The notes beneath the pieces are model-generated. The model was not told the DNA's origin and did no database searches. It saw only the letters and a list, made by a program, of their open reading frames with translations. A DNA stretch of 60,633 bases from the NCBI GenBank assembly GCA_024275165.1, contig JAJRZQ010000039.1, forward strand, positions 1 through 60,633, read 5' to 3'. The stretch's first letter is position 1. Each line of letters opens with the position of its first letter. Below are positions 1 to 60,633 of this stretch, in pieces. The position numbers and the translations under genes are program-made. The DNA is from a bacterium (GTDB lineage Bacteria; SAR324; XYD2-FULL-50-16).

Positions 1-59
1 AAATAAGGTTCACCAAGGAAATGGCAATGCCCCATTTTTTACTTGTAAAAATTTGAATC

Positions 60-253
60 TGATCTGAGACCTCTGCACAGCTAGACTCTATCTAGTTGGA
101 TAAAAAATTGACCTTAGAAGAATGAGGAATTAAAGAATCGGCAAAATCTGGCGCCACCGCTTTCTCAGATGACATGGGGAACTCCTGTTTCGGGCTTAAC
201 CTATAATATCAAAGGGAATAGATAGAGTCTAGCTGTGCAGAGGTCTCAGATCA
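60..253. repeat. 35-bp perfect inverted repeat flanking a 124-bp segment
   Basis: Arms at 60-94 and 219-253 are exact reverse complements (outer end TGATCTGAGACC, inner end GACTCTATCTA). The enclosed 124 bp hold a Shine-Dalgarno sequence and the start of a short reading frame pointing left. A perfect long repeat around a gene start fits either a MITE-like element or an invertible switch. No recombinase or transposase is visible in the window, so the mechanism is unknown. Confidence 0.85.
92..175 (-). CDS. 27-codon reading frame inside the inverted repeat, probably a truncated gene start
   Basis: An ATG at 175 lies six bases after a good AGGAG (182-186) on the minus strand and opens a 27-residue frame beginning MSSEKAVAPDFADSLIPHSS. 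The stop codon TAG is made by the first bases of the left repeat arm. The good ribosome-binding site and the stop at the repeat border suggest the 5' end of a longer gene cut by, or carried in, the repeat element. The sequence matches no family I recognise. It could also be a small peptide gene. Confidence 0.3.
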   Translation of the reverse strand: MSSEKAVAPDFADSLIPHSSKVNFLSN

Positions 254-355
254 ATTGCTCGTACCAAATCCGTACCAGTTTCGACCTGAAAAATGCAGAT
301 TTGTACCACTTGTACCAGCTTTTGCCCCATCCTAATATTAGGGTATTATATCGTA

Positions 356-388
356 AGGTCGGCGGTTCGACCCCGCCCTTCGCTACGA
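356..388 (+). other. tRNA 3'-end fragment, probable attachment site remnant
   Basis: Positions 361-377 form a perfect T arm: stem GGCGG/CCGCC with loop TTCGACC. This is followed by a seven-base acceptor 3' strand (CTTCGCT), a discriminator A, and CGA in place of CCA. No matching D arm, anticodon arm or 5' acceptor strand lies upstream, so it is only the 3' third of a tRNA gene. Such fragments are left where an integrative element used a tRNA 3' end as its attachment site. Nearby repeated GTACCA words (about 249-315) would fit recombinase arm sites, which is inference. Confidence 0.6.
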
Positions 389-548
389 CAAACCCGCCAA
401 AGCCTTTCTCTATCCCCTACCTTATAATAGCTAGTATTAACGGCCTCTATGGAGGTTAACATATCACTGCCAACCTATTGACCTCATTCCCCTCTCCGCT
501 CCACCATAAAACATCAGGTTATTTGTTTTCACGAGGGTTAAATATAAC

Positions 549-577
549 TTGTCATCAGTCTATCTGTATTATATATA
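549..577 (+). promoter_or_regulatory. sigma-70-like promoter for the DUF3015 gene
   Basis: A -35 box TTGTCA (549-554) and a -10 box TATATA (572-577) are 17 bases apart, in A+T-rich DNA upstream of the gene at 617. A GAGG ribosome-binding site lies at 608-611. Confidence 0.5.
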
Positions 578-616
578 TTATTTACTCCAGTTTAACCTTA
601 TAGTAGTGAGGCTTAT

Positions 617-1099
617 ATGAAGAAGTTTTTGTTCCTTTTAGCGTCTACTTTGTTGCTTTTAGCCCCCCAAGCCTTTGCGGGGAAGTCGAGTGGTTGCGGG
701 TTGGGTTCGGTGGTGTTTAAGGGGAGTTCGGGTTTTATTTCCAATCTTTCCGCGGCCACCACAAATGGCACCAGTGGTAACCAAACCTTTGGGATTACTT
801 CAGGGACTTCCAACTGCGACGCTGGGGATACGGTACAACTCCAAAAACAAAGGGAAGTTTTTGTGGCCCAAAACGGAGATCTGATTTTAGAAGACATGGC
901 CAAGGGCCAAGGCGAATATTTGCTCGTCTACTCCCGCATGATGGGATGCAGCGCCCAAGTTGACGCGCGATTTGCGCAGGTAACCCAGGCCAACGCGGGT
1001 TATATTTTTGAACACAGCAAGGTAGCCGGTGATGTTTTAAGCAAAACAAGGGAAGTCTTGACCCAAGATCAAGAACTGAAGTCCGCCTGCGCGCTATAA
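617..1099 (+). CDS. DUF3015 family secreted protein
   Basis: This 160-residue protein has a clear Sec signal peptide (MKKFLFLLAS, cleavage after AFA near residue 21). It then shows the DUF3015 hallmarks: a G-C-G-L-G-S start, a block containing TTNGTSGNQTFGITSGTSNC around residues 48-67, and further cysteines near residues 111 and 158. The family is periplasmic and uncharacterised. The start is supported by GAGG at 608-611. The next gene begins within a few bases and encodes a DUF4105 protein, a pairing I recall from other proteobacteria, so they probably act together at the envelope. Confidence 0.85.
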   Translation: MKKFLFLLASTLLLLAPQAFAGKSSGCGLGSVVFKGSSGFISNLSAATTNGTSGNQTFGITSGTSNCDAGDTVQLQKQREVFVAQNGDLILEDMAKGQGEYLLVYSRMMGCSAQVDARFAQVTQANAGYIFEHSKVAGDVLSKTREVLTQDQELKSACAL

Positions 1100-1104
1100 G
1101 ACCT

Positions 1105-3006
1105 TTGGGCAAAGCTTACGCTTTGCCCCTTTTCCCCCTCCCTTTTTTGCCTTTCCTCCTCTTCTTCTTTTTTTTTAGCTTTGGCGGGTTTCATTCCCTC
1201 TACGCTCAAAGTGAAACGACCTTACAAAGGGCAGTCAAGCTTCATTTGGCCCAAAAAAGGAGTTGGCTGCTTTTAATCCATTATCGTTCGACCCTATGGG
1301 GTGGATGGAAAAGCGAAGTGGATGATCCTGATTTTTTCCTCTCCCCCCAGGGAAAAAGCGACCCCCAAAAGGAATTGGAAGCAACGATTCAAGCCTATTT
1401 TAACGATCACCTTAAAGTTTTTTCAAACCCCCATCAGCCTCCACCGGCCTGCCGCTTTATTGCCCGCTATGCTTGGTTGCGCGCTCAATTGGGAGCGTCG
1501 GCCTTTCCTCAGCGATCCTGCCCCTTATATGAACAATGGTTGCGAGCAATTCAACTTCGCTACATCAGCTTGGTCTTTCCCACCTATGATCTTTACAAAC
1601 CGGGGTCGATGTTTGGGCATACGCTGTTTCGTTTCAACAACAAAACAGTACAAGGGGCTCAACTCCTTGATTTTTCCGCAAGCTTTGGCGCTGCCGTGGA
1701 TGACGATAACGAACCAATGCTTTCTTTAATTTTCAACGGCATCTTTGGTGGTTTTCAAGGGAGTTTTTATGTTGCCCCCTTTTATAAAAAGGTAGCGGAA
1801 TATTCTGAGGTGGATGTGCGTGACCTTTGGGATTACGAGTTGGCTTTGAACGATAAAGAAATGGAAATCCTCCTCCAGCATCTTTTTGAAATCAGTTTTA
1901 GCCCCTTTAGGTATTATTTTTTTAGCGAGAACTGTTCTTATCACCTCTTAGGGCTGTTGGAGGTGGCTCGCCCTAGTTTGCGCCTGAAGGAATCCTTTCC
2001 CTTGTGGGCGACTCCTACCGATACCTTGCGGCAAGTGATTCAAAAAGTCGGGGTCCGAGGGGAGCCGCAATACCGTCCCAGCCGCTTGAGCCGTTTCAAG
2101 CATCGCCGTCAGAAGCTCAGCCCCTTAGAAAAAAATTGGTATTTGATTCTCTTAGAAAAACCAAAAAAGGCGCAAGACATCGCTTTTACCCAACTCGCCT
2201 TGAGCAGTCAGGCAAAAATACTCGAAACTCTAATTGATGCCCTTTCTTTACAAACTCAATCCGAGGCGAAAGCTCAAAAAAGGGCTTGGATCTTACAACG
2301 GGCAAGGTTACAGATTATTTTGCCAGAAGAAGACATCACCCCCAACTCCACCCCGCCCCACTTAGGCCATGGAACCAGTAAATTCAGTCTAGGTGGAGGG
2401 AGCGAGGAAAAACAATCCTGGACTCAATTGCAGGTCAAGCTTGCCTTTCATGACTTTTTAGACCCCGTGACCGGATTCTCCCCCTATAGCCGCATCGACT
2501 TCGGCACCCTCGTGCTGCGACAAGCAGAGGGCCAAGCCTACCTGCAACGACTCGACTTGATTCAAGCCGAATCCCTGTTGCCCTGGGATGAAATCAACCA
2601 TCACCCCAATTGGCGGATTTTTGTAGGTTGGAAAGAATTCCGCGCTCAGGGCGAACGCCGCCTTCCCTTGCGGCTTGAAGGCGGTATCGGCTCCAGTTAT
2701 GAACTGGCTTGGGGGCAAAGTTATCATCTGCTTTTAAGTGAAATCTACCTCCATCCCGCCTTTGCCGATTCTTTTCAGGCTAGCTTGGGGATGGAAAACG
2801 GTTGGCTCGTGCGTGCCGGGGATTTTTTAGCCGCTCGAATCTGGTGGAAGGCCAGACCTTGGCAAAAAGAAGCTTTGCAAGCCCAAAACCAATTGGGTTT
2901 AGAGGCGAGCTTTCATCCACAAGATTCTTGGGAGCTGCGCTTTTCTGTTCAGCAAGAACAAACCCAAGAAACCCAAGCCCTTTTATTGCTGGGAGTTTAT
3001 TTTTAA
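1105..3006 (+). CDS. DUF4105 domain-containing secreted protein
   Basis: Up to 633 residues. A phenylalanine-rich signal peptide ends near SLYA-QS (residue 35). The DUF4105 (Lnb N-terminal periplasmic) region follows at about residues 150-290, including TYDLYKPGSMFGHTLFRFNN, a block around FNGIFGGFQGSFYVAPFYKK, and FFSENCSYHLL. These hold the conserved His/Ser/Cys positions of the family, whose role may be lipoprotein or peptidoglycan processing. The C-terminal 250 residues alternate polar and apolar and end in F, which fits a beta-barrel or surface domain. The start is uncertain: TTG codons at 1105, 1123 and 1147 are in frame, none has a strong ribosome-binding site, and a hairpin covers the first two. 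Confidence 0.85.
   Translation: MGKAYALPLFPLPFLPFLLFFFFFSFGGFHSLYAQSETTLQRAVKLHLAQKRSWLLLIHYRSTLWGGWKSEVDDPDFFLSPQGKSDPQKELEATIQAYFNDHLKVFSNPHQPPPACRFIARYAWLRAQLGASAFPQRSCPLYEQWLRAIQLRYISLVFPTYDLYKPGSMFGHTLFRFNNKTVQGAQLLDFSASFGAAVDDDNEPMLSLIFNGIFGGFQGSFYVAPFYKKVAEYSEVDVRDLWDYELALNDKEMEILLQHLFEISFSPFRYYFFSENCSYHLLGLLEVARPSLRLKESFPLWATPTDTLRQVIQKVGVRGEPQYRPSRLSRFKHRRQKLSPLEKNWYLILLEKPKKAQDIAFTQLALSSQAKILETLIDALSLQTQSEAKAQKRAWILQRARLQIILPEEDITPNSTPPHLGHGTSKFSLGGGSEEKQSWTQLQVKLAFHDFLDPVTGFSPYSRIDFGTLVLRQAEGQAYLQRLDLIQAESLLPWDEINHHPNWRIFVGWKEFRAQGERRLPLRLEGGIGSSYELAWGQSYHLLLSEIYLHPAFADSFQASLGMENGWLVRAGDFLAARIWWKARPWQKEALQAQNQLGLEASFHPQDSWELRFSVQQEQTQETQALLLLGVYF
1107..1128 (+). promoter_or_regulatory. 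strong hairpin between the DUF3015 and DUF4105 genes
   Basis: A 9-bp perfect stem (GGGCAAAGC/GCTTTGCCC) with loop TTAC is followed by pyrimidine-rich DNA with several T runs. It lies just after the first gene's stop and over the possible starts of the second. It could lower expression of the second gene by attenuation, or protect the upstream mRNA. It is not a classic terminator because C runs break the T tract. Confidence 0.5.
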
Positions 3007-3038
3007 AGGAAACAGCCAAAAAAAGCGCCCCGCTGGAA

Positions 3039-3114
3039 TGGTGACCCCATCGGGACTTGAACCCAAATCGGCGGATTAGGAATCCGCAGTTTTATCCAGT
3101 TAAACTATGGGGTC
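3039..3114 (-). tRNA. tRNA-Arg (anticodon CCT)
   Basis: The minus strand folds as a full cloverleaf: acceptor GACCCCA/TGGGGTC, D stem GTTT/AAAC, anticodon stem GCGGA/TCCGC with loop TTCCTAA, T loop TTCAAGT, discriminator A and encoded CCA (3039-3041). Anticodon CCT reads AGG. It stands alone just downstream of the pnp terminator on the same strand. Confidence 0.95.
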
Positions 3115-3143
3115 GTGGGGGCTCAGGGAGAGCCCGCGAAAAA

Positions 3144-3186
3144 AGAAGCAACAAAAAGAGAGAGCCCCCAGCCTGAGCGGGGGCTC
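3144..3186 (-). terminator. Rho-independent terminator after pnp
   Basis: On the minus strand an 8-bp GC-rich stem (GAGCCCCC/GGGGGCTC, 3162-3186) is followed by TCTCTTTTTG. It starts 15 bases after the pnp stop codon. Confidence 0.85.
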
Positions 3187-3200
3187 AAAATCAAAGAGGT

Positions 3201-5282
3201 CTAGTCTTCGTGCCCCACAGCTTTCATGGAAAGCTTCAGTTTGCCTCGCTTGTCTAGACCAATCGCCTTCACCGTTACGATCTGGCCTTCGCTCAAGACA
3301 TCTTCGACTCGCTCAACCCGCTCATCACTGATTTCAGAGACATGCACCAAGCCTTGGGTGTTGGGCAGAATTTCCACAAAGGCGCCGAAGTCCATGATCT
3401 TTTTGATCTCGCCTTCGTAGATGGCGCCGATTTCTACCTCTTGAGTCATCTCCCGCACCAGAGCCAAAGCGCGCTCCGCGGCGTGCAGGTCCGCAGAAGA
3501 GATATAAACCATTCCCGAATCGTCGATTTCGATCTTAGCCCCTGTCTCTTGTTGGATCCCTTTGATGATCTTGCCGCCGGGGCCAATAATATCACGAATC
3601 TTGGCAGGATTGATTTTGCATTGGATAAAGCGAGGGGCGTTAGAGGCGACAGCGTCCCGAGCCGAAGGAATGGCCTTCGCCATTTCCTCTAAGATGTGCA
3701 GGCGGCCCGCCTTGGCTTGGGCAAGCGCTTTTGCCACCAGTTCGAGGCTCAAGCCGTCAATCTTAATATCCATCTGCAAGGCGGTGATCCCTTTTTCGGT
3801 TCCCACCACTTTGAAATCCATATCGCCGATGTGGTCTTCATCCCCTAAGATATCGGTTAAAATGGCGTATTTTTTTCCCTCCGAGATCATCCCCATAGCC
3901 ACCCCGGCCATGGGAGCGGCCAAGGGTACGCCGGCATCCATCATGCTCAAGGAGCCTCCGCAAACCGTGGCCATCGAGCTGGAGCCGTTGGATTCGGTGA
4001 TCTCGCTAACGATGCGAATGGTATAAGGAAAACTGTCTGCCCCAGGCAATACGGATTTCAAACCACGCTCGGCCAAGTTGCCGTGACCGATCTCCCGGCG
4101 ACCCGGGGCCCCCATGCGCTTGACCTCTCCCACCGAATAGGGAGGAAAGTTGTAATGGAGGTAAAAGGGCTTGGTATAAAGGCCGTGCGGGTCTTCCACC
4201 ATTTGTTCATCATCCTTGGTGCCTAAGGTAGAAACCACGATGGCTTGGGTCTCCCCACGAGTAAAAAGGGCCGAGCCATGGGCCTTGGGCAGAATGCCCA
4301 ATTCAATCTCAATGGGGCGTACATCCTCCGCCTTACGACCATCGACCCGAATCCCCTTTTTCAAGATCGCTTCGCGCATGATCTGGCGTTTGGTATCGCC
4401 CATTACCTCACTCACCATGGCTTTGGTGATCTCGCCCTCTTCTTTGACCAATTGTTCGACCACCTGAGCCTTGGCCGCGTCTAAGGCCGCGTAACGCTCG
4501 ATTTTGGTTTTGACTTTCAAGGCTTCGGTGATGGGCTTCACCGCGGCTTTTTCAATGGTTTTTCTGATCTTTGGATCAATGACCGGGGCCGTAAATTCGC
4601 GTTTGGCCTTGCCCGCTGCCTCGACTAAGTCTTTTTGCATTTGGATCAAGGGCAGGGCGGCCTGATGGCCGAATTCCAAGGCCTCGACCATGTCTTCTTC
4701 ACGGAGCATCTTACTGCCCGCTTCCACCATGATGATGGCGTCTTCTTTGGCGACTAAGATCAAGTCGAGATCACTATCGGCCATTTCATCTTGGCTGGGG
4801 TTGGCGACCAATTTGCCGTTGATCCGGCCTACATTAACCCCTGCAATGGGCGTGTGGTAGGGGATGTCGGAAATCATCAAGGCGGCGGAAGCGCCGAGCA
4901 TCGCAGCCATGGCGGGGTTCGCCGTGGCGTCGTAACTGAGCACGGTGGCAATGACTTGGGTCTCGGACAAAAAGCCTTGAGGGAAGAGAGGGCGCAAAGG
5001 CCGATCAATCATCCGGCTCATCAAGGTTTCCGCCTCGCTAGGCATCCGCTCGCGCTTGACAAAGCCGCCTAAGATGCGGCCTTGGCTATAGGTTTTTACC
5101 TGATAAACACAGGTCAAGGGGAAAAAGCTGGCCCCCTCGTTGGCTTCTTTATTGGCGGTAGCGGTCACTAAAACCACAGTCTCGCCGTAATGGACCATGA
5201 CGGAACCATGGGCCTGCTTGGCGACTCTGCCCGTCTCCAAGATGAGGGGTTGGCCTTGGTAATCAATTTTTACTTGCTTCAT
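3201..5282 (-). CDS. pnp: polyribonucleotide nucleotidyltransferase (PNPase)
   Basis: 693 residues, the usual size. PNPase degrades RNA from the 3' end using phosphate, as a trimer and often within the degradosome. Two RNase PH domains occupy about residues 1-210 and 310-540, joined by a helical domain. A KH domain follows (IGPGGKIIKGI, near 560) and then an S1 domain (GEIKKIMDFGAFVEI, near 625-690). It is the last gene of a minus-strand operon after rpsO and ends at its own terminator. A hairpin in the rpsO-pnp gap resembles the place where RNase III cleavage controls pnp in other bacteria. Confidence 0.98.
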   Translation of the reverse strand: MKQVKIDYQGQPLILETGRVAKQAHGSVMVHYGETVVLVTATANKEANEGASFFPLTCVYQVKTYSQGRILGGFVKRERMPSEAETLMSRMIDRPLRPLFPQGFLSETQVIATVLSYDATANPAMAAMLGASAALMISDIPYHTPIAGVNVGRINGKLVANPSQDEMADSDLDLILVAKEDAIIMVEAGSKMLREEDMVEALEFGHQAALPLIQMQKDLVEAAGKAKREFTAPVIDPKIRKTIEKAAVKPITEALKVKTKIERYAALDAAKAQVVEQLVKEEGEITKAMVSEVMGDTKRQIMREAILKKGIRVDGRKAEDVRPIEIELGILPKAHGSALFTRGETQAIVVSTLGTKDDEQMVEDPHGLYTKPFYLHYNFPPYSVGEVKRMGAPGRREIGHGNLAERGLKSVLPGADSFPYTIRIVSEITESNGSSSMATVCGGSLSMMDAGVPLAAPMAGVAMGMISEGKKYAILTDILGDEDHIGDMDFKVVGTEKGITALQMDIKIDGLSLELVAKALAQAKAGRLHILEEMAKAIPSARDAVASNAPRFIQCKINPAKIRDIIGPGGKIIKGIQQETGAKIEIDDSGMVYISSADLHAAERALALVREMTQEVEIGAIYEGEIKKIMDFGAFVEILPNTQGLVHVSEISDERVERVEDVLSEGQIVTVKAIGLDKRGKLKLSMKAVGHED

Positions 5283-5307
5283 TATTTGGCTTTGGTTTTA
5301 GGTTTGG

Positions 5308-5328
5308 CTTTGCCGCCTGGGGGCAAAG
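5308..5328 (-). promoter_or_regulatory. hairpin in the rpsO-pnp intergenic region
   Basis: A perfect 7-bp stem CTTTGCC/GGCAAAG with a 7-base loop lies 26 bases before the pnp start on the minus strand. No T tract follows, so it is more likely an RNA processing or mRNA stability element than a terminator. In E. coli the rpsO-pnp gap holds RNase III sites for pnp autoregulation; a shared function here is inference. Confidence 0.45.
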
Positions 5329-5340
5329 AGGGCATAATTT

Positions 5341-5607
5341 TTATTTGCGAATGCCGAGTTGTTGAATTAATTCGCGATATCCATTGATATTTTTTTTCTT
5401 TAAATAGTTCAATAGATGGCGACGAGAACCGACCAACTTGAGTAGACCACGACGGGAATGGTGGTCATGCTTGTGGGTTTTAAAGTGTTCGGTAAGATAA
5501 GTAATGCGAGCGGTCAACAAAGCGATTTGCACTGGAGTCGAACCGGTATCTTTGGAGTTTTTGCCGTATTTATCAACAAGGGCTTGCTTTTCTTCAAGGG
5601 TCATCAT
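5341..5607 (-). CDS. rpsO: 30S ribosomal protein S15
   Basis: 88 residues, full length for S15, which binds 16S rRNA and S6/S18 in the platform of the small subunit. The conserved block with [25 protein letters not shown] is intact (residues 45-70), as is [11 protein letters not shown] (22-32). Two ATG codons are adjacent at the start (5607 and 5604) and either may be used. It lies 15 bases after truB and before pnp, the common truB-rpsO-pnp order. Confidence 0.98.
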
Positions 5608-5622
5608 GGCGTTTTCTATGAT

Positions 5623-6534
5623 TCAGCGGGTTAATAAAACCCTTTCGGGTTGAAACAATACAGGGGCATCCTGGCTGAATTCAAGGTGCCCTAGAGCAAG
5701 AATCTCCCTGTTTCGCTTGAGCAGGCAGGGAGCTGAGTTTTTCAGTTTGAATCTCGGGGCCACTTCGGGGAGAGGAATTTTCCTCCCCTGCAAAAGAGAC
5801 TCCAAACGACTCGGCTCAATGACCTCTACCTGCGTCCAATCAGGGAAGAGGCGGGTCGGGTCGAGTAAAAACCGCAATAAGGTAGCATGGTCGATATTTT
5901 CGATTTGGTCAAGTCTCACCGAACTGTCCATGCTAAAGCCCCCTTGACAGGCAGACCGGGTTAAGGCGGTTAAAATGCCTCTAGTCCCCAAAGCCTTCCC
6001 CAGATCATCGGCGAGACTGCGGATATAAGTCCCCTTCGAGCAATGCACGCTAAAACGAAGCACCGGCAAATGAACCTCAATCTCCTCGAGGGAATGAATG
6101 GTGACCTGCCTAGGCTCTCGTTGAACCTCGATTCCTTGGCGAGCCAGCTCGTAGAGCTTCTTCCCCTTTTGTTTCAAGGCGGAATACATGGGCGGAACCT
6201 GCGAAATTTCGCCCACAAAAGTTTGCAACACCTTTCTTACCTGGGCAGCATCGACCTCCGGAGGGATTTCCCAAGTCCGGGTTTCCCCTTCTCGATCTAG
6301 GGTGTCGCTGGTCAGCCCTAAGGTGACCTCGGCAAGATAGGTTTTATCACTTTGATTGAGGTAGGGAATCAGCTTGGTGGCCTTGCCCAAAAAGAGGGGC
6401 AAAACCCCTTCAGCCATGGGGTCTAGGGTGCCTAGATGCCCGATTTTTTTTTCCCCGCTGATCTGTTTGATCCGGCGAATGGCGCCAAAGGAAGTGATTC
6501 CCTTAGGCTTATATAAATTGAGAACGCCGTCCAA
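5623..6534 (-). CDS. truB: tRNA pseudouridine(55) synthase
   Basis: 303 residues. TruB makes pseudouridine 55 in the T loop of tRNAs. The N-terminal domain carries GHLGTLDPMAEGVLPL with the catalytic Asp near residue 38, then the KTY motif (SDKTYLAEV) and RSLADDLG near 170. A short PUA-like tail follows. It starts 4 bases after the ketosynthase stop, so the two are transcribed together. The usual nusA-infB-rbfA genes are absent upstream. Confidence 0.97.
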   Translation of the reverse strand: MDGVLNLYKPKGITSFGAIRRIKQISGEKKIGHLGTLDPMAEGVLPLFLGKATKLIPYLNQSDKTYLAEVTLGLTSDTLDREGETRTWEIPPEVDAAQVRKVLQTFVGEISQVPPMYSALKQKGKKLYELARQGIEVQREPRQVTIHSLEEIEVHLPVLRFSVHCSKGTYIRSLADDLGKALGTRGILTALTRSACQGGFSMDSSVRLDQIENIDHATLLRFLLDPTRLFPDWTQVEVIEPSRLESLLQGRKIPLPEVAPRFKLKNSAPCLLKRNREILALGHLEFSQDAPVLFQPERVLLTR

Positions 6535-6538
6535 AATA

Positions 6539-8485
6539 TTAGCGAATATCCATGTCGGGAAAGGGGTGAGGCAAGTCTAGGCTTACGGTAGGCCCTTTGG
6601 GCAAGGTGATGTCCTTGGCGGTGATTTTGACCTCGGAATCCTGAATCACCCCTTCCCCAAAAAGGTAACGAGGTTTCGTTTCCCCTTGGGTGGTCGCTTG
6701 GTCCCAGGTTTGGGCGACCTCCAGGGTTTTTTCCCGACGCTTCTTCCAGAGATTGATCTTTTCGCTGCCATGTTTTTTAGCCATCATCTCTTCGGTCGTG
6801 GCCGCCGAAAGAATCACCCCAGTGGCGTTGTTCCCCCCAAAGCCTTTGGAGTTGATCAATGCCGCCTTCCACCCCCCGGGCTCTCTCACCTGATGGGCTT
6901 GTTGCAGGTTTAAATGACTGGCATGCACATCGTCGGCGATTTCATCCAAGGTAAAGATCCCCGGCAAAATCCCGCTGGCTAAGCTTCCGAGAGCCATATT
7001 GATCTGGCTCCCCGCGGCGCAGCCAATGCTGTGCCCAAAATAAGCCTTAATCGCGGCAACCGGCCAGGACTGAATCCCCATGGCCTTGGCGGTTTCGTTA
7101 AACACCTGGCTCTCGGTCACCCGGTTTTGGGGGGTTCCGGTTCCATGGGCGGAAATAAAACTATGCTGGCGCAAGCCCTTTTCACCTAAAATCGCTCGGG
7201 TCAAGGTCGCTGCCTTGGCCAGGGCCAGGTAATTGCCCACTCCCGGGGCGGTAATGCTCCTTTTGTAGCCATCGGCGTTGACAAAAACCCCCGCCACGGC
7301 GCCGTAGATTTGGGCACCTGTTTCCAGGGCCAGTTCCTCATCCATCAAAACAACGAATTCCGCCGCCTCGGCGAGAGTAAAACCACAATTATACCCAAAG
7401 GGGCGGCAGGCGTGGGTATGGCGCAAATGCTCAATCCCCTGGTCTCGATCTAAGGCTAAAATCTGCTCGTCTTCGGCCAGGGCGCTAATGACCCGATACC
7501 CTTCATAGACTTCCGGCACCAGGGGAGCCTCAGCAGCCCCCACAAAACAAAGCCTTCTGCGACCCGAGGCAATATCCTTGGCCGCATGTTCCAGGTTGTA
7601 CAAAAAGGTGGCGCAGGCCCCCAAAATACCCCCCGTATGCCCTAAGGTCCCCAGTACATAAGCGTTGATGAAGTCGGCGGGCATTTCGGCAAAGCTCAAG
7701 GCCACTTGCTTGGTGCTGGGCCGTTTCCCCAAAAGAGCCGCTTTCATGTAGCCCCCCACCCCTTCGTTGTCGAGCTGCCCCATGGCACTAGAAGCATAAA
7801 CCCCAATTTGGTCGGGGGCGACTTGGCTGACTAAGTCGTCCCAATCTAACCCTAAGCTGCCTAAGGCATCCGAGGCCCCGTAAATCGTCATCTGCAACCC
7901 GCGAGGATGGGAATTGGAAGCATAACCCGCCCCGGGATTAAACCCCCTGGGCAACTGCCCCCCTGTGGTCACGCTGGAGGTACGAATGTCTTCAACAAAA
8001 ACCTCCAACCCGCTGTGGACGCTCACGCGCAGTTTGCTTGGCTCTCCAGGCACTTCTTCGAAGGTAACCCCAGGCGGGATTTGTTTGGGCAGGGATTTTT
8101 TATTGATCAAGATGCAAAGGGGCTCGCTTCCTCCCTCCAGGGTCATTTTCTGGCGAAAGGCAACGCGTTCTACATCGAAAAAGTTTTTTTCCAGTTTACG
8201 CAGCAGAGTGCCTTGGTTCATCTGCTCCCCGAAACGCTCAAACACCGCCCCTTGGGCAATGGGGCTGCCTGAGGCATCGACAGGGCGACCAGACTTAGAC
8301 TGCACCAAGCCCATCATTTGCCCTAGAGCAAGATAAGCGGATTCACGATTCGCGGCAGATTGCGCCTCTTGGGTAATCCGATGAAATGCGTGATGAAAAG
8401 AGCTGCGGCCGGCGGGGTTGACCCCCCCAAAACCCGCGATGATGGGCAGGCGACTCAAGGCGATTCTCAATAAGGGTTGAATCAT
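6539..8485 (-). CDS. fabY: beta-ketoacyl-ACP synthase, FabY-like
   Basis: 648 residues, longer than FabB or FabF (about 410) and close to FabY, which starts fatty acid synthesis in Pseudomonas by condensing acetyl-CoA with malonyl-ACP. The N-terminus (LPIIAGFGGVNPAGRSSFHH) is typical of that group. The Cys-His-His triad is present: Cys near 291 (LGACATFLYN), His near 447 (SAHGTGTP) and His near 485 (KAYFGHSIGCAAG). It heads the operon with truB, rpsO and pnp. FabY identity is from memory; another long KAS is possible. Confidence 0.75.
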   Translation of the reverse strand: MIQPLLRIALSRLPIIAGFGGVNPAGRSSFHHAFHRITQEAQSAANRESAYLALGQMMGLVQSKSGRPVDASGSPIAQGAVFERFGEQMNQGTLLRKLEKNFFDVERVAFRQKMTLEGGSEPLCILINKKSLPKQIPPGVTFEEVPGEPSKLRVSVHSGLEVFVEDIRTSSVTTGGQLPRGFNPGAGYASNSHPRGLQMTIYGASDALGSLGLDWDDLVSQVAPDQIGVYASSAMGQLDNEGVGGYMKAALLGKRPSTKQVALSFAEMPADFINAYVLGTLGHTGGILGACATFLYNLEHAAKDIASGRRRLCFVGAAEAPLVPEVYEGYRVISALAEDEQILALDRDQGIEHLRHTHACRPFGYNCGFTLAEAAEFVVLMDEELALETGAQIYGAVAGVFVNADGYKRSITAPGVGNYLALAKAATLTRAILGEKGLRQHSFISAHGTGTPQNRVTESQVFNETAKAMGIQSWPVAAIKAYFGHSIGCAAGSQINMALGSLASGILPGIFTLDEIADDVHASHLNLQQAHQVREPGGWKAALINSKGFGGNNATGVILSAATTEEMMAKKHGSEKINLWKKRREKTLEVAQTWDQATTQGETKPRYLFGEGVIQDSEVKITAKDITLPKGPTVSLDLPHPFPDMDIR

Positions 8486-8597
8486 CGTATGGTTTTTAGG
8501 ATTAGAACTTTCTTAAACCAAAAGCAACCTAAAAAGGATTTGACTAAGCAGACGACCTGCAATAAACTCAATGAAATTAAGACCTCATAAAAAGGGT

Positions 8598-8626
8598 TTG
8601 ACATCGGGCTGGCACTTCGGTAAATA
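8598..8626 (+). promoter_or_regulatory. consensus promoter for the tRNA-Ile/Ala/Val-infC transcript
   Basis: A perfect -35 TTGACA (8598-8603), a 17-base spacer and -10 TAAATA (8621-8626) end 29 bases before tRNA-Ile. The close fit to consensus is typical of stable RNA promoters. Confidence 0.75.
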
Positions 8627-8655
8627 TTTCTGCTTTAGGATTTTTCACTTTCGAT

Positions 8656-8732
8656 GGGCCAGTAGCTCAGTTGGTTAGAGTACGTCCCTGATAAGGACGG
8701 GGTCGGTGGTTCGAGTCCACCCTGGCCCACCA
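8656..8732 (+). tRNA. tRNA-Ile (anticodon GAT)
   Basis: Cloverleaf with acceptor GGGCCAG/CTGGCCC, anticodon stem CGTCC/GGACG, loop CTGATAA, and encoded CCA. It is the first gene after a consensus promoter. In most bacteria this tRNA and the following tRNA-Ala lie between 16S and 23S rRNA genes; no rRNA is present here. Confidence 0.96.
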
Positions 8733-8741
8733 TCGCAAATC

Positions 8742-8817
8742 GGGGGATTAGCTCAGTTGGTAGAGCGCCTGCCTTGCAAGCAGGAGGTCAGCGGTTCGAC
8801 CCCGCTATCCTCCACCA
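8742..8817 (+). tRNA. tRNA-Ala (anticodon TGC)
   Basis: Acceptor GGGGGAT/ATCCTCC, anticodon stem CCTGC/GCAGG with loop CTTGCAA, T loop TTCGACC, and encoded CCA at 8815-8817. It lies 9 bases after tRNA-Ile. Confidence 0.96.
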
Positions 8818-8931
8818 TTCTTTTGTTATTCAAGGTGGCATGGGCGAGCCTGAAGCAAAGAATGTCTTGAATCCTGGGCAAAGCCGATTTCAGTTCGCGC
8901 AGAGAGCATAAGCGCAGAGCGGCCAACAAAT

Positions 8932-9003
8932 AGGCGCGTAGCTCAGTGGGAGAGCACTACCCCGACACGGTAGTGGTCGTCGGTTCAATCCCGACCGCGC
9001 CTA
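8932..9003 (+). tRNA. tRNA-Val (anticodon GAC)
   Basis: Acceptor AGGCGCG/CGCGCCT, D stem GCTC/GAGC, anticodon stem CTACC/GGTAG with loop CCGACAC, T loop TTCAATC. Unlike its neighbours it does not encode CCA. It ends 28 bases before infC, so it is probably processed from the leader of the infC transcript. Confidence 0.92.
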
Positions 9004-9031
9004 TAAAATTTAATTCCCGTTAGGAGGGAGC

Positions 9032-9592
9032 ATCGCAGTAAAACGAGGCAGACGGCCTAGACCCGCGCCGGAGAAAAAAGATACAACCAGGATCAATCAA
9101 GCGATTATCGCCCGACAGGTGCGAGTCATTGACGAAAGCGGTGAGCAGCTCGGAATCCTCTCCATTACAGAGGCCCTATCCGCCGCGAGAGAAAAAGCTT
9201 TAGACTTGGTAGAAATCAGCGGCAAGTCAGACCCTCCGGTTTGCCGCATTATGGATTACGGCAAGTTTAAATACCAAGCCAGTAAAAAACAACACGAGGC
9301 CAAAAAGAAACAGGTCGTCGTTAAAGTAAAAGAAATCAAGCTTCGGCCTAAAACCGAAGAGCATGATTTCAATTTTAAACTCAAACATGCCCGTGAGTTT
9401 TTAGAACAGGGTTGCAAAGTCAAGGTAACCGTTCAATTCCGTGGCAGAGAAATGGCTTACACCTATCTGGGCCTCGATCTTTTAAAAAAGTTTGAAGTCT
9501 CTACCGAAGATCTGGGCATCGTGGAAAGCCAACCGAAACATGAAGGGCGGATCGCCCAGATGATCCTCGCCCCTAAAAAGCAAAAGGCTTAA
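9032..9592 (+). CDS. infC: translation initiation factor IF-3, with ATC start codon
   Basis: IF-3 binds the 30S subunit and checks the start codon and initiator tRNA. The conserved N-domain (RINQAIIARQVRVIDESGEQ) and C-domain (KVKEIKLRPKTEEHDF, about residue 106) are present. A frame beginning at the GTG at 9119 would miss part of the N-domain. Extending upstream, an ATC codon at 9032 lies four bases after AGGAGG (9022-9027) and gives 186 residues, close to the family norm. Rare AUU or AUC starts are known for infC and let IF-3 repress its own translation. rpmI follows after 3 bases and then rplT. Confidence 0.93.
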   Translation: MAVKRGRRPRPAPEKKDTTRINQAIIARQVRVIDESGEQLGILSITEALSAAREKALDLVEISGKSDPPVCRIMDYGKFKYQASKKQHEAKKKQVVVKVKEIKLRPKTEEHDFNFKLKHAREFLEQGCKVKVTVQFRGREMAYTYLGLDLLKKFEVSTEDLGIVESQPKHEGRIAQMILAPKKQKA

Positions 9593-9595
9593 ACC

Positions 9596-9799
9596 ATGGC
9601 TGGTTATAAATTAAAAACAAAAAGTTCCGCAAAGCGCCGCTTCAAACTCACCGCCAACGGCAAGGTGAAACGAAAAAAGGCCAATCTGCGCCACATTTTA
9701 ACCAAGCACAACGCGAATTCTAAGCGTAAACTCAGAAAATCAGGTCTGATCTCTGAGGCGGATGCGCCCAACATTAAACGCATGCTGCCCTACGGCTAA
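9596..9799 (+). CDS. rpmI: 50S ribosomal protein L35
   Basis: 67 residues, full length. It has the conserved KLKTKSSAKRRFKLTANGKV start and the H-x3-KHNANSKRKLRK basic block. L35 is a late-assembly protein of the large subunit. It lies between infC and rplT, the standard order, with 3- and 24-base gaps. Confidence 0.98.
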   Translation: MAGYKLKTKSSAKRRFKLTANGKVKRKKANLRHILTKHNANSKRKLRKSGLISEADAPNIKRMLPYG

Positions 9800-9823
9800 G
9801 CGCGGTCAACCGAAGGTAATATT

Positions 9824-10177
9824 ATGGCTAGAATCAAAAGGGCGGTACACGCCCGCAAAAGAAAAAAAACACTATTTAAACTCGCCAAAGGCTTTCGCGG
9901 TGGACGCAGCCGCCTTTTGCGAACCGCTAAAGAGGCGGTTGATCGCGCCGGCGTATACGCTTATCGTGATCGAAAGGTCAAAAAACGCGAATTTCGTAAA
10001 CTTTGGATCTTGCGGATCAACGCGGCGGCTCGCCTTTGCGGCACCACCTACAGCCAGTTGATCAACAGCTTAAATAAAGCGGGTATCGTGATGGACCGCA
10101 AAGAGCTTGCTGATCTGGCTACCAATGACATGCCCGCCTTCGAGAGCATCGTCAAGCAAGCCCAAACCACGGCCTAG
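9824..10177 (+). CDS. rplT: 50S ribosomal protein L20
   Basis: 117 residues, full length. It has the basic N-terminal extension ([20 protein letters not shown]) and the conserved [21 protein letters not shown] segment. L20 is a primary 23S rRNA binder needed for early 50S assembly, and in many bacteria it represses its own operon. A terminator follows directly. Confidence 0.98.
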
Positions 10178-10181
10178 ACCT

Positions 10182-10209
10182 AAAAAGCCCGGTTCATCCG
10201 GGCTTTTTT
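10182..10209 (+). terminator. Rho-independent terminator after rplT
   Basis: The stem AAAAAGCCCGG/CCGGGCTTTTT with loop TTCAT sits 4 bases after the rplT stop. Its A and T tails make it able to work in both directions, so it may also serve the minus-strand frame ending at 10208. Confidence 0.92.
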
Positions 10210-10432
10210 ATTCCTCCGGTTCTTTTTCCACTCCCTCTTGGCGGTGCTGGATTTCCCTTTCTAAATCTGTTACTTCCTTATTTAAAAGCAGAATTTCCAA
10301 TTCCAAGCGTTTTTTACGCCAATAAATTGGATTCGATCGCAATCGACCTTTTACCTTGATCACCCCTTCCACCACTTGCGCCAAGCGACGGAGTTGGTCT
10401 TGAATCTCTTTTTGACTGGGAAGTGACTTCAT
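10208..10432 (-). CDS. small coiled-coil hypothetical protein
   Basis: A frame of 74 residues from the ATG at 10432 (MKSLPSQKEI) is rich in Lys, Glu, Leu and Gln. Heptad-like patterning over residues 40-65 (LELEILLLNKEVTDLEREI) suggests a coiled coil. Its start codon overlaps the start of the oppositely directed gene at 10431, and its stop touches the rplT terminator. I see no strong ribosome-binding site and recognise no family. It could be a fortuitous frame. Confidence 0.4.
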   Translation of the reverse strand: MKSLPSQKEIQDQLRRLAQVVEGVIKVKGRLRSNPIYWRKKRLELEILLLNKEVTDLEREIQHRQEGVEKEPEE

Positions 10433-11582
10433 GGCGAAAAAAACCTGGGATGCGCAAAAGCGTTTTTTTAAATATAGCGAAAGCCTGCTTTCCCTACCAC
10501 CCCAAAAGAGCACAGCAGGGGTGCATATTCTTTTCAAGGCCCTCATTGATCTCTATTCAACTGAAAAAATAGCCTATTTTATCGGTGATCAGCAGATCAG
10601 TTTTTACAGGGGCAAGCCCGTCCAAACCCAGTCCAGTTTGCCGCAAGGCAATCCTGAGTTTCACTTTCCCACCCCCGAGGGGGAGCATCGTCTTTATCTG
10701 AGCGGCCCTCGCCCTAAGGGGAAGCAAAAAAAATACCTTGCCCTCCTCTTAGCTCTTTATCAACGCAATGCCTTGTCGAGCGCCGTGAGCGAGCCCCCCA
10801 AACAAGCTCAAACCCCTCAGCCCCCACACGCCAAAGAACAACCCCAAAAAACAGCCCCGTCGCAAGAAGAGCGGTCTCCGGCAAAGGAACAAGAAGAAAA
10901 AACCCGCTTCTTTTTGCGCCATCTCTTTGAAGAACTCCTCAGCCGGATCAGCCTATTTCAAGGCTGGTTGGCCCTGCAACCGCTACCCGAACCCAAGGGA
11001 CTCGTCAAAGAGGTGCAACCTTGTGAATTATTGAGCGCCAAACTCAAACACTTAAACGAGCTTTTCACGGCCCTCTCTCAAATCCAGACACGGCCTGAAC
11101 AGGTACAGCCAGACCCACCAACCCCCTTGCCCATGCTTTGTCATCAGGTGATCGAAGCCCTGCCGGAAAAAGAAGAGGGGAAAAACTTCGTTTTTGAACT
11201 GGCCGAGGAACTCAATCACCGACAGCTTACGGGGAACCGCTACGAGTTGACTCAAGGGATAAGCTTTTTACTCGATTGCTTCGTCCGCCTGCAAGAGTTG
11301 ATCGAACCCGATCAACCCCTCAAGTTGGCCTTTAGAGCCCCCCAAAAAGGAGTTTTTTGCCTCTATGTAACCCCCTTTATGTTACCCGAAGGGGCGGCCC
11401 ATTGGCTGGAAATACCGCCCAGTCTCTATGACAGCCTCGCTTATGGCTTTCAGTTGCCCAGCCTCTACCTGTACCTGGCAAACTGGTACTTGCGACGAAA
11501 CAAAGGCAAGCTGACCTTAACCCTCCAAAGCGGCGAACTCCTTGCCCAAATAGATTTTCGCTCCGCCCCAAAGACCAAATAA
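10431..11582 (+). CDS. uncharacterised protein with possible degenerate histidine-kinase core
   Basis: 383 residues, no signal peptide. An N-terminal domain (1-115) is followed by a Pro/Gln/Glu-rich linker (about 120-155). The C-terminal part has an alpha-helical stretch (LRHLFEELLSRISLFQGWL) placed like a dimerisation helix pair, then ELTQGISFLLDCFVRLQ. It ends YGFQLPSLYLYLANWYLRR followed by KGKLTLTL, resembling the last helix and strands of a GHKL ATPase. The glycine and asparagine boxes that bind ATP are missing. The resemblance is my inference; the protein matches no family I can name. Confidence 0.65.
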   Translation: MAKKTWDAQKRFFKYSESLLSLPPQKSTAGVHILFKALIDLYSTEKIAYFIGDQQISFYRGKPVQTQSSLPQGNPEFHFPTPEGEHRLYLSGPRPKGKQKKYLALLLALYQRNALSSAVSEPPKQAQTPQPPHAKEQPQKTAPSQEERSPAKEQEEKTRFFLRHLFEELLSRISLFQGWLALQPLPEPKGLVKEVQPCELLSAKLKHLNELFTALSQIQTRPEQVQPDPPTPLPMLCHQVIEALPEKEEGKNFVFELAEELNHRQLTGNRYELTQGISFLLDCFVRLQELIEPDQPLKLAFRAPQKGVFCLYVTPFMLPEGAAHWLEIPPSLYDSLAYGFQLPSLYLYLANWYLRRNKGKLTLTLQSGELLAQIDFRSAPKTK

Positions 11583-11661
11583 ACCCTCTTTTTACTCTTC
11601 AGGGATTGAAGCAAAAGGGAAAACCCCCTATGCTGACTCAAGTCTTTTAAGGAAAAATTTT

Positions 11662-12258
11662 ATGCTCATCGAAGAACTCGACCAAATCGCCCCCCTCCAA
11701 AGCCATCTGATTCACCTGTGGCACCAACAAGAAGCAAAAGCAGAGGGGATTGGCCTCTTAGGGCTGGTGGCGCAGCAAAACCTGATGAATTATTCCCTTT
11801 GGCATGAAGAGGATTTAGCGCGCGCGCCCAATGAGCCCGATTCGACTATTGCTCAGGTGAAGCGCAATATTGATGGGTTTAACCAACGGCGCAACGACCT
11901 GATCGAAAAACTGGATGAAGAGCTCATTCGCCTCTTGACGCAACAGGGGGCAAGCTTACCCAATCAAGCCCCGTTGAATTCAGAAACCCCTGGCAGCATG
12001 ATCGACCGGATGAGCATTCTCGCCTTGAAGGTTTATCATATGCAAGAACAAGCCGAGCGCCAGGATGCCGGTGAAGAGCACCGCTTCAAGGCAACGGAGA
12101 AACTGCGTATTTTACGCGTTCAAAGACAAGACCTCAACTCTTGTTTAAAAATCCTGCTCAATGAGGTACTGGCCCAGACAAGGCAGTTTAAGATTTACCG
12201 TCAATTTAAAATGTATAACGACCCCAGCCTCAACCCCAAAATCTACGGCACTCGGTGA
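11662..12258 (+). CDS. DUF4254 domain-containing protein
   Basis: 198 residues, nearly all one helical domain. The DUF4254 signature is clear: NYSLWHEEDLAR near residue 46, KRNIDGFNQRRNDLIEKLDE near 70-90, and a second pair of helices with MSILALKVYHM. The function of the family is unknown; in several bacteria it lies among cell-envelope and glycosyltransferase genes. An AAGGA site precedes the ATG. The stop codon overlaps the GTG start of the HAD phosphatase, so they are translationally coupled. Confidence 0.85.
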   Translation: MLIEELDQIAPLQSHLIHLWHQQEAKAEGIGLLGLVAQQNLMNYSLWHEEDLARAPNEPDSTIAQVKRNIDGFNQRRNDLIEKLDEELIRLLTQQGASLPNQAPLNSETPGSMIDRMSILALKVYHMQEQAERQDAGEEHRFKATEKLRILRVQRQDLNSCLKILLNEVLAQTRQFKIYRQFKMYNDPSLNPKIYGTR

Positions 12259-13052
12259 GCTATAAACTGATTTGCTTTGACCTTGACGGCACCCTGCTCC
12301 AGCAAGACTTTTCCTTACCTCCAGCCCATATCCATACCGTCAACAAGCTGCGCCAGCGGGGTTATCGGATTACCTTGGCAACGGGGCGCAGCAAAGACAG
12401 CGCGCAACCCTATATGGATCTGTTGGCAATCACCGAGCCCATGGTTTTTTCCAACGGCTCGGTACTCTATGACCCCATAAAAGATCACCGAAAAGTGCTG
12501 ACGGGCATCCCCCTCCTTTGGGCAAAACGGGTTATTGCCTTGGAAAAGGAACACCCCCTCTCTTTAAAGGCACACCTCGCAGATGGGAGCATCTTAAAAT
12601 CAAAAGACCTCCCCTGGCCCGATGAAGGGGTGCATTTCGTGGTGGGGACCATCACCTTAAACCTCTTAGAAAGCCTCACCCTGGATCCGATCAAAATCGT
12701 CCTCTTTGGCAGCGATCAGGAGATTCAAGATTTCCAAGCCGCTCTGGCCCCTCTTTTAACCGAGCCCGATTGCCCAATCCGTATGTTTCGCACCCATCAC
12801 CACTATGTAGAAATCACCAATAGCCATGTCTCCAAGGGAAGCGCCTTGAATAAATTACTCCCGCAAATGGGCTTAAAAAAAGAGGAAGTGGTTTGCGTGG
12901 GGGATCAGGAAAACGATTACGAGATGCTGCGGGATTTTGGCTTAGGAATCCGCGTAGGGGATGGCTGTGAACGCTTAAAAGAGGTGGCGACCTACCGTTT
13001 AGACAGCCCGGAACAAGAGGGAATCAAAGAACTTTTACGGCTTTTACCCTAA
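12255..13052 (+). CDS. HAD-IIB (Cof-type) hydrolase
   Basis: 265 residues. HAD phosphatases form a phospho-aspartyl intermediate and often remove phosphate from sugar phosphates or flavin precursors. Motif I is CFDLDGTLL (Asp near 9 and 11), motif II is LATGRS near 42, motif III is the Lys in SKGSALNKLL near 196, and motif IV is GDQENDYEML near 217. The C2B cap between motifs II and III identifies the Cof subgroup. The GTG start overlaps the DUF4254 stop. The exact substrate cannot be told. The 3' end overlaps the convergent kinase gene by 4 bases. Confidence 0.9.
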   Translation: MSYKLICFDLDGTLLQQDFSLPPAHIHTVNKLRQRGYRITLATGRSKDSAQPYMDLLAITEPMVFSNGSVLYDPIKDHRKVLTGIPLLWAKRVIALEKEHPLSLKAHLADGSILKSKDLPWPDEGVHFVVGTITLNLLESLTLDPIKIVLFGSDQEIQDFQAALAPLLTEPDCPIRMFRTHHHYVEITNSHVSKGSALNKLLPQMGLKKEEVVCVGDQENDYEMLRDFGLGIRVGDGCERLKEVATYRLDSPEQEGIKELLRLLP

Positions 13053-15094
13053 GCTTGGTGACCCCAATGGGCGAGTTTGTCGGCCAGTTCTTGAAGCTTT
13101 AAGGGCTTGTTCATGTAGTCGAGCATGCCCACGGCGTAACATTCCTGCTCTACTCCCGCGGTGGCATTGGCGGTAAGGGCAATGATCACGGGGTGCAATT
13201 TCATTTCGCCGGTAATCACCCTGGCGGCTTCGATTCCATCCATGTCCGGCATTTGCAGGTCCATGAGGATCAGGTTGTACTCTCCCTCTTTCATTTTTTC
13301 TACCGCCATGAACCCATTGTCGGCCAAGTCCGCCGCGTAACCGAGCTTCCCTAAAACCTTTAAGATCAATTTTTGGTTCATCTGGTTGTCTTCGGCCACC
13401 AAAATCCGGTAGGGAAAGCGTGCCGCGAAACTTGTATCCAAGGCAAAAACCTCTTTGCTGACGCTTTCTTCGTCAATCGCTGGGGCGGGAAGAAAAAAAA
13501 TCGCTTTTGTGCCATGATGGAGTCGGCTCTCCAAACGCAAATCCCCACCGAGCCTGCGGGCCAATTGACGACTTAAGGCGAGGCCGATGCCTAAGCCGTC
13601 GTGCTTTCTCGAAAAGCTCACATCCTTTTGGCTAAAGGCATGAAAATGAGATTCGATCTCCTTGGGCTCCATTCCGATTCCTTGATCCAGGATCTCGAAA
13701 TAGAGGAGGTCTTCTTGGTGCCAGGCTTTCAGGGTAATGGTTCCCCGCTCGCTGAATTTGACCGCGTTGTTGAGCAGGTTCCTTAAAATCTGGCCCACCC
13801 GCGCGGCGTCCGAAACGACTTGATCGGCCAAAAGCCCGGTCAGATCCATGTTCCAATCCACCCCTTTGCGGGTCGCGCTGAGAGATTCCTTGTTCCAAAT
13901 TTCTGTAACCAAAGCAGACACGGAAAGGGGTTTTTGGTTGAAGTTGAGCCGCACCCCAGACTCGATTTGGGTTAAATCCAATATATTGGCCACCAGATGA
14001 AACAGGGCTTCTCCGCTTTCCATCAAGTTTTGCAGGTGATCTTTTTGTTCCGGATTCAATTGGGTCTTTTCTAAGAGTTGCGCCATCCCCAAAACCCCGT
14101 TCAAGGGGGTGCGCAGTTCATGGCTCATGACACTCAAGAGGTTGGTTTTCGCCTTGGCCATGTTTTCGGCCTCTTCCTTCGCGCGAATCAAGGCTTCTTC
14201 TTCTTTCTTTTTTTGGGTAATATCCCGTATCACGAGGACGAGACCCAAAAGCTCATCTTCATCCAGGCGGTGCAAGGGGGAGGAATTCGCTTCCACCCAG
14301 ATTCCCTCTGGTTTGGCTTCGTTGCGGATAAAAATCTCGTCAAAACGAGCTTTTCGCACCCCTCCGGGGGCCAGAATGGGTAATTCTTCTAAGCTTAAGG
14401 GTTCGCCGTTTTCCGCCCCCCTTAACCCTAACCCCTCGGGCCAATCGGCTAAGTTTGTGGGAAGGGTTTTTAATCCGACGAGGCGATAAAAGGCGGGGTT
14501 CACATTAATCCATTGGCCCTCCGCGTTGATCACCGCCACGGCGTCGCTCATACTGGCGAGTACGGATTCTAAAATTCCCGTAGAAAAACTCAAGGCCCCC
14601 GAGGTTTGGGCCAGTTCTTCTTTGGTTAAATTTAAATTGCGTTGGGTGACCTCGAAATCTTTGGCTTTATCCGTGGTTTTAATGAGCTTATAGATCAAGA
14701 TATCTAAAAAAATCTTGTCCAAGAGCAAGATTAAATCTTGGTTGCCCCTGTTGCGAATGTCCGAGTTGGAGATGGTAAAAAGAGTCGAGGGGGCAGAAGC
14801 GATAACGGCTGCGCTGGTGGGGTTTTTACTGATCACGCTCATCTCGCCGATCAGGTCGCCTTGATTGCTGTAGCTTAAGATATGCTCGCCGCCGGCCCAA
14901 ACCGCGACTTGCCCCTCTAAAAGAAAGTAAACGGTGTCGTTTTGGGTGCCTTCATAGATAATCGTTTCCTCAGCGGCAAAATTGACCACCTTGCACATGC
15001 CGATCAGGGCGCTCAAGCGATCCTCTTCAAACTGAGCAAAGAGTTGGTTTTGCTTGAGTGCTTTTAGAATATCTGGTTTTCCAAATTTCGACAT
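13049..15094 (-). CDS. cNMP-binding / PAS hybrid sensor histidine kinase
   Basis: 681 residues, soluble. Domains in order: a cyclic-nucleotide-binding beta-roll (about 12-130, with EGTQNDTVYFLLEGQVAVWA), a PAS domain (about 180-300), HisKA with MSHELRTPLNGVLGMAQLL (His near 328), a HATPase with DQGIGM and GLGIGLALSRQLARRLGG, and a receiver domain with LMDLQMPDMDG (Asp near 605). It would sense a nucleotide or small ligand and pass phosphate to its own receiver. It lacks an HPt domain; the free HPt protein at 53850 is a possible partner. It starts 3 bases after lpxA and probably shares its transcript. Confidence 0.9.
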   Translation of the reverse strand: MSKFGKPDILKALKQNQLFAQFEEDRLSALIGMCKVVNFAAEETIIYEGTQNDTVYFLLEGQVAVWAGGEHILSYSNQGDLIGEMSVISKNPTSAAVIASAPSTLFTISNSDIRNRGNQDLILLLDKIFLDILIYKLIKTTDKAKDFEVTQRNLNLTKEELAQTSGALSFSTGILESVLASMSDAVAVINAEGQWINVNPAFYRLVGLKTLPTNLADWPEGLGLRGAENGEPLSLEELPILAPGGVRKARFDEIFIRNEAKPEGIWVEANSSPLHRLDEDELLGLVLVIRDITQKKKEEEALIRAKEEAENMAKAKTNLLSVMSHELRTPLNGVLGMAQLLEKTQLNPEQKDHLQNLMESGEALFHLVANILDLTQIESGVRLNFNQKPLSVSALVTEIWNKESLSATRKGVDWNMDLTGLLADQVVSDAARVGQILRNLLNNAVKFSERGTITLKAWHQEDLLYFEILDQGIGMEPKEIESHFHAFSQKDVSFSRKHDGLGIGLALSRQLARRLGGDLRLESRLHHGTKAIFFLPAPAIDEESVSKEVFALDTSFAARFPYRILVAEDNQMNQKLILKVLGKLGYAADLADNGFMAVEKMKEGEYNLILMDLQMPDMDGIEAARVITGEMKLHPVIIALTANATAGVEQECYAVGMLDYMNKPLKLQELADKLAHWGHQA

Positions 15095-15097
15095 CAG

Positions 15098-15877
15098 CTA
15101 TCCGCGTGTGATTAGGCCCCTTTTGGATGATTTTACAAAGTCGATAAAACGGTGATAAATCTCCGAGCCATTGGACAAGGTTTCCACTGCCGCCAGTGCT
15201 TTTGCAGGAATCAAGCCACTACAAAAGTAAGTATTGTAAATTTCTTGTATCCGTTCCACCTCCTCATTACCGAATCCCTGCCGTTTGAGGCCGATTACAT
15301 TAATGCCATAGGCCTTTCCCCGGCTTCCAGAACACATTAAATAGGGGGGGACATCTTGGTACATGGCCGACATCCCACCAATCATAGCATAATCCCCCAC
15401 CCGTGTGAATTGGTGATAGGCCGATAAGCCTCCGGTGACCACATGAGACCCGATTTTTACATGGCCGCCCAAGGTGGTGTTGTTGGCGAGCATGCAGTGA
15501 TCGCCCAGGCTCGTATCATGGGCGAAGTGGCAATAGACAAAGATTTGATTGTGATTGCCGATCTGAGTTAGGTACTCCTCTTTGCTGGTTCCGGTATGAA
15601 TGGAGACGAATTCTCGAATATCATTATCGTGACCGATCACCACCCGCCCGTTGTCATGCCGACAAGCCTTGTCTTGAGCCGGAAAGCCGATGGTCGAATA
15701 AGAGCCGATATAATTTCGTTCCCCGATCTGGGTTTTGCCCTTTAAGGTAACATTATTTTCAATCTTAGTCTCTTTGCCGACCTCGACTTCAGGCCCAATC
15801 ACCGCATAGGGGCCAATGGTCACGCCTTCTGCGAGCTTAGCGTGGGGGTCAACTAGTGCGGTAGGGTGAATTTGCAT
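15098..15877 (-). CDS. lpxA: acyl-[ACP]-UDP-N-acetylglucosamine O-acyltransferase
   Basis: 259 residues, full length. LpxA adds the first hydroxyacyl chain to UDP-GlcNAc in lipid A synthesis. It has the left-handed beta-helix of hexapeptide repeats (IHPTALVDPHAKLAEGVTIG), the catalytic His in FVYCHFAHDTSLGDHC (near 122), NNTTLGGHV, and the C-terminal helical domain with GLKRQGF. It lies 24 bases downstream of thiH rather than in the usual lpxD-fabZ-lpxA-lpxB cluster. It shows the cell has a lipid A outer membrane. Confidence 0.96.
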   Translation of the reverse strand: MQIHPTALVDPHAKLAEGVTIGPYAVIGPEVEVGKETKIENNVTLKGKTQIGERNYIGSYSTIGFPAQDKACRHDNGRVVIGHDNDIREFVSIHTGTSKEEYLTQIGNHNQIFVYCHFAHDTSLGDHCMLANNTTLGGHVKIGSHVVTGGLSAYHQFTRVGDYAMIGGMSAMYQDVPPYLMCSGSRGKAYGINVIGLKRQGFGNEEVERIQEIYNTYFCSGLIPAKALAAVETLSNGSEIYHRFIDFVKSSKRGLITRG

Positions 15878-15901
15878 GGTTCTTTGTTGAAAAAAAGAGG
15901 G

Positions 15902-17047
15902 TTAAGGCACGCCAAAATGAGGATCCCAATCCTTAAAAACCGCTTCCAAACCTTGGGCTTTCAGCATCTCGACTATTTCTCGCGGGCTCCGGTCGTCATG
16001 AATGGCAAATTGTTCCAGCTCGGCTTTGGGGGCGGCATAGCCGCCCGGCTCGGTACGGCTTCCGGCACTCATGTTGGTGACCCCCAACAAGGCGGCATGA
16101 TCCCTAAAATAGGGGCTTTCACGGGTGGATAAAGAGAGGTCTAAGTTTTCATCGAGTAGGCGATAGGCGGTAATGATTTGCACCAATTCTTTATCGTTGA
16201 CCGGGTGCTTTGGCTCTAAAATACCTTGGGCCGGGCGCAAGCGAGGAAAGGAGACCGAATAGCGGGTTTGCCAGTAGGTCTTTTTTAAATAATCCAGATG
16301 CAAGCCCACAAACCAAGAATCGGTACGCCAATCCTCCAGCCCCAACAAGGCCCCTAGCCCGATGCGGTGAATACCTGCCTTGCCTAAGCGGTCAGGGGTT
16401 TGCAGGCGGTAAAAGAAGTCGGCCTTACTGCCTCTAGGGTGATATTCCCGGTACCGAGGCCCGTAGGTTTCTTGATAGATCATCACCCCGTTCAACCCCT
16501 TTTGAATCAAGCTTTCATAGGCCTTTTGCCCCATGGGCTGAACCTCTAAAGAAAGCTGACTAAAATGAGGGCGCGCCCATTCCAAGGCTTGCAGCAAGTA
16601 CTCCAAGCCCGGCTTTTTCGCCATGTCCCCCGTGACCAACAGCACATGCTCATAGCCCCAGGGCTGGATGACTTCAAGCTCGCGCTCGACCTCTTTTTGC
16701 GTCAAGGTGAGGCGGGGTTGCTTGTTTTCTTTGCGAAAACCGCAATAGGTACAAGAGCTGGCGCAGACATTCGAAAGATAAAGCGGAATATATAACGAAA
16801 GGGTTTTGCCGAAGCGCTTTTGGGTCAGTTGCCGGCTGAGCTTGGCCATCTCTTCTAAATAGGGGGCCGCCGCAGGGCTCAACAGGGCCATGAAATCGTT
16901 TAGGTCGCGGTGGTCTTTATTTAAAGCGCGTTCTACATCCGAAGCGGTCTGGGCATAGATCGCCTCTTTGACTTGGGCAAAATCATGAGCCGCAAACTCG
17001 CTGCAAAAGTCGCCTTGAGAGGAGGCTTGCCCTTGGACTTGATTCAT
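15902..17047 (-). CDS. thiH: 2-iminoacetate synthase (tyrosine lyase)
   Basis: 381 residues. ThiH is a radical SAM enzyme that cleaves tyrosine to dehydroglycine and p-cresol, supplying the thiazole of thiamine in bacteria that lack ThiO. The CxxxCxxC cluster site is present in NVCASSCTYCGF (about 92-102), followed by QPWGYEHVLLVTGD and YQETYGPRYREYHP typical of ThiH. It is the fifth gene of the thiSCEGH operon, 11 bases after thiG. Confidence 0.96.
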   Translation of the reverse strand: MNQVQGQASSQGDFCSEFAAHDFAQVKEAIYAQTASDVERALNKDHRDLNDFMALLSPAAAPYLEEMAKLSRQLTQKRFGKTLSLYIPLYLSNVCASSCTYCGFRKENKQPRLTLTQKEVERELEVIQPWGYEHVLLVTGDMAKKPGLEYLLQALEWARPHFSQLSLEVQPMGQKAYESLIQKGLNGVMIYQETYGPRYREYHPRGSKADFFYRLQTPDRLGKAGIHRIGLGALLGLEDWRTDSWFVGLHLDYLKKTYWQTRYSVSFPRLRPAQGILEPKHPVNDKELVQIITAYRLLDENLDLSLSTRESPYFRDHAALLGVTNMSAGSRTEPGGYAAPKAELEQFAIHDDRSPREIVEMLKAQGLEAVFKDWDPHFGVP

Positions 17048-17058
17048 AGGGAGCTAAC

Positions 17059-17819
17059 TTAAACCTGTTCTAAAAAAGAGGTGAGTGGACTGGAGGCCTC
17101 TGCTCGGTTTTTTACGCTGCCTAGTTTTGCCTCATAAGCGAGGCGACCGGCCTCCACCGCAAGCTTAAAGGCCCGTGCCATCTGAACCGGGTCCCCTGCC
17201 ACGGCGATTGCCGTATTGACCAAGCAGGCGTCCGCCCCCATCTCCATTGCCTGGGCGGCATGACTGGGGGCGCCGATCCCTGCGTCAATCACCACGGGGA
17301 GTTTGGATTCGGCGAGAATGATTTCTAACATCCCTTTGGTTTCCAACCCTTTATTGCTCCCAATGGGAGCGGCTAAAGGCATAACGGCCGCCGCCCCGGC
17401 GGATTCGAGCTCTTTGCAAAACACCGGATCGGCATTGATGTAAGGCAAGACCACAAAACCGTTTTTGGCCAGTTCTTCACAGGCTTTTAGGGTTTCCCCG
17501 TGATGCGGCAAAAGGTATCGAGGATCGGGGTGAATTTCCAGCTTTAGCCAGTTTGTTTCTAGGGCTTGGCGGGCCAGCTCCGCTGCCAAGACGGCTTCCT
17601 TCGCTGTGCGGGTACCGCTGGTATTGGGCAGCAAGGCCACCCCCGGCAGGTTCACCGCTTGCAACATTTCATCTGAAGCGTTCGTCGGGTCAAAGCGTCT
17701 TAAAGCTAGGGTGACCAACTGGCTGCCACTGGCCAGCACCGCCTCTTTCATCACCTCAGAAGAAGAAAATTTACCGGTTCCCAAAAAAAGGCGGGAAGAA
17801 AAGGATTGACCCCCGATCA

Positions 17820-17829
<10 letters not shown>
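17059..17829 (-). CDS. thiG: thiazole synthase
   Basis: 256 residues. ThiG condenses deoxyxylulose phosphate, the ThiS thiocarboxylate and dehydroglycine into the thiamine thiazole, as a TIM barrel. [14 protein letters not shown] begins the protein, and the catalytic Lys is in [17 protein letters not shown] (near 97). [29 protein letters not shown] (183-211) is the phosphate-binding end. It overlaps thiE by 10 bases. Confidence 0.97.
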
Positions 17830-20317
<2,488 letters not shown>

Positions 20318-20357
20318 CTAGGGCGTTTCATCTCTTTTACTGGTTCTCATTATCGCT

Positions 20358-20558
20358 TTAGCCGCCTTGGGTAGCCTGAATCAGCAGGATTCGGTCCCCC
20401 GCTTGAAGCTCCGTCGATGCCCAGCCCGAGCGGGGCGCCACGGCGTCATTCAGCGCCAGGGCAAGGCCTTTTTTCTCGCTGAGTCCCTTTTTTTCCATCC
20501 AGCTTTGTAAGCTTTGAGGTTGGATTTCTTCGGGTTTGTTGTTGACAAAAATTTGCAT
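20358..20558 (-). CDS. thiS: sulfur carrier protein ThiS
   Basis: 66 residues, ubiquitin-like fold. The C-terminus ends ATQGG, the Gly-Gly tail that is adenylated and turned into a thiocarboxylate to give sulfur to ThiG. It leads the operon, with GGAAG as a ribosome-binding site. thiF, the activating enzyme, is not in this window, so activation must depend on a gene elsewhere or on MoeB. Confidence 0.93.
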   Translation of the reverse strand: MQIFVNNKPEEIQPQSLQSWMEKKGLSEKKGLALALNDAVAPRSGWASTELQAGDRILLIQATQGG

Positions 20559-20671
20559 CCTTCCATTTTGCTACTTTTGATTCCAAAGTACAACAATTTT
20601 TTAAATTGAGCATCCCCCCTCTTTACATTTTCTTTGCTAGGCAAGCGCGTTTGAATGTGCTTTAATCGGGC

Positions 20672-21316
20672 ATGAATCAAAAGGTTTTACAATGCTTTCC
20701 CTGGATGCGGCCCTTTGAAAAAAAATTGGAGGGGCTGACCCCAACCCATTTGCCGAAGGGCGCGCAAATCTTTGCGGAGGGCGACCCATGCCAGATGGTC
20801 GCTTTTGTTTTAGAAGGGCAAGTGCGGGTCTTTAAACTGAGCGAGAATGGCAGGGAAATGAGCCTGTACCGTATTGCTCCGGGGGATTCTTGCATTCTTT
20901 CGATCTCCAGCTTGTTAAGCAACCTCCCCCTGGCCGCGATTGCCAAGGTAGAAGAACCCATTCAGGCCCTGACCCTTCCCTCCCCCTTGTTTGCAAAGCT
21001 CATGAAAGAAGAACCGGCGATGCAGACCTTTGTTTTTGGTCTTTTATCCCGTAGACTCTCAGAGGTATTATCCACGGTGGAAGAAATCGCCTTTCACCGG
21101 GTGGACGAGCGCATGGTCAAATACCTCTGCAATTTACCCCGCCAGGGCAAGGAAATTGAAACAACCCACCTAAAAATCGCCGTTGAAGTGGGTACCAGCA
21201 GGGAAGTGGTGAGTCGTATCTTAAAAGATTGGGAGAGCCGCGGCCTGGTGGAGTTAGGTCGCGGGGTGATTGTCGTGCGAGATTTCCACTTGTTAAAGAA
21301 CCCTTTTGCTAGGTGA
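20672..21316 (+). CDS. Crp/Fnr family transcriptional regulator
   Basis: 214 residues. A cNMP-type beta-roll occupies residues 15-125 (KGAQIFAEGDPCQMVAFVLEGQVRVF) and a winged helix is at 150-205, with recognition helix VGTSREVVSRILKDWESRG. The N-terminal cysteine set of Fnr is absent (one Cys near residue 8), so it is not an obvious oxygen-sensing iron-sulfur protein. It is transcribed divergently from thiS and directly before a DUF2892 gene. This regulator/DUF2892 pair recurs in proteobacteria and suggests control of a respiratory or sulfur stress response, which is inference. Confidence 0.9.
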   Translation: MNQKVLQCFPWMRPFEKKLEGLTPTHLPKGAQIFAEGDPCQMVAFVLEGQVRVFKLSENGREMSLYRIAPGDSCILSISSLLSNLPLAAIAKVEEPIQALTLPSPLFAKLMKEEPAMQTFVFGLLSRRLSEVLSTVEEIAFHRVDERMVKYLCNLPRQGKEIETTHLKIAVEVGTSREVVSRILKDWESRGLVELGRGVIVVRDFHLLKNPFAR

Positions 21317-21385
21317 CTATATCACTTTACTTTCGCTTTTCTCTTGATACTCTGAATTCAGGTCAAAACCCTTTATTAGGAGAAC

Positions 21386-21583
21386 ATGATGAAAAACATA
21401 GGGAATCTAGATAAATTCATTCGTATTGTCGCCACGGTAGCCATTGGCGGCTGGGGTGTTTACGCGCATAGCCTTTGGGGATTAGTCGCTATCGTCCCGC
21501 TGGTTACCGCGGCCTCTGGCACCTGCTTGCTTTACCTTCCCTTCGGGATTCGCACCTGCCCTAGGGAAGAAGCAAAGAGTTGA
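21386..21583 (+). CDS. DUF2892 (YgaP-like transmembrane) inner membrane protein
   Basis: 65 residues. The MKNIGNLDKFIRIVATVAIG start, a first membrane helix (about 13-33) and a second helix ending in TAASGTCLLYLPFGIRTC match DUF2892, the membrane part of the rhodanese YgaP. The rhodanese domain is missing. AGGAG lies just before two adjacent ATG codons. It is 69 bases after the Crp/Fnr gene and likely regulated by it. Confidence 0.88.
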   Translation: MMKNIGNLDKFIRIVATVAIGGWGVYAHSLWGLVAIVPLVTAASGTCLLYLPFGIRTCPREEAKS

Positions 21584-21591
21584 GGCTCAAA

Positions 21592-21625
21592 TTAAGGAGA
21601 CTCTCATTTTTCAGAGTTTCCTTAA
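21592..21625. repeat. short inverted repeat of the CTCTGAAAAAC family
   Basis: TTAAGGAGACTCT and AGAGTTTCCTTAA are near-perfect complements around an 8-base centre. The ends match the TTAAGGAAACTCTGAAAAAC ends of copies near 24344, 46684 and 53738, so this looks like a collapsed copy. Confidence 0.6.
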
Positions 21626-21631
21626 TGATGC

Positions 21632-21662
21632 AAAAAAAGGCGGTTCAACCGCCTTTTTTTTT
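21632..21662. terminator. bidirectional terminator after the DUF2892 gene
   Basis: A run of seven A is followed by the stem GGCGGTT/AACCGCC and then a T tract of nine, about 50 bases after the DUF2892 stop. Confidence 0.85.
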
Positions 21663-21782
21663 GTTTTGCCTGGATAGCGCCTCTCAAATTTTCAAAAGCC
21701 CCCGAAAGGAAAATTTTACATTTCTGTTAATTGCGGTCATAATTCGGAAAACAAACCCACGCTCCCCTTTTATGTTCTGCTC

Positions 21783-22352
21783 ATGGTGCAAATCCCCAGA
21801 CAGATTTTTTTCAAACTGAAGCAAGAGGTGCAATTCTTCCATCGCTTCACGGATGAAGAATTATTGGTTTTCCTGCGCCTCATGACCACGGAGACCTACC
21901 AACAAGGAGAGGTGATTTTTCAGGAGTTTGATCCAGGCAAGGTCATGTATCTTTTGGTTCGGGGTACGGTGGAAATCCGTAAACGAATCGGCAAGCACAA
22001 CGATACGGTTTTGGCGGTCCTAAAAGCCGGGGAATGCTTTGGTGAAATCGGCCTGATCGACAATCGACCCCGCTCGGCCAGCGCCATCTGCCTGCAAGAC
22101 ACTTTAGTCTTTTCTCTTTCCTTAAAGAAATTGATGCAACTCGCCCACCACCCCAAATTTGCCATTTTAGGGTTTAAGCTCTTTCACAATTTCGCGGTAC
22201 TTTTAGCCTCTCGCTTGCGGGATACCAATCAAAAAGTTGTGGACCTCACCGCCCGTTTCGCGACCGACACCAGTTTCCGGCAACAAGAAACGGATGACCC
22301 GGAAGAGGAGACAAAAAACAACGAGGCTCCAGGTGAGGAGGCCGCAGAATGA
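21783..22352 (+). CDS. cyclic nucleotide-binding domain protein
   Basis: 189 residues. A single cNMP-binding beta-roll (about 15-135) includes GEVIFQEFDPGKVMYLLVRG and the phosphate-binding cassette region FGEIGLIDNRPRSASAICL, whose FGE...RSA core is well kept. No DNA-binding domain follows; the last 40 residues are acidic and disordered. It therefore acts as a signal-binding module rather than a transcription factor. The stop overlaps the ATG of the membrane/TPR gene, so the two are coupled and may work together. Confidence 0.85.
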   Translation: MVQIPRQIFFKLKQEVQFFHRFTDEELLVFLRLMTTETYQQGEVIFQEFDPGKVMYLLVRGTVEIRKRIGKHNDTVLAVLKAGECFGEIGLIDNRPRSASAICLQDTLVFSLSLKKLMQLAHHPKFAILGFKLFHNFAVLLASRLRDTNQKVVDLTARFATDTSFRQQETDDPEEETKNNEAPGEEAAE

Positions 22353-23149
22353 AAGCGTTGCGAAAATTTGGACTTGGCCTGCTCGCCTTAGGGCTTGGCG
22401 TGGGGCTTTTTTTCCTCTTTGAGAGCCAAACAGCCGGCGCGATTATCTTTTTGGTTTTGTTGCTCTTGGCCCAATTGAGCTTTTTACTCAAGCGCATTCG
22501 TTTAAAGCAGCCCGTCCCCCCCCCCCTAGACCCCGCTCGCGTGGCCGGAGTAATTCAAAACATTGCCCAGGCAAAAGAGCAGGCCGCCACCGCCAAGCAA
22601 GTCAAGGAGACCGCGAAACCAGCCCCCTCCCCTGAAGAGTTCACCCAAGACATTACCCCAAGCCTCTTTAGCCAGTTCCAAAAAAATCTGGTGGAGAGCG
22701 AAAAAACCCCTCCCCCCCCAAAGGCATCCTCCGTTGAAGAAGAAGGCGTTGTGGTGCGCATTGGGAAAAAATCAGCCCCATCCGCCCCGCCACCAACGCG
22801 CTCAGAGACTCCAAAGAAAGCGCCCAAGCCCTCTTTGATCCAACCCGTGCAGGGCAAAAACCCCTATCAAGCCGTCCAAAAAAAACAAGCCCCTAGGGCC
22901 TTAAAAACAGACCTAGGCACAAAAAAAGCGGTCGAAAACCGCTTGATCGACCAAGTCCCGACCGAACCGATTGGAGAGCTTTTCGCGGATTTAGAAGAAG
23001 AACCGGTTGAAACCACCCCCAAGGTGCACCCTAAACCGAGAAAAAAACAGGGCTCCTTTCAACTTGAGCCCGCAGTGACCGCAACTAAAGCAAAAGATAA
23101 GGCGTCACCCCCCCCCAGCCCCTCCAAGCCAAAGAGACCCTCAATGTAG
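22349..23149 (+). CDS. membrane-anchored Pro/Lys-rich protein, N-terminal part of a frameshifted gene
   Basis: 266 residues. Two membrane helices (about 7-24 and 30-48) are followed by a long low-complexity region rich in Pro, Lys and Glu. The frame ends soon after a run of nine C at 23108-23116. With one more C the frame would continue without a stop into the TPR-like frame that ends at 23760, giving one protein of about 470 residues. Either the gene is phase-variable, it is broken, or a base is missing from the sequence. The function is unknown. Confidence 0.7.
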   Translation: MKALRKFGLGLLALGLGVGLFFLFESQTAGAIIFLVLLLLAQLSFLLKRIRLKQPVPPPLDPARVAGVIQNIAQAKEQAATAKQVKETAKPAPSPEEFTQDITPSLFSQFQKNLVESEKTPPPPKASSVEEEGVVVRIGKKSAPSAPPPTRSETPKKAPKPSLIQPVQGKNPYQAVQKKQAPRALKTDLGTKKAVENRLIDQVPTEPIGELFADLEEEPVETTPKVHPKPRKKQGSFQLEPAVTATKAKDKASPPPSPSKPKRPSM

Positions 23150-23187
23150 CCGAACTCTCTCCCCCCACCGTAACAGAGCAAGACCTA

Positions 23188-23760
23188 TTGCAAACCGCCA
23201 AAAAGGCCTTTGCGGCCAAGGATTTTAAAGGAGCCAAAGAAATTCTTCAGCCGCTCTTTAAGGAGCGGCAAGAAGCAAAACAACTTGGGGAGGAGGTGGC
23301 CGCTTTTTATGGCGATTTGCTCTTTGCCTTAAGGGACTACCCTGCCCATTTAAAGTGGTCCCAAGAGCGTTTGAAAGTCCATAAAAAAGGGAGCGGGCCC
23401 TATTTAAGGATTTTAGAAAATGTGATGGATCAATACTCTAAAAGCAATCAACAGCAATTGGCCCTCCCCTTTTACTTAACCGCCATGGCGGAATATGTGA
23501 AAAAAAACGATTCCCGCCGCTTGGATGTGACCTATTATCATTTAGCCGAGGCCTACCGAAGTCAAAAAGATTGGAAAAATCTCTTAAAAAGCTTAGAAAA
23601 TCATGTGGCGATTAAAAAAGGACTCGGTGATTTGGAGGGGCAGCTTCCCCTACTCGATCAAATGGGTAAATTACTGTATGATACGGGCAACCAGGCAGCC
23701 AGTCAGAAAACCTATGAATTGGCTATTGAGATTCGCCAATCCCTTGAGCCGAAAAAATGA
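23188..23760 (+). CDS. TPR-like helical protein, C-terminal part of the frameshifted gene
   Basis: 190 residues from the TTG at 23188. The same frame is open back to the C tract at 23108-23116, so this start is probably artificial. Helix pairs with TPR-like spacing occur throughout: AKKAFAAKDFKGAKEILQPL, then ADLY-type pairs such as VTYYHLAEAYRSQKDWKNLL and GQLPLLDQMGKLLYDTGNQA. TPRs bind other proteins. With the upstream piece it would form a membrane-anchored TPR protein. The stop overlaps the Nudix ATG. Confidence 0.7.
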   Translation: MQTAKKAFAAKDFKGAKEILQPLFKERQEAKQLGEEVAAFYGDLLFALRDYPAHLKWSQERLKVHKKGSGPYLRILENVMDQYSKSNQQQLALPFYLTAMAEYVKKNDSRRLDVTYYHLAEAYRSQKDWKNLLKSLENHVAIKKGLGDLEGQLPLLDQMGKLLYDTGNQAASQKTYELAIEIRQSLEPKK

Positions 23761-24347
23761 AATATATTGTTAAAGAAAAAAAACGAATTTTTTCCGAGTT
23801 TTTTAGGGTGGATCGTTTAGACATTGAAACAGATACCTTTGCCGGGGGCACCTTACCCATTCGCCGCTATCATTTGGAACGCCCTGAAGTCGTTGCCCTA
23901 ACCTTAGAAAACACGGAGCGCGACACCTTGGTCTTGGTCAAGCAGTTCCGCTACTCCTCAATTAAAAAACCCCTTGATGACGGTTGGACCTTAGAAATCG
24001 TAGGGGGCTTGATCGACCCGGGCGAAAGCCCGCAAGACTGCGCCATTCGGGAATCCATCGAAGAGACCGGTTACCGCCCCGGCAAGGTGGAATACCGCAC
24101 CAGCTTCTTTGCGAGTGTAGGGATTTCCAACGAATTGATTCATCTTTATGCCGCTCAGGTCACGGGGAAAGATAAAATTGGGAAAGGCGGCGGCATCGCC
24201 CATGAACATGAGGACATCGAAGTGATTGAGCTCCCTTACCAAAAAGCTTTGGAGCAAATCGTCAGGGGAAGCATCAAGGACGCGAAAACGATTTTAGGGA
24301 TTCAGTGGCTCGCTCTGCAAAAGGCGGGAGGAACCCCCTTTACTTAA
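23757..24347 (+). CDS. Nudix hydrolase, ADP-sugar pyrophosphatase type
   Basis: 196 residues. The Nudix box is complete: GGLIDPGESPQDCAIRESIE then ETGY (residues 82-105), with the catalytic glutamates in place. The N-terminal part (VDRLDIETDTFAG, and LVLVKQFRYSSIKKP) resembles ADP-ribose pyrophosphatases, which hydrolyse ADP-ribose or ADP-sugars to AMP. Translation is coupled to the TPR-like gene by an ATGA overlap. The stop codon lies inside a CTCTGAAAAAC-family repeat. Confidence 0.9.
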   Translation: MKYIVKEKKRIFSEFFRVDRLDIETDTFAGGTLPIRRYHLERPEVVALTLENTERDTLVLVKQFRYSSIKKPLDDGWTLEIVGGLIDPGESPQDCAIRESIEETGYRPGKVEYRTSFFASVGISNELIHLYAAQVTGKDKIGKGGGIAHEHEDIEVIELPYQKALEQIVRGSIKDAKTILGIQWLALQKAGGTPFT

Positions 24348-24407
24348 GGAAACTCTGAAAAACACGGAGTTTTCCAGCAAGGCAAGGAGTTTTTCAGAGG
24401 TTCCCTA
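24344..24407. repeat. inverted repeat of the CTCTGAAAAAC family
   Basis: About 64 bp starting TTAAGGAAACTCTGAAAAAC and ending GAGTTTTTCAGAGGTTCCCT, with complementary ends and a short centre. It lies between the convergent Nudix and dioxygenase genes, where it could act as a terminator for both, and it contains the Nudix stop. Confidence 0.75.
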
Positions 24408-24450
24408 AAAGGCTCAACTTGCAAACAAGGGCCTAGGGCGGGTTTAATGC

Positions 24451-25218
24451 TCACCCCCACTGAATCATTCGTTTGCTTAAGGCGCCGTAGGCAAAACCCG
24501 TAATGGGAAAGCGGACAGGAGAGTTCCACCCCGCTCCAGCGGAGATCAACAAAGGGGTGAAATGCTCAATCGTGGGGTGAGCCCGTTGGGCCTGGGGGGC
24601 CTTTTGCTCCCAGGCCAGTAAGCTTGCAAGATCCTTCGTCTCAACCACCTCTTTGACCCATTGGTCAAACTCCAAGGCCCAGCCTTTGGGTTCGGCTTCT
24701 TCTGCCCAATTGAGTTCCCTTAGGTTATGGGTGGTCGAGCCGCTGGCGATGATCAAAACGCCTTCTTGGCGTAGGGGGGCTAAATCCTGCCCCAAGGCAA
24801 AAATCTCCGCGGGCTTCCAATCGGGTAGAGAAAGCTGCAAGAGGGGCACCTCCGCCTCGGGCCAGAGGTGATAAAGAGGAACCCAAACCCCATGATCCAA
24901 CCCGCGGGAGGAATCCTGCGCCAAGGGAAAACCGAGCAATTGGCCCAAACGAGTCGCCAGCTCCAAGGCCCCAGGAGCAGGGTATTGGAGTTGGTAAAGC
25001 TCAGGGGGAAACCCGGAGAAATCATAGATTAACTGATGGTGTCGGCCCCTCTCCCCCAAAGTCAACTGAGGCGTTTGCCAATGGGCGGAAATCACCAGCA
25101 GGGCCTTGGGCTGGGGTAGCTCCCTACCCCAGGCATGAAGCTCTGCCTTCAGGGTTGGGTCTTGTATCCACAGCGGGCTGCCATGGGTCAAAAAAAGTAC
25201 GGGCATCAAGGAGGGCAT
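24451..25218 (-). CDS. DODA-type extradiol dioxygenase family protein (YgiD-like)
   Basis: 255 residues from the ATG at 25218. The frame is open further upstream, but that part is basic and unlike the family. Conserved metal-ligand regions are present: LFLTHGSP, LVISAHWQ, GLDHGVWVPL and SGSTTHNL. The LigB-type fold opens catechol rings such as DOPA using Fe or Zn. YgiD itself makes 4,5-seco-DOPA in vitro, but its natural substrate is unclear, and the same applies here. It is last in a minus-strand group with small membrane proteins, separated from the Nudix gene by the repeat. Confidence 0.88.
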   Translation of the reverse strand: MPSLMPVLFLTHGSPLWIQDPTLKAELHAWGRELPQPKALLVISAHWQTPQLTLGERGRHHQLIYDFSGFPPELYQLQYPAPGALELATRLGQLLGFPLAQDSSRGLDHGVWVPLYHLWPEAEVPLLQLSLPDWKPAEIFALGQDLAPLRQEGVLIIASGSTTHNLRELNWAEEAEPKGWALEFDQWVKEVVETKDLASLLAWEQKAPQAQRAHPTIEHFTPLLISAGAGWNSPVRFPITGFAYGALSKRMIQWG

Positions 25219-25285
25219 TGTTACCTGCAAAAGAAGAAGGGTTTTTATGCTACGCTCTGGCGTAGTGGGCGGGCCAGGGAGCGGC

Positions 25286-25759
25286 TTAGGGCTTTTGAAA
25301 AAAAAACTCCTTGATTTGTTTTTGTTGGTTGCTCGCAGAGGAAACCTGAGCCTCACGGGCTAAGACCCAACCCAGCTCTTTCAAGGAGGTAAAGCTGGTG
25401 GTCGCGAGCAGGGGGAGGGCAACCCCTTGAGAATCGTCGATCCCCACTTGACAGAGCAGCCTGGTTTGAATCTTTTGTTCTTCATTCACCCAGCAACGAA
25501 TTTCTCCTTGTTGCGGCAGGGTCTCCATTCCCGGGCCGGTGATTTCATCTAATTGATTCTGTAAATCTTCCATGGCCGCCAATTCTTCAATCGCCTTTTG
25601 TTCCACCAACTTTTTTGCCTGCTCTGCCTTCCATTCCAGGGTGCCGGTAAAAAGCAGGGCCCCAACGACCAAGCCAACCAACAGCCCCGACAAAATCCAG
25701 TGGCGGGGGCTCAGCTTCTCTTTGGGTGGGGGTTCAGGAGAGGTCATTTTTTTTCTCAC
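25286..25759 (-). CDS. membrane-anchored hypothetical protein
   Basis: 157 residues (or 153 from the second Met). A short cytoplasmic, proline-rich N-terminus is followed by one membrane helix (about 21-42), a helical segment rich in Glu and Lys (45-75), and a small C-terminal domain with two cysteines (IRCWV and RLLCQV) that could form a disulfide outside the membrane. I recognise no family. It follows a 61-residue membrane protein after 12 bases. Confidence 0.6.
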   Translation of the reverse strand: MRKKMTSPEPPPKEKLSPRHWILSGLLVGLVVGALLFTGTLEWKAEQAKKLVEQKAIEELAAMEDLQNQLDEITGPGMETLPQQGEIRCWVNEEQKIQTRLLCQVGIDDSQGVALPLLATTSFTSLKELGWVLAREAQVSSASNQQKQIKEFFFQKP

Positions 25760-25771
25760 TATAAAAAAAGA

Positions 25772-25957
25772 TCAAGACTCCATATCAAACAGGGCTCGCG
25801 CCAACTCCCCAGCCAAACCGCCCAGGAGCGCCAACATCAGGCCCACCACCAGAACCAAGGCCCAAGAGCTGGCCCTTTTCGCATAGAGGCAATAAAACCG
25901 CTCCAGCCCTTTAGCAGAAGATGAACAAGAGGATTTTTTTTGTTGGACCCAAAACAT
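25772..25957 (-). CDS. small single-pass membrane protein
   Basis: 61 residues with one clear hydrophobic helix (about 30-50, SWALVLVVGLMLALLGGLAG) after a Ser/Cys-rich N-terminus. It lies 12 bases before the next membrane-anchored gene on the same strand, which supports it as real. No family or function can be assigned. Confidence 0.45.
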   Translation of the reverse strand: MFWVQQKKSSCSSSAKGLERFYCLYAKRASSWALVLVVGLMLALLGGLAGELARALFDMES

Positions 25958-26061
25958 GTTTCTTTTGCCGCGGAAAGTATAAAGGCAATATAGAATGGGC
26001 GCATGCCTTTAGCAAGACCGGCAAAGGAGCTAAAAAGAGCAAGCCTAAAGTAGGATAGCGC

Positions 26062-26796
26062 TCAGCCGGGAATCTTTTTCAGCAATTTTTGAAAATTAAG
26101 CCCCTTGACCTTTGCCAGCAGTTGTCCATTTTGGTAATAGCTGATTTCTTGGGTAATACTGCGTAAAAAATAGACGGGCATTTTAAGTTTAGCCATGTAG
26201 GGGGCGATTTCCGCCTCTACCGCGCTAATCTTGCTTTGCGGGGTGGCCCCGTGGGTTTCCACTAAGATCCCCGTCCCCTGTTGCTCAATAAAGCGTCTCT
26301 TTGCCGCTAGATTGGGTAGGGTGCGAATACTGGTGCGAAAACGCCGCAGCGTATCTAAGACCGTGGTATGAAAGGCATCATGGTCAAAATCCCCCCTGAA
26401 AACGATTTTTTCATCTGGCCGGGTAAAAAGGGCGTAGCCGTGTCCTTCGGGAATGGTTTCCCAATCCAGTACCGTGGTGTCGCTTAGGCTGTTGTTCTGT
26501 TCCGTTTCCTCGGGGTTTGCCGCGGCCCGTTCTTTTCTTTTTTCCGCTGCCTTGGCCACGGCTTCGCCTTGCTCAATGGGGATAGAAGAGTACCCGTAAA
26601 ACAAAACAAGATTGGGCGCCTTTTGGATGGCGCCTTGCTCTAGGTTGCTTACAAAAAGTTGTAATTTATCGCATTCAGGGCAGGTGCGATTGATGACCAA
26701 AACAGCTAAAACCCCTCGCCCCTCGATTTGCTTTAAAAGCTTGGCAAAGGAATTCTCCGCGAGTTTGCCCCCGATTTTTTTCAAACGATTGGTCAT
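26062..26796 (-). CDS. thioredoxin-like protein with CPEC motif
   Basis: 244 residues, no signal peptide. Residues 28-60 (VLAVLVINRTCPECDKLQLF) look like a thioredoxin beta-strand followed by a CxxC active site. The second half (DEKIVFRGDFDHDAFHTTVL) also suggests a thioredoxin fold, but the QQGTGILVE strand lacks cysteines. A charged linker separates the halves. The CPEC pair suggests a cytoplasmic redox role, which is inference. Transcribed divergently from ribF. Confidence 0.6.
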   Translation of the reverse strand: MTNRLKKIGGKLAENSFAKLLKQIEGRGVLAVLVINRTCPECDKLQLFVSNLEQGAIQKAPNLVLFYGYSSIPIEQGEAVAKAAEKRKERAAANPEETEQNNSLSDTTVLDWETIPEGHGYALFTRPDEKIVFRGDFDHDAFHTTVLDTLRRFRTSIRTLPNLAAKRRFIEQQGTGILVETHGATPQSKISAVEAEIAPYMAKLKMPVYFLRSITQEISYYQNGQLLAKVKGLNFQKLLKKIPG

Positions 26797-26826
26797 GGAG
26801 CCGGCTTGCCCTTAATTCATAAATCT

Positions 26827-26847
26827 TCTATTCATTAAAAGAATAGA
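26827..26847. promoter_or_regulatory. palindrome between the thioredoxin-like gene and ribF
   Basis: TCTATTC and GAATAGA are exact complements around seven bases, in the gap between divergent genes. This is the shape of a dimeric regulator's operator. No regulator can be named. Confidence 0.3.
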
Positions 26848-26890
26848 CATTGAGCCTTGTTTTGTCATTCAAATTCCTTATTCTTGGCTT

Positions 26891-27814
26891 ATGCAGATCA
26901 TCCATAAAAAGTTCAGGCCTCATACCTTAGAGGGGGATTGGGGGTTGTTGATCGGCAATTTTGACGGGGTGCATTTAGGGCACCAAGCCTTAATGACCGA
27001 GTTGATCCAAACGCAACAAAACTATGGGGCCAAGTCGGCGGTTTTGACCTTTGAGCCTCATCCGAAAATGATTTTGCAGCCCCATATCCCCTTCACCCAT
27101 ATCTACGATGAAGAGACCAAATGGCGCCTCATGGCCGAAGCGGGAATTGACGCCTGCTTTGTCATCCCCTTTACCAAAGATTTCGCCACCTTTAGCCCCC
27201 ATAAGTTTTTAGAAAAACTCTTTGCCTTTGCTCAGATTACAAAAATCATTGTGGGCTATGACTTTAACTTTGGGAAAGATCGGCAAGGGTCGGCGCGGGT
27301 TCTAGGGGAGCTTGCCCAAAAGGCCCAGGTTGATTTTACCCAAATGGAGCCGGTCAAGGTCGCGGGCTTAACCGTCAGTTCCACCATGATACGCCGCCTC
27401 CTCTACGAAGGGGATTTTGCCTTGGCGGAGAAGCTTTTAGGCCGCCCTTGGGAGATTTCCGGAGAGGTCATGCAGGGGCGGCAATTGGGGCAGCAATTGG
27501 GCTTTCCCACCTTGAATTTATTACCTAAGGTGCTTTTACCCCTACGCTATGGGGTCTATGCGGCAGAGGCAAAAATTAACGGCCAGACCTATGCCGCCGC
27601 CTGCAACATCGGCCATGCCCCTACGGTGGGCAGCCCCTTGCTCAAGGCGGAGGCGCATTTGTTTGACTTTAACGCCGTCGCCTATGGAGAAGAGTTGAGT
27701 TTAAAACCCTTGCGTTTTTTACGGGAAGAACAGCGTTTCGACAACCTCCAAGCCCTAAAAAGGCAAATCGCTCTCGATGTTCAGGCAACAAAAGAATTTT
27801 TTGAAAAAAGATAA
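26891..27814 (+). CDS. ribF: bifunctional riboflavin kinase / FAD synthetase
   Basis: 307 residues. RibF phosphorylates riboflavin to FMN and then adenylates it to FAD. The N-terminal nucleotidyltransferase has IGNFDGVHLGHQALM (residues 19-33), FEPHP and SSTMIRRLL (about 163). The C-terminal kinase domain has GRPWEISGEVMQGRQLG and LGFPTLNL (about 190-220). It stands alone, with no FMN riboswitch visible upstream. Confidence 0.97.
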   Translation: MQIIHKKFRPHTLEGDWGLLIGNFDGVHLGHQALMTELIQTQQNYGAKSAVLTFEPHPKMILQPHIPFTHIYDEETKWRLMAEAGIDACFVIPFTKDFATFSPHKFLEKLFAFAQITKIIVGYDFNFGKDRQGSARVLGELAQKAQVDFTQMEPVKVAGLTVSSTMIRRLLYEGDFALAEKLLGRPWEISGEVMQGRQLGQQLGFPTLNLLPKVLLPLRYGVYAAEAKINGQTYAAACNIGHAPTVGSPLLKAEAHLFDFNAVAYGEELSLKPLRFLREEQRFDNLQALKRQIALDVQATKEFFEKR

Positions 27815-28053
27815 TTCTCCTTTAACTTGATTAAGTTGAATCATCTATTTCCCTTTGCCCTACCCAAGTTTAAGATAATCCGCTAACATGAAATGAATTT
27901 GCTCTGAGCGGTTTATTTATCCCGACAGAACACAAAAACAACCTTTTATGGGGGTCGCCTCGGCTCTCCCCTGCAATTTAAGTCAGAGGGAGATCGCCAA
28001 AACGATTCCCTTTACTCGGCTCAGTCCGAACGGCAACCCTGGTGTAGACAAAC

Positions 28054-29103
28054 ATGGAATTGATCTTAGAAGATGGAACGGCTATTGAAGGCCGCCATTT
28101 CGGTTACCCCACCTCTGTCGCGGGTGAGGTAATCTTCAACACCGGTATGGTAGGCTACCCCGAAACCCTCACCGACCCCAGTTACAAAGGCCAGATTCTG
28201 GTTTTCACCTATCCCTTGATCGGCAACTACGGGATTCCAGACGAAAGCCGCCTCAACAACCTCAAACAACATTTTGAGTCCGATCACATCCATTTAAAAG
28301 GCATTGTCATCACCAGCCTGACCCGCGAATACAGTCACTGGAACGCGATTAAAAGCCTGGAAGATTGGATGATCGAAAACCAAATCCCCGGTATGGAAGG
28401 GGTCGATACCCGCGCCTTGACCCAAAAATTGCGAAACAAGGGAACCCAATTGGGCAAGATGATCTACGAAGGGCATGACCTCCCTTTTTATGACCCCTCC
28501 AAAGAAAACCTGGTTGCCCAAGTTTCTACCCCCGAACCCATTGCCTACGGTTCCGGTTCAAAGCGGGTTTTGTTGATTGATTTAGGTTGTAAAAACAACA
28601 TTATTCGCAGTTTTTTAAGCCGTGGAGTGAGCCTGTTGCGGGTGCCCTGGAATTATGATTTCTCCCAAGAAAAATTCGACGGCATCATGCTCTCCAACGG
28701 CCCCGGCGACCCTACCCAGGTGATGGAAACGGTCCGCCGCCTGCAACCCTGGCTCAAAAAAGACAAACCGATTTTTGGCATCTGCATGGGGCATCAACTC
28801 TTAGCCTTGGCTTCGGGCGCCCAAACCTACAAGCTGAAATTCGGCCACCACAGCCAAAACCAACCCTGCATTCAAGTGGGCACCAAGCGCTGTTATATTA
28901 CCAGTCAAAACCACAATTACGCCATTGACGACCAGACCTTAGCCCCTGATTGGACCCCTTGGTTCTTTAACGCCAACGATGGAAGCAATGAGGGAATCCG
29001 GCATAAAACCAAGCCCATTCGCAGCGTACAGTTTCACCCCGAAGCCTGGCCCGGCCCGGTCGATACCGCCTTCTTATTCGATGAATTCGTAAAAAGCCTT
29101 TAA
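28054..29103 (+). CDS. carA: carbamoyl-phosphate synthase small subunit
   Basis: 349 residues, somewhat shorter than the E. coli protein (382). CarA hydrolyses glutamine and passes ammonia to CarB for carbamoyl phosphate, used in pyrimidine and arginine synthesis. The glutaminase domain has the nucleophile in GICMGHQLL (about 248), LKFGHHSQN, and the catalytic His-Glu in QFHPEAWPGP (about 330). carB follows after 7 bases. The 239-base gap upstream has no recognisable leader peptide or riboswitch. Confidence 0.97.
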   Translation: MELILEDGTAIEGRHFGYPTSVAGEVIFNTGMVGYPETLTDPSYKGQILVFTYPLIGNYGIPDESRLNNLKQHFESDHIHLKGIVITSLTREYSHWNAIKSLEDWMIENQIPGMEGVDTRALTQKLRNKGTQLGKMIYEGHDLPFYDPSKENLVAQVSTPEPIAYGSGSKRVLLIDLGCKNNIIRSFLSRGVSLLRVPWNYDFSQEKFDGIMLSNGPGDPTQVMETVRRLQPWLKKDKPIFGICMGHQLLALASGAQTYKLKFGHHSQNQPCIQVGTKRCYITSQNHNYAIDDQTLAPDWTPWFFNANDGSNEGIRHKTKPIRSVQFHPEAWPGPVDTAFLFDEFVKSL

Positions 29104-29110
29104 GCAAGTC

Positions 29111-32100
29111 ATGGACAGCAGCATCAAAAAAGTCATCATCTTAGGCAGTGCCGCTTTAAAAATCGGTGAAGCGGGAGAATTCGACTACTCCGGTAGTCAA
29201 GCGATCAAAGCCTTAAAGCAGGAAGGGATTACCACCATTTTGGTCAATCCCAACATCGCCACCATCCAGACCTCAGACCACCTCGCCGACAAGGTTTATC
29301 TGCTTCCGGTCACTCCTGATTTTATCGAAGGGGTCATTGAAAAAGAAAAACCCGACGGGATTTTATTAAGCTTCGGGGGCCAAACCGCCCTCAACTGCGG
29401 GATGGAATTAGAAGAACAGGGTATTTTAAAAAAGCATGGGATCAAGGTACTAGGAACCCAAATCCCCGTGATTCGCATGACCGAAGATCGCCAAGCCTTT
29501 GCCGACAGCTTGGGAGAAATCGGGGTCTTCGTCCCTCGATCCAAGGCCGCGCGCAATGTAAAAGAAACCCTAGAAATCGCCCAAGAAATCGGTTACCCCA
29601 TCATGATTCGCTTGGCCTTTGCCTTAGGTGGCTTGGGCAGCGGGGTCTGCTGGAATGAAAAAGAAGCCAAAAAACTGGCGAGCGGGGCCTTTGCCCATAC
29701 CTCGCAAATCTTAGTGGAAGAATACCTAAAGGGCTGGAAAGAAGTAGAATACGAGGTGGTTCGCGATGGGCTCGACAACTGCGTCACCGTCTGCAACATG
29801 GAAAATTTCGATCCCCTAGGCATCCATACGGGGGAATCCATTGTCATCGCTCCCAGCCAGACCCTCTCCAACCGAGAATACCACATGCTGCGCGAGGTGG
29901 CGATTAAAACGGTACGGCATCTCGGGGTGGTGGGAGAGTGCAATATCCAATACGCCCTAAACCCGATTTCAGAAGAGTACCGAGTCATTGAGGTCAACGC
30001 GAGACTTTCTCGCAGCTCCGCCCTGGCGAGTAAAGCGACCGGTTACCCCTTGGCCTTTGTGGCGGCGAAACTCGGACTCGGTTACAGCCTGACGGAGCTG
30101 AAAAACTCCATCACCCATTCCACCATCGCTTGCTTTGAGCCGGCCTTAGACTACTGCGTGGTGAAAATCCCCCGCTGGGATTTAAAAAAATTCAAACGGG
30201 TTTCAAAACAGATCGGCACCAGCATGAAGTCGGTGGGCGAGGTCATGGCCATTGGCAAAACCTTTCAAGAGGCCTTGCAAAAGGCCTTGCGCATGCTCGA
30301 TATTGGGGCCGACGGCCTGGTGACCAATCATGGGGACTTAGGGAAAAAGGCAAGCCGAGAAGAATTGATTACCGAATTGCACAGCCCCACCGATGAACGG
30401 GTTTTCTCGATCCCTTGGGCTTTTAAAGAGGGGATGAGCCTAGCGGAAATTCATGAGCACACCCGCATTGACCCTTGGTTCCTTTCAAAAATTCAGAATA
30501 TCGTTCGAGTCGAAGACCTGGTTATTCAGTATCAAGGGGGGATTATCCCTCGGCATGTCTTAAAGGAGGCCAAACAGGTGGGCTTTTCCGATCCTCAACT
30601 GGCTCAACTTCTGGGCTGCGCGGAAAAAGCGGTGCGCCTCATGCGAAAAAACTACGGGATTCAGCCCTTTGTCAAGCAGATCGATACCTTAGCGGGGGAA
30701 TACCCCGCCCAGACCAATTACCTTTATTTGACCTACAACGCGACCGAAGAAGACATCACCCTAGGCAGCGCGGAGTCCGTGCTGGTTTTGGGTAGCGGAA
30801 CCTACCGCATCGGGAGCAGTGTCGAGTTCGACTGGTGCTGTGTCAATGCCGTTCAAACCGTGAAAGAGCAAGGCTATCGCAGTATCTTGATCAATTACAA
30901 CCCGGAAACGGTTTCAACCGATTATGATGAGGTGGATCGGTTGTACTTTGATGAGATCCGCTTAGAAACGGTGATGGATATCTACGAAAAAGAAAACCCC
31001 AAAGGGATTATCGTCAGCATGGGGGGCCAGGTTTCCAATAACCTAGCCCTGCCCCTGATGCGTTGGGGGGCCAAGGTTTTAGGCACCAGCCCCACCCAGA
31101 TCGACCGCGCTGAAGACCGCCATAAATTCTCCAGTATGCTCGATTCGTTAAAGATCGACCAACCGATTTGGAAGGAATTGACCACCATGACCGAGGCAAA
31201 AGCCTTTGCCAAAGCCATGGAATACCCGGTCTTGGTACGCCCCTCCTATGTGCTTTCCGGGGCCGCCATGGGAGTCGCCACCAGCGAAAAGGCATTGGAG
31301 CAATATTTAACCAAGGCCACGGACCTCAACCAAGATCACCCGGTGGTGATCTCGAAGTTCTTAACCAATTCAAAAGAGATTGAATTTGACGCAGTGGCAA
31401 AAAACGGAGAAATCGCCGCCTTTGCCATCAGCGAGCACCTAGAAAACGCCGGGGTTCACTCTGGGGATGCCACCTTGGTGCTGCCTCCGCAACGCACCTA
31501 TATCGAAACCACCCGCAAAATCAAAGCGGTTGCCCAAGAGATTGCCAAAAACCTAGAGATTACCGGCCCCTTTAACATGCAGTTTTTAGCCAAGGGCAAT
31601 GAGATCAAAGTGATCGAATGCAATTTGCGGGCTTCGAGATCCTTTCCCTTTGTGAGCAAGGTCTATAAAAAGAACTTCATCCGCCTGGCCACCCAGGCCA
31701 TTTTAGGTGAAGAGTTGGATGTCACCCAGCGCAGCTTCATGGAGCTTTCTTATGTCGGGGTCAAGGCGAGTCATTTCTCCTTCACTCGTCTTTTAGGCGC
31801 CGACCCCATCTTAGGGGTGGAAATGGCTTCGACGGGCGAGGTCGGTTGTCTGGGCGACGACTTTCATGAAGCCTTGCTGAAAGCCATGCGCTCGGTGGGC
31901 TTTCACTTGCCGGTGAAAAAGGTTTTACTCTCCACAGGGCCGGAAAAGGAAAAACTCGATTTTTTGGAAACCGCGAAAATGCTGAAAAACTGCGGGGTCA
32001 AAATTTGGGCCACCAACGGCACCCAACAATTTTTAGCCAGTCATGGGGTGAAGGTCGAGCAGGTTTCTTGGCCCAATGCCAAGGATGGTAAAAGTGTCAT

Positions 32101-32314
32101 TGATTTAATCGAGGAAGAGAACCTCGACTTGGTGGTCAACATCCCCAAAAACTTTCAACCCAACGAGTTGACCAACGGCTATAAGGTGAGAAGAAAAGCG
32201 GTAGACCACGGGGTGCCTTTGATCACCAACCCCCAACTGGCCATGCGCTTTTTAGAGGCGGCCTGCGCCAACCCGGAGTTGAAGATTAAAGCCTGGAACG
32301 AATACAGCAGCTAG
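29111..32314 (+). CDS. carB: carbamoyl-phosphate synthase large subunit
   Basis: 1067 residues, full length. Two ATP-grasp halves (about 1-540 and 541-930) start with IILGSAALKIGEAGEFDYSG and VLVLGSGTYRIGSSVEFDWC. A C-terminal MGS-like regulatory domain follows (about 930-1067), ending in LAMRFLEAA. Some catalytic-loop positions differ from E. coli: GLGSGVC in the first half and AAMGVA in the second. I read these as natural variation. The stop overlaps the convergent LytTR gene by 4 bases. Confidence 0.98.
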   Translation: MDSSIKKVIILGSAALKIGEAGEFDYSGSQAIKALKQEGITTILVNPNIATIQTSDHLADKVYLLPVTPDFIEGVIEKEKPDGILLSFGGQTALNCGMELEEQGILKKHGIKVLGTQIPVIRMTEDRQAFADSLGEIGVFVPRSKAARNVKETLEIAQEIGYPIMIRLAFALGGLGSGVCWNEKEAKKLASGAFAHTSQILVEEYLKGWKEVEYEVVRDGLDNCVTVCNMENFDPLGIHTGESIVIAPSQTLSNREYHMLREVAIKTVRHLGVVGECNIQYALNPISEEYRVIEVNARLSRSSALASKATGYPLAFVAAKLGLGYSLTELKNSITHSTIACFEPALDYCVVKIPRWDLKKFKRVSKQIGTSMKSVGEVMAIGKTFQEALQKALRMLDIGADGLVTNHGDLGKKASREELITELHSPTDERVFSIPWAFKEGMSLAEIHEHTRIDPWFLSKIQNIVRVEDLVIQYQGGIIPRHVLKEAKQVGFSDPQLAQLLGCAEKAVRLMRKNYGIQPFVKQIDTLAGEYPAQTNYLYLTYNATEEDITLGSAESVLVLGSGTYRIGSSVEFDWCCVNAVQTVKEQGYRSILINYNPETVSTDYDEVDRLYFDEIRLETVMDIYEKENPKGIIVSMGGQVSNNLALPLMRWGAKVLGTSPTQIDRAEDRHKFSSMLDSLKIDQPIWKELTTMTEAKAFAKAMEYPVLVRPSYVLSGAAMGVATSEKALEQYLTKATDLNQDHPVVISKFLTNSKEIEFDAVAKNGEIAAFAISEHLENAGVHSGDATLVLPPQRTYIETTRKIKAVAQEIAKNLEITGPFNMQFLAKGNEIKVIECNLRASRSFPFVSKVYKKNFIRLATQAILGEELDVTQRSFMELSYVGVKASHFSFTRLLGADPILGVEMASTGEVGCLGDDFHEALLKAMRSVGFHLPVKKVLLSTGPEKEKLDFLETAKMLKNCGVKIWATNGTQQFLASHGVKVEQVSWPNAKDGKSVIDLIEEENLDLVVNIPKNFQPNELTNGYKVRRKAVDHGVPLITNPQLAMRFLEAACANPELKIKAWNEYSS

Positions 32315-33102
32315 CTTATTTCGGTAAAGGGAGGCAGCCCTCCCACCCGGCTAGGGCTGACCGCGACGCTTTCTGGAATGCCTTGGACCCGCAAAAAAAC
32401 CTTTTCCCCCTTCCGTTGTAAGGCTTCAACAAAAGCGGGGTTGACCAAAACCGAACGATTGACCCGCAGCAAATGCCCACCTAGCCGTTCTTCCCAGTCT
32501 TTTAACCTGCCGTGTACCACGACTTCCCGCCATTGGTCCAAGGTGCGATAAAAAAAGCTCAGGTAATGATCTTGTACTTTCACCGCGGCAATATCCCTTG
32601 GGGCAAAAAGGTGCCTCTCCCCCTGATCGATGAGTTCTACCTGCTCTCCCCTGTTTAAAAGGCGTTCTCGTTTTTTTCTTGCCCCTTGAGCCAATAACAG
32701 GTCATAGGTTTTTGTGGGATAAATCAAGGCCTGAACCAAAGCGCAAACCGCTAGAACCGAAACAAAGGCGTCCAAAATAGGCCAATACTCCACTAAGTAC
32801 CTTTGCAAAGGCATCAAAACAAAAAAAGTGGCCATCGCCCCGGCGGTCATCAGGGGCAACATTCCCGAGAGGGTTTTTCTCTCCGGTAGCCACCCCATTT
32901 TCAGCCACAGCAAGATCACCAATTCATGGGCCACGGTACCGATGCTCAAAGAAGCCACCCAAGAGAGTATGCCCAGAGCCCTTCCATTCCAACCCGCCGC
33001 GTTCGGCCCGACGATTAGACCTAAGACAATGCCCAAAAAAAGAATCGGCTGCCAGGGGCGGAACCAGTTTATAAATTGCTTTGATAAAAAACTATTTTTC
33101 AC
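32311..33102 (-). CDS. membrane-bound LytTR-type DNA-binding regulator
   Basis: 263 residues. Four predicted membrane helices fill about residues 18-140. A LytTR domain follows (about 165-255), with DIAAVKVQDHYLSFFYRT, GRLKDWEERLGGHLLRVNRSVLVNP and a final VSPSRVGGL. Membrane LytTR proteins usually repress or activate an adjacent gene. This one is transcribed divergently from the barrel/CrtI-like cluster at 33204, its most likely target. The intergenic region has TATAAT at 33179-33184 facing the barrel gene. Confidence 0.88.
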   Translation of the reverse strand: MKNSFLSKQFINWFRPWQPILFLGIVLGLIVGPNAAGWNGRALGILSWVASLSIGTVAHELVILLWLKMGWLPERKTLSGMLPLMTAGAMATFFVLMPLQRYLVEYWPILDAFVSVLAVCALVQALIYPTKTYDLLLAQGARKKRERLLNRGEQVELIDQGERHLFAPRDIAAVKVQDHYLSFFYRTLDQWREVVVHGRLKDWEERLGGHLLRVNRSVLVNPAFVEALQRKGEKVFLRVQGIPESVAVSPSRVGGLPPFTEIS

Positions 33103-33203
33103 GAAAAATAAGGGAAAATTAACGAAAAACCACTCGAATTGGTTTCCAATTGCGCTATCTTATGAATTGTTACCGTTTTATAATTTACATCAAAGAATAA
33201 ATC

Positions 33204-34484
33204 ATGGCAAGGTACAAGCATTTTTCCCTGATCCAGATTCTTTTTATCGGGCTTCTTTTTTTTATTTTTCTGCCTTCATCGCTTTTTGCGATTGAACGCC
33301 GTCAGGACCAATCCCCTCGCGACCTTTCCTACGCGATCATTCCCTATGCCATGAGAATGCCGGGGATTGGCAGCTTTGTCGGCATGGCCGGAACCATCGA
33401 CAACATGTTCGGCACCGAGGCAGACACCTATCTCGCCACCATGAGCGGGGATTTACAAGGGTATACGGGGGGGATTTTTGACGCGCCCATCTTTACCGAA
33501 AACCTCACGGCGCACTGGTATTACACCAATTTTTCCAAAGCGGCGGTCGATAGTTTTGGCCGGGGAATGAATTCTAAAAAAGAAGACATGCAACGGCTTT
33601 TTGTCGATAAGGTGAAGGTGAATGCCTATATGCTCAACTTAAAATTTTGGGAAAAGCGCATTCAGCTTTATACCGCGATTGTGAAGTATCAGGTACATCC
33701 CACCAAAATACTCGATATTGAGGGCAACCTTGTCGCGGATATCAGTACCGAGGAATATCAATCCAAAAGCAACCTACAGGGCTTTATTTTGGACTATACC
33801 GATGATCGCTTAGACCCTAGAGAGGGTTTCAGGGTGGAGAGCATGAGGGCTCAAAACCCTCCCGATAACGGTTTCGCCCCTGATTTTTACCGTATCGACA
33901 CCACCTCGACCCTTTATTTGTCCATGGGCAAGCAAAGCACCTGGGCCTTTAACCATTTTCGTTCCGACGCTCATGTGACCAAAGAAGGTCTCACGGATCG
34001 GGCGGCCATTGCCGCCCGCATCGGCATTGACTGCGCCCCCATCCCCGACCCGGTACAAAAGGCGACCTGCGAGGCAAGCCTCAACACCCAGATCAACCAA
34101 GCGGAGGCCGCGAATAAATACGGTACCGCCGCTGGTTTGGGGGGGGTCTCTTTTTTGCGGGCCTACCCTCAAAACCGCTTTTACGCCGCCCATACAAGGT
34201 TTTACGGCACCGAGTTCCGCTGGAACTTTACCGAAGGGAGCGAGCCCTTTGATTTTTTAATCATGAAGGGAATCCGCACGATTTTACAGGCCACCGCTTT
34301 TTATGAACGGGGTACGGTAGCCGATGTGGAATCCGACTTGGGCAATCAATGGGCTAATGCCACGGGGGTGGGCTTTCGCCTGCTCATGAGTTCTGGTTTT
34401 GTGTTTCGTTTCGATGTGGGTACCGGGAGTGAAGGAATGCAAACGACCCTATTTTTCAATTACCCTTGGGGCCTATTCAATTAA
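33204..34484 (+). CDS. Omp85-like outer membrane barrel without POTRA domains
   Basis: 426 residues: a signal peptide (to about 29) and then only barrel. YTDDRLDPREGFRVE (about 197) and FLRAYPQNRFYAAHTRFYGTEFRWN (about 317) match the BamA/TamA barrel hallmarks, the second being a variant of the LRGYP lid motif with Ala for Gly. Before the lid motif is a helical insertion with a CX11C pair (GIDC to ATC). POTRA domains are absent. It may insert proteins or lipids into the outer membrane, or be a pore. A paralogue lies at 51317. The next genes encode a CrtI-like flavoprotein and another barrel. Confidence 0.8.
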   Translation: MARYKHFSLIQILFIGLLFFIFLPSSLFAIERRQDQSPRDLSYAIIPYAMRMPGIGSFVGMAGTIDNMFGTEADTYLATMSGDLQGYTGGIFDAPIFTENLTAHWYYTNFSKAAVDSFGRGMNSKKEDMQRLFVDKVKVNAYMLNLKFWEKRIQLYTAIVKYQVHPTKILDIEGNLVADISTEEYQSKSNLQGFILDYTDDRLDPREGFRVESMRAQNPPDNGFAPDFYRIDTTSTLYLSMGKQSTWAFNHFRSDAHVTKEGLTDRAAIAARIGIDCAPIPDPVQKATCEASLNTQINQAEAANKYGTAAGLGGVSFLRAYPQNRFYAAHTRFYGTEFRWNFTEGSEPFDFLIMKGIRTILQATAFYERGTVADVESDLGNQWANATGVGFRLLMSSGFVFRFDVGTGSEGMQTTLFFNYPWGLFN

Positions 34485-34492
34485 GGAAAAAA

Positions 34493-36043
34493 ATGTCTCC
34501 ATGGGACGCGATTATTATTGGCTCGGGGTTAGGGGGCTTGACCGCGGGAGCTATTTTGGCCAGACAGGGCAAGCGAGTCTTGATTTTAGAGCGACATCAT
34601 CAAGCAGGCGGCGCCGCCACGGGCTTTAGCCGTGCCGGGGTAATGCTGGAGGTCGGTCTGCATGCCTTAGACGGCATGGATGAGGTAGACGGGAAAAAAA
34701 ACCTATTGGAAAAATTAGGCGTCTTAGAGCAAATCAAGCTCGTGCCCCTACCGGAGTTTTACTCTGCCCAAGGGGGTTGCTTGACCCAACCGATTACCTT
34801 GCCTCACGGAGGGGAGGCGGCGCAGCGGGCAATGGAGCTTGCCTTTCCCCACCATAAAAAAGCGCTTGCCCGTTATTTTGGTATCCTCGCCGCTTACCGC
34901 CAGGCTCTGATCGCGGTCACAAGCCCCCAAAAAGGACTTTGGGCCAAGCTCACCCTGCCTTTGCGGATCTGGCCCTTGATCCGTTATGAAAAAACCAGTT
35001 TGAGTCAATTCTTAGAGCGGCTTTTTGGGGCGGATGAAGAAATTCAACTCGCGCTTACCGCCAATTTAGGCTATTATAGTGATAACCCAGAGGAAATGGC
35101 ATTTGGTTATTTCGCCATTGCGCAAGCGAGCTATATTTTTGGCGGGGGATGGTTTATTCAAGGGGGCAGCCGGAAGTTAAGCGATGCCTTGAAACAAATT
35201 ATTGAAGAGGAAGGCGGTCAAGTGCGCCTGCGACGAGAAGCAACCGAAATCTTGTTTCAAGAGGGTAAGCTTTGCGGAGTAGGCCATTCCTTGGCCCCTC
35301 GCGTTGGAAGTCGAGACCAGCAAGCACTCAGCGGGGCGGAAGAAGACTTTGCCCCAGTGGTGATTGCCAACGCGGCCCCAGCGGTAATTCAAAACATGCT
35401 CCCACAACCATGGGAAGAGGTCTTCATGCAGCCTTACCAAAAATTCAAACCGGCTACCAGCCTATGGACGCTCTATCTGGTTTTGTCCCAAAGCCCGCGA
35501 GAATTCGGCGTGAAGCATTATTCCACCTTTTTGTTCCCCCCTGGTTTAAAAAAGCTGCGAGACTATGGACGCCACCCCTTAGAGCATAACCTTGACCAGC
35601 CCCCGATGATGGTTTTGGTCGATTACTCCGCCATTGATTCTGGCCTGGGCGGCCCGGGCAAATTCGTTGCCTCCCTCTGCGGAGTGGATCGCCTCTCTAT
35701 TTGGGAGGCGTTGGGAGAGGGCTACCAAGAAAAAAAACAGCAATTTCAGATGTTGATCTTGCAGGGTTTGGAAGAGCGGTTTCCAGGCATCGGCGGCTCC
35801 ATCCTCCATGCTGAATTGGCCACCGCCAAAACCATGAAAGATTATCTCAACAGCCCTGGGGGAACGGCCTACGGCTTTGCCCAAACTCCAAATTGCGCGG
35901 GCCGCCTGCGGCCCAAGGCAAAAACAAAGATCCCCGGTCTTTTTTTGGCAAGCGCCTTTGCCCAACCAGGTGGCGGCTTTACAGGCGCGATTTTTGCCGG
36001 GGCTTTGGCCGCCAATGCCGTCAACCAGTGGAAAGGACATTAG
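34493..36043 (+). CDS. CrtI/RetSat-like FAD-dependent oxidoreductase
   Basis: 516 residues from the ATG at 34493, which has AAGGA six bases before it; an in-frame upstream start overlaps the barrel gene and is less likely. The FAD-binding fold is IIGSGLGGLTAGAILARQG (residues 7-25) with the acidic end ILERHHQAGGAATGF. The C-terminal flavin motif is PGLFLASAFAQPGGGFTGAI. The middle resembles phytoene desaturases and carotenoid isomerases. No other carotenoid genes are here, so the substrate may be another long polyene or retinoid-like lipid. It sits between two outer-membrane proteins. Confidence 0.82.
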   Translation: MSPWDAIIIGSGLGGLTAGAILARQGKRVLILERHHQAGGAATGFSRAGVMLEVGLHALDGMDEVDGKKNLLEKLGVLEQIKLVPLPEFYSAQGGCLTQPITLPHGGEAAQRAMELAFPHHKKALARYFGILAAYRQALIAVTSPQKGLWAKLTLPLRIWPLIRYEKTSLSQFLERLFGADEEIQLALTANLGYYSDNPEEMAFGYFAIAQASYIFGGGWFIQGGSRKLSDALKQIIEEEGGQVRLRREATEILFQEGKLCGVGHSLAPRVGSRDQQALSGAEEDFAPVVIANAAPAVIQNMLPQPWEEVFMQPYQKFKPATSLWTLYLVLSQSPREFGVKHYSTFLFPPGLKKLRDYGRHPLEHNLDQPPMMVLVDYSAIDSGLGGPGKFVASLCGVDRLSIWEALGEGYQEKKQQFQMLILQGLEERFPGIGGSILHAELATAKTMKDYLNSPGGTAYGFAQTPNCAGRLRPKAKTKIPGLFLASAFAQPGGGFTGAIFAGALAANAVNQWKGH

Positions 36044-36052
36044 GAGATTGAA

Positions 36053-36757
36053 ATGAAAAAAGGGCTTTTCTTCCTACTCATCCTACTCTGTGTAGCCGGT
36101 TCCGGCTTTGCCCAAGAAAAGGGCCGGGTCGACAACCCCATACAAATTCAGTTCAACCCCTTGGGTGGGGGCTACAACCTGGGGTTTCATTTTAATGAAT
36201 ATATCTATTTCGGATTGATCCAATCCAACTCCTTCACCTACAGCAGCAGCCCGAATTGGGGAGAGACCTACACTCGGCATATGAATGAGCAAAACGCCTG
36301 GGTCGCCGGCCAACCCGGCTTAAGGGAGGTGACGACTCACTCGGCCACCAGCCGGGCGGCAGAATTGCGTCTTACGCCCTGGGCCGCGGGCCTGTACTTT
36401 TCGATTGGCGCGCTGCAACGCCAGGCAGAAAGCGTGGAACTCCGTTTTGATCAACGCTCTCGCCTGATCGGTCAAAACACCTACAATACAGGCTTTACCG
36501 CGAATTTAGCATTTCAGGACTACGCCGCGCCTTCTGTGGGAATGGGCCTCAACCATGTCTTTGAAAACGGGATTTCTTTCGGCATAGGGATGTTGGCGGG
36601 CCTGGGCCCAAGCAGAAAAGCAACCGTCACCCTCAACGACTTCACCCCAGCGACGACTGTCAGCGCAGCGGACCAAGCGGTCTTGGCGCAAGATTTTGAA
36701 CAGAGTGAGTTCGGGCTGGCCATGATGGTTCATGCCGGGGTGGGTTTTAATTTTTAG
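36053..36757 (+). CDS. predicted outer membrane beta-barrel protein
   Basis: 234 residues with a signal peptide cleaved after GFAQ (residue 20 or 21). The rest alternates polar and apolar residues, is rich in Tyr, Phe, Gly and Asn, and ends VGFNF with a terminal Phe, as expected for BAM substrates. About 8-10 strands would fit. It lies 9 bases after the CrtI-like gene with a good GGAG site, so the barrel, flavoprotein and this protein form one operon. I recognise no family. The 3' end overlaps the convergent membrane gene. Confidence 0.7.
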   Translation: MKKGLFFLLILLCVAGSGFAQEKGRVDNPIQIQFNPLGGGYNLGFHFNEYIYFGLIQSNSFTYSSSPNWGETYTRHMNEQNAWVAGQPGLREVTTHSATSRAAELRLTPWAAGLYFSIGALQRQAESVELRFDQRSRLIGQNTYNTGFTANLAFQDYAAPSVGMGLNHVFENGISFGIGMLAGLGPSRKATVTLNDFTPATTVSAADQAVLAQDFEQSEFGLAMMVHAGVGFNF

Positions 36758-37238
36758 GCGCTTCGGGCTGTTGGGGGTTCGCTTCCAAGTCTTGGACCAA
36801 ATGATCCATATTCGCTAGCCAAAGCTTGCCGTACTCTTCTTTTAAAGAGCGGCTTTGGCCGGTGCGAAAAAAGTGATATCCCAGCAGCAAGGCCAACAAA
36901 ACCCAAAAGGCGGCCCGTCCCTCTTGCCAGGCTAAGGGCAATAAAAACCAGCCTAGGAGTTCCACCCTCCAGCCTGCTTTGCTTAAATAATGCTCCCCAA
37001 AACGATAAAAAAGCCGCTCCAGCCAGGCCGGGTCTTCAGGGAGTTCGGCCCAAAGGGGCAGGGGCTCCCCAGGAAGGATCGGCAACCCTTGAGAGCGGAG
37101 CCCCTGAAAGTGCTGCTGTCGATGAGCAAATTGGTTCTTTTCCCAAGCTTCCTGGATTAAATCCTCTAATTCCGTGCCCCGGCCTTGGAGCAAAGCCTGT
37201 TCTTTAAAAATTCGCAAAAAGGTCCTGACCCGACTCAT
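36747..37238 (-). CDS. hypothetical membrane protein
   Basis: 163 residues. An N-terminal charged helical region (1-85) is followed by two adjacent membrane helices (about 92-122, GWFLLPLAW and AAFWVLLALLLGYHFF), then a soluble tail. The protein matches no family I know. It is on the same strand as mrp, 19 bases downstream, and its last codons overlap the barrel gene. Confidence 0.6.
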   Translation of the reverse strand: MSRVRTFLRIFKEQALLQGRGTELEDLIQEAWEKNQFAHRQQHFQGLRSQGLPILPGEPLPLWAELPEDPAWLERLFYRFGEHYLSKAGWRVELLGWFLLPLAWQEGRAAFWVLLALLLGYHFFRTGQSRSLKEEYGKLWLANMDHLVQDLEANPQQPEAPKN

Positions 37239-37257
37239 CGTTTAGCGCCCCACTCCT

Positions 37258-38259
37258 CTAAATAGGCAGCTTTGCCGCCACCTTTTTGGCGAGGTCAACC
37301 AAGGCCTCCGCGGTTGCCCCTTCCCCCCAGGCCAAGGGGTGGCCTTGATCGCTCGCAAGGGCTAAGGCAGGGTCTAAGGGTAGTTTGGCTAAATGCTCCA
37401 ACCCCTTTAGGGCCGTACTGCTGTGGGGGAAAAGTTCTCGAATGCTCCCACAATCGGGGCATTGATAGCTGGCCATGTTCTCCACAAGACCCAAAATGGG
37501 AATTTGTTTTTCCTGAAACAAATCCAGGCTGCGACGCACATCGCCTAAAACCACCTCTTGGGGCATGGAGACCAGGACCAAGCCGTCGGCTTTCAGCTCT
37601 GCCGCTAAAGTGAGCTGCACCTCTCCCGTGCCGGGGGGGAGGTCAATAACCAAGTAATCCAGTTTGCCCCAGGCCGTATTGCGGATAAATTGCAGCAAGG
37701 TACCCGAGACCAGTTGACCCCGCCAAGCGAGAGCCTGATTCGGGTCCACCAAGCTGCCGGTCGAAATCAGCTTTAACCCCTGTGCCTCTAAGGGCAATAA
37801 CATTTCGTTGCTCAATACCTGGGGTTTGTCTTTACAGCCCAACAAGGTCGGTTGGCTCGGCCCTTGGATGTCGGCGTCAATCACCCCCACGGCGTAACCT
37901 AAGCGTTGCAGACCCGCGGCGAGGTTCACCGCGATGGTGGACTTGCCCACCCCGCCCTTGCCGCTGCCCACCAGCACGACCCGTTTCACCCCCTCCAAGC
38001 CGTTGAGGGCCACATGCACCTTAAAGAGGTTTAAAATCAATCTCCCAGAATAAACCGGGGCCAAGGCCTGCTCCACCGCTTGGGTAAAGGCTTGTTTCTC
38101 CTCTTCAGAATCGCTAATCAAATCAATTCGTACATAGAGGGAGCCATCCTCTTCAAAGCGAATCTCCTTGATTAAGTTCAACTCCCCAATTTGCCATTTG
38201 AGTTTCGGCTCGATTAAGGGAGACAGGGCTTGCAGGATGGGAGTAAGTTTAGGGTTCAT
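37258..38259 (-). CDS. Mrp/ApbC family iron-sulfur cluster carrier ATPase
   Basis: 333 residues. Mrp proteins load iron-sulfur clusters onto targets. The N-terminal domain (1-90) resembles the MIP18/DUF59 fold. The deviant Walker A motif is GSGKGGVGKSTIAVNLA (about 98-114), followed by VIDADIQGPSQPTLLG, DLPPGTGEVQLTL and the cluster-binding CPDC in VENMASYQCPDCG (about 263-275). The ATG overlaps the end of the nonsense-interrupted small gene upstream, so mtaB, that gene and mrp are one transcript. Confidence 0.93.
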   Translation of the reverse strand: MNPKLTPILQALSPLIEPKLKWQIGELNLIKEIRFEEDGSLYVRIDLISDSEEEKQAFTQAVEQALAPVYSGRLILNLFKVHVALNGLEGVKRVVLVGSGKGGVGKSTIAVNLAAGLQRLGYAVGVIDADIQGPSQPTLLGCKDKPQVLSNEMLLPLEAQGLKLISTGSLVDPNQALAWRGQLVSGTLLQFIRNTAWGKLDYLVIDLPPGTGEVQLTLAAELKADGLVLVSMPQEVVLGDVRRSLDLFQEKQIPILGLVENMASYQCPDCGSIRELFPHSSTALKGLEHLAKLPLDPALALASDQGHPLAWGEGATAEALVDLAKKVAAKLPI

Positions 38260-38497
38260 GGTTTTTTAAGACTTGACGGATCCAGGCTTGGCCTTTTTGC
38301 TCGGCCTGTTGCAGGGCCCAATCTTGGGCGAGCATGTTTAAGACTTCGTGCAGACCCGGATAGGTTAACAGTAAGCGGTTGGTGGCGGTGATAGCGTCGT
38401 TTTCTTAGTCAATAAAGATCAAGCCTTCGGCAGCGGCGCGTTGGAAGCTGGCCCACATTTGCGGTTGTTGTTCTCGCACAAATTGAATGTATCCCAT
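38249..38497 (-). pseudogene. small conserved-looking gene interrupted by an in-frame TAA
   Basis: The frame from the ATG at 38497 gives MGYIQFVREQQPQMWASFQR and continues to codon 30, where TAA (38405-38407) interrupts it. It then reads on for 51 codons (NRLLLTYPGLHEVLNMLAQD region) to a proper stop at 38249 that overlaps the mrp start. The ATG overlaps the mtaB stop (TAATG). Both ends being tightly coupled to neighbours shows that the whole 82-codon frame was one gene. A single GAA to TAA change would explain the break. No family is recognised. Confidence 0.65.
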
Positions 38498-39792
38498 TAA
38501 ACAGCCTCTACAATGCGGCCCCAGGCCTTGTTTTGCTCCACCTTTTCCACCGTAACGAGCTGGATTTGATTGGTTAGGGCCTCGCCCGTTTTTACCTGTA
38601 CCCTTAAAAAATTACCCGCATAGCCTTGCCAGTGCTGGTGGGGGTTTTTTCCTTCAAATAAAACCTCTAAACCTTGCCCCACCTGAGAGCGGGCAAAGGC
38701 CTCCCGTTTTTGGTCGCTCAAATCGCGCAAGCGCTCGACTCGTGTCGCGACTTCATCGGCGGGGACTTCACCAACCATGCCGGCACTGCGTGCCCCTTCG
38801 CGGCGAGCATAGGGGAAGACATGAAAATACTGAAAAGGCAATTCACGAACGCGGGCAAAGCCCTGCTCAAATTCCTCTGCGGTTTCCCCGGGAAAGGCGG
38901 TTAAGAGGTCGGTTCCCAAACCTAAATTCGGCACCAGATTTATGGCTTTTTCAATAAATTTGGCATATTGAGCAAAATTATAGCGGCGGCGCATAAGGGT
39001 TAAAATCCGGTCCTGGGCGGCCTGTAGGGGGAGGTGCAAATAGGGCAAAAGGGGGTGCCTTGGGTCTTTCATCCGTTCAAAAACCCCTTCGCTTAAGGTG
39101 GTGGGTTCCACGCTGCTGATGCGGATGCGGGGGACGCCCAAACCGGCCAAACGGTCGGTTAGGCTCAACAAGTCCAGCCCCGAGTCATGGTATTCGCCCA
39201 GGTTGACCCCGGTTAATACCATTTCCTTGACTCCGCTCCGCAAAAGGCCTTCCGCCTCGGCCAGTAGATTATCCAACTTGCGGCTGCGGCTGCGGCCCCT
39301 GGCCTGGGGAATGATGCAAAAACTGCATAAAAAATCGCAACCGTCTTGAATCTTTAAATTCGCCCTGGTTTGCAGAAGGTGCTGACCTTGAAGATCAATC
39401 GTAAAGGCCCCCTTGGCAATGGGCCCCGCGGCAACAATGGGCTCTGCCCCTGCTTGCAGTTTTTGCACAAAGCTCGCCAGTTCCATTTTTTCACTGGTGC
39501 CTAAAATTAAATCCACTCCCCCGATTTCAAAAAGCTCTTCCCCCAACATTTGCGACATGCAACCGACTACGGCAATCAGGGCCCCGGGGTTGGCCCGCTG
39601 GATCGCGCGAATGGACTGGCGGCTCTTTTGGTCGCTTTGGCCGGTGACCGTGCAGGTATTGATCACACAAAGGTCGGCCCCCCCTTTGAAGGAAGTGATT
39701 TCATAACCGATGCCTTTTAGACTCTGCGCCATCAAATTAGATTCGGTCTGGTTCAAACGGCAACCGAGGGTATAAAAACTTGCCTTGGGCAT
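38497..39792 (-). CDS. mtaB: tRNA t6A37 methylthiotransferase
   Basis: 431 residues. MtaB adds a methylthio group to t6A at position 37 of tRNAs reading ANN codons. YTLGCRLNQTESNLMA (7-22) is the MtaB form of the N-terminal motif. The auxiliary cluster cysteines are in CRLN, CVINTC and VVGCMS. The radical SAM site is CDFLCSFCIIPQARG (about 151-165). A TRAM-like domain (about 365-431) ends the protein. The alternative, MiaB or RimO, is less likely because they have LGCPKN-type motifs. Confidence 0.93.
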   Translation of the reverse strand: MPKASFYTLGCRLNQTESNLMAQSLKGIGYEITSFKGGADLCVINTCTVTGQSDQKSRQSIRAIQRANPGALIAVVGCMSQMLGEELFEIGGVDLILGTSEKMELASFVQKLQAGAEPIVAAGPIAKGAFTIDLQGQHLLQTRANLKIQDGCDFLCSFCIIPQARGRSRSRKLDNLLAEAEGLLRSGVKEMVLTGVNLGEYHDSGLDLLSLTDRLAGLGVPRIRISSVEPTTLSEGVFERMKDPRHPLLPYLHLPLQAAQDRILTLMRRRYNFAQYAKFIEKAINLVPNLGLGTDLLTAFPGETAEEFEQGFARVRELPFQYFHVFPYARREGARSAGMVGEVPADEVATRVERLRDLSDQKREAFARSQVGQGLEVLFEGKNPHQHWQGYAGNFLRVQVKTGEALTNQIQLVTVEKVEQNKAWGRIVEAV

Positions 39793-39915
39793 AGACTCCT
39801 TGAGTTAATTTTTTATTTTAGGCGACTTGAGCCAAAGGGGCAAGCCCCCCCCTTTTGGACTTCACAGGCGAGGCCAAGGCTGTTAATTTGAACCAACCCT
39901 GAAACTCGACCCTCT

Positions 39916-41787
39916 ATGACCTCTCTTCATTTGCTGGATTCTCACCTGATCGACCTCATTGCCGCCGGCGAGGTCGTAGAACGCCCCTCCAGCGTGGTCA
40001 AGGAATTGGCGGAAAACGCTCTTGACGCGGGAGCCGATCAAATCCTGATCACCATTGAAAAGGGAGGGAAAGACCGAATCACCGTCTTAGATAACGGCTC
40101 GGGCATGACCCGTGATGAGGCCTTGCTCTGTGTACAAAGACACGCCACCAGCAAAATATCCAGCCAAGATGATCTTTTTTCCGTGCGCTCCTTGGGTTTT
40201 CGAGGGGAGGCCTTGGCCGCCATCAGTGCCGTGAGCCGCTTTGAACTGACCACCTGCGCCGATGAGAGCGTCGGCGGGTTTCAACTCCGCATCGAAGGGG
40301 GGAAGGAGGTGGCTCAAACCAAATTGGGCTTTCCGCAAGGCACTCGCATTGTGATTGAGGATTTATTCTACAATACCCCGGCAAGGCAGAAGTTCTTAAA
40401 AGCCATTGCCACCGAATACCAGCAGATTCACGACCTCGTTCTCCGTCTCGCCTTAGCCCGTCCCCAGGTACAATTCCGCCTCACCCACAATAAAAAGGTG
40501 GTGCTGAACCTAGCCAAGGGGGAGAGCTTTGCCGAGCGCGTCAAAAACGGCTTTGGCATAGAGATGGCCAAGAATTTAGTCTCGATTGAGCATGAGGAAT
40601 CTTATTTGAGGTTTTACGGCCTCTTTGGTCATCCCAGCGGGGGCACACGCCCCTCGAAACGGTGGCAACAGCTCTTTTTCAATGGCCGCAGCGCGCGCTG
40701 TCGGCCTGTGGAACAAGCGATTTACGAGGGATATAAAACCCTCTTGATGAAAAACGAGCATCCTATTTTTTTCTGTCAAGTGGAACTCGACCCTTTAGAA
40801 TTGGATGTGAATGTTCACCCTGCCAAGGCAGAGGTGAAGGTGAAAAATCCGGCCTTGATCAACACCATTTTAAGTCAAGCCTTGCAACGGCAACTCAAGG
40901 CGGCAAGCCGCCGGGAGTTTTTTGGCGAGGTGGCCCCCTTTAAAGCGGAGGATGCCGGTTCTCCCTCTGCGGATCGGGTGCAAGAGCGGATGATCCCCCA
41001 AGAACAACTCTCACCGGGGACCTTTGTCGTCCCGAGCGAGCAAATCGGTTTTCGTTCTACAGCCCCACGCAAGTCTGCCCCCTTTACCCCTGAGTCGCCC
41101 TCCCTCGCGCCAGAGGTTTTACCAGATACAACCCGTCTAGAACCTGAAAAAGAAGAGCCCTTTGTCTTTAGCGAAGAAAAAGGCCTCACCCAAACCGCCG
41201 AGGGACAGGCTCCCTTTGGAGTGATCGGGCAATTGGAAAAAAAATACATTTTAGCCCAAGGAGAGGGCAGCCTGATTTTAATTGACCAACACGCCGCCCA
41301 CGAGCGGATTCGCTTTGAAGAGATTCGAGGTCAGTTTTACGGCCAAGGGGTGCAAACAACTCCCCTTTTAATTCCCCAGGTAATCGAGTTGCCCCCGCAA
41401 GACGGCCTGCTTTTAGAACAACACCTTGAGCATTGGCAAAAGCTAGGCTTTGACCTCGCTCCCTTTGGGGGCAACGATTATAAATTGAGCGCGGTTCCCA
41501 CCCTACTCCAGGGGCAAGACGCAGGCCAGGTGATTCGCGCTGTTTTGGATGAAATGAGCCAATTTGGCCGCAGCGGCAAGCTGGAACTCTTCTTTAATGA
41601 GGTCTTTGAAAAAATGGCCTGTCACTCCGCCATTCGCGCCGGGCAGGCCCTCTCTTTAGAAGAGATGCGCGGCCTCATCGACCAGCTTGCCGGTTTGGAT
41701 TTATTGATCCACTGCCCTCACGGTCGGCCCGTCTTGGTCAAGTTTGGGGTGGCGGAATTGGATAAAAAATTCAAGCGCATCGTCTAG
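39916..41787 (+). CDS. mutL: DNA mismatch repair protein MutL (endonuclease type)
   Basis: 623 residues. The GHKL ATPase is intact: ENALDAGAD (31-39), LDNGSGM (59-65), and ATSKI...LGFRGEALAAI (about 75-105). A proline-rich linker (330-425) leads to the dimerisation domain. This has the metal-binding endonuclease motif DQHAAHERIRFEE (about 456), ACHSAIRAG and CPHGRP, so it nicks DNA itself, as expected where MutH is absent. A 33-base part of its 3' end is duplicated about 1 kb downstream. Confidence 0.96.
   Translation: MTSLHLLDSHLIDLIAAGEVVERPSSVVKELAENALDAGADQILITIEKGGKDRITVLDNGSGMTRDEALLCVQRHATSKISSQDDLFSVRSLGFRGEALAAISAVSRFELTTCADESVGGFQLRIEGGKEVAQTKLGFPQGTRIVIEDLFYNTPARQKFLKAIATEYQQIHDLVLRLALARPQVQFRLTHNKKVVLNLAKGESFAERVKNGFGIEMAKNLVSIEHEESYLRFYGLFGHPSGGTRPSKRWQQLFFNGRSARCRPVEQAIYEGYKTLLMKNEHPIFFCQVELDPLELDVNVHPAKAEVKVKNPALINTILSQALQRQLKAASRREFFGEVAPFKAEDAGSPSADRVQERMIPQEQLSPGTFVVPSEQIGFRSTAPRKSAPFTPESPSLAPEVLPDTTRLEPEKEEPFVFSEEKGLTQTAEGQAPFGVIGQLEKKYILAQGEGSLILIDQHAAHERIRFEEIRGQFYGQGVQTTPLLIPQVIELPPQDGLLLEQHLEHWQKLGFDLAPFGGNDYKLSAVPTLLQGQDAGQVIRAVLDEMSQFGRSGKLELFFNEVFEKMACHSAIRAGQALSLEEMRGLIDQLAGLDLLIHCPHGRPVLVKFGVAELDKKFKRIV
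41725..41757. repeat. 33-bp direct repeat, left copy (inside mutL 3' end)
   Basis: Positions 41725-41757 (CGGCCCGTCTTGG... to GGCGGAA) recur at 42752-42784 with one mismatch. The left copy encodes MutL residues of the CPHGRPVLVKFGVAE block and is the ancestral one. Confidence 0.9.
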
Positions 41788-42048
41788 CCTAAGGAGGTTG
41801 GAAAGAATGAGCTGATTTTCTCCTTGAAAAGGGTGCCTTTTAAGGCAACCCGTCATTGCTCAAATCGTTCATCCAGTGAGCCGTCATCTTGTGGAAGCTT
41901 TAGCGTTGAGCGTCGACTTTACTCCTGTTCGATTCCCTGATGAATTAAAAAGACCGCGCAGAGAGGAGGTTTAATCTGAAGTATATAAGGCCTCTTGGGC
42001 TCAATACCTGCCGCTTGAAAAGCGGTAGGAAGGAGTTTTCAAAAAATC
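41788..42048. other. gene-poor insert between mutL and the methyltransferase
   Basis: No intact gene. One stop-free plus-strand stretch (about 41831-41974) reads as protein-like (VHPVSRHLVEALALSVDF, then PVRFPDELKRP) and may be a relic, but I cannot assign it. At 42007-42041 CCGCTTGAAAAGCGG is followed by AGGAAGGAGTTTTC, matching the right end of the repeat element at 46684-46899, so this holds a half copy of that family. Confidence 0.4.
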
Positions 42049-42680
42049 CTAAGCTTTGGGGGGAAGGGTCGCTGATAGGGCAAAGAGCATCTCATTAAAA
42101 TAATATTTTATCTTGATGTCTTTTAAGTTTCTTTGCGCAAAAAGGGCCTCTAGCTTTTCTGGGACACTTTTTTTAGACCTTTCCTGCCACATCCGTAAAT
42201 AGGCGGCCTCTTTTTTATTGAGGTGGGTAGTTTGTATAAATGGATCAATATTGTATTGATCCATTTTATGAGAAGGTTGTAAAAACGAGATACAGCCGGA
42301 TTCTGCGGTAACCTCAAGCGCACTTGCCAAGACCTGCTCTGGTTTTTGCGCTACATTAAGCACCGAAGCGCCAATACATAAATCTACCTTATCTTGTATC
42401 GGTAGGGTGAGGATCGCGTCCGCGGTTACATATCGAAGGTTTCCAGCGCGATATTTTTTTTATTTTTGTCTATCCCCACCACCCTATCGCAATATTGAGC
42501 CGCATAAGCGCTCAAGGGCCCTGGCCCACAACCGATTTCTAACAGAGATCGTGCCTGCGGCTTTAAGTCATTCACCCATTCCTTTAAGGGATCCGCGTAC
42601 CACTCGTAGGCAAATAATTGGTTAAAAAAAGAACTCCCATTGAACCAAAGATGTAAATTGAGTAAAGCTTTTGTAAGCAT
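42049..42680 (-). pseudogene. SAM-dependent methyltransferase, frameshifted
   Basis: Two frames join into one class I methyltransferase of about 210 residues. The first (from the ATG at 42680) has SLLEIGCGPGPLSAYAAQYC and VVGIDKN, the SAM-binding motif I and motif II acidic end. It stops at 42426. The second frame continues with YVTADAILTLPIQDKVDLC and GASVLNVAQ and ends at 42049. Adding one A in the GGAAACC around 42441 restores ALENLRYVTADA. It lies in the DNA inserted between the two 33-bp repeats and is richer in A+T than mutL, suggesting acquired and decaying DNA, or a sequence error. Confidence 0.7.
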
Positions 42681-42751
42681 CTAAAACCTATCGTTGATAT
42701 AGAACGCAGCAAAACTTGTCGGCCTATCTTTTTGCTTGCCTACCCCAGGGG

Positions 42752-42784
42752 CGGCCCCTCTTGGTCAAGTTTGGGGTGGCGGAA
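42752..42784. repeat. 33-bp direct repeat, right copy (3' end of the hybrid kinase)
   Basis: A copy of MutL-coding bases 41725-41757 with one change (C at 42758 for G). On the opposite strand it supplies the last codons (VPPPQT and stop TGA at 42765) of the hybrid kinase. Confidence 0.9.
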
Positions 42785-45119
42785 CCTGATTTTCAGCCAA
42801 CTGCTTGAGCAGGGCAATGAGTCTTTCTTCCACCAAGGGTTTGTTGAGACTTCCCTCAAAGGCCAAATGGGTGAAGCGTTGTTGGAGGTCTTTTTCAGAA
42901 TAGGCCGATAAGGCGATGACCCACTTTGGTTTTTGTTTTAAAGATTGAATCTTCATACTGGCCTGAGCCCCATCCATGACCGGCATATCAATATCCATCA
43001 AAACCAAGTCAAAGGGCTTGGCCTTGATTTGCATCAAGGCCTGGGCTCCATCGGAAGCAAGTTCATACTCCATCTTTAAGTTCCGCAAGACTTGGGCGCT
43101 GCTGGCTGCGTGAATCCGCTCATCTTCGACCAAAAGCACCTTCATTCCCGCTAAACTGCGGCGCCAAACCTCTTGTTCTCCATTCGCTTGGGATTTAGGG
43201 AGGGTAAACCAAAAGCGGCTACCCTGCCCCGGCTCACTCTCAACCCCAATTTTGCCCCCCGACTTGGCCACGAACTCAGAGCAAAGAATCAAGCCTAAGC
43301 CTGACCCGCCTTCTCCGTTTGCGCTGAGACCGGAGCTGATTTTTTCTCCAATCTTAAAAAGTCGTTTTTGAATCTCTTGAGGGATCCCGCAGCCGTTATC
43401 GATTACACTGACTTCCACCATGTCGCCCTGAGACCGGCAGTCAATTTGAATCTCTCCCCCTTCTGGGGTAAATTTAATGGCGTTGCCTAAAAAATTGCGA
43501 ATAATGGTGGTGATCAAAGCGGGGTCGGCCAAGACTTTTACATCCTTCTGGCAGAAACTCTGGACTGAAATTTGTTTTTGGGTCAACTGGGCGGAAACCA
43601 ATTCCATGCTTTGCTCAATGGAAATGGCCAGGGGATAATCTAAGGGGTGAACCTCGATTTCACCCTGCTGGCTCTTTGCCCAGACTAAGAGATCTTCTAA
43701 AAGGCGGTGAATGTTTTTTGTGGTGTGTTTGACTCCTTCAAACAAGGCCCCTTCTAACTCCGAACCCTTTTCAAGCACTACATTAAACAAAACCGAGAGG
43801 CTGCCAACGGGGCCACGAAGGTCATGGGAGATAATAGAGAAAAATTTATTTTTCGCCTCATTGGCCATGCGCAACTCACTGGTGCGCAAATTTACCTGTT
43901 CTTCTAAATCAGCGGCGTGGTTTTGCAGGGTATGAACCAGCTTGATTTGGGCTTGTTTTTTTTCTCGTTTTAAAGCCTGAATGCGGTCGGCCAGGGCAAG
44001 AGCCAGCAAGCTGATTTCAGTAAGGCTGCTGAGTTTACCGAGGTAGGTTAGTTCCATCAAACTGTAGGGGGTGCCGATCCAACCTAAATAAACCGCGACA
44101 TAGACAACAAAACCGATTAAGTAGGCCCCCCAAGCGGCTAGGTAGAGCTTGGCCACCCTTGGGTGGCGCTTGAGGGTTAAAAAACCGGCTGTCAGCAAAA
44201 TACCGGGCATGATGAACCCGCTCACCGGGGAATGAGCCTCCAATACGCTATTGGGAAGAAAAAAAGCACTGAGCCCCAGCACCAACAAATACAGCATCAT
44301 CCCCTGAATCACCTTATCCCATTTAGGGATATGTTGTTTTGTCCGCAACAGCTCCCTGGTAAAAAATCCAAACGCCGTTCCGGAAAGGGCCGAAAAACTC
44401 ATGGCATACCAAAGCCCCGACTCAACGCCAATCCAATATTGGTTGGCCGTACCGTCAATCCCCGTCATGACGCCGGCATAGGCCAGCAGACAAAAGAGAT
44501 AATAAAGGTATCCCCGTTCTTTTAAGGAAAGAAACAAAAAGAGGTTGTAGAGCCAAATGCTAAATAGAGCCCCATAATAAAAAGCCTTGATGCTCGTTTC
44601 TAAAATTTGTTGTTCCCAGTACTTCTGAGGGCTTGAAAGAATATTTCTAAAACCCAAATAAATATTGGAATAGCAGTTTTGAAAAAGTTCTTTCCTGCTT
44701 TGGGGGGGGAGGTGAATTTGATATAGAAGTTGAAAATTTTCCGGGTTCCAAATAGCCAACTCCTGCCCTTTTTGGGGGAGTTGGCCTGGGTCGAGCAGGT
44801 AGACCCGGCAGTGTAAATTATTGGCCCCTACCGTAAGGATGAGCTTTAGGGGCAGCTTGCCGGTGTTGGCCAGCCTGTTCCAGAACCAGACTTGGTCTTT
44901 GCTGATACCGAAATTGGGCATCCTTTGCCCGGTGCGTTGAAACTGCGAGAGGGTTTCTTGTTTCAACTCCCCAGGTAGAAAGCGATCCAAAATAAAATAA
45001 TAACTTTCGGCGCCTAGGCTCAAACTGTCAAAATCTGTTGCCAGTTCAATAGATTGCGGGGCGGCAAATAAAGGCGGAACCCAACAGCAGAGAACGAAAA
45101 AAGGCAGGAATCGTTTCAT
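42765..45119 (-). CDS. 7TMR-DISM hybrid sensor histidine kinase
   Basis: 784 residues from the ATG at 45119, chosen because MKRFLPFFVLCC starts a normal signal peptide; an in-frame ATG at 45143 is possible. A periplasmic 7TMR-DISMED2-like domain (about 25-165) is followed by seven membrane helices (about 180-380) and a coiled coil. HisKA has IISHDLRGPVGSLSVLF and the HATPase has DNGCGIPQEIQKRLF and GGSGLGLILCSEFVAKSGG. A receiver domain has LVEDE and LMDIDMPVMDG. DISM kinases sense envelope ligands such as carbohydrates. It lacks an HPt domain. Its last six codons come from the duplicated mutL tail. Confidence 0.9.
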   Translation of the reverse strand: MKRFLPFFVLCCWVPPLFAAPQSIELATDFDSLSLGAESYYFILDRFLPGELKQETLSQFQRTGQRMPNFGISKDQVWFWNRLANTGKLPLKLILTVGANNLHCRVYLLDPGQLPQKGQELAIWNPENFQLLYQIHLPPQSRKELFQNCYSNIYLGFRNILSSPQKYWEQQILETSIKAFYYGALFSIWLYNLFLFLSLKERGYLYYLFCLLAYAGVMTGIDGTANQYWIGVESGLWYAMSFSALSGTAFGFFTRELLRTKQHIPKWDKVIQGMMLYLLVLGLSAFFLPNSVLEAHSPVSGFIMPGILLTAGFLTLKRHPRVAKLYLAAWGAYLIGFVVYVAVYLGWIGTPYSLMELTYLGKLSSLTEISLLALALADRIQALKREKKQAQIKLVHTLQNHAADLEEQVNLRTSELRMANEAKNKFFSIISHDLRGPVGSLSVLFNVVLEKGSELEGALFEGVKHTTKNIHRLLEDLLVWAKSQQGEIEVHPLDYPLAISIEQSMELVSAQLTQKQISVQSFCQKDVKVLADPALITTIIRNFLGNAIKFTPEGGEIQIDCRSQGDMVEVSVIDNGCGIPQEIQKRLFKIGEKISSGLSANGEGGSGLGLILCSEFVAKSGGKIGVESEPGQGSRFWFTLPKSQANGEQEVWRRSLAGMKVLLVEDERIHAASSAQVLRNLKMEYELASDGAQALMQIKAKPFDLVLMDIDMPVMDGAQASMKIQSLKQKPKWVIALSAYSEKDLQQRFTHLAFEGSLNKPLVEERLIALLKQLAENQVPPPQT

Positions 45120-45151
45120 TAGGATAAAAAATTTTAATACCATCTATCTTT

Positions 45152-45479
45152 TTTAAAAGCCTATCCGACAAACTGGTTCAGCTCAACGAAAAAGTTTTCT
45201 CTAGACCAACGGATCATCAACAAAACCACGGACGGAAGTTGATCCGAGCCGCTTCATTAGGCCAAGCAACCATTAACTTGCGCAAGCGCCCCCTTTCATG
45301 GAATTCACGCCACATTTAAGGGGGCTGCCAGCCTGACCGCCACAGTTGAAGCGGGTTATGGGTTGCACAGGCGACTATCCAAGGCCACTCGCCCTATTTT
45401 AGCCAGCCCCGATGCTGCCCATTTTGAGGCCAAAATGGTTTCCTGCGGTCCGCGCCAGTTCTTGGAGTTTTCCGCCTGA
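45152..45479 (+). pseudogene. possible decayed gene remnant upstream of the VOC gene
   Basis: In the 374-base gap between the kinase and the VOC gene, one plus frame is open from about 45152 to 45319 (containing KLIRAASLGQATINLRKRP). A second is open from about 45267 to 45479 (containing FHGIHATFKGAASLTATVEA). Removing one C from the run at 45289-45293 joins them into one frame of over 100 codons ending at TGA 45477. There is no start, so it would be a 3' remnant. I recognise no family, and it may be chance. Confidence 0.3.
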
Positions 45480-45517
45480 CTATTGACGGCATCCATATCT
45501 TGCGTCAAGCTGCCGCA

Positions 45518-45898
45518 ATGAAAATAGCGTTCCATCATATTGCGTTACCGGTTCACAACCTAGCTCTGGCACAGGATTTTTACTGTGAAATTTTGGGGTT
45601 TGAGGTCCTGACAAGACCGGAAGGGCTTCCTGCGGAGGGGGTTTGGCTCATCGGTGCTGGCGTTCAACTGCACTTGATAAAAAGTACGGTTCCAAAGACT
45701 ACCACAGCGGTAAACAAAAGGCTTCCCAGCCCAAATCATGCGGCATTTTCCACCCAAAACATCTCGGAGTTTAGAGATGACCTCCTAAAAAAAGGAGTAG
45801 TGGTTGGAGACCTCATTAAAATAAATACTAATTTTTATCAGTTTTTTTTTCAGGACCCATCTGGCAATAACTTGGAAATCAATAGTTTAAAAAATTAG
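45518..45898 (+). CDS. VOC family (glyoxalase-like) protein
   Basis: 126 residues from the ATG at 45518 (MKIAFHHIALPV). The vicinal-oxygen-chelate fold shows its two beta-alpha-beta-beta-beta halves: FHHIALPVHNLALAQDFYCE (5-24) with a metal-ligand His, LPSPNHAAFSTQNISEFRD in the middle, and FQDPSGNNLEINS at the end with the ligand Glu. The family includes glyoxalase I, fosfomycin resistance proteins and dioxygenases; the substrate is unknown. It is richer in A+T than the flanking housekeeping genes. It lies 10 bases before bluB, so they form a pair. Confidence 0.85.
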   Translation: MKIAFHHIALPVHNLALAQDFYCEILGFEVLTRPEGLPAEGVWLIGAGVQLHLIKSTVPKTTTAVNKRLPSPNHAAFSTQNISEFRDDLLKKGVVVGDLIKINTNFYQFFFQDPSGNNLEINSLKN

Positions 45899-45908
45899 AC
45901 TCATAAAC

Positions 45909-46610
45909 ATGAAACATCGGAACGCAATAAAGGAACTGTACGAGGTTATCTTCTCCAGGCGTGACATTCGTAGTCAATTCAGTGGGCAAACAATCCCGGA
46001 GCAGCTTCTGGCAAAAATTTTAAAGGCAGCGCACAGTGCCCCATCCGTGGGCTTTATGCAGCCTTGGAATTTTTTGCTGATCAGAAATCAAGAAATCAAA
46101 GGCAAGGTTTTCCAGGCTTTTCAGGAAGGATTTGAAAAAGAAGCTGGGAAATTTGAGGCCGAGCGGCAAAAACAATACCGAAAACTAAAACTTGAAGGCA
46201 TTCTTGACGCGCCGATCAATATTTGCGTGACTTGTGACCGCTCTCGAACCGGTCCTGTGGTTTTAGGGCGGACCTTAAATCAGGACATGGACCTATATAG
46301 TACAGTATGCGCCGTTCAAAATCTTTGGTTGGCCGCTCGTGCCGAGGGAATCGGAGTAGGGTGGGTCAGCATTTTTGAATATGATAAACTTCATGAGTTA
46401 CTCCAACTGCCAGCAGAAGTTGAACCCATTGCGTATCTGTGCGTGGGATTTGTGGAGGACTTTCCCCAAAAACCCGAATTGGAAACGCTCAAGTGGTCGG
46501 CGAAACAAGACTTGAAAAATTTGGTGTTTAGTAATTCTTGGGGAGAATCTATTGATTCCGAATGGCCAGCATTGGCAAAAGCGCTCATGAAAAAATTTGA
46601 AGACCTGTAA
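45909..46610 (+). CDS. bluB: 5,6-dimethylbenzimidazole synthase
   Basis: 233 residues. BluB breaks down FMNH2 with oxygen to make dimethylbenzimidazole, the lower ligand of vitamin B12. The signature parts are present: FSRRDIRSQF, SAPSVGFMQPWNFLLI (about 48-63), LKLEGILDAPINICVTCD (about 92-110), and YSTVCAVQNLWLAARAEGIG followed by VGWVSIF (about 130-156). It belongs to the nitroreductase fold. No other cobalamin gene and no B12 riboswitch are nearby, so this gene would serve salvage or lower-ligand remodelling, which is inference. It is A+T-rich like the VOC gene. Confidence 0.93.
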   Translation: MKHRNAIKELYEVIFSRRDIRSQFSGQTIPEQLLAKILKAAHSAPSVGFMQPWNFLLIRNQEIKGKVFQAFQEGFEKEAGKFEAERQKQYRKLKLEGILDAPINICVTCDRSRTGPVVLGRTLNQDMDLYSTVCAVQNLWLAARAEGIGVGWVSIFEYDKLHELLQLPAEVEPIAYLCVGFVEDFPQKPELETLKWSAKQDLKNLVFSNSWGESIDSEWPALAKALMKKFEDL

Positions 46611-47153
46611 AAGATCCTCTCAGAGCCTATCTTATAAACCATTTCAGTTCAAATCAACAGTTTCCCTTATCTCCTCCAACGGAAGGGAACTCTGAAAAAC
46701 GCGGAGTTTCCCGGCATGGCAGGGATGCCTTGCCAAATCAAAAAGCGCGACTTATTGATTCGCGTTGGGATTGTGGATTTCATTCCCCACCGAAAAGACG
46801 GAAAAACTTGACGCGCCCCAGGGGCTATAATCAGCCCGAAGGACATGAGCCTACCGCTTGAGCAAGCGGTAGGCAAGGAGTTTTTCAGAGGTTCCTTAAG
46901 GGAACAAACCCCAATTAAAGCAGGGGCGCTTTTGGGTTGGCCTGGGCTCTGCCCTAACCCAATAAGGATATAGCCTGTAGCCCAGGGCTGGTCTCAATAT
47001 CTTGTATTACCCCAGGTTGCCCCAATTCTGCTACGCCCTCCATGAGATTTGTCGGACAAACTCTTAAGGGGTTGCGCCAAGAGAATAAACTCTTGCGGCT
47101 TGTCGGATTTATACTCATTCGCTAGCATTAAATTTTAGGACGGGCAAAAAATT
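46611..47153. other. 543-base gene-free region between bluB and der
   Basis: It holds the MITE-like repeat (46684-46899) and then about 250 bases without a credible reading frame, including a short G+C-rich stretch with CAGGGGCG and GCCCAGGGC words. Near 47052 and 47097 TTGTCGGA occurs twice, and the reverse ATCCGACAA occurs at 45164, on the other side of the VOC-bluB pair. The der promoter must lie close to 47100-47140, but I cannot fix it. Confidence 0.5.
46684..46899. mobile_element. MITE-like element with CTCTGAAAAAC inverted ends
   Basis: About 216 bp. The left end is GGGAACTCTGAAAAACGCGG; the right end is GAGTTTTTCAGAGGTTCCTT, its imperfect complement. Near the right end an 8-bp stem CCTACCGC/GCGGTAGG is present. 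No transposase gene is inside. The ends match the shorter copies at 21592, 24344 and 53738, so this is the longest member of a non-autonomous repeat family here. Confidence 0.65.
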
Positions 47154-47864
47154 ATGAAACTCATCGCTTTAGTCGGCAAGCCCAATGTGGGCAAATCCAC
47201 CCTTTTTAATCGCCTGGCTCGTCGCCGCGCCGCTATTGTCAGCCATGAGGCCGGCACCACCCGCGACCGCAATATCGCCCCCATCAAATATAAAGGCTAT
47301 CATTTTCTTTTAATGGATACAGGCGGCTTTGAGCCGGAAGCCAAGGAAGAAATCCCCCAAAAAATGCGGGAGCAATCCCAATTGGCGATAGAAGAAGCAG
47401 ACGCGGTCGTTTTTCTTTTAGATTACCAAAGCGGGCTCACCCCGCAAGATAAAGAAGTGTTTCACTATCTACGCCAATCCAACAAACCTGTGTTTGTCGC
47501 GGTCAACAAGGTGGATGGAGACAAACACGAGGCAGGGGTGGGCGAATTTTGGGAAATCGGCGCGGAGGAAGTCATTGCCCTTTCCGCCGAGCATGGGAGA
47601 GGGGTGATGGAGCTTTTAGAAAAGCTGGAAGAAATCTATCCGGATATTCGAGAAGAGGAGAACAGGATTGAAAGCGATGAACTAGCCCTCGCCATCGTGG
47701 GGCGGCCCAATGCGGGCAAGTCGAGCCTAACCAATTATTTTTTGGGAAAAGAAAAACAGATCGTCCACCACCAGGCAGGCACCACTCGCGACCCCATTGA
47801 TTGCTACCTCAATTATAAAAAACGAAAGCTTCGCATTGTCGATACGGCGGGGCTGCGCAAATAG
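47154..47864 (+). CDS. der: ribosome biogenesis GTPase Der, N-terminal part before an in-frame TAG
   Basis: 236 residues. Der (EngA) has two GTPase domains and is needed for 50S subunit maturation. The first G domain is complete: [23 protein letters not shown]. The second starts with [13 protein letters not shown] (about 184) and reaches DTAGLRK. There TAG (47862-47864) interrupts a place where the family has a basic residue followed by GRV or GKV. The remaining frame continues two codons later in the same phase. An AAG to TAG change, or a base-call error, is the simplest cause. Confidence 0.85.
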
Positions 47865-47870
47865 GGGCGG

Positions 47871-48488
47871 GTGAGCCAGCGGATCGACCAATATTCCATG
47901 GCGGCGGCAGTACGCAGTATTGAGCGCTGCGATATCGCTTTATTGGTGATGGATGCCACCGAAGGGGTGGTGGAACAAGACTTAAAAATCGCGGGGCTGG
48001 TTTTGGAACGGGGGAAGGGGCTGATCTTAGTGGTCAACAAGTGGGATCTTTTAGATAAAGAGAGCCACACCCTAGACCACATGAAAGAAGAGATCTATCA
48101 CCAGCTTGAATTTGCCCGCTTCTGCCCCATCATCTTTGTTTCCGCTCAAAGTGGGCAGCGGGTACCGCAAATTTTAGAAACCGCATTAAGGGTAGAGGCC
48201 TCTACAAAAAAACGGATTCAAACCGCGGATTTAAATCAAGTCCTGCAATTGGCCACCTCCCGCCACCAGCCCGCCAGTCGGGCCGGAAGCTCCAACAAGC
48301 TCTTTTACGCGGCCCAGGTGACGGTTCAACCCCCGACCTTTATTGTGCATTGCGCCAACCCAAAAAAAATCGACGAATCCTATCGCCGTTTTTTAGTCAA
48401 CCAGTTTCGCCATTACTTTGGTTTTGAAGGCACCCCGATTCGCATTTTTTGGCGGGCCCGCAACAATAAGAAGGAAAAAACCGCATGA
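47871..48488 (+). CDS. der: ribosome biogenesis GTPase Der, C-terminal part
   Basis: 205 residues from a GTG, in the same phase as the N-terminal part and separated from it by the TAG. It starts VSQRIDQYSMAAAVRSIERC and contains the NKWDLLD motif of the second G domain (about 46). The KH-like C-terminal domain follows, with NKLFYAAQVTVQPPTFIVHC (about 142-161). The full gene would be about 444 residues, normal for Der. The GTG has no ribosome-binding site, so separate translation is unlikely. The stop overlaps the exbB-like start. Confidence 0.8.
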   Translation: MSQRIDQYSMAAAVRSIERCDIALLVMDATEGVVEQDLKIAGLVLERGKGLILVVNKWDLLDKESHTLDHMKEEIYHQLEFARFCPIIFVSAQSGQRVPQILETALRVEASTKKRIQTADLNQVLQLATSRHQPASRAGSSNKLFYAAQVTVQPPTFIVHCANPKKIDESYRRFLVNQFRHYFGFEGTPIRIFWRARNNKKEKTA

Positions 48489-49111
48489 GCCAGCTCTTTC
48501 GTATTGAATCCCTTTCGGCTGGGGGGCCGATTTTAGTGGTATTGATTTTTTGCAGTATCCTTGGTTTGGCTTTAATCGTGGAACGATTTTTGTACCTACG
48601 GCCTGCTAAAGTCATCCCCATTGACCTCTTGCAGCGCATTGAGGTGAGCTTGAAAGAAGGCAACCTCGCAGAAGCCATTGAAATCACCCGTCAGTCCAGC
48701 AGCCCGATGATGAAGGTAGCCGAGATCGCCTTAATCAACGCGGATCGACCCAAAGAAGATTTAAAGGTCATGATCGAAGAGGCCGGTCGGTTGGAGGTGC
48801 CCCGCTTAGAGCATTACCTCGGTGGCCTGCATACCCTGGCGGTCGTCAGTCCTCTTTTAGGCCTGTTGGGCACCGTAACCGGCATGATCCAGGTTTTTGA
48901 AACCATTGTCACCGAGGGAACCGGCAATGCCCAGCTTTTGGCGGGAGGTATATCCCAAGCCATGCTCACCACCGCTTTTGGCTTGCTGGTCGCCATTCCC
49001 ACCTTGGTTTTCCACAATTATTTTTCTAAAAAAGTAGACCTGCTTTTAGTGGATATGGAGCGGCACAGCTTGATCTTGTTTGAACTGTTAACGGTCGCGC
49101 GAGAGAGCTAA
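48485..49111 (+). CDS. MotA/TolQ/ExbB proton channel family protein
   Basis: 208 residues with three membrane helices (about 15-38, 112-140, 155-180). The family's conserved part is LHTLAVVSPLLGLLGTVTGM and the following segment with GISQAMLTTAFGLLVAIPTL. With the next gene (ExbD/TolR type) it forms an inner-membrane motor that uses the proton gradient to energise outer-membrane transport or envelope constriction. Neither TonB nor TolA, TolB or Pal is here, so ExbB and TolQ cannot be told apart. The ATG overlaps the der stop. Confidence 0.92.
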   Translation: MSQLFRIESLSAGGPILVVLIFCSILGLALIVERFLYLRPAKVIPIDLLQRIEVSLKEGNLAEAIEITRQSSSPMMKVAEIALINADRPKEDLKVMIEEAGRLEVPRLEHYLGGLHTLAVVSPLLGLLGTVTGMIQVFETIVTEGTGNAQLLAGGISQAMLTTAFGLLVAIPTLVFHNYFSKKVDLLLVDMERHSLILFELLTVARES

Positions 49112-49512
49112 TGCAGTTTAAAAAACGAGAGAAAAAGCCCATTGGCCTCGATTTGACTCCCTTAATTGATGTGGTCTTTTTACTGCTCTTATTTTTTATG
49201 GTCTCCACGACCTTTGTCAACAACCCGGGGATCAAGCTCAACCTGCCCGAGGCAACAACCCAACCCCTGACCAAACCCCCTAAAACCATTGAAATTCAAA
49301 TCACGGCCGATCATCGGATTTTTATTTCCGGGCGCTCCATTCCCGCCAGCCGCCTCAAGGTGGCCCTGCAATTGTTGGTCAAAGACCAGCCCCGACCGGT
49401 GTTGATTTTAGCCGACGGTCAAGCTCGGCATGAGATGGTGGTTTATGTGATGGATCAAGCGACCCAAGCGGGCTTGACGAAACTCTCCATTGCCACCAAG
49501 GAAAAAAGGTGA
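49111..49512 (+). CDS. ExbD/TolR family biopolymer transport protein
   Basis: 133 residues. One membrane helix (about 14-36) starts with LDLTPLIDVVFLLLLFFMVS, which includes the conserved membrane Asp that carries protons. A periplasmic domain follows, with KLNLPEATT and the ADHRIFISGR strand pair. It overlaps its ExbB/TolQ partner by one base (TAATG). Its stop overlaps the GTG start of the glycosyltransferase. Confidence 0.92.
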   Translation: MQFKKREKKPIGLDLTPLIDVVFLLLLFFMVSTTFVNNPGIKLNLPEATTQPLTKPPKTIEIQITADHRIFISGRSIPASRLKVALQLLVKDQPRPVLILADGQARHEMVVYVMDQATQAGLTKLSIATKEKR

Positions 49513-50273
49513 AGCTGCCCCTCTCCGCGGCGATCATCACCCTCAACGAAGAGGCGAACCTGAAAGATTGTTTGGGAAGTCTTGATTTTTGTGAAGAAAT
49601 CGTCATTGTCGATAGTCTTTCCACAGATCAAACCAAACAAATCGCCTTGGCGGCGGGAGCGAAGTTGATTGAGCAGGCCTTTTTGGGGCATGTAAAACAA
49701 AAACAGCTTGCCCTAGACCATTGCAGCCAGGACTGGGTTTTATGCCTTGACGCCGATGAACGGGTGAGCCCGGAATTAAGGGCCAGCATTTTCTCCCTTT
49801 TCGCGGAGGGAGAACCCAAATTTTGGGGTTATGAGGTGGACCGCCTAAGCTTTCACCTCGGTCGTTGGATTCGACACGGCGGTTGGTACCCCGATCGCAA
49901 TATTCGTCTCTTTCATCGCCCTCACGGCCATTGGAGCGGTTACGACCCCCATGATCGGGTCGAGATTCAAGGGCCGGCGGGCCGCTTGCGAGGCAACCTG
50001 CTGCATTATGTGTTTAAAGACCTCGCTCACAATGTGGAAACGAACAATAAATATTCGTCCATCATGGCTCAAGGGTTGTTTGAGTCGGGAAAAAAACCCA
50101 GCTTATGGAAAATTTTATTGAAGCCCGGAGGTAAATTCATCGAATGCTACTGGATTAAATTAGGTTTTTTAGACGGCCTGCCCGGTTTGATCATCGCTGT
50201 TGGAGCCGCCTATTCCATGTTTTTAAAGCAAGTGAAGCTATGGGAATTATCCAGGCAGAACGAAGCGAATTAA
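49509..50273 (+). CDS. family 2 glycosyltransferase, LPS-core type
   Basis: 254 residues, GTG start in a GTGA overlap with exbD. The GT-A fold shows AAIITLNEEANLKDCL at the start, IVIVDSLSTDQT (33-44) and the metal-binding DADERVSPEL (about 79-88). HxGRWIRHGGWYPDRNIRLF is typical of WaaE/KdtX-type enzymes that add heptose or glucose to the lipopolysaccharide core. A C-terminal hydrophobic segment (about 215-240) may hold it at the membrane. The sugar donor is not known. The last 34 bases overlap mutY. Confidence 0.88.
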   Translation: MKLPLSAAIITLNEEANLKDCLGSLDFCEEIVIVDSLSTDQTKQIALAAGAKLIEQAFLGHVKQKQLALDHCSQDWVLCLDADERVSPELRASIFSLFAEGEPKFWGYEVDRLSFHLGRWIRHGGWYPDRNIRLFHRPHGHWSGYDPHDRVEIQGPAGRLRGNLLHYVFKDLAHNVETNNKYSSIMAQGLFESGKKPSLWKILLKPGGKFIECYWIKLGFLDGLPGLIIAVGAAYSMFLKQVKLWELSRQNEAN

Positions 50274-51286
50274 TTGCCGCGGATTTAGCGGCTTGGTTTC
50301 GCGCCCAAGCGCGCGACCTCCCCTGGCGCAAAAGCTACGACCCTTATCAGGTATGGATTAGCGAGGTCATGCTGCAACAGACGAAGGTGGATACGGTGTT
50401 GCCTTATTTTGCCCGCTGGATGGAAATATTTCCCGATCTCGCTACTTTGGCCAAGGCGGATTTAACGCAGCTCTTAAAGGCCTGGGAGGGTTTGGGTTAT
50501 TACTCCAGAGTTAAAAACCTCCACCTGGCCGCCCAGGAGATGGCAACAACAGGCATTCCCGCTGAGGTCGATCAACTCTTAAAGCTGCCGGGCATCGGCC
50601 CCTATACCGCTGGAGCAATTGCCTCCATCGCCTTTAATCAAAAGGCCCCCCTTTTAGATGGCAATGTCAAACGAGTGCTTTCCAGGTTGTTGGATTGGGA
50701 AAAACCGATCCTCTCCAAGGAGAGTGAAACCAGGCTGCTCACCTTTGCCCAAAGCCTGCTCGCCCACCAAAGCCCACGGGTCTTAAATCAAGGTTTGATG
50801 GAGTTGGGGGCTCTAATCTGCCTTCCTAAAAACCCGGCTTGCCAAGCCTGCCCTTGGGTTACCCATTGCCAAGCCCGGCTCCAGGGCACTGTCCGGCAAC
50901 GCCCCCTCACCCCGCCCCGCCCCCGAACAATCAAAGAGAAAAAATGGTTTTGGGTCTTTGAGCATCAAGGGCGATACCTGGTACAGCGGCAATGCGAGGG
51001 CAAGCTCTGGGCGGGAATGCCGCTTTTCCCCTTTCAAGCGGCGGAATCCGATCCAATCGCGGCCTTAAATGAATTGGTGGCAGGCGAGCCCAGGGAACTC
51101 TGCCGTTTCAAGTACGCGGTTACGATCTATCAGGTACAGGCGGTAGCGTATCAAATCCCCCTCCACGAGATTCCCGTTGAGTTGGCAGGAGGGGAATGGC
51201 TGGATTTAAAAGAACTCGAAGCCTTAGCCCTTCCCCGGCCCGGGGTCAAGATTCGGCAAGCTTTGGCGCAGCTTGAAACAAATTGA
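50240..51286 (+). CDS. mutY: A/G-specific adenine DNA glycosylase
   Basis: 348 residues. MutY removes adenine opposite 8-oxoguanine. The catalytic Glu lies in ISEVMLQQTKVDTV (about 36-49). The helix-hairpin-helix is LPGIGPYTAGAIASIAF with the catalytic Asp in LLDGNVKRVLSRLL (about 140). The iron-sulfur cluster cysteines are in CLPKNPACQACPWVTHC (about 194-210), and a Nudix-like recognition domain (about 235-345) ends it. It overlaps the glycosyltransferase, so it is translationally coupled as the last gene of the der operon. Confidence 0.96.
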   Translation: MGIIQAERSELIAADLAAWFRAQARDLPWRKSYDPYQVWISEVMLQQTKVDTVLPYFARWMEIFPDLATLAKADLTQLLKAWEGLGYYSRVKNLHLAAQEMATTGIPAEVDQLLKLPGIGPYTAGAIASIAFNQKAPLLDGNVKRVLSRLLDWEKPILSKESETRLLTFAQSLLAHQSPRVLNQGLMELGALICLPKNPACQACPWVTHCQARLQGTVRQRPLTPPRPRTIKEKKWFWVFEHQGRYLVQRQCEGKLWAGMPLFPFQAAESDPIAALNELVAGEPRELCRFKYAVTIYQVQAVAYQIPLHEIPVELAGGEWLDLKELEALALPRPGVKIRQALAQLETN

Positions 51287-51316
51287 GGCACACTTTTTTG
51301 CTTGGCTAAACCCCGG

Positions 51317-52576
51317 TTATCTGGTTGAGTTGTCAATGGCAAACAACCCCCAGGGGTAGTCGATAAAAATTTGGCTTTGTCCCCCCTCTTCCCCCTTGGC
51401 CCAATCGGCGCGCAGGGTGACCCCTTCAAAGATCAAGCGAAAACCGACCCCGTACGAATGGCGCCAAAGCCGTTCATTGCCGTTTCCATCCCAGACAGTA
51501 CCCCGTTCATAAAACAGGGCGAGTTGGAAATTGTTGCGCACCCCCTTGATCAAGCCCCAATTGATGGGGGTGCTTTCCTCGTTGAGGTTGTAACGGAGCT
51601 CGGTCCCGTAAAATTCATCATTCCCCGCGGCAAAGCGGGCATTGGGGAAGGCGCGCAAACGCTGGGTGCCGCCCATGGGGGTGGCGCGGCCATAGTTGTT
51701 TAAGGCGATGCGCTCGGCAACGCGTTTATCTTGAGTTGCCCGGCAATAGATTCGAGATAGGGCATCTTGCAAGGCGGCGCAGCCTAGACCCAAAACCGTT
51801 TTCAGTTTGGTTGGATCGGTTTCTGCTTGCCTGGTGACTCTCGCCTGGGAGCGGTATCCGTTAAAGGTCCAGGTGGAGTATTCCCCTAAGGGAAGGTAGA
51901 GGGTGGCGTTTTGATCTAAAACCACAAAGTCGCTGATCCAAGGATCACTATTTTCAGGGGTTTTTTGCAACCATTCTAAGCGAATTCCCTGCCTGGGGTC
52001 GAGCCGATCATCGGTGAAGTCGAGTTTGAACCCCAATTCTTTATTCTTAAAGTCCAAATCTCCGTTATCAAAGTTGGTAAAGGGCCGCCCGTCTTGGTCG
52101 TAAACCTGGATGACTTTATAGGTTTCTTGGCGAACCCGTTGGAAGCCCTCGATTTGGCGGTCTAAAAACATGAAGGTGAGTTGCCCCTGCCAGCCCTTGC
52201 CTTGAACCTCAGGGAGGAAGAATTGATCTTTAGAAGAGTCGATTCCGCGGTCATACAAAGTAGTGGCAACGCTGTAATCGAATGCGCCCCAATCGACTAC
52301 CAAATGATGGGGGATGAGGTGCTGGTTTAAGAAATAGCCGCCTCTGGCCCGGAACTCGCCAGAGACATTGAACCCGCCGAAGTCGAGGTCGGTGTTGCCG
52401 ATATCGACCAGATTCATCCCTACCCCGCTGACCTGGCCCAATCCGGGGACATCCTGCACAATGGGGTAGATATAATAGCCCCAACGATAAGCAAAGGGGT
52501 CTTTGCGGCGATCAAAAAACCCCAAAGCCGCTTGGGCCAAGCAGAGAAAGAATAAAAAAAGAAAAAGAGACTTCAT
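51317..52576 (-). CDS. second Omp85-like outer membrane barrel without POTRA domains
   Basis: 419 residues, with a signal peptide (to about 19). It is a paralogue of the barrel at 33204: both share DDRLDPR-G-R-E (about 201), a CX11C pair in a helical insertion (GLGC to IYC, about 277-289), LRAFPNARFAAGNDEFYGTE, a LIKGVRNN/LIMKGIRT strand, FYERGTVWD and YPWGLF near the end. The whole mature protein is barrel. It has no obvious operon partner, though a BioD-like gene and a small secreted protein lie upstream on the same strand. Confidence 0.78.
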   Translation of the reverse strand: MKSLFLFLFFLCLAQAALGFFDRRKDPFAYRWGYYIYPIVQDVPGLGQVSGVGMNLVDIGNTDLDFGGFNVSGEFRARGGYFLNQHLIPHHLVVDWGAFDYSVATTLYDRGIDSSKDQFFLPEVQGKGWQGQLTFMFLDRQIEGFQRVRQETYKVIQVYDQDGRPFTNFDNGDLDFKNKELGFKLDFTDDRLDPRQGIRLEWLQKTPENSDPWISDFVVLDQNATLYLPLGEYSTWTFNGYRSQARVTRQAETDPTKLKTVLGLGCAALQDALSRIYCRATQDKRVAERIALNNYGRATPMGGTQRLRAFPNARFAAGNDEFYGTELRYNLNEESTPINWGLIKGVRNNFQLALFYERGTVWDGNGNERLWRHSYGVGFRLIFEGVTLRADWAKGEEGGQSQIFIDYPWGLFAIDNSTR

Positions 52577-52634
52577 AACCTATTTATACACCCTTTAAAA
52601 AAGGGACGCAAAGCGGCCTGGAGAAGGGGCTGGG

Positions 52635-53333
52635 TTACCCCTCAATCTTTTTCAACAGCCCCGGCAGGTGTTCTTTAATGCTGGTTGCCAAGCCCTCTGG
52701 GTGGAGTTCCAACTGGTAGGGCAGCAGGCCCTCTAATTGCCGTTCGCACAAAGCCTCGATCTGCTCCCAAAGAAAAAAGAGATAATCCCCGTCCAAGGAG
52801 GGCCCAAGGTTGCTCATCCAGAGGTGCAACTCCAACCCCGTTTGTTTTAAGAGTTTCAACTCCGCCAACTGCCAAGCCAAGTTGGCCTGATCGGGGTGGA
52901 GTCCATAAATAACGGGGAAGGAAAGCTCCAAGGCCCAATCCAATCCGCTTTTACCCTCTTCTAAGGGGGTTAAAATCCCGCCGGGCATCTCGATAAACAG
53001 GGGTTGATAATGCTGGCGCAAAAGGGTCATGCTTTGTTGGAGGTGTTTCCAGTCAATGCGAATCCCGTCCCGGCGAAAAGCCATCTCCACCGGATAGCTT
53101 TCATGGGCCAAATAGGGATTGATCCAATTTTCGTTCGGTTCTTGCCGCATCAGACGGCAAAAGAGTTCCCCATCCTTTTCCACTTCCGCGGCGTTTTTGG
53201 CCAAGCCCCCCGTGTCAAAGGGTTTAAAGGCCCCGGCAGCTTGCCCTTTCTCCCCAAAATACCAGATCAAGCCTTGAATTAAACCGGTCTTACCGCTACC
53301 GGGCAAGCCCCAAACCAAAAACGGCTTACTCAC
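52635..53333 (-). CDS. dethiobiotin synthetase-like (BioD/AAA_26) P-loop protein
   Basis: 232 residues. The P-loop is GLPGSGKTGLIQG (9-21), FKPFDTGG (38-45) resembles the KPxxTG motif of BioD, and PYLAHESYPVEMAFRRDGI resembles its AxxAARxxG block. FIEMPGGILTPL stands for the EGAGG motif. BioD closes the ureido ring of biotin using CO2 and ATP. The P-loop differs from the usual GTDTGVGKT, so another carboxylating or kinase-like role is possible. No other biotin genes are here. Its start overlaps the secreted protein gene by 8 bases. Confidence 0.7.
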   Translation of the reverse strand: MSKPFLVWGLPGSGKTGLIQGLIWYFGEKGQAAGAFKPFDTGGLAKNAAEVEKDGELFCRLMRQEPNENWINPYLAHESYPVEMAFRRDGIRIDWKHLQQSMTLLRQHYQPLFIEMPGGILTPLEEGKSGLDWALELSFPVIYGLHPDQANLAWQLAELKLLKQTGLELHLWMSNLGPSLDGDYLFFLWEQIEALCERQLEGLLPYQLELHPEGLATSIKEHLPGLLKKIEG

Positions 53334-53694
53334 TGATCAACTCGTCTCTCAGTTTGGCTAAAGTAGAGGGCTCCATGGTGGAAAGCTCTTGAAACAGGTC
53401 TTTTACCGTTAAGAAGTTTTTATCCAAAAAGGCTTTGACCTTGGCATCCTTGGCCTGTTTTTTCGCGCGAATCTCTTCAATGTACTGCATCACATTGATT
53501 TGTCGGTTCTCATCTTTTAAATTCAACTGCTGAATTTGTTCATCGCTCAGCCCCGCGTCTTTCATGCGTTGGATAAACTTAATCAGGTTATCTAATTCTA
53601 AGAACTGTTTTCTTTGGGTTTCCAACTCATTTTGCGCCCATAACCCGCTGACAAAGGTTAAAAAGAGCAAAATCAAAATAATAAATCGCTTCAT
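53326..53694 (-). CDS. small secreted helical protein
   Basis: 122 residues with a signal peptide (MKRFIILILLFLTFVSGLWA, then QNE). The mature part is wholly helical and charged, with possible coiled coil at about 65-85 (IEEIRAKKQAKDAKVKAF). It lacks a lipobox Cys. No family recognised; a periplasmic chaperone or accessory role would be a guess. It overlaps the BioD-like gene by 8 bases, so both are translated together. Confidence 0.65.
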   Translation of the reverse strand: MKRFIILILLFLTFVSGLWAQNELETQRKQFLELDNLIKFIQRMKDAGLSDEQIQQLNLKDENRQINVMQYIEEIRAKKQAKDAKVKAFLDKNFLTVKDLFQELSTMEPSTLAKLRDELISE

Positions 53695-53737
53695 ATTGCT
53701 GCTTAAGGGGAATCGAACATGGATTAACTGAAAAAAA

Positions 53738-53780
53738 CCTCTGAAAAACTCCCTCCTTGGAGTTTTTCAGAGTTTCCTTA
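53738..53780. repeat. CTCTGAAAAAC-family hairpin
   Basis: CTCTGAAAAACTCC and GGAGTTTTTCAGAG form a perfect 14-bp stem with the six-base loop CTCCTT, ending in TTTCCTTA. It lies between two divergent genes, upstream of the HPt gene. It is a minimal copy of the family at 24344 and 46684. Confidence 0.75.
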
Positions 53781-53849
53781 AAAACCTTTTCCAAGTCTGC
53801 CTGATCCGCTATAATTTGATCAACTCACAACCGCATAGGAGAAAAAAAA

Positions 53850-54182
53850 ATGGCTTTGGATTTTGCGCAGCTCAAAAAAGAAATTGCCAATGCCGCCGAA
53901 CGCATGGGCATGGATTACGAAGACTTAGCCGAAATGGTGCCTGAAGTTTTGGAAGATTGCCTGATCAAGGCGAAAAAATTGGAAAAAGCAATTCAAAGCA
54001 ACGACAGCGCGCAGGTTAAAGCGATTGCTCACGATTTGAAAGGCTCAACGGCCAATTACGGAATCATGGCCCCCAGTGCCTTGGCCAAGTCCTTGGAAAA
54101 GAATTTTGAATCCCCCAATGCCGCTGAATTAAAAGAATTTGTCAGCTTGATTCAAGAAATTCAAACTAAAGACCTGTTGTAA
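53850..54182 (+). CDS. stand-alone histidine phosphotransfer (HPt) protein
   Basis: 110 residues, all one four-helix HPt domain. The phospho-accepting His is in IAHDLKGSTANYG (about 60-72), which fits the HxLKGxxxxxG pattern. HPt proteins take phosphate from the receiver of a hybrid kinase and pass it to a response regulator. Both hybrid kinases in this window (13049 and 42765) lack an HPt domain, so this is a candidate partner, which is inference. GGAG lies eight bases before the ATG. The 3' end overlaps the convergent S41 gene by 17 bases. Confidence 0.9.
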   Translation: MALDFAQLKKEIANAAERMGMDYEDLAEMVPEVLEDCLIKAKKLEKAIQSNDSAQVKAIAHDLKGSTANYGIMAPSALAKSLEKNFESPNAAELKEFVSLIQEIQTKDLL

Positions 54183-55317
54183 CCCGCTGCTGGAGGAGCC
54201 AGCTCCAAGCAGCTTGAAAAATCGGGTCGCCCTTGCTTTGCAACGGGGCGGTGAAATCTTCGGCAATGACTTGGTCTGGTTCAATCCCAATTCCCTGAGG
54301 GCTGGCGCCCCCAGCGGTAAAATAATGCGCGATGGTCAGCTTTAGGTAGAAGTCCCCCCCAAGGGGGAAAAATTGCTGCACGCTGCCCTTGCCATAACTT
54401 TTTTCTCCAAAAAGTTTTGCTCTGCCTTGGTCTTTTAAACTCCCGGCCAACAACTCGGCCGAACTCGCTGTTTCCCGATTGAGCAACACCGCCAAAGGAA
54501 AGGGCGGTAAGGTGGAAAAACCCCTGGCTTGATAGCTCTCTATCACCTCCCCTTGACGATTTTTGACCTCTACGATTTTTCCGGCCCGCAAAAAGAGTTC
54601 CGCCACCTCAATGGCGGAAAAAAGCAAACCGCCGGGGTTGTCGCGGAGGTCTAAAATCATCCCCTGGGGCGGTTGCCCTTGGAAGCGCTCCCTCAATTCC
54701 TGGGCACTGTTTTTGATGAAGTCGCTCAAGCTGACAATAAACAGGCCGGGCCTTCGCTCTTCGATCTGGGTGGAGGGGTAACTCACCTCCGCGGTTTTGA
54801 GCTTGACGGTGAACTTTTTATTTTCGCGCCATAAAAGGAGTTGCACCCGCTTGCCGACCTTGGGCCGCCCCCCCAGCAGGGTCGATAATTTCATGCCCGG
54901 GGCCAGGGTTTTGCCGTTGATCGCTAAAATACGGTCTCCCCGTTTGATTCCGGCTTGTTTTGCCGGCCCCCCAGCATAAACCCGGGCGATCAGGTGATCT
55001 TCGCCCCGCCGTACCATCTGCAATCCCAAGCCCACATAACGACCCATGGATTCTTGCTCAAGTTGGCGGTATTCTGCTTTGGTAAAGATTGCGCTGTAGG
55101 GGTCGAGGCTGTGCAGCATCCCTTGGATCGCCGCGTAGGTCAACTCCCCTCGGGTAGGCGCGCTATAGGCTTGATCGCGAATGAGTTCTTGGGCGCGGGC
55201 AAAGATTTCCATTGCCTTGGCATCCTCTTGAAGTAATTTGCTCGCAGAATTGCCCGCCCAAAGGGGACAAGGCTGGAAGAGCCAAAACAACAACAAGAAG
55301 GTAAACCAACGCATCAC
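54166..55317 (-). CDS. S41 family carboxy-terminal processing peptidase
   Basis: 383 residues with a signal peptide (to about 21, LWAGN). A PDZ domain follows (about 95-170, with GLGLQMVRRGEDHLIARVYA and AGIKRGDRILAINGK). The S41 core has LDLRDNPGGLL, the catalytic Ser in RETASSAELLAGSLKDQGRA (about 290) and the catalytic Lys in FGEKSYGKGSVQ (about 315). These proteases trim proteins in the periplasm after PDZ binding of C-termini. It is the last gene of the M16-DUF-FxsA operon and overlaps the FxsA-like gene by 4 bases. Confidence 0.92.
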   Translation of the reverse strand: MMRWFTFLLLFWLFQPCPLWAGNSASKLLQEDAKAMEIFARAQELIRDQAYSAPTRGELTYAAIQGMLHSLDPYSAIFTKAEYRQLEQESMGRYVGLGLQMVRRGEDHLIARVYAGGPAKQAGIKRGDRILAINGKTLAPGMKLSTLLGGRPKVGKRVQLLLWRENKKFTVKLKTAEVSYPSTQIEERRPGLFIVSLSDFIKNSAQELRERFQGQPPQGMILDLRDNPGGLLFSAIEVAELFLRAGKIVEVKNRQGEVIESYQARGFSTLPPFPLAVLLNRETASSAELLAGSLKDQGRAKLFGEKSYGKGSVQQFFPLGGDFYLKLTIAHYFTAGGASPQGIGIEPDQVIAEDFTAPLQSKGDPIFQAAWSWLLQQRVTTGL

Positions 55318-55670
55318 CGATTGTAGTAAATGATTTCCAACAAGAGCAAGCGGCTTTGGCGAAAAAGGAGAATCAAACCGATCAGCGAATTAAACCATCC
55401 CGGCACCAATAAAAACCAAGCCCCTAGGATTTGTAAAACCTCATCCCAGAGTTCTTTGATAATCGGTTCTCCCTTTTGCCGTTCCGCTGCGACAAAAAAC
55501 AAGGTATTGCCGTCAAGCTTGCGCAACCGCCACCAGCCATAGCCGCAAAGGGGGATTTGAGAAAACAGAGTGAGAAGCAGCCCCGTGCTGGAAGAAACAT
55601 GCAACAAAAGCCAGAGGTCAAAAAGAGTGGCGGGGACGAGAAAGATCAATGCCCAAAAAAGCCACTCCAT
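55314..55670 (-). CDS. FxsA family membrane protein
   Basis: 118 residues with three to four membrane segments. The C-terminal LGAWFLLVPGWFNSLIGLIL block matches the FxsA pattern of a GxLLLxPGFxTDxxGxxL helix pair. FxsA was named for suppression of phage T7 exclusion in E. coli; its normal role is unclear. It overlaps the genes on both sides by 1 and 4 bases. Confidence 0.7.
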   Translation of the reverse strand: MEWLFWALIFLVPATLFDLWLLLHVSSSTGLLLTLFSQIPLCGYGWWRLRKLDGNTLFFVAAERQKGEPIIKELWDEVLQILGAWFLLVPGWFNSLIGLILLFRQSRLLLLEIIYYNR

Positions 55671-55996
55671 TAATCCTCGTCGGGCTGCGCTCGTGGTTCC
55701 GCAAAGGGTTTGGGCAGCTCGGCCAAGGCGGCTTGATACCGAGGGAGGTTGATTGCCCCTCCGTTGAGCATCTCACCGACTTCGAGGCTGACCAATTGCC
55801 CGATCAAATTGTAAACCTCTGCTTCGGAAAAACCCTCTTCCAAAAGCCGCTCAAAGGTTTCTAAGGCATCGGGAGGGTCTTTTTCCGCCAATTGTTGGTC
55901 GATCACGGCCCGCACCGCCTGTTGCAGTCGCTCGTTGATGGTCGGGTCTTCTTCGCTTTGCAAGAATTTATCTTGCGGTTGATTGGAGTCGGTCAT
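55670..55996 (-). CDS. small acidic protein, DUF1841-like
   Basis: 108 residues, acidic and helical. TINERLQQAVRAVIDQQLAE and PDALETFERLLEEGFSEAEV resemble the DUF1841 and related families, where a helix pair ends in a short turn with Gly. The match is from memory and not strong. The stop overlaps the FxsA-like gene by one base, and the start overlaps the M16 protease stop. Confidence 0.6.
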   Translation of the reverse strand: MTDSNQPQDKFLQSEEDPTINERLQQAVRAVIDQQLAEKDPPDALETFERLLEEGFSEAEVYNLIGQLVSLEVGEMLNGGAINLPRYQAALAELPKPFAEPRAQPDED

Positions 55997-58215
55997 GGCT
56001 GAAGAGGGGGATAAAATTCATGGGTTGCCTTCACTTGCTTCACCTTTAAGCTTTGGCCCGAAAAGGGGTGGTTTTTCCCCCAGGCCTCAACCGAGATGGA
56101 TTTGGCTTGAGCGCCCAAAAAGAGCTGTTCGTAAAAAAGTCGGGTTTCTTCTAAAGTCAATTTTTTTAACGCCGCCAACTGGGCAGGGATAAAATTAAAA
56201 TCATAGGTTCCCCGCTTAATGCGGCTCCAATCTCGGCCCGCTTCTTCAGCTAAGTTTTGGGGGCTTTCGTTGAGCTTTTTAATCAAGGCCTGGCGAAAGG
56301 TGTCAAACTCATCGTTGGACATCTGCTGTAACTTTACCCCAAAAGTTTGTAAAAAAGCTAGGATGCGCTGGGTTAATTTTTTGGGATTGGCGCTGGAAGA
56401 CTGGATGACGAACTGAAAGCCGTTGAGCCGCAAAAAACTGCTTTTGCTCGACCACACCACATACCCCAATTGTTGACGGGTGCGCAATTCGGTGTAAAAG
56501 GGTTGCTGGATTAAAAGACCAATCAGGCCTAAGAGGGCATCATTTTTAGGGGTTTCCGCGCCGTCTTGAAAATAGAGAAAGATCGCTGAATTCACATCTT
56601 CGACCTGCATTCTTTGGCGCAGTTGTTCCCCTGGTTGGAGTAAGATACCGCGTTCGATTAGGTTGGCGAAGTTTTTAAGAGGCTTTGCGCGCAAACCTTG
56701 GAGGATTTTATTTTGCAGTTTTTTTGCCTCCTTCGCGGTGAGGTTACCGCTCATCAGGCTATCAATCTGCAGGTTGTGGAGAAGTTTCGGGAGCAACTTG
56801 TTTAAGTCGGCAAGCTTTAAATCAGGTAAAACGGCGAGGTAGTCTCGATGATGCCAGAGCTTTTGGGTAACCAGATATTGCGCCTCGTAATAGGCCCTGC
56901 GGTAAGCCTGCAGCTTGCTTTGGTTCGCTCGCTCCTCTTGTAGGGCCTGTTTAAAGATATTAAATTTTGTCTCGCTCAACGCGGGGTCTTTTAATTGAGC
57001 CAAGAGGCGATTGAGTAAGAGGGGGAGCTGATCGGGGTAGCCTTCCAGTTGAATTTCAAAGCCCTTGACCTCATTTTCAAAACTGTACTTTAGCCCGGCC
57101 ATTTGGGCGGGATAGGCATACTCGTTTAACGACTCTTGCACCAATTGGGTCCAGATGCGCACCAAGGCGGCTTCTTTGGGGGTGGCATAAGCCCAGGGCG
57201 AGGTGAGAAAAATCCGCAATTGCACCTTGGGGGTTTTAAAGTGATCGTCTTGCCGATACCAGAGGCGACTGCCTGGTTGATCCACCAATAAAGCGGGCTC
57301 GCTCGCGCTGCCCTGACGAGGCCTGAGATTCGTATCTTTGGGCAAAAATGGATTGAGCGAGGGAACCTGTAAAGCCGCAAGTCGCTGGGGCTTGCGCAAC
57401 CGTCTCAATTCCTTTGGGGGCAACGGGCCACTGGCGTAAGGGGCTTGATAGTAAGGCTCGACTTGATCCACCTCAACCCCCGGAGCGGTTAGGATCCGAA
57501 TCATTTTTTCCGGGCGAATCGCCTCCCAAAGCTTTTGCACCTCTTTTTTAGGGTAACTGCCAAAATCAGCGGGGGCCACCAAGGCTTTGGGGGCGGGGAT
57601 GCTTTGCATTTCACTGGCGAGGCTGGTGACAAAGGAATCTGGGGAGATTTTTTCCCTAAAGTGAAAACGCAGCTTGGCGAGGGTTTCCAGCTCTCGGTAA
57701 TAGTCTCGGGGGTTCGCTTGTGCTAAAATCAATTGGCGATAAGCGAAAAAAGCCTCCGTAATCTCAGGAAGGTGATCCATCCCCTTAGGCGTCAATTCGA
57801 TGGTGACGCTGAAGATGCCGAATTGCCAATGTTTGCCCATTTCTCCCGCGGAAAGCTGGGTCACCCAATTTTGGCTTTTGAGATAACTTAAAAGGCTGCC
57901 CTTTCCCTCGTGACCTAAAAAATGGCCGATGAGGTCGGTTGCCTTGCTGTCCCAACGGGCCAATTGGCCGGGGATCTCAAAATTGAAGCTTAGTAAACGA
58001 ATTTGTTTAATCGGCTCAATGCGGATATCCAGAGGGAGTTGGCTCGACTGAAAAAGGGGCGGGAGAGGGAGCGAAGCTTCTCGGGCCATTTTTCTCACCG
58101 GAACGGGAGAAAAATACTGCTTTGCCCAACCTTCCAATTGATTTAAGGGTTCACGCCCCAAAATAACCAGCCTCATTTTTTCGGCAGAGTAATGGGCTTG
58201 ATAAAAGTCGATCAA
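55993..58215 (-). CDS. M16 (insulinase-like) peptidase, C-terminal part of a frameshifted gene
   Basis: 740 residues from an internal Met; the same frame is open back to about 58355. It starts with LIDFYQAHYSAEKMRLVILG, the end of the first M16 domain, and continues through the inactive M16_C, middle and C-terminal domains (for example RQQLGYVVWSS near 555, typical of insulysin and pitrilysin). With the N-terminal part it makes one protein of about 955 residues, the right size for a periplasmic pitrilysin. The start is therefore an artefact of the frameshift. Confidence 0.85.
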   Translation of the reverse strand: MIDFYQAHYSAEKMRLVILGREPLNQLEGWAKQYFSPVPVRKMAREASLPLPPLFQSSQLPLDIRIEPIKQIRLLSFNFEIPGQLARWDSKATDLIGHFLGHEGKGSLLSYLKSQNWVTQLSAGEMGKHWQFGIFSVTIELTPKGMDHLPEITEAFFAYRQLILAQANPRDYYRELETLAKLRFHFREKISPDSFVTSLASEMQSIPAPKALVAPADFGSYPKKEVQKLWEAIRPEKMIRILTAPGVEVDQVEPYYQAPYASGPLPPKELRRLRKPQRLAALQVPSLNPFLPKDTNLRPRQGSASEPALLVDQPGSRLWYRQDDHFKTPKVQLRIFLTSPWAYATPKEAALVRIWTQLVQESLNEYAYPAQMAGLKYSFENEVKGFEIQLEGYPDQLPLLLNRLLAQLKDPALSETKFNIFKQALQEERANQSKLQAYRRAYYEAQYLVTQKLWHHRDYLAVLPDLKLADLNKLLPKLLHNLQIDSLMSGNLTAKEAKKLQNKILQGLRAKPLKNFANLIERGILLQPGEQLRQRMQVEDVNSAIFLYFQDGAETPKNDALLGLIGLLIQQPFYTELRTRQQLGYVVWSSKSSFLRLNGFQFVIQSSSANPKKLTQRILAFLQTFGVKLQQMSNDEFDTFRQALIKKLNESPQNLAEEAGRDWSRIKRGTYDFNFIPAQLAALKKLTLEETRLFYEQLFLGAQAKSISVEAWGKNHPFSGQSLKVKQVKATHEFYPPLQP

Positions 58216-58262
58216 TTGGCTACGAAGAAGGCGCTGGTTCAGCTTTTCGCCGCCTAGGCTCT

Positions 58263-58859
58263 TTAAGCTGCCTGTGCCGAAGCCATGAAAGGGGTGCTTG
58301 GGGTTCGCCTTTTCTTTAAAAACCTGATAAATTCGCCTAAAATCGGATTGTAGGTTTTTTGATGTTCCGAATCAACGGCGTGGAGTTCTCGCCCGGCGTA
58401 GGTTTCGTCAAAAAGCGGCTTGATGAAAAACTGGCTGAAGCGCTTTAGCCCCTCGCTTAAGTGGACGGGCTGCACCGCAAAATGGTAGTTCGTTTCTTCA
58501 TCCGCGGTGTAGGCGTTGGAAAAACCGCCCGCCTGGGCAATGAACTTGGAAAAGTCGTCTGCTTCGGGGTAAGCCTCGGTGCCCAAAAAAAGCATGTGTT
58601 CTAGGTAATGGGCTAGGCCCGGTCGATTTTCCGGATCGGAGAATTGACCTATTCCAACAGATAGAGCCGCGGCGGCCTGATCCGCTTTGGGATCGGAAAT
58701 CAAGAGCGCCTCGATCCCGTTGGGAAGCTTTAAGGCTCGGTAATCGCGGGTATCGCGAGGACTGTGAATGACCTCATTTTTTAAGTTCGCTAAATAAAAA
58801 TAAATTCCTAGGCTCAAGATGAGGCTAAAAACGGTGACAATAAATTTTAAATTTTTCAT
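58263..58859 (-). CDS. M16 (insulinase-like) peptidase, N-terminal part of a frameshifted gene
   Basis: The ATG at 58859 has AAGGAG before it and starts a signal anchor (MKNLKFIVTVFSLILSLGIY). The zinc site HxxEH is intact in GLAHYLEHMLFLGTEAYP, and RELHAVDSEHQK gives the third zinc ligand region. After the sequence for EHQK, a run of six A (58355-58360 read as T) breaks the frame. One more A would give EHQKNLQSDFRRIYQ, as the family expects, and join the downstream part. The broken frame adds about 30 wrong residues before its stop at 58263. Confidence 0.85.
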   Translation of the reverse strand: MKNLKFIVTVFSLILSLGIYFYLANLKNEVIHSPRDTRDYRALKLPNGIEALLISDPKADQAAAALSVGIGQFSDPENRPGLAHYLEHMLFLGTEAYPEADDFSKFIAQAGGFSNAYTADEETNYHFAVQPVHLSEGLKRFSQFFIKPLFDETYAGRELHAVDSEHQKTYNPILGEFIRFLKKRRTPSTPFMASAQAA

Positions 58860-58874
58860 GGACTCCTTTCCGGT

Positions 58875-59213
58875 ATGATTAGAAAGGTAGCGATCAAGAA
58901 CCCAGGTTGTCAATTTTGCAAATTTTACCTGGCTTCGTTTAAGTATAGAGGAAGGGAAACCAATCCCGCCTGCGCCAAGGGGGCACGGCGTATCTACCTG
59001 AAGGGCGCGGGTTTTGGCTTGCGCAAGTGGAAGTGGGTCGATTGCCTTTCGGCGGAGCATAAAAATAAAACCCGTTTTTGCGCGGATTTTGAAGTGGATT
59101 CTATTTTTTCTTTAATCTTTAGGGCGGTGCTGGTGCTGTTGCATCGGGGTGGCCCCCAAACCCCTCCGGCCTTGCGCCGGGAAATGTGGTGGAACGAGGA
59201 AGATCATTTTTAA
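58875..59213 (+). CDS. doubtful 112-codon reading frame upstream of rph
   Basis: The 362-base stretch between the M16 start and rph contains one open plus-strand frame that ends in TAA inside the rph ribosome-binding site region. The product is basic, with six cysteines in its first two thirds, and has no recognisable domain. The ATG lacks a ribosome-binding site. It could be a small gene cotranscribed with rph or a chance frame; I lean to chance. Nothing else is visible in this stretch. Confidence 0.2.
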
Positions 59214-59221
59214 GGAGCAAG

Positions 59222-59935
59222 ATGTCACGATTTGAAGATCGCCGCCCTGACGAGGCGCGCCCGATCCGGATTGAAACGGGGTTCACCAAATACGCGGAGG
59301 GCTCGGTATGGATTGAAACAGGGCAAACCAAGGTGATTTGTACGGCCACGGTAGAAGAACGCCTGCCCTCTTTTTTAAAAGGTCAGGGCCAAGGCTGGGT
59401 GACCGCGGAATATTCCATGCTGCCCCGGGCAACCCATACCCGGGTTGGGCGCGAACGGGGGAAGCTTGGAGGTCGCACCCAAGAGATCCAACGGCTGATT
59501 GGCCGCTCCTTAAGGGCGTCTGTGGATTTAAAGGCCTTAGGGGAGCGGAGTATTCAGATTGATTGCGATGTCATTCAGGCAGATGGGGGCACCCGCACGG
59601 CAAGTATTACAGGGGCTTGGGTTGCCTTAGCCTTGGCAATAAAAGGTCTGCGCGAACAGGGATTGCTCTCCACCGATCCTTTTTTGGGTAAGGTCGCCGC
59701 CATTAGCCTCGGCAAGGTGGCAGGGGAGCTGTTTTTGGATTTGGATTATTCCGAAGACAGTAACGCGGAAGTGGACTTTAACCTAGTGATTATGCGAAAT
59801 AAGGGCCTCATTGAGGTCCAGGGTACTGCCGAAGGCGCGCCCTTTAGCTTAGCTGAGTTAACCGGTTTGGTCGAACTGGGGCAAAAGGGTTTAGAAACGC
59901 ATTTCGCGGCTCAAAGCGCGGCTTTACCAAAGTGA
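59222..59935 (+). CDS. rph: ribonuclease PH
   Basis: 237 residues from the ATG at 59222, which has AAGGAG six bases upstream; an earlier in-frame ATG at 59186 is less likely. RNase PH trims the 3' ends of tRNA precursors using phosphate. [20 protein letters not shown] begins the protein, and [17 protein letters not shown] (about 60), [20 protein letters not shown] (about 98) and [14 protein letters not shown] (about 178) are the conserved active-site regions. Five tRNA genes follow after a consensus promoter. Confidence 0.97.
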
Positions 59936-59950
59936 ACGCCAAGAGGAAGT

Positions 59951-59978
59951 AGCCGGTCGGGCGGCCTATTGTTTTTGT
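59951..59978 (+). terminator. weak possible terminator after rph
   Basis: A short GCCG/CGGC stem is followed by TATTGTTTTTG just before the tRNA promoter. The stem is only four pairs, so termination may be partial. Confidence 0.3.
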
Positions 59979-59988
59979 TGAAAAGGGA

Positions 59989-60017
59989 TTGACAGCCCAA
60001 ACTTGGCACGGCAAAAT
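59989..60017 (+). promoter_or_regulatory. consensus promoter for the five-tRNA cluster
   Basis: A perfect -35 TTGACA (59989-59994), a 17-base spacer and -10 CAAAAT (60012-60017) end 13 bases before tRNA-Pro. Confidence 0.7.
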
Positions 60018-60030
60018 GAATGTTTCTGTT

Positions 60031-60108
60031 CGGGGTGTAGCGCAGCCTGGCTAGCGCACCTGCTTTGGGAGCAGGGGGTCGCAGGTTCGAATCCTGCCAC
60101 CCCGACCA
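60031..60108 (+). tRNA. tRNA-Pro (anticodon TGG)
   Basis: Acceptor CGGGGTG/CACCCCG, anticodon stem CCTGC/GCAGG with loop TTTGGGA, T loop TTCGAAT, and encoded CCA. The C1 start is typical of tRNA-Pro. Confidence 0.97.
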
Positions 60109-60117
60109 AGTCAAGCT

Positions 60118-60194
60118 GCGCCCGTAGCTCAGTTGGATAGAGCAACTGACTTCTAATCAGTAGGTCGGACGTTCGAATCGTCTCGGGCGTACCA
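60118..60194 (+). tRNA. tRNA-Arg (anticodon TCT)
   Basis: Acceptor GCGCCCG/CGGGCGT, anticodon stem ACTGA/TCAGT with loop CTTCTAA, and encoded CCA. It lies 9 bases after tRNA-Pro. Confidence 0.97.
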
Positions 60195-60204
60195 TTTTCT
60201 ATGT

Positions 60205-60281
60205 GGCGGATGTAGCTCAGTTGGTAGAGCGCCAGATTGTGGCTCTGGTGGTCGCGAGTTCGATCCTCGTCATTCGCCCCA
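60205..60281 (+). tRNA. tRNA-His (anticodon GTG)
   Basis: Acceptor GCGGATG/CATTCGC with the extra G at -1 (60205) facing discriminator C73, the mark of tRNA-His. Anticodon stem CCAGA/TCTGG has loop TTGTGGC, and CCA is encoded at 60279-60281. Confidence 0.97.
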
Positions 60282-60292
60282 AAGACAATTGT

Positions 60293-60369
60293 GCGCTTGT
60301 AGCTCAGCTGGATAGAGCAGTGGACTTCGAATCCAAAGGTCGCAGGTTCGAATCCTGCCAGGCGCACCA
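60293..60369 (+). tRNA. tRNA-Arg (anticodon TCG)
   Basis: Acceptor GCGCTTG/CAGGCGC, anticodon loop CTTCGAA on a TGGA/TCCA stem, T loop TTCGAAT, and encoded CCA. Anticodon TCG is less usual than ACG in proteobacteria, which mostly read CGN with ACG; both may be present in the genome. Confidence 0.94.
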
Positions 60370-60436
60370 CAAACCATAAGGCAAGTGCGGCACCTATAAT
60401 ATTAGCACAAAGTGCAAGTTATATGAGCATGAAAGT

Positions 60437-60521
60437 GCGAGAGTGGCGGAACTGGTAGACGCGCCAGATTTAGGATCTGGTACCTTCGGGTGTGTGAGTT
60501 CAAGTCTCTCCTCTCGTACCA
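60437..60521 (+). tRNA. tRNA-Leu (anticodon TAG)
   Basis: 85 bases with the long variable arm of a class II tRNA (TACCTTCGGGTGT). Acceptor GCGAGAG/CTCTCGT, anticodon stem CCAGA/TCTGG with loop TTTAGGA, and encoded CCA. It ends the Pro-Arg-His-Arg-Leu block. Confidence 0.97.
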
Positions 60522-60616
60522 CTTGCATATTTGGAAGTTGAGGAAAAACAATCGATTGCATCAATTTTGAGTGGGCTCAAATTGAATTAGCAATGATTAG
60601 TAGACAAATCATCCTC

Positions 60617-60622
60617 TTGACA
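60617..60622 (+). promoter_or_regulatory. possible -35 box of a downstream promoter cut by the window end
   Basis: A perfect TTGACA lies 11 bases before the end of the sequence, after about 95 bases of A+T-rich DNA without genes. Its -10 box would be outside the window. Confidence 0.25.
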
Positions 60623-60633
60623 GGTGGTGGGAT

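Follow-up and report, generated by a model that had tools for sequence, protein, structure and literature searches.

The window, a stretch of 60,633 nucleotides (positions 1 to 60,633 of contig JAJRZQ010000039.1, forward strand), carries the gene for the ribosome biogenesis GTPase Der/EngA. The der frame starts at an ATG at 47154 and ends at a TGA at 48486-48488, and it is interrupted by a lone TAG at 47862-47864 (+ strand, codon 237). The upstream part, an open reading frame (ORF) of 236 codons closed by the TAG (47154..47861, + strand), holds GTPase domain 1, the linker, and domain 2 up to the motif DTAGLRK, as judged from the frame, the alignment, and the profile match. After the TAG the same frame is open again through the TGA (47865..48488, + strand), with the remainder of domain 2 and the C-terminal part. 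The stop thus comes directly after DTAGLRK (the G3 region of GTPase domain 2), with both flanks in frame, as the initial annotation had described. The whole 444-codon frame, with an X at the stop, scored 543.7 bits against the NCBIfam model TIGR03594 (Der; cut-off of 306.7) and matched profile positions 2 to 432 of 432. This score is far above chance, and the gene is an ordinary Der frame that carries a single stop, within GTPase domain 2. The two tandem GTPase domains and C-terminal domain of the Der/EngA family are present in a full match above the cut-off; a single uninterrupted frame is not.

The TAG column of the alignment is occupied by Lys in eight of nine relatives and by Arg in the ninth. 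Among the columns invariant in these nine relatives, der retains 74 of 79 before the stop and 50 of 56 after it (Fisher p = 0.52); for comparison, the relative L010 retains 74 of 75 and 50 of 55. In this alignment, the part of der after the stop shows no extra decay or relaxed constraint. A GTG lies two codons past the TAG (47871..47873, + strand) and is a possible reinitiation codon, which would allow Der to be made in two pieces. However, this codon specifies a Val shared by all 10 aligned sequences and is therefore expected anyway, so that no special explanation of the GTG is needed. The cut would also fall immediately behind the domain 2 G3 motif, and in a survey of 58 genomes, the present one included, the main der matches listed show no stop within the der body in any other genome. 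We give a two-piece Der almost no probability.

The TAG-bearing gene is the sole Der-level match in the genome (47 contigs, 2.69 Mb, 98.35% complete). A second der copy, which had been put forward as one way out, was not found in the 47 contigs, and the 13 other matches all fall below the Der cut-off. Elsewhere in the survey, only weak der matches were obtained for G005, G027, G040, and G045 (4 of 58 genomes; listed completeness of 68 to 88%). In-frame TGA codons in the der genes of G016, G033, G048, and G052 were considered as second cases and rejected, as they are normal terminal stops that the alignment had overrun. A wider contig search returned 80 distant der loci, all at most 46% identical, with no same-species record among them, and nothing was found in a plasmid search. 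Der is broadly essential in bacteria, and a cell without it is not expected to survive.

We additionally took a census of lone stops, in which 1.08 Mb (40%) of the genome was compared with ORFs of two same-family genomes, G002 (1.12 Mb used) and G004 (0.39 Mb used). Early versions were swamped by shadow ORFs and were not counted. The stricter census (identity of at least 30%, at least 200 bits, 25 residues on each side, high-scoring pairs [HSPs] with more than two stops skipped) gave 12 raw internal stops in 293 HSPs and 128,015 codons. Two were removed by eye: C47:151148 (contig:position), whose flanks are unaligned, and C47:173006, which lies just ahead of a conserved start. The remaining 10 are TAA at C16:168025, C28:48821 (PBP4-type gene), C30:75934, C30:145943, C47:51589 (RibD), and C47:192764 (2-isopropylmalate synthase); TAG at C21:42141, C31:47862 (der), and C47:153526 (nitrite/sulfite reductase-like); and TGA at C28:21434, with names taken from a profile scan of six genes. 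A looser list (identity of at least 40%, at least 120 bits; 23 raw stops in 327 HSPs) added a TAG in rpsI (C30:68993) and TAA at C16:73151 and C47:44706, the last two belonging to one sensor-kinase-like and one ABC-like gene (labeled by hand and unscanned); entries taken for tails, N-terminal extensions, or shadow frames were omitted. With this partly by-eye curation, 13 conserved genes in the 1.08 Mb, der included, have a lone in-frame stop (8 TAA, 4 TAG, and 1 TGA). Four raw frameshift candidates were also listed. Uniform substitution would yield shares of 0.43 TAA, 0.40 TAG, and 0.18 TGA, and a single TGA in 13 is not unusual (p = 0.30). The first ten cases were without TGA and had suggested an effect specific to release factor RF1 (TAA and TAG only), an idea that fell with the TGA at C28:21434.

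The relatives served as controls. G002 searched with queries from the present genome gave one raw stop in 273 HSPs (118,794 codons), which was judged a C-terminal artifact and dropped. With G004 queries it gave one stop in 77 HSPs, a TAA at G002:C15:47921 that looks genuine and was kept. The G004 controls had no lone stops in 78 and 70 HSPs, and no frameshift candidate occurred in any of the four control runs. The looser control lists held 5, 2, 0, and 3 raw stops, by inspection tails or shadow frames except for G002:C15:47921. After curation, the comparison is therefore 10 lone stops, der among them, in 128,015 codons versus 1 in 148,962 (one-sided binomial p = 0.003), which is the excess in unrelated conserved genes over relatives that assembly error would produce. 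The G002 stop lies at a Lys site; the gene and its G004 counterpart are about 71% identical.

The clearest second case after der is rpsI. It is the genome's sole Ribosomal_S9 match (C30:68897-69259), with the in-frame TAG at codon 40. A protein search matched 17 of 19 genomes, with an inner stop in the present one only; all seven relatives read have Asp or Glu there. S9 is nearly universal. Its gene is reportedly deletable in Escherichia coli, so der is the stronger essentiality case. In the 2-isopropylmalate synthase gene (leuA), the flanks of the TAA (C47:192764, position 12764 of L067) match a relative at 19 of the 25 residues that precede the stop and 22 of the 25 that follow it. Within the window, a 474-amino-acid ORF of G002 matches two frames, 22409-23050 and 23101-23745, and positions 22409-23745 probably hold a frameshifted gene.

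Lone stops in many genes, with the three codons in mutation-like proportions, could also be real recent nonsense mutations in the assembled strain, owing to genome decay, a mutator, or relaxed selection; der would then be lost or only recently lost. The leuA, nitrite/sulfite reductase-like, and PBP4 genes could be dispensable for a real organism. However, der and rpsI are sole copies, life without Der is not expected, and the remainder of der is undecayed. We consider such mutations unlikely.

Alternatively, the TAG may be real and read through by a suppressor or near-cognate tRNA or by leaky termination, giving full-length Der. The intact frame on both flanks would fit, as would the lone TAG in rpsI. 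However, the genome has 42 tRNA matches, with anticodons assigned by ARAGORN (9 + 33), and none has a CTA, TTA, or TCA anticodon (amber, ochre, and opal suppressors), in a count that covers 150 of 167 first-look candidates and could miss an odd tRNA. An amber suppressor, which the initial annotation had offered as an option, was thus sought and did not turn up. RF1 is intact and retains its PAT and GGQ motifs, and pyrrolysyl-tRNA synthetase (PylS) is absent at the cut-off (best match of 20 bits versus 178.15). The 100 bases from the TAG onward fold no better than shuffled sequences (z = 0.08). TAG is also common at gene ends, as had been noted from the window: it closes 10 of 29 ORFs of at least 250 codons there and, over 220 kb of contig C47, 24 of 121, so that it is not avoided at the ends of long ORFs (34 of 150 in all). 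This bears out the statement of the initial annotation that TAG ends many genes here, from which it had judged general recoding unlikely. All three stop codons occur as lone stops in random-substitution proportions, and TAG recoding or a der-specific device is therefore unlikely; the frameshift candidates are beyond the reach of any stop-codon suppressor. Literature searches covering stop codon reassignment and stop codons within genome assemblies contributed nothing to the analysis. We regard readthrough as very unlikely. It would be even harder to credit that the stops are real and tolerated, with sole-copy der and rpsI yielding enough full-length protein through leaky decoding by an ordinary tRNA set. 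If real, such tolerated stops in core genes that exist as sole copies would be a great surprise.

The TAG is most probably a single-base consensus error in the 47-contig draft assembly, or at most a mutation private to the template that was assembled. We infer wrong bases in the assembly rather than a mutated cell. A consensus base error would create the TAG in der, and the living organism would carry an ordinary, intact gene. This reading is favored because at least 12 other conserved genes are broken likewise while two relatives are almost free of such stops. Error, a suppressor, and a second der had been listed as the options; the first gained support from the surplus of lone TAA, TAG, and TGA stops across the examined part of the genome, whereas the other two were not found. 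Der is one of many genes broken alike, which lay beyond the view of the initial annotation. Some points count against error. A substitution rate of about 6 per 10,000 bases is implied, which is high for a modern consensus. The census, curated in part by eye, spans 40% of the genome. Long-read error would give more frameshifts relative to substitutions than are found here. Lone stops are also not unique to this genome, as G002 has one. Even so, the likeliest reading is that the lone TAG in der is not new biology. If the error reading is true, it is a caution on this assembly, in which single stops need reads before claims of gene loss or recoding are made.

Compared with the Der/EngA family (TIGR03594), the gene matches the profile across the read-through frame and is 56 to 61% identical to eight same-family relatives; it differs in its one TAG. 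Compared with consensus errors in draft and metagenome-assembled genomes, the pattern is substitution heavy, unlike typical long-read indel error. It resembles them in its scattered lone stops of three kinds and few frameshift candidates, in genes that are otherwise intact, and at a rate higher than that of the relatives.
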